Assembly: GCA_030950395.1 (NCBI GenBank)
Contig: JAUZRP010000051.1
Span: 1-34,582 of the forward strand
Source: Desulfonauticus sp.
GTDB lineage: Bacteria; Desulfobacterota; Desulfovibrionia; Desulfovibrionales; Desulfonatronovibrionaceae
Direction of reading: 5' to 3'
Length of the DNA: 34,582 nt
Shown here: positions 1 to 34,582 of the stretch, one piece after another
Position numbering within the stretch: position 1 is the stretch's first letter
Layout: each line of letters starts with the position of its first letter
Notes under the pieces: model-generated
Databases searched by the model: none
The model's input: only the letters and a program-made list of their open reading frames with translations
What the model was told of the DNA's origin: nothing
Made by a program: the position numbers and the translations under genes

Positions 1-1
1 A

Positions 2-157
2 CATGAACAAACAGGAAGAACAGATGAACATAAACAAACAAAACTAGAACATGAACAAACAGAAAGGACAGATGAACATAAACAAACAAAACTAGAACAT
101 GAACAAACAGGAAGAACAGATGAACATAAACAAACAGAACTGGAACATGAACAAACC
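2..157 (+). repeat. 48-bp in-frame tandem repeat
   Basis: About three and a quarter copies of a 48-bp unit lie head to tail, with unit boundaries at 47, 95 and 143. Copies differ by a few substitutions (for example GGAAGA versus GAAAGG). The unit length is a multiple of three and keeps one reading frame open, so it is coding repetition. There are no unique spacers between copies. Confidence 0.9.
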
Positions 158-211
158 GAAAATGTTAAAGAACAGCAAAATAATAAACAACAAGAACTAG
201 AAATTTATTAA
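2..211 (+). CDS. C-terminal end of a repeat-rich coiled-coil protein (5' partial)
   Basis: An open frame enters from the left edge and ends with TAA at 209-211, giving about 69 visible residues. It is built on a 16-residue unit, EHEQTGRTDEHKQTKL, repeated at exactly 48-bp intervals (units begin at 47, 95 and 143, with a partial unit before). It ends in a diverged Gln/Asn/Glu-rich tail. Within each unit the EHxQT core occurs twice at alternating 9- and 7-residue spacing. The composition (Glu, His, Gln, Thr, Lys; no hydrophobic core except one Leu per unit) suggests an extended charged helix or coiled coil. The next gene starts 14 bp after the stop behind a strong AGGAGGG, so the two are probably co-transcribed. 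The function is unknown. Confidence 0.75.
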   Translation, partial: HEQTGRTDEHKQTKLEHEQTERTDEHKQTKLEHEQTGRTDEHKQTELEHEQTENVKEQQNNKQQELEIY

Positions 212-225
212 AAGGAGGGAAAAAA

Positions 226-1521
226 ATGAGAAAAAAATCATTATTTCTTCTTTTCCTATTTTTATTTTTTTCTGTTCAGGTGGCGACAGCGGGAATAATA
301 GAGGAAAGTGCGGCAGTATATCTGAAACAAAGAGAGATAATAGATTTTCTTGCGCAAAAGGCGAGGTTTAAGGGGAAGACAATCACAATCTCAGAGTTTC
401 TCTCTTTTTTGAGAGAAAAAGATGATTTTTTAGAACAGAAAAAACCCTGGGAAATATTTAATATATACGTAAAGATATATACGTCAATAATAGCAAAGGC
501 AGTAAGAGAAGCTAAAGCAGCAACGAAAATGCGAAGAAAATATGTCGCTCAAAAAATAATTCAGCGAAATAAATTTTTCGAATTCCTTCTTCTAGAAGGA
601 ATACGAGCAGCAAATATCCTTTATTGCTATTATTCTTATTTTCCTAAAGAAGAAAAATACATAAAGATAGCAGATAAAATATTAGAGCACGCAAACAGAA
701 TGTTTACATTGCTCTTAAAGATTAGCAGATTAAAAGGCAGCGACATAAAACCAATAGAGTTGATAAGCTACGTTGCTTTGTTTGGAATTATCCCGAATAA
801 ATTAGATACATATCTAAAAAAAAGAATTAACATTATCTTGGATGCAAATAGGGAGTATAGGTATCTAAAATATAACGACTTAAATGATAGTAATGATAGT
901 AAAGAAATATTTCCAAAAAACATCAATAATTTTAGAGAGCTATACTCTAATCCAAAGGCAAAAAAATATTTTAATTCAATTATTTCCAAATATAAAAAAT
1001 GGATAAAAATAACAGCTGCTTCCGTAAGAAAATTTATTTTGTTCGAAATTTCTTTGTCAAAAAAAATTTATAGAATTTCAGATGTAAAAACAAAAAAAGA
1101 CATATTGACGAAACTAATACCAAAATTTATGGCAAGGCTAATAAAATATACATTTTTCAATTTTCATCATAAGGTGGTATGTTATTATAACAATATAAAA
1201 AATAACTTAATAAGGAATAAACGCTTCGTCGTAATGATAGAAAAAGATAAAAAATTGAGATTTATCATAAAAAAGTGGGAAATGGGAGAAGAAATAAAGA
1301 AAAAAATAAATATAGACAATATATTAGATTGGATAGAATGGAACGCTGCGAGTATATATTCAGATGTAAAGAGCTTCAAAATAACAAATAAAACAAAGAT
1401 AAAAATAATATCTTTTATGATTACATTAAATGCGTTGGATGATTGGGCGAAAAACAACAAATGGGATCTGATTCGTTTGGATGCAGAAATATATCGGATT
1501 GCTCGAAATTTTCAGGGTTAA
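226..1521 (+). CDS. Secreted protein of unknown function, 431 aa
   Basis: I do not recognise this family. The ATG at 226 follows AGGAGGG with good spacing. Residues 1-23 are a clear signal peptide (Arg-Lys-Lys, a long Phe/Leu core, then ATA before the mature part starting GIIEE). The rest is Lys/Ile/Asn/Tyr-rich and mostly predicted helical, with no visible catalytic motif and no further membrane segment. The last residues (RNFQG) and the stop codon lie inside a short sequence that is duplicated at 2160, so the original C-terminus may have been replaced. It is preceded at 14 bp by the repeat-protein gene and followed by a terminator. The strong A/T bias and Lys richness fit the island. Confidence 0.7.
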   Translation: MRKKSLFLLFLFLFFSVQVATAGIIEESAAVYLKQREIIDFLAQKARFKGKTITISEFLSFLREKDDFLEQKKPWEIFNIYVKIYTSIIAKAVREAKAATKMRRKYVAQKIIQRNKFFEFLLLEGIRAANILYCYYSYFPKEEKYIKIADKILEHANRMFTLLLKISRLKGSDIKPIELISYVALFGIIPNKLDTYLKKRINIILDANREYRYLKYNDLNDSNDSKEIFPKNINNFRELYSNPKAKKYFNSIISKYKKWIKITAASVRKFILFEISLSKKIYRISDVKTKKDILTKLIPKFMARLIKYTFFNFHHKVVCYYNNIKNNLIRNKRFVVMIEKDKKLRFIIKKWEMGEEIKKKINIDNILDWIEWNAASIYSDVKSFKITNKTKIKIISFMITLNALDDWAKNNKWDLIRLDAEIYRIARNFQG

Positions 1522-1546
1522 ATGCGAAAAAAACAGGGTTAAAAAG

Positions 1547-1572
1547 AGCCAGGCTATATGCCTGGCTTTTTT
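1547..1572 (+). terminator. Rho-independent terminator after the 431-aa gene
   Basis: AGCCAGGC (1547-1554) pairs perfectly with GCCTGGCT (1560-1567) across a 5-nt loop and runs into a T tract. It serves the plus-strand gene ending at 1521. Confidence 0.85.
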
Positions 1573-1580
1573 CAGTTTTG

Positions 1581-1611
1581 TAAAAAAAACGGAGAAGCAG
1601 AACCTCTCCGT
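1581..1611 (-). terminator. Rho-independent terminator for the minus-strand lipoprotein gene
   Basis: ACGGAGA (1589-1595) pairs with TCTCCGT (1605-1611). On the minus strand the stem is followed by a run of T (plus-strand A tract 1582-1589). It sits just downstream of the minus-strand gene ending at 1623. Confidence 0.75.
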
Positions 1612-1622
1612 TTAATTATTAA

Positions 1623-2042
1623 TTAATCATCATTTTTCAATGGCCTAAAGACAAGCATATACTTATTATTACCAACGATGATCACGTGCGTATTCACGTC
1701 TAGGTATTTTACCTTCAGCCCACGTTGCCTTTCGTATAGCTGGCCGTTCTCAACAACAAACTCAAAAAGGAGGTTATTTATCTTGAGATCAAGCCTTTTA
1801 TTTTTTGCCAGCTGATAGAACGCAGTGTATTTTGTTTTTACTATTTTATTTTTTCGGAAATCCAGAAGGGTGACCTCTCCCCCACATTTGACTACTTGTT
1901 TCAATTGTTCAAAAGAAATTTTTTTTGATTGCGGTGGCACTTGCACATCCTTAAAAAGAAGGATACTTTCTACCTTTTTCTTTATCCCACTACATCCCAA
2001 TAAAGCAAAAACGGCAACCAAAATAAAAATAATTTTTTTCAT
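1623..2042 (-). CDS. Small lipoprotein, paralogue of the 4392-4829 protein
   Basis: This 139-aa protein has a lipoprotein signal: MKKIIF, a hydrophobic core, then lipobox LLGC with Cys17. The mature part contains a conserved stretch (FEQLKQVV, GGEVTLLD, KIVKTKY, LKVKYLD, YMLVFRP) that aligns along its length with the secreted protein at 4392-4829 (LDQLAAVM, GGMVTVLD, EVVKTEY, LGIKYLD, YVFSFVP). I do not recognise a named family; the alternating pattern suggests a small beta-rich domain. The start is backed by AAGGAGGTG just upstream. A 17-bp sequence upstream of the start is shared with the paralogue, so promoter and gene were probably duplicated together. Confidence 0.75.
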   Translation of the reverse strand: MKKIIFILVAVFALLGCSGIKKKVESILLFKDVQVPPQSKKISFEQLKQVVKCGGEVTLLDFRKNKIVKTKYTAFYQLAKNKRLDLKINNLLFEFVVENGQLYERQRGLKVKYLDVNTHVIIVGNNKYMLVFRPLKNDD

Positions 2043-2072
2043 TTTTTTACACCTCCTTTTTATTTAAAATAT

Positions 2073-2089
2073 AACAAAAACGGAAGAAA
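2073..2089 (-). promoter_or_regulatory. 17-bp upstream element shared by the two paralogous exported proteins
   Basis: AACAAAAACGGAAGAAA occurs here, about 30 bp upstream of the lipoprotein start at 2042, and again at 4881-4897, about 50 bp upstream of the paralogue start at 4829. On the coding strand it reads TTTCTTCCGTTTTTGTT. It could be a promoter or operator retained after duplication. Only the repetition is seen. Confidence 0.4.
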
Positions 2090-2190
2090 TTTTCAGGGGA
2101 TCAAATCAGGGTCAAATGCGAAACTTTCAGGGTCAAATAAGGTTTCAAGGATTAATTGCGAAATTTTCAGGGTTAAATGCGAAAAAAACA
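2086..2190. repeat. Degenerate cluster of TTTCAGGGTTAAATGCGAAA-like repeats
   Basis: The stretch contains at least three diverged copies of a short motif, TTTCAGGG(T/G)(T/C)AAAT(GCGAAA), in the same orientation. A further copy occurs at 1511-1530, overlapping the stop codon of the 431-aa gene. The last copy (2160 onward) extends into a near-identical duplicate of the 1505-1567 sequence including its terminator stem. Such clusters resemble the decayed multi-repeat ends of some insertion sequences, but no transposase is present here. Confidence 0.55.
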
Positions 2191-2203
2191 GGGTTAAGAA
2201 GAG

Positions 2204-2229
2204 CCAGGCTATGCCTGGTTTTGTTTTTG
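2204..2229 (+). terminator. Duplicate terminator-like hairpin
   Basis: CCAGGC (2204-2209), loop TAT, GCCTGG (2213-2218), followed by TTTTGTTTTTG. It is the second copy of the hairpin at 1547-1567, carried by the duplicated segment. No plus-strand gene lies immediately upstream, so it may be non-functional or may stop antisense read-through. Confidence 0.55.
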
Positions 2230-2252
2230 TTAAATAATAGGAGTGGGTAAAA

Positions 2253-2342
2253 ATGAGGGAAATAGCAAAAATAATGTTAGAATCTTTTTTAGTTTTTTTA
2301 CTTTTTGCTTTTTTTATTTCTTATTTTTGTTATTTTTTTTAA
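2253..2342 (+). CDS. 29-aa single-span membrane microprotein
   Basis: The ATG at 2253 follows ATAGGAGTGGG at normal spacing. The product is MREIAKIMLES followed by an unbroken hydrophobic run rich in Phe, Leu, Val and Tyr to the C-terminus, so it should sit in the inner membrane. It is followed 26 bp later by another tiny membrane gene with its own AAAGGAGGG. The function is unknown. Low complexity (T-rich) makes a chance ORF possible, but the ribosome site and the serial arrangement argue for a real gene. Confidence 0.5.
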   Translation: MREIAKIMLESFLVFLLFAFFISYFCYFF

Positions 2343-2368
2343 TTTTAAGATAAGAAAGGAGGGAAAAA

Positions 2369-2482
2369 ATGAAAGTATTAAGATGGATTTGGAACAACCC
2401 AATTAAATTTTGTTTCATAGCAATGTTTATAGGTCTAGCAATACTGGAACTTATTGGGAGGATCATTTTCAATATTCACTAA
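2369..2482 (+). CDS. 37-aa single-span membrane microprotein
   Basis: A strong AAAGGAGGG (2355-2363) precedes the ATG at 2369. The product has a short basic/aromatic N-terminus (MKVLRWIWNNPIK), one membrane span (about residues 14-28) and a short tail with Arg and His. The WxNP motif before the span is typical of membrane-anchored small proteins but gives no function. It is second in a series of three tiny exported or membrane genes upstream of the recombinase. Confidence 0.6.
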   Translation: MKVLRWIWNNPIKFCFIAMFIGLAILELIGRIIFNIH

Positions 2483-2514
2483 TTATTAAAAATTAAATGG
2501 AATAAAAAAAAGCA

Positions 2515-2652
2515 ATGAAAACAACAATACTTTTAATTCTTCTTTTTTTTCTTTCTAGTTGTAGTTGTATCAATACAAATAATACAAAAATAAATTTTTT
2601 GCGGCCAGAAGCGGGGAAAATATATCTAATATATCTACGGATTTTGTTCTAA
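2515..2652 (+). CDS. 45-aa small lipoprotein
   Basis: ATG 2515 to TAA 2652. Residues 1-16 are a lipoprotein signal (MKTTILLILLFFLSSC, lipobox LSSC, Cys16), leaving a mature peptide of about 30 residues with no recognised motif. There is no good ribosome site directly upstream, so translation may be coupled to the gene ending 32 bp before. A tiny lipoprotein after small membrane proteins resembles spanin or entericidin-type arrangements only in outline; neither family is recognisable in sequence. Confidence 0.45.
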   Translation: MKTTILLILLFFLSSCSCINTNNTKINFLRPEAGKIYLIYLRILF

Positions 2653-2660
2653 ACAGTAGT

Positions 2661-2730
2661 CGGTTAAGCCAGGTTACAACTTCCCGTCAAAAAAACCTAA
2701 CCTCCTTTTTTTTGTAACCTGGCTTATCCG
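2661..2730. repeat. Long near-perfect inverted repeat upstream of the recombinase
   Basis: Arms 2661-2679 and 2712-2730 pair over 19 positions with one mismatch, including 15 consecutive pairs (TTAAGCCAGGTTACAA-type arm). The 32-nt loop holds an A tract and a T tract. No T run follows the right arm (it reads CCGAAAAAAAG), so it is not a typical intrinsic terminator. It ends about 180 bp before the start of the tyrosine recombinase. It could be a recombination site, an operator, or an RNA hairpin protecting the upstream transcript. Confidence 0.7.
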
Positions 2731-2908
2731 AAAAAAAGAAAAATGGAAAACATTGGAAAAATAATATTTACTTTGCTTGTCCGTTCAGAAAAACAGCAGG
2801 ATGACTTTTTGGCCGAAAGTATATGTTTATTTTTGCTTGTTTTGTTTATTTTTTCAGTCTGTTATATTTTATATTTTCTTCTTTTTAGAAACAACAAATA
2901 GGGGAAAA

Positions 2909-3523
2909 ATGCTTGTTCCAACTAGAAAAAATACAAAAAATATAATGAGTATTCCTGGAGCAATCCCTGATCATTTGACTGAGGACGAGATAAACAGGCT
3001 TACTGCTGCATACCAGGACTGGTTTGACTCCAGGCCTACCAGGAGCAGAGCCAGGCATTGGGTAATATTCCTTTTGCTAAGATATACTGGAGCGAGAGTA
3101 AGCGAGATATTGCAGCTTGATGATACCAGGGATATTGATTTCAGGAACGGAGAGGTAATAATAAACACAATGAAGAGGAGAGCAAAAGCAAGGAGAAATG
3201 TGCCTATTCCTTCAAACGTGGTAGCAGAAATAGGAAGGATACTTGCCACTTTTCCAGATCTAAGAGGAGAGCTCACAAGAATCTCCAGGATTGCGGTGTT
3301 TAATTGCTTCCAGAAGAGGGCAGAAGAGGCAGGATTACCAAAACAATTAAGGCATCCACACGTTTTACGGCATACAAGGGCAATTGAATTGCTTAGATCT
3401 GGTGTTCCCGTAACAGGAGTTCAACAGATCTTAGGCCATACGGACATCTCAACCACTGCTATTTATTTGCAGCTCTCAGGAACGGAAATAAAGCAGATTA
3501 TGCGGGACAGAGGGCTGATCTGA
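2909..3523 (+). CDS. Minimal tyrosine recombinase (catalytic domain only)
   Basis: The 204-aa product has all signature residues of a phage/Xer-type integrase catalytic domain: Arg63 in TGARVSEIL, Lys89 in the beta-hairpin TMKRR, H151-V-L-R154, His177 in LGHTDISTT and nucleophile Tyr186. The start at ATG 2909 follows AATAGGGG. The open frame extends upstream to a TTG at 2777, but that part is T-rich low-complexity sequence without recombinase similarity. There is therefore no N-terminal SAM-like core-binding domain (normally about 100 residues), unusual for an active enzyme. Arg codons are nearly all AGA/AGG, unlike the core genes to the right. It may be a domain-reduced active recombinase, may work with a partner, or may be a relic. 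Confidence 0.8.
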   Translation: MLVPTRKNTKNIMSIPGAIPDHLTEDEINRLTAAYQDWFDSRPTRSRARHWVIFLLLRYTGARVSEILQLDDTRDIDFRNGEVIINTMKRRAKARRNVPIPSNVVAEIGRILATFPDLRGELTRISRIAVFNCFQKRAEEAGLPKQLRHPHVLRHTRAIELLRSGVPVTGVQQILGHTDISTTAIYLQLSGTEIKQIMRDRGLI

Positions 3524-3671
3524 TCTAAGGTTTTGCTTATGTTTGTCAGTTCCAGGGATAGGGTCTCCATTCCCTTAACAAAACTCTAGCGTAAAGTTAA
3601 GTTTTAAGCAAGATAAATAGTTATCCAGGGACGAAATTAAGGGATTTATCCCATACTTTTATCCTAATTTC

Positions 3672-3695
3672 TTAACAAAATTCAGATTTTGTTAA
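3672..3695. repeat. Perfect 10-bp hairpin TTAACAAAAT-TCAG-ATTTTGTTAA
   Basis: The arms 3672-3681 and 3686-3695 are exact complements around a TCAG loop, about 150 bp after the recombinase stop. Another CTTAACAAAA copy occurs near 3576 in the same gene-free stretch (3524-3746). No T tract follows. It could stabilise the 3' end or be a protein-binding palindrome. Otherwise the 3524-3746 stretch shows only repeated AGGGATAGGG-like words. Confidence 0.5.
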
Positions 3696-3746
3696 TATAT
3701 AGGGATAGGGGAAAAATATGAACCATAAAAAAAGGAGGGATTAAGG

Positions 3747-3827
3747 ATGTTGTGGTTAAAAATTTTATTCGTCGTGTTCATGCTTTTCTTACTTGCTCAA
3801 GAGACGGAAGAGGAAAGAAGGGGCTGA
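3747..3827 (+). CDS. 26-aa membrane microprotein
   Basis: The ATG at 3747 follows AAAGGAGGG. The product is MLWLKILFVVFMLFLLAQ followed by an acidic/basic tail (ETEEERRG), that is, one membrane span plus a charged cytoplasmic or periplasmic tail. An 8-codon frame (3718-3744) precedes it, with the ribosome site of this gene inside, so a short leader peptide with translational coupling is possible. The function is unknown. Confidence 0.5.
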   Translation: MLWLKILFVVFMLFLLAQETEEERRG

Positions 3828-3839
3828 TTTAAAGAGAGC

Positions 3840-3870
3840 GGAGAGGCAGAAGCCTCTCCATTATATTTTT
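3840..3870 (+). terminator. Hairpin between the microprotein and toxin genes
   Basis: GGAGAGGC (3840-3847), AGAA loop, GCCTCTCC (3852-3859), followed on the plus strand by ATTATATTTTTTT. It lies between convergent genes and suits termination of the plus-strand transcript. The minus-strand side lacks a clean T run. Confidence 0.7.
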
Positions 3871-4136
3871 TTACTCTTTATCATCCTCATATATTCATCA
3901 TGATTACCGATCCAGAACCATATAACAGTATCTTTCTCAAATATACATAATGCTCTATATACATGGCTTATTCTTAATGACCATACATTTTCTTCTTTAT
4001 TAACACATTTAAAATGCAGAGAGGGATGGAATGGATTTTCTCTCCACAATTCAAATGATTTCTTTGCCTGTTGTTTTATCTTATCGTTTAAAGATCCGTA
4101 GGCTTTCCAGAAAAGGGGATGTGCTTTATATTTCAT
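3861..4136 (-). CDS. RelE/ParE-superfamily toxin of a type II toxin-antitoxin pair
   Basis: The 91-aa protein has the compact RelE/ParE layout: N-terminal helices (HPLFWKAYGSL, IKQQAKKSFELW), then the strands LHFKCV, WSLRISHVYRAL and DTVIWFWIGNHDEYMRMI. The SLRIS-x-x-YRA and WIGNHDEY segments are characteristic of this superfamily. By family knowledge it acts as a ribosome-dependent mRNA nuclease or a gyrase poison; the sequence does not decide which. Its ATG overlaps the antitoxin stop (ATGA, 4133-4136), so translation is coupled and the antitoxin is made first. Length is normal, so it is probably intact. Confidence 0.85.
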   Translation of the reverse strand: MKYKAHPLFWKAYGSLNDKIKQQAKKSFELWRENPFHPSLHFKCVNKEENVWSLRISHVYRALCIFEKDTVIWFWIGNHDEYMRMIKSKKI

Positions 4137-4354
4137 AGTTTATCAAAATCAAAATTTTCCAGTTTATCAGTGTTTTCTTTGATTTCTTTGGCCATATGGG
4201 ACAATTCTTTTTCAGTGTTTTTAAACAGGCTATCCCATTTCATTTCGTCTTGCAGTTCTAAAATATAATCACGCAGGTAATCAGCAATTTTTTCCTGTTT
4301 ATCCTCAGGAAGCAATTCTATCATTTTTATGATTGTTGAAACTGTTGTTGTCAT
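4133..4354 (-). CDS. Antitoxin partner of the RelE/ParE-type toxin
   Basis: The product is 73 aa from the ATG at 4354, chosen because CTGGAGGC lies just upstream; a longer frame to 4387 would start inside the preceding hairpin. The N-terminal part (MTTTVSTIIKMIELLPEDKQEKIADYLRDYI) looks like a small DNA-binding/dimerisation segment with the LPEDKQ...V/IxDYL pattern of short antitoxins. The C-terminal half is a charged helix likely to wrap the toxin. It overlaps the toxin start by 4 nt. By analogy the pair is autorepressed by the complex. Confidence 0.8.
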   Translation of the reverse strand: MTTTVSTIIKMIELLPEDKQEKIADYLRDYILELQDEMKWDSLFKNTEKELSHMAKEIKENTDKLENFDFDKL

Positions 4355-4368
4355 TTTTTGCCTCCAGA

Positions 4369-4394
4369 GGCCCCTGTATGGGGCCATTTTTTTA
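4369..4394 (+). terminator. GGCCCC/GGGGCC hairpin between the antitoxin and the secreted paralogue
   Basis: GGCCCC (4369-4374), loop TGTAT, GGGGCC (4380-4385), then ATTTTTTTATT on the plus strand. Both flanking genes run on the minus strand, where the hairpin separates the 4392 gene from the toxin-antitoxin pair and may attenuate read-through. The T run faces the plus direction. Confidence 0.5.
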
Positions 4395-4829
4395 TTCCTT
4401 ATCCTTATTCAGCAAGCAAAGGGCAGCATCGGGGACAAAAGAAAAGACGTATTTGTCAGTGTATAATACAAGCGTAGTTCCGTCCAGATATTTAATTCCT
4501 AATCCATTCCTTTCAATCACTTTTCCGTCGTCCTCTTCAAATAAGAATTCCAGATTTAAATTACCTTTAATGAGTAAATAGAGAAATTTTTTATTAGGAA
4601 AATCATAATAGAGAGAATCATACTCTGTCTTTACCACTTCATCCGTTGCAAGGTCAAGGACAGTTACCATTCCTCCATGGTGCATCACAGCTGCCAGCTG
4701 ATCAAGGGTGAGCTCTTCGTTAGGATACGCATACAGTAGATCATTACCAAACAACAAAGTCTTTGCGTTCACAGGGTTAAACGCACCAAACAAAGCAATC
4801 AAAGCAAGGGAAAAAATAATCTTTTTCAT
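4392..4829 (-). CDS. Secreted protein, paralogue of the 1623-2042 lipoprotein
   Basis: This 145-aa protein has a Sec signal peptide (MKKIIFSLALIALFGAF, cleavage probably after PVNA) but no lipobox, unlike its paralogue. The mature part shares the paralogue's LDQLAAVM/GGMVTVLD/EVVKTEY/LGIKYLD/YVFSFVP blocks in order. The signal peptides share only the opening MKKIIF, so localisation has diverged: one is membrane-anchored and this one is soluble in the periplasm or exported. Start support comes from AAAGGGGGTAT before the ATG. No named family is recognised. Confidence 0.75.
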   Translation of the reverse strand: MKKIIFSLALIALFGAFNPVNAKTLLFGNDLLYAYPNEELTLDQLAAVMHHGGMVTVLDLATDEVVKTEYDSLYYDFPNKKFLYLLIKGNLNLEFLFEEDDGKVIERNGLGIKYLDGTTLVLYTDKYVFSFVPDAALCLLNKDKE

Positions 4830-4880
4830 GATATACCCCCTTTGTTTAGGTTAAACATTTAAAACCACCACCTAATAAAC

Positions 4881-4897
4881 AACAAAAACGGAAGAAA
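4881..4897 (-). promoter_or_regulatory. Second copy of the 17-bp shared upstream element
   Basis: It is identical to 2073-2089 and lies upstream of the paralogous secreted protein. Between this element and the start codon the two loci differ, so the match is local conservation rather than a recent long duplication. Confidence 0.4.
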
Positions 4898-4929
4898 AGG
4901 GGGCAGGAAAAGAAGAGAGGATTAGGCAA

Positions 4930-4983
4930 TCAACGGTAAATATCTTTTCTATGTCCGATTTTCACAATTAAAACAATTAACTG
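4930..4983 (-). pseudogene. Remnant of a RelE-type toxin C-terminus
   Basis: Read on the minus strand, the codons before the TGA at 4932-4930 give IVLIVKIGHRKDIYR. The VKIGHRKDIYR ending is the hallmark C-terminus of RelE/StbE toxins (compare V-GHRKDVYR). Upstream the frame soon meets a stop and then the 3' end of the integrase gene, so nothing else of the toxin remains. It is unrelated in sequence to the intact toxin at 3861-4136, whose C-terminus is HDEYMRMIKSKKI. It indicates an earlier toxin-antitoxin locus truncated next to the integrase. Confidence 0.65.
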
Positions 4984-5001
4984 ATTTTTTAGGGGGGGAG
5001 A

Positions 5002-6150
5002 TCAGACTACTCCGAGGAATTTTTCCCACCATTCAAGAAGTTGCCTTCTTTCTTCCAAGAAATCACTCCTCATGTAGGCTCTTGTAACTTTTGTCCCGAT
5101 GACATGCGCAAGTTGCGTTTCAATCACCTCAGCTCCAAAGCCATGTTCTGGTTGTTTTAAATAGCAAAGCGTAGAAAAAGAACTCCTGAAACCGTGTGGT
5201 TGGTGATTAAAGACCCCTAACCTTTTCAACAGCACTATAAAAACACTTTCCGACAACGGCCTGGAAGGATGGGAAGGGGAGTAGAAAACGTATTGAGATT
5301 TTTTAATTTTTTCAGCCTGTTGGAGAATGGAAAGGGTATTTTTTGTTAGAGGCAATCTAAAATCTTTCTTTGTTTTCATATAGTTAGCAGGAATTGCAAA
5401 AATATTATTTTTTTTATCCAACCAGCTCCACTGTAAATTTCTTACGTTGCCAGAACGTAGGCCAGTTAAAATGAGGAATTTTAAGGCAAGATGAACGGTG
5501 GGATAAACACCTTCAAGTTCAAAGAGAGCTTTTACCATATCTTTAAATTTTTTCTCATCCGTTATGGCTTTTATATGCTTAGGTTCAACACGGGGAAGTA
5601 TTTCCTGTATATCTATATTGTTACAAATATTATATTTAGTATAATCTTTATTAACCGCATATCGTAAAATTTGTTGGATTAAAAAGAATATTTTCCGTCT
5701 CAGCTCTATTTTGGGACCTGGCTTTGGAGATAAATTTCTTTTAAGCACGTTTTCAAGAACAAGATTAACATCTTGCTTAGTTATTTCGTCTATTCTTTTT
5801 TGTCCAATAATATCAAATACATAGTTTTCCAGTTTTGCCTTTTGTCCGACGAAATGGCTTTCCTTCCATTCTTGTCTCTTTATTTGCAAAAATTCTATTG
5901 CAACCTCTTTAAATCTTTTAACAATTATGCCGTCTTGTCTTATTTTTGTTTTGATTTCCAGGGTTTGTTTGCGAGCTTCCAGGAGGGAGATAAGAGGATA
6001 TTCGCCCAGGGTTATCGTCCTATTTTTTATTTTTATCCGCCATATCTTTTTGCCACTTGGCCTTATCTCCAGATAAAGGCCATAAGAATCGAAAATTTTA
6101 TAGGGCTTTTCTTTTGGTTTTGTATTTTTTATCTTTACGTTCGTTAACAT
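5002..6150 (-). CDS. P4-type tyrosine integrase of a genomic island
   Basis: This 382-aa integrase has the full P4 layout. An N-terminal arm-binding domain (residues 1-75: KIFDSYGLYLEIRPSGKKIW, ITLGEYP...LLEAR) is followed by a core-binding domain (about 80-180) and a catalytic domain with Arg232 in TGLRSGNV, a Lys near 259-262, H319-G-F-R322, His349 and nucleophile Tyr359. Length is normal for the family and no frameshift is seen, so it may be active. It is transcribed away from a tRNA-Ala gene 410 bp upstream, the usual layout for islands integrated at a tRNA 3' end. Large direct repeats in the gap could be its arm sites. Confidence 0.93.
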   Translation of the reverse strand: MLTNVKIKNTKPKEKPYKIFDSYGLYLEIRPSGKKIWRIKIKNRTITLGEYPLISLLEARKQTLEIKTKIRQDGIIVKRFKEVAIEFLQIKRQEWKESHFVGQKAKLENYVFDIIGQKRIDEITKQDVNLVLENVLKRNLSPKPGPKIELRRKIFFLIQQILRYAVNKDYTKYNICNNIDIQEILPRVEPKHIKAITDEKKFKDMVKALFELEGVYPTVHLALKFLILTGLRSGNVRNLQWSWLDKKNNIFAIPANYMKTKKDFRLPLTKNTLSILQQAEKIKKSQYVFYSPSHPSRPLSESVFIVLLKRLGVFNHQPHGFRSSFSTLCYLKQPEHGFGAEVIETQLAHVIGTKVTRAYMRSDFLEERRQLLEWWEKFLGVV

Positions 6151-6153
6151 TGC

Positions 6154-6256
6154 GGTAAGAGTTGGCTATTTTTTTTATATATATATTTTTTACTACTTCT
6201 AACAAATTAAAATTATTTAACTTTTTTAAAAAATAAGCAAAATACCAAATCAAAAA
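6154..6256. repeat. Direct repeat copy A (~103 bp) between integrase and tRNA
   Basis: It begins GGTAAGAGTTGGCTAT, passes through a TATATA tract and ends in ATACCAAATCAAAAA. It matches copy B 137 bp further right along its whole length with scattered differences. Lying just upstream of the integrase start, it may hold integrase arm-binding sites, the integrase promoter, or both. Confidence 0.8.
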
Positions 6257-6290
6257 TGAGTATTAAAAATCAGTTTTAATTCGGAGAAAG

Positions 6291-6393
6291 GGTAAAAGTT
6301 GGCTATATTTTTTTTATATATATGTTTTACCATTTATAACCAGCTGAAATTATTGATTTTTTTGAAAAATAACCAAAAATACCAGATCAAAAA
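6291..6393. repeat. Direct repeat copy B (~103 bp) between integrase and tRNA
   Basis: It begins GGTAAAAGTTGGCTAT and ends in ATACCAGATCAAAAA, with the same order of blocks and same length as copy A. Just beyond it AGGGTAAC (6401-6408) and GTTACCCT (6441-6448) form an inverted repeat. The rest of the gap to the tRNA shows no gene. Confidence 0.8.
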
Positions 6394-6559
6394 AAACAAG
6401 AGGGTAACTTCTTTCCGTTTTTAAAAGTGCTTACCTCTATGTTACCCTATTTTTCCGATTTTTTAGGTTTTTTTGTGTTCTTGAATAGGTAGGAAAATAG
6501 CCGAAAATCCTTATAAGTCAAGGAGTTATTTTGTATTATTTTTTTCTGTTTTTTCTTTC

Positions 6560-6635
6560 TGGTGGAGGCGAGGGGAATTGAACCCCCGACCTCAGGCTTG
6601 CGATGCCTGCGCTCTCCCAATTGAGCTACGCCCCC
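6560..6635 (-). tRNA. tRNA-Ala(CGC), CCA-encoded; probable island attachment site
   Basis: On the minus strand a 73-nt cloverleaf runs from 6635 to 6563. The acceptor stem GGGGGCG pairs with CGCCTCC (one G-U), the D arm is GCTC/GAGC, the anticodon stem CAGGC/GCCTG closes loop ATCGCAA (anticodon CGC, reading GCG), and the T arm is GGGGG-TTCAATT-CCCCT. The discriminator is A73 and CCA is encoded at 6562-6560. The 3' end faces the integrase, the standard attachment geometry. No second copy of the 3' half is visible in the window. Confidence 0.96.
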
Positions 6636-6745
6636 ATTCAGTAAATTTTAGAATATTTGGGCAAAACTAAAAAACCTAGAAAACACCAATTATCAGCGTT
6701 TTGTCAACTAGTTGTAATAATAAATTCCATTGACAAATACCTCAA

Positions 6746-7606
6746 ATGTCTTATTTAGCATCTTTAATGTCTTTCAAAATAAAAACAAATAAACTTTTAG
6801 ATCAGTTCAAAAAAACAGTCAAATTAATAGCCTTAGGCGGAAAATACTTTCTTTTGCATCAAGGTTTTTTATTTTCAGCTGGTCTTACTTTTTATGCCCT
6901 TTTATCTTTTATCCCTCTAATAGGTCTCTTGATTTCCTTAGCCGGGATATTTTTACACGATACTGTCATTATTCAACAATTTTTACAAAACAAATTGGCG
7001 ATTTTGCCCTGGGCCAAAGATATTGTTTTGACTCAGCTAAATTATTTCTTGGCCTCTGCTCCCAAATTTAGTGGGCTTAGTTTTGTTTTTATCTTGTGGA
7101 CTTCTGGTCTATTTTTTAGTGCTTTACAAAGTTGTTTCTATGTTATTTACCAAAAAAAACCTCAAAAATACTATTGGCATATCCCTTTGCCCTGGCTTCT
7201 TGGTCCGTTTTTAGGGTTTGGACTTTTTATCTTAATGTTTGTAGGGCAAATCATAAAACATATTCCTTCTAAATATTTACCAAATCTAGATCCAGATATG
7301 TGGACCTGGCTTGGCACAGGCATGTTAATATTTATTTTATTTCAATTTTTATCTGCCAAAAGACCATCCTGGCGAGTAAGTATTGTTACGGCTTTGGTTA
7401 TCTCTCTTATTAGTGAAGGCATCACCCAGTTTTTTAGCCACATTTTATGGTATCAACCCAATTATAGCCTAGTGTATGGAACCCTTTCTTCTCTGATTTT
7501 ATTTTTACTTTGGTTAAATGCAAATATGGTCATGATCCTTTGGGGAGCATATTTTTTATTCTTTTGGGATCAAACATACGGATCTAAAAAACAGTCTAAC
7601 CCTTAA
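6746..7606 (+). CDS. YihY/BrkB-family inner-membrane protein
   Basis: The 286-aa protein has about six membrane segments and the family's signature blocks: GLTFYALLSFIPLIGLL near residue 50, the SGLFFSALQSCFYVIY segment near 120, and the C-terminal YSLVYGTLSSLILFLLWLNANMVMILWGAYF. The family was once called RNase BN; a transport or envelope role is more likely, and the substrate is unknown. The start is uncertain: no ribosome site precedes the ATG at 6746, and a TTGACA at 6730 would place transcription near the second ATG at 6770, giving a 278-aa protein that keeps all family blocks. It converges with glcD across a 74-bp gap. Confidence 0.85.
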   Translation: MSYLASLMSFKIKTNKLLDQFKKTVKLIALGGKYFLLHQGFLFSAGLTFYALLSFIPLIGLLISLAGIFLHDTVIIQQFLQNKLAILPWAKDIVLTQLNYFLASAPKFSGLSFVFILWTSGLFFSALQSCFYVIYQKKPQKYYWHIPLPWLLGPFLGFGLFILMFVGQIIKHIPSKYLPNLDPDMWTWLGTGMLIFILFQFLSAKRPSWRVSIVTALVISLISEGITQFFSHILWYQPNYSLVYGTLSSLILFLLWLNANMVMILWGAYFLFFWDQTYGSKKQSNP

Positions 7607-7680
7607 AACCGAACAACAGCTTATCCCTATAACTCAAAAAACAAGTTGATGGTTGAGGGCCAAATCTTTTAGATCCAAAG

Positions 7681-9042
7681 TTAAAAAGCCTTGCCTGGAT
7701 TAAGAATATTTTTAGGATCCAAAGTGTTTTTGAGTTTGGCCATTATGGTCCTATGCGGAAGATCTAATTGAAGGTCAACGTATTTCTTTTTTAGCAAACC
7801 AATGCCGTGCTCGCCTGTAATAGTACCCTGCAGTTCTAGCACTTTTTTCAACAACAAAAAGTGTATTTCTTTGGCCAAGGCTAGTTCTTCTTTGTTTTTA
7901 GCATCGTACATAATATTGGTGTGAATATTACCATCTCCTACGTGACCAAACATAAGAATGGGCAATTTAAATCTTGCAGCAAGCTCCTCACCAAAGGATA
8001 AAAATGCTCTTATCTTCCCACGGGGTACTGTAAAGTCTTCGCTCAACTTATTAGGTCGCAATTTAAAAGCAGCTGGACTAATTTTCTTTCTAATCTCCCA
8101 TAAATAAGCCTGGCGTTCTTTTGTGGCCGTGAGATAAAAATCAGCTCTAAGCCTGGTTTGCGTCAGATTTAAATGGTCCTCCACACTGGACTTAGTTCCA
8201 TCAAACTTTAACAGTAAAAAAGCCCTAGCTTCAGGAAAAGGCAAGGTGGTAATTGCAGAAAGAGCTCTTATGCAAGTAGGACCTATAATTTCCAAAGCAC
8301 ACGGCACTATGCCCAACTGAAACAAATTTTGAATAAAATCACTGGCTTTAGCTAAACTGGTAAAGCCAGCCAAAAGAGAGGCCGAACTTTCTGGCAAGGG
8401 CAGCAGTTTTACGTAAATTTTGTTTATTATACCAAGAGTACCTTCAGACCCCACAAATAACGGAGCCAAATTTAATCCACATGCGTTTTTATGGCATAAG
8501 TTGTTTAAACGCAAAATCTTTCCTCCTGCAAGCACAACTTCTAATCCCAAAATATAATTGCCTGTAACCCCATACTTTAGAGCTTGCATGCCACCAGCAT
8601 TAGTAGCCACGTTGCCGCCCAAAGTAGAAAAAGAAGCTGAAGCTGGATCAGGAGGATAAAACAGTTTCTTTTGAGATAAAATTTTTTGAAAATATCCTGT
8701 TATTACTCCTGGCTCAACAATAGCTACAAAATCCTTATCTCTAATCTCTAAAATTTTATTTAACCTTAACAAAGATACAACAATCCCCCCCTTAACAGGC
8801 ACACATCCACCTGCTCGTCCGGTCCCCCTACCGCGGGGGATAACAGGAATGTCTTCGTTTTGGGCAAAGGAGAGAAGTTGTTGGATCTGACTTACTTTAC
8901 CGGGGACAACAACTACGTCTGGCCTACCTTTTGCAATACTACTGTCCGTGCCATAAGTAATTAGACTAGGTTTGTCCCAGAATATTTCTTCTTCTTGAAA
9001 CAAATTATTTAAAAATTTTTTTTGAGACCTGGTTAAAGGCAT
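7681..9042 (-). CDS. glcD: FAD-linked 2-hydroxyacid dehydrogenase (glycolate/D-lactate oxidase subunit GlcD-like)
   Basis: This 453-aa protein has the PCMH-type FAD-binding domain (VVVVPGKVSQIQQLLSFA near residue 43; PRGRGTGRAGG 69-79; PPDPASASFSTLGGNVATNAGG 130-151) and the FAD-oxidase C-terminal domain with GHVGDGNIHTN and EHGIGLLKKKY. Family members oxidise D-lactate or glycolate to the keto acid and pass electrons to a partner Fe-S subunit or the quinone pool. No Fe-S subunit is encoded next to it; the protein has no CxxCxxC motif. Its ATG abuts the stop of the upstream amidotransferase gene with no gap, so it is translated from the purKE transcript. Confidence 0.9.
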   Translation of the reverse strand: MPLTRSQKKFLNNLFQEEEIFWDKPSLITYGTDSSIAKGRPDVVVVPGKVSQIQQLLSFAQNEDIPVIPRGRGTGRAGGCVPVKGGIVVSLLRLNKILEIRDKDFVAIVEPGVITGYFQKILSQKKLFYPPDPASASFSTLGGNVATNAGGMQALKYGVTGNYILGLEVVLAGGKILRLNNLCHKNACGLNLAPLFVGSEGTLGIINKIYVKLLPLPESSASLLAGFTSLAKASDFIQNLFQLGIVPCALEIIGPTCIRALSAITTLPFPEARAFLLLKFDGTKSSVEDHLNLTQTRLRADFYLTATKERQAYLWEIRKKISPAAFKLRPNKLSEDFTVPRGKIRAFLSFGEELAARFKLPILMFGHVGDGNIHTNIMYDAKNKEELALAKEIHFLLLKKVLELQGTITGEHGIGLLKKKYVDLQLDLPHRTIMAKLKNTLDPKNILNPGKAF

Positions 9043-9762
9043 CTAACGCTCTTTTAAATCTATCCAGTGCTTAAATAAAGTGTCTAGGAGTTGAAAAAGA
9101 TGTTTCTCTAAAGAGTCAAAATTACTCTTTGTGTCCAAGAGTTCTTCTGGAGACTGCACATAGGTGTGCTTGGATTGGAGATCGTCTGGGCAATTTTTTA
9201 TTAAAGCCGCTAAAGTAGTTGGAGTTGTTTCTAAATGAAATTGTAAGCCAATAATTCTGTTGTCCAACACAAAGGCCTGGTTGGAACAGGCCTCTGATTG
9301 AGCAATATGAATAGCCTGAGCAGGAATGCTAAAGGTATCTCCATGCCAATGAAGTGCTGTAAAAGATGGAGGCAAACACGTAAAAAAAGGATGCTTTAAT
9401 CCTGCAGGAGTAAGATGTACAGGATACCAACCTATCTCAGGATAAACATTTTTTGTCACAGTACTCCCAAGCACTTGAGCTATAAGTTGAGCTCCAAGAC
9501 AAATCCCTAAAACTATTTTATCCTTTGTCTGAACAACTTGTTCTAAAAATCTTTTCTCTTGCTTAAGCCAGGGATATTGAAATTCATCATCTACTCCCAT
9601 AGGGCCGCCCATCACCACTAGCCAGTCAAAATCATCTACTTCAGGCAAAACTTCATCAGCAAACAACTTGGTACTTCTCACCACATGTCCCCTTTCTTGA
9701 CACCACCTTAAAATATTTCCAGGATCTTCAAAGGAAACATGCTGAATATAGTGAACCTTCAT
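9043..9762 (-). CDS. Class I glutamine amidotransferase, GMP-synthase-like
   Basis: The product is 239 aa from the ATG at 9762, preferred to a longer frame reaching into purE because AAAGGAGTG precedes it. It shows the triad elements of class I amidotransferases: VVMGGPMGVDDE (oxyanion strand), nucleophile Cys in LGICLGAQL, and LQFHLETTPTT with the His and Glu. It has no synthetase domain, so it either hydrolyses Gln for a partner or acts on gamma-glutamyl compounds, as stand-alone GATase1 proteins do. It follows purE by 5 bp and abuts glcD, so it shares the purine operon. A role in ammonia supply or gamma-glutamyl hydrolysis is only inference. Confidence 0.85.
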   Translation of the reverse strand: MKVHYIQHVSFEDPGNILRWCQERGHVVRSTKLFADEVLPEVDDFDWLVVMGGPMGVDDEFQYPWLKQEKRFLEQVVQTKDKIVLGICLGAQLIAQVLGSTVTKNVYPEIGWYPVHLTPAGLKHPFFTCLPPSFTALHWHGDTFSIPAQAIHIAQSEACSNQAFVLDNRIIGLQFHLETTPTTLAALIKNCPDDLQSKHTYVQSPEELLDTKSNFDSLEKHLFQLLDTLFKHWIDLKER

Positions 9763-9767
9763 AATTA

Positions 9768-10286
9768 CTACACTCCTTTTAAGTACGTTAGCCATTTTTT
9801 TTCTTCCAGTTTGGCTGCCTTGTCCAAAACAGTTTGTTCCATATTTTGCTTAAATACTTTAACCTGTTGATTTATTTCAGGATATTTTATTCCAAGTATT
9901 TTGGCAGCAAGTAAGCCCGCATTTTTGGCATTGTTAATAGCAACTGTGGCTACAGGCACTCCTGCTGGCATCTGAACAATGGATAAAAGAGAATCTAACC
10001 CAGATAAAGCACTTGTTTTAACAGGAACTCCTACAACCGGCAAACTGGTAATAGCTGCTACCATCCCTGGCAAATGCGCTGCTCCACCTGCTCCTGCAAT
10101 GATAACCTCTAAACCTCGTTCCTGGGCACTTTGAGCATATTCAAATAAACGCCAAGGCGTTCTGTGTGCAGAAACAATAGTAAGTTCGTAGGGAATTGAA
10201 AATTCTTCTAGGACCTCTGCACTGCTTTTCATTACAGGCAGGTCAGAATCGCTTCCCATAATAATGCCAACTAAAGGTTTGTGCAC
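9768..10286 (-). CDS. purE: N5-carboxyaminoimidazole ribonucleotide mutase
   Basis: This 172-aa class I PurE converts N5-CAIR to CAIR in de novo purine synthesis. The sequence shows GSDSDLPVM (residues 11-19), the catalytic loop SAHRTP, and [15 protein letters not shown] in the phosphate and CO2-handling region. Length is normal. It follows purK by 25 bp, and the pairing with a PurK indicates the bacterial two-step route. Confidence 0.97.
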
Positions 10287-10311
10287 TCTGTTAACCTCCT
10301 TTACCCCTTCA

Positions 10312-11448
10312 TTACGCCTCTATCCCCACCACGTGTAACACCTGTCTAACCTGATGTGCCTTATCTAAGGCCTCTTCAAGGTCATGGGCAGTGATATTGA
10401 CGTGTCCCATTTTTCTAAAAGGTCGCACTTCTTTTTTACCATAAAAGTGAACGTGCACACCTGGTATAGCTAGGGCTTTATCTAGCCCCTTAACCTGAGG
10501 TGTACCTGTTCCTTGGCCTAAAATATTTAACATAACAGTGGGCAAAAGTAAATCAGTAGAGCCAAGAGGCAGTCCTGTTACAGCCCTTATATGTTGTTCA
10601 AATTGAGAGGTCATACAGCCATTCAAAGTAAAATGGCCTGCATTATGAGGCCTTGGAGCAATTTCATTGACCAAAAGCCTCTTGTCTTTGGTCACAAACA
10701 TCTCTATGGCAAAAATGCCTATAGCTCTTTCCCCTAGAGCAGAGATACTTTGGATAGCTAGTTTACGAGCCTTACTAGCTAATTGGGGATCAACCCTGGC
10801 CGGACAAATAACCAAATCGCAAATGTTGGCTCGTTCCTCAAAAATCATTTCTACCACAGGATAAACACTTATATCTCCGGATAAATTTTTGGCCACCAGA
10901 ACGGCAATTTCTTTCTCAATATCTACAAACTCTTCTATATAAAAATCCTGGCTAAAAGCCTTTTTTAAGTCAGATTTATCCCTTAAAAGCAAAACGCCCT
11001 TCCCATCATAACCACCAAAACGCTTTTTTTGCACAAAAGGAAAACCAAAACTTGAAATAGCTTGCTCAATATCCGCTACAGACATGAATCTTGAGACAGG
11101 AAGACCTGCCTGACGTAAAGTTTGTTTTTGGAGCAATTTATCCTGAATGAGCTCCAAAATTTGGGGGTTAGGAAAAATTTTGAGTCCAATTTTTTCTAAT
11201 TTTTTCAAAGAAGCAATATTTATGTGCTCTATATCAAAGGTAATAAGATCCACCTGTTGGCAAAGCTCATAAATATCCTGTTCATCTTTAAAACTCCCTA
11301 CCACTTGCTCTGCTCCTACCTGAGCTGCAGGACAATTAGGACCAGGATCCAAAACCACGAACTCAAAACCGAGTTTTTTCGTCTCCAACACCATCATTCT
11401 GGCCAATTGCCCGCCACCCAAAATGCCGATCTTCTTATTTTTTAACAT
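10312..11448 (-). CDS. purK: N5-carboxyaminoimidazole ribonucleotide synthase
   Basis: This 378-aa ATP-grasp enzyme makes N5-CAIR from AIR, ATP and bicarbonate, feeding PurE. It opens with the PurK signature [15 protein letters not shown], has the ATP-grasp core ([33 protein letters not shown]) and the metal/ATP segment [19 protein letters not shown]. It is the first gene of the minus-strand operon purK-purE-amidotransferase-glcD. A weak AGGAG lies upstream of the ATG. Purine repression is expected but no operator is recognised. Confidence 0.97.
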
Positions 11449-11643
11449 GATATTGCTCCTGCTCTCCTAATATTTAATATTTCTTACTTGGCTGCCCAAA
11501 ACTATAAATTCGAACTCTTTACCAGTCCATAGCTAATTGAATTCTTTTTTAATTTTAATCATTTTTTTTGCCTTTTTAACTGTCTGATATTATTAATATT
11601 TTTCTTTAAATCAACAGTAAAACAAAAAAAATTCATAACACGT

Positions 11644-11672
11644 TGTAACTTTTGGCGGAATTAATTCGTATA
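11644..11672 (+). promoter_or_regulatory. Candidate ECF-sigma promoter of the envelope operon
   Basis: TGTAAC (11644-11649), 17 nt, CGTATA (11667-11672). This closely matches the AAC -35 / CGTA -10 architecture of ECF sigma factors such as B. subtilis SigW (TGAAAC-N16-CGTA). It lies about 70 bp before the first gene of an operon that encodes its own ECF sigma, so autoregulation is a natural reading. The rest of the 11449-11738 intergenic stretch is AT-rich with no other clear signal. Confidence 0.5.
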
Positions 11673-11738
11673 TAAAAATGAAGATAGGCAAAAGCTATAA
11701 AAAATTTTTAAACCACAAAATCAAAGGAGGAGGTAATT

Positions 11739-12506
11739 ATGAGCAAAAACACGTCTAGGGTCCAAAAACTTGGCTTGCTTACAAGTGTGGTGTGTTTGGG
11801 CGCAATGCTTGCTTTCACACCTGTAGCCAAAGCTGCTGATGATGCTGTCACCACTGACACAGCGGTAACTACCGACACTATAACCACCACAACTACCACT
11901 ACCGCAGACGAGCTTAGCACGGCCGTGGATGAAGCCCAAACTGCAGCAACAGAATTAGAGCAGGCAGAGCTGCAAAACGACCAACAACTAAGATTACGCC
12001 TTAGAGAACGTTACAGAAGGGCAGAAAAACATGCAGAACAAGTTATGGCCAAGATCGCTGGTGTAAAAACAGAAGATATTGCTGCTATGCGCCAACAAGG
12101 TCTTGGGTGGGGGCAAATAGCCCAAGAACTGGGTCTAGATACACAGGCTCTTGGTTTAGAAAATAGAAAAAATGAGCCTGTCAAAGTTCAAAATCAAGTA
12201 AGAAATCAAGGTCAAGAAACGATGTTGCAGGTAAGAGAAAGAACCATGGAAATGAACGAGAGAATGGAAGCCACAGCTAGAGATCTTACGGGAGAATTCA
12301 ACAAACATGGTTTAGCCACAGGTGGTTCTGATAGTGAATGCTTGGGATTACATAGCCCTGCTGCAGTGGCTGGCCGTGAGAGTGGATACGGCGGATATGG
12401 CAATAATGAAGGCCGCGGCAATGGCGGCACTGGTGGTTCTGGTGGCGAAGCTGGCGGCGGAGCTGGTGGTTCTGGCGGCGGGCATGGCGGCGGTGGACAC
12501 CGTTAA
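11739..12506 (+). CDS. Secreted protein with helical middle and Gly-rich tail
   Basis: The 255-aa product starts behind AAAGGAGGAGG. Residues 1-32 are a Sec signal (cleavage after AKA). They are followed by a Thr/Asp-rich linker (33-57), a charged helical stretch (58-105), a compact segment GVKTEDIAAMRQQGLGWGQIAQELGLD (107-133) and a second charged helix (145-188). The tail from about 213 is a Gly/Ser/His-rich sequence ending GGHGGGGHR. No enzyme motif is visible. The flexible His/Gly tail could bind metal or surfaces; that is conjecture. It is the first gene of the operon that encodes the ECF sigma and membrane regulator, so it is a likely abundant target of that sigma. Confidence 0.75.
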   Translation: MSKNTSRVQKLGLLTSVVCLGAMLAFTPVAKAADDAVTTDTAVTTDTITTTTTTTADELSTAVDEAQTAATELEQAELQNDQQLRLRLRERYRRAEKHAEQVMAKIAGVKTEDIAAMRQQGLGWGQIAQELGLDTQALGLENRKNEPVKVQNQVRNQGQETMLQVRERTMEMNERMEATARDLTGEFNKHGLATGGSDSECLGLHSPAAVAGRESGYGGYGNNEGRGNGGTGGSGGEAGGGAGGSGGGHGGGGHR

Positions 12507-12536
12507 AATTTAAGTTTAAAATATAACTCTATATTT

Positions 12537-13085
12537 ATGCACGCTACTGAGGAACAGGAAATAATAAAAAGAGTGTTAAACGGGGATACCAATGCCTTTG
12601 GTATCCTCGTTAAAACATATCAACGTCCCATTTTTAATTTAATGTACAGAATGACCAACTCCAATGACGAAGCAGCAGAATTAACTCAAGAAGTTTTTAT
12701 AAAAGCTTATGAAAAATTAGAAAAATTTAAATTGGGGAAAAAATTTTTCCCATGGTTATATGCTTTGGGTCTAAATATAGCTAAAGATTATTGGCGAAAA
12801 AAACAACGTTATTGTGAAGTAGAAGTAAATAATATCTCGAATAGTAAACAAATAGCCAGAGAAGATAAGTTAGAAACATCGTATGATTATCAAAAGCTAC
12901 AACAAGCTTTAAAAAATATACCTTTACTTTACCGAGAAGCCATTATTTTACGTTATCATGAAAATATGTCTTTAAAAGATATTGCCGATGCTTTACAAAT
13001 TTCCCTTAGTGCAGCTAAAATGCGCGTAAAACGTGGGTTAGAGATGCTCCGTAAAGAGCTTAAAGGAGGTGAATCCTATGTTTAA
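12537..13085 (+). CDS. ECF-type RNA polymerase sigma factor
   Basis: This 182-aa protein has region 2 (residues 10-80: AFGILVKTYQRPIFNLMYRMTN, DEAAELTQEVFIKAYEKL, FFPWLYALGLNIAKDYWRKK) and region 4 (about 118-175: LQQALKNIPLLYREAIILRYHENMSLKDIADALQIS...AKMRVKRG), with nothing between, as in ECF sigmas. It should direct RNA polymerase to TGTAAC/CGTATA-like promoters; one lies upstream of the operon. The ATG at 12537 lacks a clear ribosome site, so coupling to the upstream gene (30 bp) is possible. Its end overlaps the next gene by 8 nt, typical of a sigma/anti-sigma pair. Confidence 0.93.
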   Translation: MHATEEQEIIKRVLNGDTNAFGILVKTYQRPIFNLMYRMTNSNDEAAELTQEVFIKAYEKLEKFKLGKKFFPWLYALGLNIAKDYWRKKQRYCEVEVNNISNSKQIAREDKLETSYDYQKLQQALKNIPLLYREAIILRYHENMSLKDIADALQISLSAAKMRVKRGLEMLRKELKGGESYV

Positions 13086-13686
13086 AATATTTTCTCTTTG
13101 GCCACCAGAGAAAAAAAATAACGAACTAGATAGCAATCAAGACCAAGAACTCTTGATTTTAGCCAGGAGATTAAAAAATTTACCAGACAGAGAACCTCCT
13201 TCTGACTTGGCTGACAAAATTATCCAATCCCTGGAGCCTAAAAAACTTTCTTTTTGGAAAAAATTATACGTCTGGCTCATTACTCCAAAAGCTATTACTA
13301 TCTCTCCTTTAAAACTCGCACCTGCTTTGGCTTTATCTTTGCTACTTATCTGGCTTGCCTTTGGTAATTTTTTCTCTGGAAGCCAAGTGTTTAAAAATAC
13401 ACAAAAACTCGTACCTGTTACTTTTGTTTTGCACTACCCCCAAGCCCACTCTGTAAGTGTTATTGGTTCTTTTAACCAATGGCAACCTAAGGCATTGAAA
13501 ATGCACAACAAAAATGGTACATGGACGTTAGAAATAAAACTTCCTCAAGGACGTTATGAATATGCCTTTCTAATAGACAACAAATTGGTTATACCTGATC
13601 CTAAGGCAGAATTTTGTAAAGCTGACTTGTTTGGACATAAAAACTCTATTATATTTGTGAACCATGAAAATCCACATAATATCTAA
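13078..13686 (+). CDS. Membrane anti-sigma-like protein with periplasmic CBM48-like domain
   Basis: The product is 202 aa from ATG 13078, chosen because AAAGGAGG ends 8 nt upstream. Residues 1-65 form a cytoplasmic part with LPDREPPSDLADKIIQSL, a pattern common in anti-sigma factors, but without the zinc HxxxCxxC motif. About 80-98 is a single membrane span. Residues 112-195 are an early-set/CBM48 fold like the AMPK glycogen-binding domain: VTFVLHYPQAHSVSVIGSFNQW, GTWTLEIKLPQGRYEYAFLIDNKLVIPDP, with Trp135 and Trp149. By position it should hold the co-encoded sigma at the membrane and sense something outside, plausibly a glycan. Ligand and release mechanism are unknown. Confidence 0.85.
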   Translation: MFKIFSLWPPEKKNNELDSNQDQELLILARRLKNLPDREPPSDLADKIIQSLEPKKLSFWKKLYVWLITPKAITISPLKLAPALALSLLLIWLAFGNFFSGSQVFKNTQKLVPVTFVLHYPQAHSVSVIGSFNQWQPKALKMHNKNGTWTLEIKLPQGRYEYAFLIDNKLVIPDPKAEFCKADLFGHKNSIIFVNHENPHNI

Positions 13687-14461
13687 AATCCATTGTGTTG
13701 TTTTGTTATTTACCTTTACTACCTTAATAGGCAATGGTTTATCACCTACGTGGGCCAAAGAGTGCAGTTATTACAACAACGCCTCAATTTCTAAAACTAC
13801 AAACCAGTTGCCTCTGTGGGCAACAAACAAATTAAATACCCTTGGGGAAAATTACCGCATCTCTGCAGAAGGGCGAAAACGTTTGCTTCAGGTCTTGTTA
13901 ATGGCTCAACACAAGCAAGTGTCTCTATCTCTTTTAATAAGCAAAATAGAAGAAGGCTTGGCCAAAAAAGTGCCTCCCCAAATCATAGCTCAAGCCTTAT
14001 TAAAAGAAATAGATAATTATTGCTATGTAAGAAACTTATTAAAAACATTTTTCTCTTGTGCTCCAGAAAAATTAATTTCCAACAAAGTGGTAAAAACTAT
14101 AGTAGATAGTCTCAGTCTAGGGTTATCCAGAAAAGAGTTGGCCCAATTTATAAAATCCGCCCCCATAGCCCCCTTATCCATGCTGGCCATAGCTATAGAA
14201 AATTTGGCTCTTTTAAAACAGATCCATTTTAATCCAGATATGGCCAAACAAATCATGTTTACAGGGCTACGCTATAAAAGTTTTTCCTCTGACTGGCGTT
14301 ATGTGGCCAAAATAATTGCATTAGCCAAAAAAAGAAACCTATCAGATAAACAAATAACCAAAGCTGCTCTCCAGATTTTGCGTCACAAACAGCACTTAAA
14401 CAAGTTAATGGAATTGCTCGGATTTACTAGCCGTAACTTGCAACAAAACCAATTTAGATAA
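13664..14461 (+). CDS. Secreted helical protein of unknown function
   Basis: This 265-aa protein has a signal peptide (residues 1 to about 31, ending PTWA) and a mature part made of short amphipathic helices, including SLLISKIEEGLAKKVPPQIIAQALLKEI and later SLSLGLSRKELAQFI and KKRNLSDKQITKAALQIL. The recurring pattern of a helix with (K/R)xxxPxxIxxAL suggests repeated helical hairpins. I do not recognise a family. Its ATG lies 23 nt inside the end of the preceding gene, so translation is coupled to the sigma regulator. It ends the four-gene envelope operon. Confidence 0.75.
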   Translation: MKIHIISKIHCVVLLFTFTTLIGNGLSPTWAKECSYYNNASISKTTNQLPLWATNKLNTLGENYRISAEGRKRLLQVLLMAQHKQVSLSLLISKIEEGLAKKVPPQIIAQALLKEIDNYCYVRNLLKTFFSCAPEKLISNKVVKTIVDSLSLGLSRKELAQFIKSAPIAPLSMLAIAIENLALLKQIHFNPDMAKQIMFTGLRYKSFSSDWRYVAKIIALAKKRNLSDKQITKAALQILRHKQHLNKLMELLGFTSRNLQQNQFR

Positions 14462-14574
14462 AGTTAAACGAAATAAAACAAACAGCCCCTTTTTATTTTA
14501 TCGCAAGGAGCTTAACAAAAATTAAAATTTATAATATATGTTAAACTTTAAAAACTGTTCGAAGGAGGGAAAAT

Positions 14575-15525
14575 ATGAAACGCTGGTGGCTATTTTTGTT
14601 GATAGGTTTATTATTGCTTAGTGGATGTTTACCTAACGGCAAAATGTTTTTGGCCCAAGAACGTTACGCAGAAGGAATACGCATTTTTCAACCTATAGTC
14701 CAAAAACAACCCAACAATCCCAAGGCCAACTACTATCTAGGACGTTTTTATTTGGCTCAAAAAAAGGTGGAAAAAGCCATCCCTTATTTAAAACGTGCTG
14801 TCCAACTCGACCCCAATAAAGCAGAGTATCACTTTTGGCTTGGAGTTGCCTATTGGGCCGTGCGAAACTTTTCCAAAGAACGACAATGTTATTTACAAGC
14901 TTTACAGTTACAACCAAAATTCCTTCCAGCCCGTTTATATCTAGGACATAATTATTTTGACAGTGGAGAATGGAAAAAGGCATTAACTGCTTATAATGAA
15001 GTTTTAAAGCTTGCTCCCTATAATCCCGAAGCTCTCTATAACCGAGCCTTAGTGTTCCATAATTTAAAACAACCCCAAAAAGAGCTTCAAGCCTGGAAGA
15101 CCTATCTCAAATATTATCCTCGAGGAAGATGGGCTATAAAAGCTGTAGAACATCTAAATGCCCTAGGAGATTTTTCCTATCGTAACTTTCTCATTGGATA
15201 TAGACTTGTTCCTTTAAAAAGCATTACGTTTATCCCTGGAACAGATACAATTTCATCCCAAGCCAAATCTTCTTTAAATGTAATTGGAAATATCTTAAGT
15301 ATTAATAAAAGGATAGTCTTACGTATTGATGCTTACGTAGGGGGGAATATTAATCTGGCCCAACTTAGGGCAAAGGCAGTGAGGAAATTTTTATTGCAAC
15401 ACTTTCCAGAAATCGCTCAAGAGAGACTAAAATATAAGGCCTATGGCAAAGCTGAACGTATTCAAATCAAAAATAAAGAATACTATCTAGCAGAATCTAT
15501 AGATTTTGTTACTCTAAAAAGATAA
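14575..15525 (+). CDS. Lipoprotein with TPR repeats and an OmpA-like C-terminal domain
   Basis: The 316-aa product follows GAAGGAGGG. The signal MKRWWLFLLIGLLLLSGC carries lipobox LSGC (Cys18). Residues about 38-190 are tetratricopeptide repeats (PNNPKANYYLGRFYLAQ, DPNKAEYHFWLGVAYWAV, PKFLPARLYLGHNYFDSG, PYNPEALYNRALVFHNL). Residues about 210-316 resemble the OmpA peptidoglycan-binding domain (FIPGTDTISSQAKSSLNVIGNIL, LRIDAYVGG, LAQLRAKAVRKFLL, LKYKAYGKAE), although the usual GHTD motif is DAYV here. It probably anchors in a membrane, contacts peptidoglycan and offers a TPR scaffold. Confidence 0.85.
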   Translation: MKRWWLFLLIGLLLLSGCLPNGKMFLAQERYAEGIRIFQPIVQKQPNNPKANYYLGRFYLAQKKVEKAIPYLKRAVQLDPNKAEYHFWLGVAYWAVRNFSKERQCYLQALQLQPKFLPARLYLGHNYFDSGEWKKALTAYNEVLKLAPYNPEALYNRALVFHNLKQPQKELQAWKTYLKYYPRGRWAIKAVEHLNALGDFSYRNFLIGYRLVPLKSITFIPGTDTISSQAKSSLNVIGNILSINKRIVLRIDAYVGGNINLAQLRAKAVRKFLLQHFPEIAQERLKYKAYGKAERIQIKNKEYYLAESIDFVTLKR

Positions 15526-15589
15526 CTGTTCAGGGCAAAAGTTAACTTCTTACATCCAGGGAAATAAAAGTTATACCCCATGCGCTTTG

Positions 15590-15671
15590 GAGCAGGTGGC
15601 ACCCTCTGCAGGCAATTCAAGTACTTCTACTAGAAATGCACAGACCACCTGCTCTAGCCTTTAAAAAGGCT
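15590..15671 (+). ncRNA. Structured intergenic element, candidate small RNA
   Basis: In the 15526-15951 gene-free stretch, GAGCAGGTGG (15590-15599) is perfectly complementary to CCACCTGCTC (15645-15654). Inner pairing continues as TCTGCA with TGCACAGA around a loop near AAGTACTTCTACT. A second hairpin, AGCCTT (15656-15661) with AAGGCT (15666-15671), follows directly. It resembles no RNA family I can name. It could be a small RNA, a 3' UTR structure of the upstream TPR gene, or a protein-binding palindrome. The rest of the stretch is unremarkable apart from a TTGACA at 15816 that may belong to the metE leader promoter. Confidence 0.35.
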
Positions 15672-15951
15672 GAGAAAAATCCTGCTTCTTCTCAAACAAA
15701 CTAGTTTACATCACAAAAATATAAAAATATAGAGACAAGGTGCTTTTGGCCTTTAAAATATCTGGATAAACGATTCTGTTTGGTAGGTACCTGGAGATAG
15801 ACGCAAAAACCAATCTTGACACCATGGAGTAGAGCAAGCTAGAGATAATAAACTTGTGATTTCCTTTTCTAAACAATTAACTCTAAAAAATCATCAACTT
15901 CTATAAGGAGGTTATAAGGCAAGGTTTTCATTGTGAGATAAAATAACATAA

Positions 15952-16225
15952 ACGCATCCAGGAAACGGAACACGGTGCAAATCCGTGGCAGACGCGCTGC
16001 TGTGATCGGCAATAAATAAGGATTCAATACCCACTGGAGTCACCTCTGGGAAGGGTATTGAAAATAATCCTGCCGAAAGCCAGAAGACGTCCTGGAATTA
16101 TGCGTCTATTCTCACCCCGCGGGGATGGGTGAAGAATAGAGGAAGCCTGACTGAGTTCAGGGTCAGGTGCAATCTATTCTTGACGTGTAACCAAAGCCCA
16201 TTCCTGAAAAGGAGTGGGCTTTTTT
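15952..16225 (+). promoter_or_regulatory. Cobalamin (B12) riboswitch with terminator, controlling metE
   Basis: The aptamer spans about 15952-16105. P1 is ACGCATCCAGG pairing with CCTGG...ATGCGT. It contains the conserved GGTGCAAATCCGTGGCAGACGC-like core with GCTGCTGTGATCGG, CCACTGG and GGGAAGGG around the peripheral stem, and a B12-box-like GCCGAAAGCCAGAAGACG. Downstream is an intrinsic terminator: AGCCCATTCC (16195-16204) and GGAGTGGGCT (16211-16220) followed by six T. It sits 35 bp before metE. The expected behaviour is termination when B12 is plentiful, so that the B12-independent enzyme is made only when B12 is scarce. Confidence 0.93.
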
Positions 16226-16259
16226 ATTATAACTAAATCAATTTACTAGGAGGATATTT

Positions 16260-18509
16260 ATGAAAATTCAGGTATTGGGCTTGCCCAGAATTGGGGTAAA
16301 CAGGGAATTAAAAAAAACTATAGAAGCCTTTTGGCAAAACAAACTTTCTCTGTCAGAGCTGGAAGAAACTGCCAGAAACATCCGTAAATTTAATCTAAAC
16401 TTACAAAAACAAATGGATTTTGACCTAATTACAGTGGGCGATTTTTCCTATTACGATCAAGTATTGGATATGACAGTAACTTTGGGGGCAATTCCTGAGA
16501 GATTTAATTGGAACGGAGAAGATGTTGAACTCTCTACTTATTTTTCCCTACCAAGAGGCTCTCAAGACGCTTATGCCATGGAAATGACTAAATGGTTTGA
16601 TACAAATTATCACTATATTGTTCCAGAATTTTATAAAAACCAAACTTTTAAACTCACCAACAACAAAATATTAAACGAACTTAAAGAAGCTCAGGAACTG
16701 GGTTTTAGTAATTTAAAACCTGTCATGATTGGTCCTCTAACGTATATCTTTCTCGGCAAATCCATTCAAAAAGATTTTGATAAATGGGAATTATTAGATA
16801 CCATAATTGATGTTTATATCCAACTTTTACAAAGTATTGCTCCTCACTGCAATTGGATTCAAATAGATGAGCCTATCTTAACCTTAGAATTACCAAAACA
16901 CATACAACAAAATTTTATCTATACTTATAAAAAAATAAAAAATGCCATTCCAAACAATAACATTATGCTAGCAACATATTTTGAAGATGTTTTAAGTAAT
17001 AAAGATATTATTTTATCTTTACCTGTAGAATCAATACATCTGGATTTAGTTCGAGGTTGGAAACAAGTAGAATTTGTCTCAGAATTTAAAGATAAATTCT
17101 CATTATCTCTTGGAGTGATAAATGGACGTAATATCTGGAAATCCGATCTAAATAAAATTATTAAACTCGTAGAAAGTATAGGCATACATTTAGACAACAA
17201 TACGTTTATCGCCCCTTCCTGTTCTTTATTGCACGTACCTATAGATTTGGATTGTGAACAAAAACTAAATCCAGAATTAAAGTCCTGGATGGCTTTTGCT
17301 GTTCAAAAATGTAGAGAATTACGAATCTTAAAACAAGCCTTAAATGGCCAAGACGTGGCCTCTGAACTGGCCCAAAACCAGCAAGACATTCAAAGCAGAG
17401 CCAAAAGCCAATTACGGACAAACCCTCTAATTCAAGAAAAGATGAAAGCTATCTCCCCTGAGATGTTTTCGCGTACTCCTTATAAACAGAGAAAAGTTGA
17501 GCAGCAAAAGCTCTTAGATTTACCTTTGTTGCCTACGACCACCATTGGTTCATTCCCTCAAACCAAAGAAATAAGACAAACCAGGCTTAAATACAAAAAA
17601 GGAGAGCTCTCTGAAACCAAATACAAGACTCAAATGAAAAAATTTATTGATGAGATTATAGAAAAACAAGAAAAAATTGGTTTAGACGTGCTAGTGCACG
17701 GAGAGCCAGAACGCAGTGACATGGTGGAGTATTTTGGTCTGCTTTTAGAAGGATTTTGCACCACAGAAAATGGCTGGGTGCAAAGTTATGGCACAAGATG
17801 CGTAAAACCTCCTATTATCTATGGAGATATTGTCAGATCCAAACCTATGACTGTAGAATGGATTACCTATGCCCAATCCAGAACGAAAAAACCAGTCAAA
17901 GGCATGCTTACCGGTCCTATCACCCTGCTTTGTTGGAGCTTTGTCAGGGATGATCAACCCAGGAAAGACACTGCTTTCCAACTGGCTCTAGCTATTAGAG
18001 AAGAGGTGCAAGATCTGGAAAAGGCCGGCATAAAAATTATCCAAATAGACGAACCAGCGCTAAAAGAAGGTATGCCTCTAAAAGGGCAAAAACAAAAAGA
18101 CTATCTCAATTGGGCAGTCAAAGCCTTTAGGCTAGCAACCTCGGGAGTAAAAGAGCAAACCCAGATCCATACTCACATGTGTTATAGTGAGTTTGAAGAT
18201 ATTATTGAATGGATTGCCAAAATGGATGCAGACGTAATTAGCATAGAGGCCAGCAGAAGCAAAATGAGCTTGTTAGAAGTATTTAAAGAATTTAATTATC
18301 CCAACGAAATAGGTCCTGGTATCTACGACATTCATAGCCCAAGGATTCCAAGTGTTGAGGAAATGAAAGAACTTATTAAGTTGGCCCTAGAAGTTATACC
18401 CCAAGAAAAGCTCTGGATAAACCCGGATTGCGGCCTAAAAACTAGAAATTGGCCAGAAACCATTGCCTCTTTGAAAAATATGGTTCAGGCAGCCCTTAGC
18501 TTTCGTTAA
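16260..18509 (+). CDS. metE: Cobalamin-independent methionine synthase
   Basis: This 749-aa enzyme transfers a methyl group from 5-methyltetrahydropteroyl-polyglutamate to homocysteine. The two homologous halves are present: the N-terminal domain (residues 1 to about 370; LGLPRIGVNRELKK) and the C-terminal catalytic domain starting near LLPTTTIGSFPQTKEIRQ. Zinc and substrate elements are visible: HTHMCYSEF (about 636-644, His and Cys), MDADVISIEASRS, and NPDCGLKTRNW (Cys about 722). Length matches the E. coli enzyme. The ATG follows TAGGAGG. It sits directly behind a cobalamin riboswitch, which implies that a B12-dependent MetH exists elsewhere in the genome. Confidence 0.97.
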   Translation: MKIQVLGLPRIGVNRELKKTIEAFWQNKLSLSELEETARNIRKFNLNLQKQMDFDLITVGDFSYYDQVLDMTVTLGAIPERFNWNGEDVELSTYFSLPRGSQDAYAMEMTKWFDTNYHYIVPEFYKNQTFKLTNNKILNELKEAQELGFSNLKPVMIGPLTYIFLGKSIQKDFDKWELLDTIIDVYIQLLQSIAPHCNWIQIDEPILTLELPKHIQQNFIYTYKKIKNAIPNNNIMLATYFEDVLSNKDIILSLPVESIHLDLVRGWKQVEFVSEFKDKFSLSLGVINGRNIWKSDLNKIIKLVESIGIHLDNNTFIAPSCSLLHVPIDLDCEQKLNPELKSWMAFAVQKCRELRILKQALNGQDVASELAQNQQDIQSRAKSQLRTNPLIQEKMKAISPEMFSRTPYKQRKVEQQKLLDLPLLPTTTIGSFPQTKEIRQTRLKYKKGELSETKYKTQMKKFIDEIIEKQEKIGLDVLVHGEPERSDMVEYFGLLLEGFCTTENGWVQSYGTRCVKPPIIYGDIVRSKPMTVEWITYAQSRTKKPVKGMLTGPITLLCWSFVRDDQPRKDTAFQLALAIREEVQDLEKAGIKIIQIDEPALKEGMPLKGQKQKDYLNWAVKAFRLATSGVKEQTQIHTHMCYSEFEDIIEWIAKMDADVISIEASRSKMSLLEVFKEFNYPNEIGPGIYDIHSPRIPSVEEMKELIKLALEVIPQEKLWINPDCGLKTRNWPETIASLKNMVQAALSFR

Positions 18510-18521
18510 AATTTTTACTCC

Positions 18522-18553
18522 AGGCAGAGAAGTTGCCTACAACGTCTCTGCCT
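18522..18553. terminator. Bidirectional terminator between metE and the Lon-type protease gene
   Basis: AGGCAGAGA (18522-18530) pairs perfectly with TCTCTGCCT (18545-18553). A/T runs lie on the left (AAAATTTTTACTCC), giving T residues for the minus strand; the plus side has only a weak T run. It separates two convergent genes. Confidence 0.7.
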
Positions 18554-18575
18554 AACTTTCCTCTACGAAGGCCAA

Positions 18576-20603
18576 CTATACTACCAACTCTAAAGCCTTT
18601 TTCAACTCTCTAACCCAAACCACGTTTAAACTTGATTTTATACTCTTGGGGCAGGTGCTCCAATCTGATTTGTTTTTCTCTGGTAAAAGCACTGTTTCCA
18701 CTCCGGCCAACGCCGCGGCCATAAGTTTTTCTTTTATACCTCCCACCGGAAGTATCCTGCCCGTTAAGGTAATTTCGCCACTCATAGCTACTTTTCTCTT
18801 ACACGGTTTTTCCTGCAACAACGAATATAAAGCAGCCGCAATAGCCAAACCTGCAGAGGGACCATCTTTGGGGATTGCTCCTGCAGGCACGTGAATGTGC
18901 AAATCGTGTCTAGCAAAAAAATCTTCGGAAATTCCAAACTCACAAGCATTACTTTTAAAATAGCTTACAGCTGCTTGAGCAGATTCTTTTAAAATATTGC
19001 CCAAAGAGCCGGTTAAGATTAACTCGTTATCTCCTTTCATTTTAGTGGCTTCAACGAATAAAATTTCTCCTCCTGTAGGTGTCCAGGCCAAAGCCGTACT
19101 AACCCCAATTCTATCTATGGCTTCTAACATTACAGGCCTATATTTTGGTTGCCCAAGAAAGGCTTCAACTTTTTTTTCATCTATAATCATTTGTTTTATA
19201 GGAACAGTTGAAAGTAAAATTTCTTTAGCCACTTTCCTACAAATCGCCCCTATTTGCCTACTTAACCCTCGTAAACCTACTTCTTTGGTATAACCCTGAA
19301 TCAAATGTTGCAAAGCCGATCTGGTAAACTCTATCTGAAATTCCTCCAAGGCTGCCTCTTTTAAAGCTTTGGGTATAAGATATTTTAAAGCAATTTCTAC
19401 CTTTTCTTCATTGGTGTAACCACTTAAAGACAAAACTTCTAATCTGTCTAATAATGGCTCTGGAATGGTATCCAACGTATTAGCTGTAGCAATAAACATA
19501 ACTTTGGATAAATCAAATGCTACCTCTAAATAATGATCTACAAAATTTTTGTTTTGCTCTGGGTCTAACACTTCTAATAAAGAAGCCGCTGGATCACCCT
19601 TAAAGTCTTGTCCAATCTTGTCCAGTTCATCCAACATAAACACGGGGTTTTTTACACCACAACGCCTAATTTCTTGAATTATCCTGCCGGGCAACGCGCC
19701 TACATAACTTCGCCTGTGCCCTCTTATCTGAGATTCATCCCTTACTCCTGCCAAAGAAATACGCACAAATTTCCTGCCCAAACTCCTGGCAATAGAAGAA
19801 CCTAAAGAAGTCTTTCCTGTGCCTGGAGGACCCAAAAAACACAAAACCGGCCCCCTCGGATTTAGATACACCAGACGCTTATTTATAGCTTTTCTGACCG
19901 TATCCAAAACTTCGTTTAGCTGTAAGGGCTTGGACAAAAAAGTGTAAGAGCCCTTTTTTAGGGCAGAAACAGCTGTAGCTACCGTGGCATAGCCGGTAAT
20001 AATAATAACTTCTGTGCCCTTATCTTTGGCTTTAGCCGCATCTAAAACCTGAAAACCATCCACTTCCTGCATTTTTAAATCAGTAATCACCACATCATAA
20101 TTGTGCTCATTGATCTTGGAAATAGCCTCTTTCCCACTTAACGCATACTCAACCAGATATCCTTCCTTTTCTAAGACGTGTTGCAAATTTAAACAGGTCA
20201 GCTTCTCATCATCTACAACTAGAATTTCCACCTTTTTCTTGGCTCGAAGAAGTCTAACCGCTAAAAATTCTAAAATTCTATCTTTAACTTCACTTAGGCC
20301 ATAATGTTCTTCGTCCAGAATTGCTTTGGCTTCTTTTAAATCAAGATTATCCAAACTAACCTTATTCCAGGGCAGACTTAATAAATAATCTATATAATTG
20401 ACGCCAATGGTATATTCTGCCGACACTGTGCTTATGTAGCGTATTTTATCTATTTCTTTTAAAGCCACGTTGATTACCTGATGAGGTAAGTTTGCTTCCA
20501 GCACTTTTTGACGCAACTCTTTTAATTCCAGAGGCAAAGACTCCTCTTGTTGTTCGTTTTTTTCTACTTCGTCTTTTTCTTCCTTTTTTTTGCTAAAAAA
20601 CAT
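18576..20603 (-). CDS. Lon-type AAA+ protease with an inserted response-regulator receiver domain
   Basis: The product is 675 aa from ATG 20603, chosen because GGAGTG precedes it; an upstream ATG at 20621 would add 6 residues. Residues 1-123 are a charged tail plus the Lon helical segment (LPWNKVS, AKAILDEEHYGLSEVKDRILEFLAV). Residues about 124-247 are a complete receiver: D131-D132, phospho-acceptor D175 in ITDLKM, T203, K225. Then follow the AAA+ module (Walker A GPPGTGKT 258-265, Walker B VFMLDELDKIG) and the Lon protease domain with the Ser583/Lys626 dyad (PKDGPSAG; GGIKEKL). The normal N-terminal LAN substrate domain is absent. It is probably a phosphorylation-controlled protease of the cytoplasm; substrates are unknown. 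Confidence 0.93.
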   Translation of the reverse strand: MFFSKKKEEKDEVEKNEQQEESLPLELKELRQKVLEANLPHQVINVALKEIDKIRYISTVSAEYTIGVNYIDYLLSLPWNKVSLDNLDLKEAKAILDEEHYGLSEVKDRILEFLAVRLLRAKKKVEILVVDDEKLTCLNLQHVLEKEGYLVEYALSGKEAISKINEHNYDVVITDLKMQEVDGFQVLDAAKAKDKGTEVIIITGYATVATAVSALKKGSYTFLSKPLQLNEVLDTVRKAINKRLVYLNPRGPVLCFLGPPGTGKTSLGSSIARSLGRKFVRISLAGVRDESQIRGHRRSYVGALPGRIIQEIRRCGVKNPVFMLDELDKIGQDFKGDPAASLLEVLDPEQNKNFVDHYLEVAFDLSKVMFIATANTLDTIPEPLLDRLEVLSLSGYTNEEKVEIALKYLIPKALKEAALEEFQIEFTRSALQHLIQGYTKEVGLRGLSRQIGAICRKVAKEILLSTVPIKQMIIDEKKVEAFLGQPKYRPVMLEAIDRIGVSTALAWTPTGGEILFVEATKMKGDNELILTGSLGNILKESAQAAVSYFKSNACEFGISEDFFARHDLHIHVPAGAIPKDGPSAGLAIAAALYSLLQEKPCKRKVAMSGEITLTGRILPVGGIKEKLMAAALAGVETVLLPEKNKSDWSTCPKSIKSSLNVVWVRELKKALELVV

Positions 20604-20740
20604 TTTCACTCCAATAAACATTTCTTCATTATCTTTTCTAAACCGATTCTAGGACAACCCAACCAATATTTCATCTCTTTGAAACACTATCCTTAACACA
20701 ACCTTTTCTCAAAATCCAACCTAACCTATGTTACCAAAAT

Positions 20741-20834
20741 GCAACACAAGTTGCCTTCAAGATTAATTCCTTTAAATTCCAACATATTATAAAAATTATT
20801 TTTCTCAGCAACAACTACTGTTGCTTTTTGCAAC
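20741..20834. promoter_or_regulatory. Array of GCAAC/GTTGC inverted repeats, candidate activator-binding sites
   Basis: GCAAC-ACAA-GTTGC (20741-20754), AGCAACA-ACTAC-TGTTGCT (20807-20825) and a half-site GCAAC (20830-20834). The centres lie about 175, 105 and 90 bp before the start site predicted for the sigma54-type promoter at 20898, the usual distance for enhancer sites bound by NtrC-family activators. The spacer length differs between the two palindromes (4 versus 7), which weakens the case. A further GCAACA-N20-TGTTGC occurs at 22132-22163. Confidence 0.4.
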
Positions 20835-20897
20835 TAACAAAGATACTTCTTTTCTAAAAAATACTTAAAAATCAATATGTTAGTAAAAAACAGTTTA

Positions 20898-20911
20898 GGC
20901 ACAAAAAATGC
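20898..20911 (+). promoter_or_regulatory. Candidate sigma54 (-24/-12) promoter
   Basis: The stretch reads TTAGGCACAAAAAATGCTATAATTT, that is, the -24 GG (20898-20899) within AGGCAC and the -12 GC (20910-20911) within ATGCT, exactly 10 nt apart as the sigma54 consensus TGGCAC-N5-TTGCA requires. A TATAAT (20912-20917) overlaps, so a sigma70 reading is possible, but it lacks a good -35. It precedes the 55-aa gene and the stress/transport run that encodes an NtrC-type regulator. Confidence 0.55.
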
Positions 20912-20938
20912 TATAATTTGTGACAAGGAGGTGAAAAA

Positions 20939-21106
20939 ATGAGTTTAAAAGAAAAATTAGAAAACATGATGGTAGCGGTTACTTTTGCAGAGGCAAACTG
21001 TCCTAAGCAGGCCCAATATTATTTAAAACAAAAAAAGGTAAAAAGCGTCCGACCTGTTAAGAGAACGGAAAATAGGGTGAGACCAGATTCTAGGATAAGG
21101 TTGTAA
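20939..21106 (+). CDS. 55-aa cytoplasmic protein heading the stress/transport cluster
   Basis: The ATG at 20939 follows CAAGGAGGTG. The product has an N-terminal helix MSLKEKLENMMVAVTFAEAN, CPKQAQYYLKQ, then a basic tail with six Arg (SVRPVKRTENRVRPDSRIRL). The segment AVTFAEAN matches AITFAEAG near the start of the UspA-like protein at 21579, and in both it is followed by a helix, suggesting a shared small module. No known family is recognised. It ends 5 bp before the first UspA-like gene, so the two are co-transcribed, probably from the sigma54-type promoter just upstream. Confidence 0.75.
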   Translation: MSLKEKLENMMVAVTFAEANCPKQAQYYLKQKKVKSVRPVKRTENRVRPDSRIRL

Positions 21107-21111
21107 GTAAA

Positions 21112-21564
21112 ATGAGCACAATTTTACTGGCCAACAAAGGGCTTATCGTTGATCCCAAGTCTTTGCACTATGCCTGTAATCTTTCTCAAGAAATCAAGGC
21201 AGATTTAAGCATTTTAGAAATTATTTCGCAACCCCAAACTGGTCTGCAAAAATTAAAGCAGAATCTAAAAAAAATCAGAATATTTCTGGAAAACAGCATG
21301 GTAAACATTACCTATGCAGAGCAATTGGAAGTGGAACATTACAAAAAAATTATCCAACAAGAGCTAAAAGGTATCCAGGCAACAGGTATTAATCCCAATA
21401 TTTATATCCAACGGGGAGATATAGTCACAGTGCTAAAGAATTTTGTCCAAAAACACCAGGACATAGTTATGGCCATTATACCTAGCTACAATTTTAACCT
21501 AAACAAACACATCCTGGCTCAATTAAAAATTGTAATAGGAATCCCTTTAATTGTAGTCAAGTAG
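21112..21564 (+). CDS. UspA-like universal stress protein
   Basis: The 150-aa protein has the alternating beta/alpha layout of UspA: TILLANKGLIVDPKSLHYACNLSQEIKADLSILEII, a long central helical region, then GINPNIYIQRGDIVTVLKNFVQKHQDIVMAIIPSY and a final IGIPLIVVK strand. It lacks the usual nucleotide motif GxxGxxG(S/T), so ATP binding is doubtful. It is first of two Usp-type genes upstream of a permease. A role as a cytoplasmic sensor or regulator partner is inferred from context. Confidence 0.65.
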   Translation: MSTILLANKGLIVDPKSLHYACNLSQEIKADLSILEIISQPQTGLQKLKQNLKKIRIFLENSMVNITYAEQLEVEHYKKIIQQELKGIQATGINPNIYIQRGDIVTVLKNFVQKHQDIVMAIIPSYNFNLNKHILAQLKIVIGIPLIVVK

Positions 21565-21578
21565 CACAAGGAGGCATT

Positions 21579-22121
21579 ATGTTTTTCAAAAAACTATTCA
21601 ACAAAAAAACAAAAGAAAAAATCGAGCAATATCAAGAAGCTATTACTTTTGCAGAAGCTGGTGACACTAAAGAAGTTGTTAACATACTCCATCCAGAAGG
21701 CAAGCAATCTAACTCCAAACCAGTTTTGTTAGTAATAGGGAATAAAGCTAATTTTAGTCCTGATCTCATCAATTACAGTGTAGAAATGGCCAAACGGATG
21801 AATTATAAAATTTTGGCTCTAAACAGCCTTCCTCTTACAGAGCACGGCATGCCTGTTAAAGAGTCGGCCAAAAAAGAACTCGTAAAGAGTTTTACAGAAA
21901 AAAGCAAGCAGGCCTTTGCTCAATTTGCAAAAGAGGCCCAAAAACACGGCCTAGACATAGAGCATCTAGTTATGTTTAAAGACAAAGAAGAAGCTATGTA
22001 TGAGTTAAAAGAAAAACATATTCCCATTGAGTTTGTTATCTCAGATCAGGAAAGAGATTTTATAGCAGCACAAAACAGACAGGTTAATACTCCAAGAGTT
22101 TGTGTATATAGCTTAACCTAA
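21579..22121 (+). CDS. UspA-like protein with N-terminal ITFAEAG module
   Basis: The 180-aa protein follows the first Usp gene by 14 bp behind AGGAGG. Residues 1-45 are basic then helical (EKIEQYQEAITFAEAGDTKEVVNIL), matching the 55-aa protein encoded at 20939 at AxTFAEA. Residues about 50-180 have a Usp-like fold (KPVLLVIGNKANFSPDLINYSVEMAKRMNYKILALNSLP, GLDIEHLVMF, IPIEFVISDQE, RVCVYSL). No nucleotide-binding GxxG motif is visible. It may couple to the neighbouring permease or two-component system. Confidence 0.65.
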   Translation: MFFKKLFNKKTKEKIEQYQEAITFAEAGDTKEVVNILHPEGKQSNSKPVLLVIGNKANFSPDLINYSVEMAKRMNYKILALNSLPLTEHGMPVKESAKKELVKSFTEKSKQAFAQFAKEAQKHGLDIEHLVMFKDKEEAMYELKEKHIPIEFVISDQERDFIAAQNRQVNTPRVCVYSLT

Positions 22122-22196
22122 ATATTTTTAGGCAACAAAGTTACTTTTTTCACTATCTGTTGCTTAAGGAGTATTATATGCCAAGAAGGAGTAGAT

Positions 22197-22286
22197 ATGA
22201 GCACGGGTAAATTTGTTTTTGGAATCACGATTATTTTAATTGCCTTTTTTTTATGTTATGCTTTTAGAAAAGAAAACAAAAAATAG
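22197..22286 (+). CDS. 29-aa single-span membrane microprotein
   Basis: AAGAAGGAG precedes ATG 22197. The product MSTGKFVFGITIILIAFFLCYAFRKENKK has one membrane span (about residues 6-23) and a basic tail that should face the cytoplasm. It sits between the UspA-like genes and a permease; small proteins of this type are often permease or kinase accessory subunits. The function is unproven. Confidence 0.65.
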   Translation: MSTGKFVFGITIILIAFFLCYAFRKENKK

Positions 22287-22419
22287 GGCTTGGTTGAGCG
22301 TTAGACGAACAACACTATCACTCTAAGGGCTTAATTTTCATGAATAGTCAGACTACGCCTAGCTAACAAAAACACCTAGCTAGAGCTTGACAAGTAAATT
22401 AAACTTAGCAGGAGGGATT

Positions 22420-24231
22420 ATGACTCTGGAGATGATTCTCACCATGATCGTGCTCGGTTTTGTTATCTTTTTGTTTGTTTCTGAATGGGTGCGAGTAGAT
22501 GTTGTTGGCATTATGATGATGGTTATTTTGCCTTTAATTGGTCTTGTAACTCCAAAGGAGGCCTTTATTGGTTTAAGTTCCAATGCAGTTGTCTCAATTA
22601 TTGCCGTAATTATTATTGGAGCAGGGTTAGATAAAACCGGCATTATGAACAAAGTGGCAAGCCCCATTATTAAACTGGCTGGCAACAGTGAAAAGCGCAT
22701 TATTACTTTTATAGCTGGTACAGTTGGCATCATATCCAGTATGATGCAAAATATTGGAGCAGCTGCTTTATTTTTGCCAGCTGCCCAAAGAATAGCCAAA
22801 AGAACAGGTGTGCCTATCTCCCGTATTCTTATGCCTATGGGCTTTTGTGCCATTATTGGTGGCACCCTAACATTAGTTGGCGCAAGTCCTACCATTTTGT
22901 TAAATGACCTTATGATCTTAAATGGAGAAAAACTAAAACCCTTTGGACTTTTTACCCAAACCCCTATCGGTGTCTGTTTGCTGGCCACAGCAATTATTTA
23001 TTTTGCTTTTTTTGGCAAATATATCTTACCTTCTGGTTCTGGGCAGTCTGATAAAGGTATTTCTGACTTGCTTATGGAAGCTTATACAGGGTTGGAGAGT
23101 ATTTTTGAGCTATCTATTCCAGAAAACTTTTCTGCCAAAACTCTAGAAGAGCTAGCTATTAGAGAAAAATATTTAGTAACCGTGGTTGCCATTGCCAAAG
23201 AACGTAAAAAAGAAAAAATCTTAACCCCTCGCAGCTCTGATGTTTTAGAGGGAGGAGATACCATAGCCATTGTGGGTAAAAAAAGAAACGTTGAAATTTT
23301 GGCCAAAGAATTAGGCTTCCAGATTAAAGATACCCTGGAAGTTTTTGCCGAAGAACTAGCCAAAACCAATGCAGGCTTGGCAGAAGCCATTGTGCCTCCT
23401 AGATCAGAACTCATAGGCAAAACCCTTTCTGAGATAAAGTTCAAAGAACTTTACGGAGTAACCCCTGTAGCTCTCATAAAAAACAACAAGACTTTTTATG
23501 CTGGTCTTACCAACATCAAATTGAAAATGGGAGATACTTTACTTCTTTTTGGCCCCTGGGAAAAATTCCATATCCTCAAAGTCAGACCTCAACCCAAACC
23601 ATTAACTTTTGTCAGCCCGTTGGAAGGAGAAATATTAAAGCCCCACAAAGCCAAGTGGGCAGTTTTTTGGCTGGTTCTTTCCTTAGCCCAGATTATATTT
23701 TTTAAAGTAAAATTAGCAGTAGCTCTAATGTCTGGCGCTCTTGGGATGATTATAACCGGGGTATTAAGCGTAGACGAAGCTTATCGTTCAGTAGACTGGA
23801 TGACAGTGTTTTTATTGGCAGGACTGATCCCCCTGGGTATAGCTTTTGAAAAAACAGGCACTGCTTCCTTTATTGCTCAAAACGTCCTAAAATTAATTGG
23901 TCAACCTTCTCCAATTATGCTTCTAACGGTAATTGGAATTATGACATCATTTTTTACTCTAGTTATATCAAACGTAGGTGCAACTGTACTTCTAGTGCCT
24001 TTATGTATGAACATGGCTGTTATGGCTGGGGGAGATCCCAGAATGGCCGCTTTAGTTGTAGGTCTATCTGCTTCCAATACCTTTGTGCTTCCTACCCATC
24101 AGGTAAATGCCCTTATTATGAGGCCTGGAGGCTACAAAACAACTGACTATGCAAAAGCAGGCTCTATTATGACCATTCTCTTTTTAACTGTAGAGTTAGG
24201 AGTGCTTTACTTTTTTTATGGCATTCAATAA
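22420..24231 (+). CDS. SLC13/DASS-family permease with two RCK_C (TrkA-C) domains
   Basis: The product is 603 aa from ATG 22420 behind AGGAGGG; the frame extends to a TTG at 22387 but has no ribosome site there. N-terminal membrane segments (residues 1-210) include NAVVSIIAVIIIGAGLDKTG, IISSMMQNIGAAALFLP and GGTLTLVGASPTILLND, the ion-transporter motif. Two cytosolic RCK_C domains follow (about 225-400: LAIREKYLVTVVAI...LEGGDTIAIVGK; LSEIKFKELYGVTPVALI...KMGDTLLLFG). A second membrane half (about 420-600) carries SNVGATVLLVPLCMNMA and SASNTFVLPTHQVNALIM. Family members carry dicarboxylates, sulfate or related anions with Na+; the substrate cannot be told from sequence. Confidence 0.9.
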   Translation: MTLEMILTMIVLGFVIFLFVSEWVRVDVVGIMMMVILPLIGLVTPKEAFIGLSSNAVVSIIAVIIIGAGLDKTGIMNKVASPIIKLAGNSEKRIITFIAGTVGIISSMMQNIGAAALFLPAAQRIAKRTGVPISRILMPMGFCAIIGGTLTLVGASPTILLNDLMILNGEKLKPFGLFTQTPIGVCLLATAIIYFAFFGKYILPSGSGQSDKGISDLLMEAYTGLESIFELSIPENFSAKTLEELAIREKYLVTVVAIAKERKKEKILTPRSSDVLEGGDTIAIVGKKRNVEILAKELGFQIKDTLEVFAEELAKTNAGLAEAIVPPRSELIGKTLSEIKFKELYGVTPVALIKNNKTFYAGLTNIKLKMGDTLLLFGPWEKFHILKVRPQPKPLTFVSPLEGEILKPHKAKWAVFWLVLSLAQIIFFKVKLAVALMSGALGMIITGVLSVDEAYRSVDWMTVFLLAGLIPLGIAFEKTGTASFIAQNVLKLIGQPSPIMLLTVIGIMTSFFTLVISNVGATVLLVPLCMNMAVMAGGDPRMAALVVGLSASNTFVLPTHQVNALIMRPGGYKTTDYAKAGSIMTILFLTVELGVLYFFYGIQ

Positions 24232-24260
24232 TATTTTATCTTTTTAGGAATAATTCTTGG

Positions 24261-24282
24261 CCCCATATTTTTATGGGGTTTT
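24261..24282 (+). terminator. Rho-independent terminator after the DASS permease gene
   Basis: CCCCATA (24261-24267), TTTT loop, TATGGGG (24272-24278), then TTTT. It sits 30 bp after the permease stop and 40 bp before the kinase gene, so it probably separates or attenuates the two. Confidence 0.75.
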
Positions 24283-24321
24283 ACAAACTCTATCAATTGT
24301 ATAGGAAGTAAATCACAAACA

Positions 24322-25740
24322 ATGTTCTTAAACTTTTTGCAATTTACTCATCTAAGCATACGCAAAAAAATTATTATTACCTTTCTAATTTTGTTTGTCA
24401 TTGTCACTTCTGTCTCTTTGTGGGGTTTTCTCAATTATAACCACCTTAATCAAAATATCCAACTATTGGAACAAAAGGAAGCTTTGTTAAATAATATTTT
24501 AGAAGCAAGAAGATATGAAAAAAATTTCTTTATCACTTATAATTTCCAACACCTTAACAAGGCCAAAGAATTTATAGAAAAAAGTGAACTCATTCTAAAA
24601 AAACTTATTATCCCCGGACCAAATTCTCAACAATTATTCGGATTATTAGAAAACTATAAAAAATCTATTCAAGACATCCTCACCAAACACAACTTAAAAC
24701 AGTTAACCAAACAGAAGCTCCAAGAAAGGAGTGAGCTTATTCAAAAAAACGGCAGGATGGCCACGATTTGTCTGGAAAAGTTAATTGCCCAAAAGAGAAA
24801 AGACATTCAACGTCTAATAAATCAATCTCGCAATCTGTTATTTTTGACAATCACAGCCTTATTGGCCTTGGCAATTATTACATTTATTTTTTTATTAAAA
24901 AACGTTACCAAACCTCTAAAAGATATAGAGCACGCTATTAAAAAAATTGTTTCTGGAGACTATGACACCTTGCCCAGCATTCAAACAGGGGATGAATTTG
25001 AAAAATTAGTAAACAACATAAATCACCTCTTAACCGAAATGAAACTTCGCAACAAACAGCTCCTGCAAAAGGAAAAAATGGCGGCCCTTGGGACTTTAAC
25101 CTCTGGAGTAGCTCACGAAATTAATAATCCTTTAAACAATATTTCAACCTCCTTACAAATTTTGCAAGAAGAATTAGGTGACAACACAAGTAAATATCAT
25201 CAAGAATTACTTCAGGAAAGTTTACAACAAGTGGATAGAGTAAAAGAAATAGTAAAAGGATTACTGGAATTCTCAAGAGAAACCTCTTTTTCTCTTGCTC
25301 AAGTGAATTTTAAAAAATTGGTCCAAAATACTTTAAAACTCATTCAAGGGGAATTGCCCAGCCATATCCAGATAAAACTGGACATACCTGACAATCTAAA
25401 TGTCAAGATAGATCCTCAACGGATCCAACAAGTACTTTTAAACATTATTCTAAATGCTATCCAAGCCTTAGATAAAAATCCCGGGACCATTACCATCTCT
25501 GCCTACATCAAGGATCATAGTCTCTACTTTTCTATTGAAGACACGGGACCTGGCATTCCAAAAACACTTTTATCCAAAATTTTTGATCCCTTTTTTACTA
25601 CAAAAGACGTGGGCAAAGGCTCTGGATTAGGTCTGGCAGTATGTCAGGGGATTGTAGAAAAACACCAAGGCAAGATTAAAGTATCTAGCCAGGAAGGAAA
25701 AGGTACCAAATTTACCATAGTGATACCTCAAAAAGACTAA
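24322..25740 (+). CDS. Membrane sensor histidine kinase
   Basis: The 472-aa product has TM1 at about 17-36, a periplasmic sensor of about 135 residues that is almost all helix (a four-helix-type domain), TM2 at about 172-192, HAMP (NVTKPLKDIEHAIKKIVSGDYDTL), then HisKA with phospho-acceptor His265 in SGVAHEINNPLNN. HATPase_c motifs are N box LLNIILNAIQALD, G1 EDTGPGIP, F box FDPFFTTK and G2 GKGSGLGLAVC. The ligand is unknown. The NtrC-type regulator follows 51 bp later and is the obvious partner; the receiver-bearing Lon at 18576-20603 is another possible one. Confidence 0.95.
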   Translation: MFLNFLQFTHLSIRKKIIITFLILFVIVTSVSLWGFLNYNHLNQNIQLLEQKEALLNNILEARRYEKNFFITYNFQHLNKAKEFIEKSELILKKLIIPGPNSQQLFGLLENYKKSIQDILTKHNLKQLTKQKLQERSELIQKNGRMATICLEKLIAQKRKDIQRLINQSRNLLFLTITALLALAIITFIFLLKNVTKPLKDIEHAIKKIVSGDYDTLPSIQTGDEFEKLVNNINHLLTEMKLRNKQLLQKEKMAALGTLTSGVAHEINNPLNNISTSLQILQEELGDNTSKYHQELLQESLQQVDRVKEIVKGLLEFSRETSFSLAQVNFKKLVQNTLKLIQGELPSHIQIKLDIPDNLNVKIDPQRIQQVLLNIILNAIQALDKNPGTITISAYIKDHSLYFSIEDTGPGIPKTLLSKIFDPFFTTKDVGKGSGLGLAVCQGIVEKHQGKIKVSSQEGKGTKFTIVIPQKD

Positions 25741-25756
25741 AACGCCTAAATCTCAA

Positions 25757-25785
25757 TTTACTTACATCCATAATTCGCCTATAAT
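25757..25785 (+). promoter_or_regulatory. Candidate sigma70 promoter immediately before the NtrC-type gene
   Basis: TTTACT (25757-25762), 17 nt, TATAAT (25780-25785). The start site would fall at or next to the ATG at 25792, which has no ribosome site, so the message may be leaderless. Confidence 0.35.
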
Positions 25786-25791
25786 AAAAGA

Positions 25792-27165
25792 ATGTCTCTA
25801 AAAGCAACAATTTTAATTATAGACGATGAAAGGATAGCCTTAAAAAATTTATCTTACTTCTTAGAAAAAGAAGGCTATCAAGTTATCTCCTTTCAATCTC
25901 CCCAAAAAGCTTTAAAATACTTAGAAACCTCAGAGCCAGATCTGGTAATAACAGACCTAAAAATGCCGGATATCAGCGGTTTACAACTTTTAAAAAAGAC
26001 TAAAGAACTACATCCTCTAACCGAGGTAATCGTGATTACTGGTTACGCCACCATAAATACTGCAGTAGCAGCTATGAAAGAAGGAGCCTATTATTATCTG
26101 GAAAAACCATATAAATTAGAAAAAATAAGAAAAATTGTTCAAGAAGCCCTGCTCAAACGCCATCTTGTTTTGGAAAACCAACGATTAAAACAAGAATTAA
26201 AAGAAAATACTGTATTACAACAAATCAAAGGAGAAAGCCCTGAAATAAAAAAAGTTATCAGTATTATCAAACAAGTAGCTAATAGCAATTCTAATGTGTT
26301 GATCACTGGAGAAAGCGGCACAGGTAAAGAACTGGTGGCTAAAGCCATACATGCATTAAGCCCAAGAAATAATAAACCTTTTGTAGCCTTTAATTGCGGT
26401 GCTTTAACCGAAGAACTAATAGCCAATGAACTCTTTGGGCATGAATCAGGGGCCTTTACAGGGGCCACCTCAGTAAAAAAAGGCCTTATAGAAATGGCTA
26501 ATCAAGGCACTCTGTTTCTAGATGAAATTGGAGATATGCCCATATCCCAACAAATCAAGATCCTAAGAGTTATCCAAGAAAAAGAAATCTTACGGGTAGG
26601 AGGCACAAAACCCATAAAAATAGACGTCAGATTCATTGCAGCCACTCATAAAAATTTACGCCAGGAAACTAACCAGGGCAATTTCAGACAGGATCTCTTT
26701 TATCGGTTAAATGTCATTTCCATTAACTTGCCAGCCTTAAGGGAGCGCAAAGAAGACATCCCTCTGCTGGCCAACTATTTTTTGGTTAAAAAGAGTCAAG
26801 AACAAGGCAAAAATATTCAGGGATTTTCTGTTCAGGCCATGTATCTGCTGAGACAATATTCCTGGCCAGGCAACATTAGAGAACTTGAAAACGTTATTGA
26901 ACGAGCCGTCACCTTAAATACATCGGGGATAATCTCTAAAAATGACCTGCCAGACTATATAAATAGTATTGACATTACGGTCTATAATAATGCATCTCAA
27001 GAAATACCTAGTTTAGAAGAAATTGAAAAAAGATATATATCCTGGATTTTAGAAAAATGTAACTTTAATAAAACAAAAGCTGCAAAAATTATAGGTATAG
27101 ATAGAGTTTCTCTGTGGAGAAAACTAAAAAAGTATAACCTAAACCCTAAACCAAAGGAGGAATGA
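25792..27165 (+). CDS. NtrC-family sigma54-dependent response regulator
   Basis: The 457-aa product has a receiver (D11-D12, D55 in ITDLKMPD, T83, K105), AAA+ activator domain (Walker A GESGTGKE 173-180, intact GAFTGA 220-225 for sigma54 contact, FLDEIGD Walker B) and a C-terminal Fis-type HTH (NFNKTKAAKIIGIDRVSLWRKLKKY). It should bind enhancer sites and open sigma54 promoters when phosphorylated by the upstream kinase. Its gene is followed at once by the CBS gene (TGATG overlap). The GCAAC/GTTGC repeats and sigma54-type promoter near 20750-20911 are plausible targets. Confidence 0.95.
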   Translation: MSLKATILIIDDERIALKNLSYFLEKEGYQVISFQSPQKALKYLETSEPDLVITDLKMPDISGLQLLKKTKELHPLTEVIVITGYATINTAVAAMKEGAYYYLEKPYKLEKIRKIVQEALLKRHLVLENQRLKQELKENTVLQQIKGESPEIKKVISIIKQVANSNSNVLITGESGTGKELVAKAIHALSPRNNKPFVAFNCGALTEELIANELFGHESGAFTGATSVKKGLIEMANQGTLFLDEIGDMPISQQIKILRVIQEKEILRVGGTKPIKIDVRFIAATHKNLRQETNQGNFRQDLFYRLNVISINLPALRERKEDIPLLANYFLVKKSQEQGKNIQGFSVQAMYLLRQYSWPGNIRELENVIERAVTLNTSGIISKNDLPDYINSIDITVYNNASQEIPSLEEIEKRYISWILEKCNFNKTKAAKIIGIDRVSLWRKLKKYNLNPKPKEE

Positions 27166-27725
27166 TGCGAGTATCTAAACTTATGCAAACGAACCTGGTT
27201 CTAGCCAGCGAAGAGGCTACTTTTGAGACCTTGCTGGGTAAAATTGGCTTGCTTGCCCCTCGCCAAATTTATGTAGTCAAAGAAGGACTAAAATTGGTAG
27301 GCATTGTGACTGGCTACGATCTTTTAAAAATAGTAAAACCTTTTTATTTAGACTCAAAACTAGCCAGGACTATCCCAGAATCTGAAATGGATGGTTTTCT
27401 CGTAAAATGTATAGAAAAGGTAAAAAATGTAAAGGCAAAAGATATAATGATTACTGATTTTGTCTTTTTAAAACCTGAAGATCATACTATGGAAGCAGAG
27501 GCTCTGATAGTAGAAAGAGGCTTAAACGCTCTGCCCGTATTAAATGAAGATAAAAGAATTTTAGGTGAAATAAGCCGAAGAGAAATTTTGACCTATTTTG
27601 CCAAGATCTATGAAAAATATTCTCTTGATTTATTTAACAAGTTCGAACTCAAAAACATCCAAACAGAAGAACATATTCAAAAATGCTATGAAGAACTACA
27701 AAAAGAAGCGAAAGGAGGGAATTAA
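27165..27725 (+). CDS. CBS-domain pair protein
   Basis: The product is 186 aa from ATG 27165. An ATG at 27162 overlaps the previous stop but lies only one base after GGAGG. Two CBS motifs are present: KLMQTNLVLASEEATFETLL...YVVKEGLKLVGIVTGYDLLKIV and KAKDIMITDFVFLKPEDHTMEAEALIVERGLNALPVLNEDKRILGEISRREILTYF. CBS pairs bind adenine nucleotides and gate transporters or kinases. Its stop overlaps the permease start by 1 nt (TAATG), so stoichiometric production with the permease is likely. Confidence 0.92.
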   Translation: MRVSKLMQTNLVLASEEATFETLLGKIGLLAPRQIYVVKEGLKLVGIVTGYDLLKIVKPFYLDSKLARTIPESEMDGFLVKCIEKVKNVKAKDIMITDFVFLKPEDHTMEAEALIVERGLNALPVLNEDKRILGEISRREILTYFAKIYEKYSLDLFNKFELKNIQTEEHIQKCYEELQKEAKGGN

Positions 27726-29059
27726 TGTTTTGGCCAGCAACTCTAATTTTTATCATTGCTTATGCAGTAATTGTATCAGAGAAAGTACACAAAACAAAAG
27801 TTGCTCTTTTTGGAGCAGCTTTAATGCTTATTCTAAAAATTTTAGATCAACACGAAGCTTTCCATAGTATAGAGCTTGGTGTTGACTGGAATGTAATTTT
27901 TCTACTCATATCTATGATGATTATTATTAATGTTATGACCAAAACAGGAGTGTTTCAGTACGTGGCCATTAAAGCTGCCAAACTTGCCAAAGGAGAGCCA
28001 TTTAAAATAATGGCTATCTTTGCTACCATTACTGCCATAGGATCTGCCTTTTTGGATAATGTTACTACTGTGTTGTTATTAGCGCCAGTAACTCTTCTTA
28101 TTGCAGAGCAATTAGAAGTCGATCCAGTTCCGTATCTTATAACAGAAGCCCTAGCCTCCAACATTGGTGGTACTGCAACTCTCATCGGTGATCCACCCAA
28201 CATTATGATCGCTTCTAAAGCAGGTCTAAATTTTATGGACTTTATTATGCATTTAACTCCTGCTATTATAATTATTTTTATAGCCTGGCTCATAGTCTGG
28301 AAGTTTATTTTTGGGAAAAGACTTCACGTAACAGACAAAAACAAGGAAAAAGTTATGGCTATGAATGAAAACGAACTCATTACCAACCCTGCTCTCTTAA
28401 AAAAATCTCTAACCATCCTGATCCTCACTATTATAGGCTTTATGTTGCATGGAATTTTTCACTATGAACCAGCTACCGTTGCCTTAATGGGTGCTGCTAC
28501 TCTCCTGCTTGTTTCAGGGGAACATCCTCACGAGATTTTAGCTGAAGTGGAATGGCCAACCATTTTCTTTTTTATAGGCTTATTTATTATCATTGGGGGT
28601 ATTGTGAAAGTGGGGCTAGTAGAGCTGATGTCTAAAGAAATGATTCGCATCACCAATCCCCAACCCAACAACATGCTCACTTTATCTATGGTTATGATTT
28701 GGTTCTCTGGTATTGCCTCTGCCATTGTAGATAACATTCCTTTTGTAGCCACTATGAATCCCTTGCTAATTGATATGATCCATCAGGTCTATGGTCTCAC
28801 CTCTCCTGCCACTATGGAACACATCCAGCACGCAGCTATGATGCCAGTATGGTGGTCTTTGGCTCTTGGTGCCTGTCTGGGCGGAAATGGTTCTCCCATT
28901 GGAGCATCCGCCAACGTTATTGTAGTAGGTCTTAGTGAAAAAGCTGGTCATCCTATATCTTTTATGAGATTTTTAAAATACGGAGTAGCTGTTACAGCCA
29001 TGAGTTTGCTTTTGTCCACCATTTATATCTACGTCAGATATTATGTCTTAGGAATATAA
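27725..29059 (+). CDS. NhaD/ArsB-type permease (ion transporter superfamily)
   Basis: The 444-aa protein has about 11-12 membrane segments. Signature blocks include VDWNVIFLLISMMIIINVMTKTG, SAFLDNVTTVLLLAPVTLLIAEQ, ASNIGGTATLIGDPPNIMIAS (re-entrant ion motif) and, in the second half, GIASAIVDNIPFVATMNP and GACLGGNGSPIGASANVIVVGLSEKAG. The double inverted-repeat layout is that of NhaD/ArsB/YbiR permeases, usually Na+/H+ or anion/H+ exchange. The upstream CBS protein, overlapping by 1 nt, may control it. It is the last gene of the run and is followed by a strong terminator. Confidence 0.92.
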   Translation: MFWPATLIFIIAYAVIVSEKVHKTKVALFGAALMLILKILDQHEAFHSIELGVDWNVIFLLISMMIIINVMTKTGVFQYVAIKAAKLAKGEPFKIMAIFATITAIGSAFLDNVTTVLLLAPVTLLIAEQLEVDPVPYLITEALASNIGGTATLIGDPPNIMIASKAGLNFMDFIMHLTPAIIIIFIAWLIVWKFIFGKRLHVTDKNKEKVMAMNENELITNPALLKKSLTILILTIIGFMLHGIFHYEPATVALMGAATLLLVSGEHPHEILAEVEWPTIFFFIGLFIIIGGIVKVGLVELMSKEMIRITNPQPNNMLTLSMVMIWFSGIASAIVDNIPFVATMNPLLIDMIHQVYGLTSPATMEHIQHAAMMPVWWSLALGACLGGNGSPIGASANVIVVGLSEKAGHPISFMRFLKYGVAVTAMSLLLSTIYIYVRYYVLGI

Positions 29060-29063
29060 CATA

Positions 29064-29106
29064 AAAAAGGAGTAGAAAGCACTTTACTTTCTACTCCTTT
29101 TTGTCT
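29064..29106 (+). terminator. Strong terminator after the NhaD/ArsB-type permease gene
   Basis: AAAAAGGAGTAGAAAG (29064-29079) pairs without mismatch with CTTTCTACTCCTTTTT (29087-29102) around a 7-nt loop and ends in a T run. It closes the plus-strand transcript and faces the minus-strand TPR gene. Confidence 0.9.
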
Positions 29107-29206
29107 CAAAAACCAATTTAACTCTATCCTCTCCCCACCGACAGCCTAAACCTATGCCCAAAATAATTAAACTCCTGCTTAAACAGGATACTTAGTAACG
29201 AAACAA

Positions 29207-32086
29207 TTAGGGAGTCTTTGGCTCAAACTGTTGAATCTCTCTTTTTAGTTTTACAAGACTTAAATCTTCTTTTGCCATTTGGGCGTATAAGGAATCTGGC
29301 TTTTTCGTTATTAATTCTTGTAAAGTATTTTTCCAACCATTGTTATCCCCATTTTCTTTATATAAATTGGCCAATTGATACAAAAAGGATGGATATAAGG
29401 GACTATTTTTAGGCAGTATTTTTTTTAGTTCAAGGGCCCAGCCCAGGGCTTCTGTAGTCCTGCCCGTAATGTCGGTGGCCTGAATTAACAACTTTAAGCA
29501 AACAATAATCTTATCCTGCTCAGTATTTTTAAATTTTTCTAAAAAAATAGATAATGCTTCCTGAGCAAAAATGTAAACGTTTTCCCAGTCCCTTTTTTCA
29601 GCATAATGATTGGCTAAGAAATAAAGGGCATAGGCTCTTTTTTTGGGCACAATATTTATGTCAGAAGCTATTTTCCTCCATAAAGGAATGCTCTTATCAA
29701 ATTGTTTTAATTTTTCATAAGCCAAAGCCAAAGCAAAATCAATTTGCTCCCTTTGTCTTTTGGACAAAGGCCAATTTTTTATTTTTTTACCCAGTTTTAT
29801 AATTTTGGACCAATCTTCCAATTTTAAATACACAGTTAAGGCCAAGGCCAAGGCATCCTGTGTAATTTTTAACTTTGGATCTTTATTTAAAAAAGGCAAA
29901 ATTATAGCTAAGCCCTTTTCAATTTGATTGGATTCTATGTAGGCGTTGGCTAGAAGTAACCTTTGTTCGTCATTTAAATATTTAAGAGCCTGTTTTAAAA
30001 AAGGATAAGCCTTTTGAAGTTTAAAAATCTGCTTATAATTATGAGTGGGAAGATATTTTTTTAATAATATTGCAAAATTTTTTGCAGCTACTTCCAAGGC
30101 CTTAGTTTTAAGTTCTTCTGGAGGATGTTTAAAAAAATCAGCAAGCACGTCTAAAGATTTAAGAGGTCTATTGTTAAACAATTCCCATATAGCCAATTTT
30201 ATTTTGGCTAACGATGCTAAAGGACTATCAGGATGCTTTTTTATAATTTTGGTATATATTTTCTCTGGCCGTAAATTGTAAGGTCTATTAAAAATAGAAA
30301 ACATATCTTTGATAGATGGTTTATCGTATATGCCTTCTTCAGCAAGACGCATAGCAGCAATCAAACCACCCTCTTTGTCTGGAAATTTACTTGCAGTTAA
30401 TTCATAAATTTTTTTAGCAGCTTGCTTGTGATGTTCCAAAAGATAAATGTCGCCTATCCTGGCCAAAGCCACGTCTACCTTCTTGCCATCCGGTAAAAGG
30501 TTATAGTAAAGTAAATAATGAGTTTTTGCAGGATTTAACTTTTTGTTTTTGTAATATAAATAAGCAGCATCTAATAAAAAATACGGTCTTTTTAAATAAT
30601 ATCGCGGCCAGCGTTGCTCTATATAATCAACGATCTCTAACGCTTGTTTGTAATATTGTAATTCTTTTAAGCTTTTAGCCAGTTCTATGGCTGCAGTTTG
30701 GGCTATTTTATGGTCTGGATATTTGGTAATAAAAGTTTGAAATAAATCTGCTGCTTTTTGATATTGTTGATGTTGAAAATAATAATCACCCCAATAAAAA
30801 TAAGTTAAAGGTGTTTCTGGGGAATAAGGATACTTTTTACGTAAAAGATTAAAATACCCCCTTGCTTCAGGAAGATTATTAACTTTAAGATTAATATATC
30901 CAAGACGTAAAAGCCCTTTTGGCACCTGGGGAGATTTAGGATTATAATTTATGGCTCTTTTGTAAGCACTTAGTACCTCTTCAAAATGGTCAGGAAATTT
31001 ATCCTTATATAGCGTGTATAAAAGATCTGCATACGTATAATAAGTATCCTCTTTTAAATTGTCAGGTAATTTAGGGTGATTAACAATACCTTTTAAAGCT
31101 TCCAGAGCGGCATCTAGCTCGCCATTGGCAATAGAGGCCTTAGCATTGATTAAAATAGACTGAAAATCAGGCACTGTAGCATTGTTATTCTGACCTTCCG
31201 AAGGGGCAGAAGCTGCGTTTGGAGGAGTTGTTTTTTCTACAGTCTGGTTGGTTATTTTTTGAGAAGGCAGGGACAGTTCTTTCGAGGCGTTTTGTTGATT
31301 TAAATCTTGCTTACCTAAGTTAGAGGATATAGGCGGTTGTTGGTCTTCATTGCTAGTAGGCTTATTAGGTCTTGAAGGTCTTATCACTACAGCCTTAGTA
31401 ATATCAACGTGTCTAATTTTTGCTCTTAATTTATACAGAGGTTCTTGGGGAACAGAAGCTGAAGATAAAGATGAGTTAAAAGAAACTGGCGTTATTTTTG
31501 ACTTCACCTGAGACTGATTAGCTGGTTTAGGTCGTTGGGATACTGTTGGGGAGGAAACAGTATTTTTGGGCTTAAGCAAAATTTGTTTTTGAGGCTTGGG
31601 AACAGGGGATTTTTTTTGATTTTTTTTGGGTTTTGGAATCGTTTTGGTTTTTGGCTTTTGTTTTGTAGATGGTGATGTTTTATTTTTTGTAGTTTTAGCT
31701 ATTGGTTTCCATTTTTTGCCAAGAGGATCGTAAAAGATGTCTATGTATAGACGATGCTCATCTTTTTTCCAGATAGAAATAAAGCCAAAAGCCGGTGTTT
31801 TGGTCTTTATAATAATATTGGGTCGTCTCAAAATAACTTCTTTTATAAGATAAGAAAACGATAAATCCACAGGTGCAGGAAGAGGTTCCTTTTTTAAAAT
31901 TTCTGGAGAAAGCTGGATGGTGAGTTGTTTAATTCCTGTTCGATAAACTTTAGGTTTAGGCTCTGTTTTGGAAAATTCAAAAACCAAACGTTCATTTTGC
32001 GGTTTTTTTTGCCAAAAATACACAAATCCTTTTGCGGGTAAAGGAAAAATAAAAAACATTAAAAAAATAAAAAAATACTTCTTCAT
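29207..32086 (-). CDS. Large exported TPR protein with AMIN-like N-terminus
   Basis: The 959-aa product has a signal peptide (MKKYFFIFLMFFIFPLPAKG), a beta-rich region (about 22-125: ERLVFEFSKTEPKPKVYRTGIKQLTIQLSPEIL...HRLYIDIFYDP) that resembles an AMIN domain, a Pro/Lys/Gln/Ser-rich linker (about 128-300), and from about 310 a long series of tetratricopeptide repeats (for example PETPLTYFYWGDYYFQHQQYQKAADLFQTF, HKIAQTAAIELAKSLKEL). AMIN domains bind cell-wall components, so a periplasmic scaffold at the septum or envelope is plausible. No enzymatic motif is visible. It lies downstream of the sigma54 activator gene on the same strand, 216 bp apart, so it may be a separate transcript. Confidence 0.85.
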   Translation of the reverse strand: MKKYFFIFLMFFIFPLPAKGFVYFWQKKPQNERLVFEFSKTEPKPKVYRTGIKQLTIQLSPEILKKEPLPAPVDLSFSYLIKEVILRRPNIIIKTKTPAFGFISIWKKDEHRLYIDIFYDPLGKKWKPIAKTTKNKTSPSTKQKPKTKTIPKPKKNQKKSPVPKPQKQILLKPKNTVSSPTVSQRPKPANQSQVKSKITPVSFNSSLSSASVPQEPLYKLRAKIRHVDITKAVVIRPSRPNKPTSNEDQQPPISSNLGKQDLNQQNASKELSLPSQKITNQTVEKTTPPNAASAPSEGQNNNATVPDFQSILINAKASIANGELDAALEALKGIVNHPKLPDNLKEDTYYTYADLLYTLYKDKFPDHFEEVLSAYKRAINYNPKSPQVPKGLLRLGYINLKVNNLPEARGYFNLLRKKYPYSPETPLTYFYWGDYYFQHQQYQKAADLFQTFITKYPDHKIAQTAAIELAKSLKELQYYKQALEIVDYIEQRWPRYYLKRPYFLLDAAYLYYKNKKLNPAKTHYLLYYNLLPDGKKVDVALARIGDIYLLEHHKQAAKKIYELTASKFPDKEGGLIAAMRLAEEGIYDKPSIKDMFSIFNRPYNLRPEKIYTKIIKKHPDSPLASLAKIKLAIWELFNNRPLKSLDVLADFFKHPPEELKTKALEVAAKNFAILLKKYLPTHNYKQIFKLQKAYPFLKQALKYLNDEQRLLLANAYIESNQIEKGLAIILPFLNKDPKLKITQDALALALTVYLKLEDWSKIIKLGKKIKNWPLSKRQREQIDFALALAYEKLKQFDKSIPLWRKIASDINIVPKKRAYALYFLANHYAEKRDWENVYIFAQEALSIFLEKFKNTEQDKIIVCLKLLIQATDITGRTTEALGWALELKKILPKNSPLYPSFLYQLANLYKENGDNNGWKNTLQELITKKPDSLYAQMAKEDLSLVKLKREIQQFEPKTP

Positions 32087-32302
32087 TTCCTCAAGGACCC
32101 AATCGTGGCCTCAAGCCTTTATAGTTAGAGTTTTATATAAGCAAACAACCTTTTTAAAATTAAAAACGTAAATTCTAAGTTATTAAACGATTAAAACGAA
32201 AATTTTTCAAAATCTAAAAAACTTTTTTGCAATTTGTTTTTCCAAATTAACGTTAAAAATTTATTTCTGGCGTAAATTTTTCATCTCCATTGTAACTTTA
32301 GG

Positions 32303-33292
32303 TTAAAAGTTCTTTTTTTTTATCTTTTCGATAAGAGTAGTCCGTTTAATGCCCAATAACTGAGCAGCTTTATTTTTCACCCCACCACACTGCTCTAAGG
32401 CTTCTATAATCAATCTATTTTCAATCTCCTCTAAGAAATCTTTTAAACTTAAATTGAGGTCTTGCAAGTCTTTTATTGAAGGAAAGTGAAATTTTTCCTG
32501 TCTTTCTGGTTTGACCTGTTTAGACGTGTTGAGCATTTTAGAAGGCAAATCTGCTGGTGTTACTTCTTTTCCCTCGCATAAAATAGAAATACGTTCCATA
32601 ATGTTTTCTAGTTCTCTTACATTTCCTGGCCAGGAATAATTGAGCAAAATTTGCTTAGTTTCAGGAGCAAAGGAGAGCATAGGTCCTTTTTTTTGCTGAC
32701 AAAATTTTTTTAAAAAATGTTCAGCCAAAAGCAAGATATCTTCTCCCCGCTCTCTAAGAGGGGGCAGATGTATGGGAATAACATTTAAACGATAAAATAA
32801 GTCCTCCCTAAAATTTCCTTTTTTAACTTCTTCTTCCAGATCTCTATTAGTAGCAGCTATTATACGGACATCAACTTTTCTGGTTTGATTACTACCAACC
32901 CGTTCAAATTCTTTTTCTTGAATAACCCGTAAAATTTTTACCTGCAGACTTAGTTCCAACTCGCCTATCTCATCTAAAAAGATTGTCCCCCCATTGGCCA
33001 ATTCAAACCTTCCAGCCCTGGATCTTATGGCGTGGGTAAAAGCACCTTTTTCATGACCAAATAATTCAGACTCTAAAAGCTCTTTGGGTATGGCTCCACA
33101 ATTAACAGGAACAAAAGGTTTATCTTTTCTCAAGCTATTCTTATGTAAGGCTCGAACTATTAATTCCTTGCCAGTTCCGGATTCTCCTGTTACCAAAACT
33201 GTTGTGTCTGTAGGAGCTACCTTTTCTAAAATACGAAATATCTGCTTTAAAGCAGGACTATTGCCCAAAATGCCACATGGGTCAAATGTCAT
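32303..33292 (-). CDS. Receiver-less sigma54 activator with GAFTHA motif
   Basis: The product is 329 aa from ATG 33292, chosen because GGAGG ends 7 nt upstream (frames from 33298 or TTG 33328 have poorer sites). It is an AAA+ domain with Walker A GESGTGKE (36-43), FLDEIGE, LFYRLNVIPIHLPPLRER and NYSWPGNVRELEN, then a Fis-type HTH (GGVKNKAAQLLGIKRTTLIEKIKKK). There is no N-terminal receiver or sensor domain. The sigma54-contact motif normally GAFTGA reads GAFTHA (83-88). Such proteins are controlled by a partner or by level. Target genes are unknown. The gene is divergent from sfsA with palindromes between. Confidence 0.93.
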   Translation of the reverse strand: MTFDPCGILGNSPALKQIFRILEKVAPTDTTVLVTGESGTGKELIVRALHKNSLRKDKPFVPVNCGAIPKELLESELFGHEKGAFTHAIRSRAGRFELANGGTIFLDEIGELELSLQVKILRVIQEKEFERVGSNQTRKVDVRIIAATNRDLEEEVKKGNFREDLFYRLNVIPIHLPPLRERGEDILLLAEHFLKKFCQQKKGPMLSFAPETKQILLNYSWPGNVRELENIMERISILCEGKEVTPADLPSKMLNTSKQVKPERQEKFHFPSIKDLQDLNLSLKDFLEEIENRLIIEALEQCGGVKNKAAQLLGIKRTTLIEKIKKKNF

Positions 33293-33310
33293 AGCCATAC
33301 CTCCAAAAAT

Positions 33311-33347
33311 TTGACGTAAAACTGTCAACTATCTGACTTAAAGTCAA
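33311..33347. promoter_or_regulatory. Two stacked palindromes in the divergent region
   Basis: TTGAC-N8-GTCAA (33311-33328) and CTGACTTAAAGTCAA (33333-33347, perfect palindrome TGACTTAAAGTCA at 33334-33346) share TGAC/GTCA half-sites. Their centres are about 20-21 bp apart, two helical turns. They lie between the activator start and sfsA, so they suit a dimer-binding regulator, perhaps the activator's own Fis-type HTH. Confidence 0.5.
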
Positions 33348-33379
33348 TAAAGATTCCGCTATAAGGAGTCAATAAAAAA

Positions 33380-34090
33380 ATGCACAATCTCAAAATCACC
33401 TTCCCCACGCCTACAAGGCAGGCCGTTTTTATCAAAAGACAAAAACGTTTTACCATTTTTGCCCAAGATGTCTTGACTCATACCAAGCTGCTCGCTCATA
33501 CCAATAACACAGGTTCTATGTTAGGCTTACTAAAGCCAGGAAGAAAAGTCATTCTTAGTCTCGCTCAAAACAAAAACAGAAAGCTACCCTACACTCTAGA
33601 GGCCATTCATAATGGGCAAATATGGATCGGCGTAAATACTGCTTATCCCAATCAAGCGGTTAAATTGCTCTGGCAGGCTAATTTATTTGAAAAATGGCAA
33701 AACTCGTCTTTTCAAGCAGAGGTATTTTCTCATAACACACGTCTAGATGCTTGTTTGCTGCAAGGGGCCAAAAAACTGTGGATAGAAGCTAAAAACGTTA
33801 CCTTAGTAGAAGATGATGTGGCCTATTTTCCTGATGCCAAAACAAAAAGAGGAGTCAAACACCTACAAGAGTTAATTGCTATAAAAAAGCAAGGCCTGGA
33901 AGCTTGTTGTTTTTATCTGGTGCAAAGAGAAGATGCCAAATGTTTTGCTCCGGCTGATTTTATTGATTCTGAATATGCCAACTGGTTCTGGAAAGCTCTG
34001 GAGGCTAAGGTAAAGGTTATGGTCGTTCAATGTCAGGTGCACCTCTGGGGCATAAGTCTAAAACGCAAATTAAAAGTAATTAGTCTATAA
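33380..34090 (+). CDS. sfsA: SfsA-family protein (sugar fermentation stimulation protein)
   Basis: The 236-aa protein has the SfsA signature blocks in order: AHTNNTGSMLGLL, a first OB-like N-terminal domain (up to about 80), then the nuclease-like domain with RLDACL, EAKNVTLVEDDVAYFPDAKTKRGVKHLQELI and the C-terminal CFAPADFIDSEYANWFWKAL. The EAKN-V segment with D and E residues matches the PD-(D/E)XK-like site of the family, which has been assigned DNA-binding and nuclease activity; its physiological role is unclear. Length is normal. AGGAG precedes the ATG. Confidence 0.93.
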   Translation: MHNLKITFPTPTRQAVFIKRQKRFTIFAQDVLTHTKLLAHTNNTGSMLGLLKPGRKVILSLAQNKNRKLPYTLEAIHNGQIWIGVNTAYPNQAVKLLWQANLFEKWQNSSFQAEVFSHNTRLDACLLQGAKKLWIEAKNVTLVEDDVAYFPDAKTKRGVKHLQELIAIKKQGLEACCFYLVQREDAKCFAPADFIDSEYANWFWKALEAKVKVMVVQCQVHLWGISLKRKLKVISL

Positions 34091-34470
34091 AACTTCCTCC
34101 TCCCACATTAGTCAGGCTAATTAGTAAAAAATGTGCTAATATTTTAGTTAAAAAATCGTCCCCAAAAAACAAAGCTAAAAGTGTGAATTACTAAATGTTG
34201 CCTACCTAACTACAAATTAAATGCTAAAAATTATAGAAACATGAGTCCTTTGCTAAAAGCAAAGTTCATTTTATTCTTGCTTTGTCTTAGATTGATGGCT
34301 AACATAATATATAGTAAGCTATGGCAAAAGGGGCTCTGTGAACAGTGAACAAAATGCTTGTAGAGAGACCCATGTGTATGCCGCGAGGGTTTGGTTATTG
34401 GTAAATTAGTAATTTGTAATTGGTAATTGAGGTATAAATACACGTTCTGGGGATTACATAAGGGGGAGTT
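34091..34470. other. Gene-free stretch after sfsA
   Basis: I see no convincing gene here. It holds a CTTTGCT-AAA-AGCAAAG hairpin (34248-34264) and a short run of TTGGTTATTGGTAA/TTAGTAATTTGTAATTGGTAATTG-like words at about 34391-34429. A TATAAA near 34432 could be the -10 of the following gene, which has GGGGGAG before its ATG. Confidence 0.6.
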
Positions 34471-34582
34471 ATGTTAATTAGAGAATTTAGAGGAGAAGAG
34501 TTTATAAATAGAGAAAGAGAAATAGAATTTTTTTTAAATTATTTTAAACAAAATCCCAAAAGAGTACTCTGGGTATATGGAC
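34471..34582 (+). CDS. N-terminus of a probable archaeal-type AAA ATPase (3' partial)
   Basis: ATG 34471 follows AAGGGGGAG. The visible 37 residues contain FINREREIEFFLNYF and end KRVLWVYG at the window edge. The FxNREREIxxL ... VLWVYG(P) pattern is the standard opening of the archaeal-ATPase/DUF234-type family, in which the P-loop GPKSSGKT would follow directly after the edge. The family occurs in archaea and thermophilic bacteria and often moves between genomes. Only the start is visible, so completeness is unknown. Confidence 0.65.
   Translation, partial: MLIREFRGEEFINREREIEFFLNYFKQNPKRVLWVYG

Follow-up and report, generated by a model that had tools for sequence, protein, structure and literature searches.

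The window analysed here, a stretch of 34,582 nucleotides from Desulfonauticus sp., carries on its forward strand a cluster of genes that probably forms an autoregulated envelope-signalling module. An anti-sigma factor with a periplasmic CBM48 domain would hold an extracytoplasmic function (ECF) sigma factor and release it for the transcription of the cluster's own exported proteins. This reading draws on the protein domains, on the fold of the regulator, on a gene set and a promoter that are both conserved in other genomes, and on the near-restriction of the promoter to the cluster in several of them.

Gene Content and Organization

An earlier sequence-only reading placed a four-gene operon at positions 11739-14461, and all four open reading frames are present as placed. 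The first gene, g1 (11739-12506), encodes a secreted protein of 255 aa with a signal peptide, a GWGQIAQELG motif and a Gly/His-rich tail, in which 26 Gly and 3 His are found among the last 55 residues. It is followed by the genes for the sigma factor (12537-13085), the regulator (13078-13686; 202 aa) and the protein here called hel (13664-14461), a secreted all-helical solenoid protein with a conserved KxxEGLAKxVPP motif. The sigma factor and regulator genes overlap by 8 bases and the regulator and hel genes by 23 bases. The four genes are thus real, but the unit comprises five, since a gene for a TPR-OmpA lipoprotein recognized by Pfam (14575-15525) comes next in the window and also follows hel in relatives (L003, L005, L006, L009, L055, L058, L060, L063, L072, L137 and L138). 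Orthologues of g1 lie 3' of the TPR gene in the last six of these loci, and 5' of the ECF gene, like in the window, in genome G005.

Genes 1, 3 and 5 have a strong Shine-Dalgarno sequence in front of them, which the sigma factor gene lacks; the regulator starts at the ATG (13078) located 3' of AAAGGAGGTGA. The difference between gene 1 and the sigma factor gene suggests that the g1 product is made in excess over the sigma factor. Scans for sigma-70 promoters and terminators gave hits at chance level only.

The two flanking secreted proteins were originally described as having no known family. This holds for Pfam and NCBIfam, where neither the helical KxxEGLAK family nor the GWGxIA Gly-tail family has an assigned function, but hel does belong to a family conserved across phyla. 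Pfam matches of the flanking proteins to RhoGAP, Gln-synt_C-ter and New_glue were below cut-off and were rejected. The model of hel is all-helical (pLDDT 87.5), and a search for relatives among solved structures returned none above background, the top rows being designed helical repeats (Z 9.2, rmsd 4.8, 144 residues).

Elsewhere in the window, two tyrosine recombinases of the phage integrase family (2777-3523, forward strand; 5002-6150, reverse strand) are encoded about 6-9 kb 5' of the operon, possibly marking an integrated element. On either side of the first of them lies a small ORF for a secreted protein or lipoprotein (1623-2042 and 4392-4829, both on the reverse strand); the two look alike, and neither belongs to a Pfam family. 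The ORF at 18576-20621 (reverse strand) encodes an unusual fusion, a Lon-type protease into which a response-regulator receiver domain (residues 133-242) has been inserted before the AAA domain.

The Sigma Factor and Its Regulator

The assignment of the second gene to the ECF sigma factors is borne out by Pfam (Sigma70_r2, 4.5e-16, 58.8 bits; Sigma70_r4_2, 2.6e-11, 43.4 bits) and NCBIfam (TIGR02937 sigma70-ECF, 92.4 bits), all three matches being above cut-off. With 182 aa and Sigma-70 regions 2 and 4 only, the product has the size and domain content of this class. SigW is its top-scoring subfamily model, yet the score lies below the cut-off of that model.

In the predicted structure, the regulator starts with a cytoplasmic part (residues 1-68; 13078-13281) containing helices at residues 19-33, 44-51 and 59-68, continues with a transmembrane helix (residues 80-99; 13315-13374) that is also apparent in the sequence, and ends in a beta sandwich. 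About six lysines within residues 52-79, ahead of the span, follow the positive-inside pattern. Model and lysines agree with the proposal that a single span separates an anti-sigma-like cytoplasmic segment from a CBM48 domain facing outward. An adjacent ECF gene, overlapping by a few bases, a membrane span and N-terminal helices predicted to be cytoplasmic make up the layout of anti-sigma factors with a class I domain (ASDI).

The zf-HC2 finger (Hx3Cx2C) is absent from the window regulator; it is optional in this class, as about 44% of ASDIs are without the zinc motif (PMC7406223). Of the NCBIfam anti-sigma models, none scored above cut-off on the window regulator, and no RsgI model was among its Pfam and NCBIfam matches, its partner being an ECF sigma factor rather than SigI. 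The anti-sigma reading is nevertheless well supported, because orthologues in L036, L038, L043, L044 and L048 join a zf-HC2 domain above the Pfam cut-off to an equivalent span and CBM48 domain. Given also a PPxxLxxxVM stretch that aligns across the window-type and zf-HC2-type regulators, and the frequency of zinc-less ASDIs, the family would consist of anti-sigma factors, and the window regulator would be a member in reduced form.

Conservation Across Genomes

Among 395 genomes from the phylum, profile searches matched the regulator in 106, a figure in which lone CBM48 proteins are included. No match was found in two genomes of the same genus nor in most of the family, the system being patchy in its distribution. 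A scan of named genomes located loci in Desulfarculaceae, Desulfatitalea, Pseudodesulfovibrio, Syntrophobacteraceae, Nitrospira, Gemmatimonadota and Bipolaricaulota. Conservation of gene order had been put forward as a check within Desulfovibrionales; the gene set is indeed conserved, but its spread is not confined to that group and covers several phyla.

By ORF calling and profiles of five proteins, 59 distinct loci with an ECF gene and a regulator gene were delineated. The two genes adjoin each other in nearly all loci, and a gene for the helical protein is present in 54 of the 59. Recurrence of the neighbours at this frequency in several phyla indicates an association beyond chance. Since the helical protein profile was iterated on the same loci that it was scored against, the weak matches, those of Bipolaricaulota at about 1e-15, are less certain, although a related EGLA motif is also visible there. 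On these profiles, the set of ECF sigma factor, CBM48 regulator and helical protein is conserved across Desulfobacterota and relatives, Nitrospira and Gemmatimonadota, and weakly so in Bipolaricaulota.

The loci come in two flavours. A second, stand-alone CBM48 protein adjoins the operon in 23 of the 59 loci, and in 21 of these 23 the helical protein carries a Gly-rich tail. In loci with TPR-OmpA and g1 genes, the helical protein is tail-less and the Gly tail is on g1. As the loci are mutually related, the split is to be taken as a pattern and not as a count of independent events.

Other genes were also seen next to the cluster. Multihaem cytochrome genes lie directly 3' of zf-HC2-type CBM48 anti-sigma genes (L189:6487-13001; L190:7172-8842), which may point to a connection with extracellular electron transfer in the lineage concerned. 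An alkaline phosphatase gene is located just 5' of the ECF gene in G255 (L188:3643-5322).

Promoter and Predicted Regulon

An ECF-type promoter, TGTAAC-N17-CGTAT (TGTAACTTTTGGCGGAATTAATTCGTAT; 11644-11671, forward strand), is found 95 bases 5' of g1. Most of the Desulfobacterota relatives have the consensus TGTRAC-N16/17-CGTATA, or a close variant of it, 5' of the operon. This conserved position ahead of the sigma factor's own operon points to autoregulation of the ECF type. Among 58 loci examined, 50 of them with at least 100 bases upstream, the promoter is near an operon gene start in 29, vs. 10 matches on 375 kb of the opposite strand; about two would be expected in the stretches searched, by our estimate. 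This pattern had no match in many loci of Nitrospira and Bipolaricaulota.

In the 2.2 Mb of the own genome, TGTRACN16-17CGTAT matches twice, once at 11644 and once within an ORF that runs on the opposite strand, and the reversed-pattern control gives 0 matches. Two strict matches were found in G044, ahead of the sigma factor and TPR-OmpA genes, and two in G022, near the same two genes. G028 and G060 have matches 38 bases before the start codons of the sigma factor and TPR-OmpA genes plus one extra match each, and G052 has two strict matches, one of them ahead of the sigma factor gene. Reversed-pattern controls gave 0 or 1 in these five genomes. A gene for a Gly/His-rich secreted protein stands behind an operon-type promoter in G106. 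By position, this protein and the small secreted RDGSC proteins of G336, G317 and G255 would be further targets. Ahead of the TPR gene of the window no promoter match was found; transcription of this gene may start at the upstream promoter. Two looser patterns were set aside: TGTRACCNN{12,14}YGTWWA did not rise above its reversed control, and TGTAACN{15,18}CGT was uninformative in the own genome (22 matches vs. 47 in the control).

The promoter being nearly restricted to the operon and the TPR-OmpA gene in several genomes, the regulon appears to consist mainly of the cluster's own secreted proteins. Of the two roles suggested for the flanking secreted proteins, output of the regulator or co-sensors, the promoter evidence supports the first.

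Genes for small secreted proteins that share a DGSC motif adjoin the operon at L185:6567-6890, L187:2673-3053, L188:8242-8685 and L062:5758-6159, in the first three loci behind a promoter of the operon's type.

The CBM48 Domain and Its Possible Ligands

The C-terminal part of the regulator (residues 112-197; 13411-13668), predicted to be periplasmic, matches Pfam AMPK1_CBM with 49.5 bits (cut-off 26.8) and CBM_48 with 37.1 bits. The regulator model, built on 47 sequences, has a pLDDT of 86, with mostly 93-98 in the CBM48 portion, and the top structural match of the domain is the CBM48 of AMPK beta (6c9j_B; Z 13.5, rmsd 1.7 Å, 87 residues, 25% identity). The domain is accordingly predicted to have the CBM48 fold, as had been claimed, and not that of an unrelated Ig-like module. 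CBM48 domains were said to be normally cytoplasmic. The outward placement is supported here, but extracellular CBM48 is not unique, as feruloyl esterases and BoGH13ASus of Bacteroides ovatus, which are secreted enzymes, are among the structure matches.

The glycogen-binding residues of AMPK beta, which we take to be W100, K126, W133, L146 and N150, are partly retained. W100 corresponds to W135 and N150 to N189 in the window regulator, L146 is replaced by F185, K126 by A163 and W133 by L170/V171. In the 47-row alignment the W133 equivalent is missing from nearly all rows of the window clade, with a Trp close by in L057, whereas the rows from Nitrospira, from Gemmatimonadota and of the zf-HC2 type retain it. 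The DGFG..NS loop and W135 are nearly invariant. Of the Trp ligand site that the sequence-only reading expected, the first tryptophan thus stands while the second is lost in the window clade.

In the mechanism that we propose, the single-span regulator would keep the sigma factor inactive, its cytoplasmic helices binding the sigma factor and its CBM48 domain lying in the periplasm. An envelope signal would act on the CBM48 domain, the ligand presumably being an envelope polymer or an exported protein. No neighbour is more constant than the helical protein, and a periplasmic co-regulator, in a position like that of RseB, is the role that would suit it best. The sigma factor would then be released, probably through regulated proteolysis, and, once free, it would transcribe from TGTRAC-N16/17-CGTATA both the operon that encodes it and the neighbouring genes for exported products, i.e., the Gly-rich protein and the TPR-OmpA lipoprotein.

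The signal may be a glycan or a protein, which we consider about equally likely. In the former case, the domain would bind an extracellular alpha-glucan or an envelope polysaccharide and directly trigger sigma factor release, as proposed for RsgI (PMC4711584). That precedent, the true CBM48 fold, the retained W135 and N189, the second Trp in most other lineages and the stand-alone CBM48 protein next to many operons make this conceivable. Our confidence in it stays limited: the window clade has lost the counterparts of K126 and W133, and neither the operon nor the predicted regulon shows any carbohydrate enzymes. The own genome also has only one partial GH13 match and no second CBM48 domain in its 2.2 Mb, an absence that is not absolute because the genome is about 97% complete. 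Alternatively, the fold might have been reused to bind hel or its Gly-rich tail, in which case the module would sense how its own product is exported or assembled, not a glycan. The constancy of hel, the overlap of its gene with the regulator gene, the Gly-rich tail found on either hel or g1, the regulon limited to the cluster and the loss of the second ligand Trp all fit this equally tentative explanation, whereas the near-invariance of W135 and the DGFG..NS loop could just as well be due to a glycan site. That the regulator is instead an unrelated membrane CBM48 protein merely located in the operon, the sigma factor being constitutive or otherwise regulated, is very unlikely: the short, zinc-less cytoplasmic part and the missing NCBIfam match count against the anti-sigma module, but orthologues carry zf-HC2 and the ECF gene adjoins in nearly all loci of several phyla.

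Comparison with Known Systems

To our knowledge, envelope signalling has been little studied in Desulfobacterota and Nitrospira. What the cluster provides for both groups is a specific pair of sigma and anti-sigma factors, together with a conserved promoter and a small number of secreted targets, and it ties one regulator to three exported families: the helical KxxEGLAK proteins, the GWGxIA Gly-tail proteins and the stand-alone CBM48 lipoproteins, the last of which have no known role. It also poses a testable question, namely whether an extracellular CBM48 fold reads a glycan or a protein. We tentatively suggest a cross-phylum class of ECF modules whose regulon would not extend beyond the cluster and in which CBM48 might have been turned, in bacteria without other CBM48 proteins, into a periplasmic sensor of their own Gly-rich and helical exports or of a non-glucan envelope polymer. 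CBM48 on an ECF anti-sigma factor is apparently undescribed in the papers searched; the main ECF reclassification lies outside that search and may list the group.

With AMPK beta the window regulator shares the fold and the equivalents of W100 and N150. The AMPK domain is cytoplasmic and kinase-bound, however, and retains the two residues that are missing here. In the RpoE-RseA-RseB system, the genes for the sigma factor, a single-span anti-sigma factor and a periplasmic protein follow each other in this order. The window resembles it in gene order and in the role proposed for the third of these genes; the differences are that RseA is without CBM48, that the fold of RseB is another one and that the RpoE regulon is large.

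Carbohydrate modules on sigma factor regulators are an already known idea (PMC4711584; PMC5826349). RsgI proteins of Clostridium thermocellum carry CBM3, CBM42, PA14 or GH10 modules, and the SigI/RsgI regulon comprises polysaccharide-degrading enzymes (PMC4711584). Similarly to what is predicted for the window, an outward carbohydrate-binding module is placed on a membrane anti-sigma factor, the sigma factor is autoregulated and the two are co-transcribed (PMC4711584). SigI is, however, not of the two-domain ECF type, the N-terminal domain of RsgI differs, its modules are not CBM48, and its regulon degrades polysaccharides while that predicted for the window consists of the cluster's own secreted proteins. 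In ECF52, e.g., SCO4117, an ECF sigma factor, zf-HC2, a span and an extracytoplasmic carbohydrate-binding module are joined in one fused protein (PMC5826349). The coupling of these parts is the same as in the CBM48 regulator family, but ECF52 is a single polypeptide, is found in Actinobacteria only and has a module of another family (smart00776).
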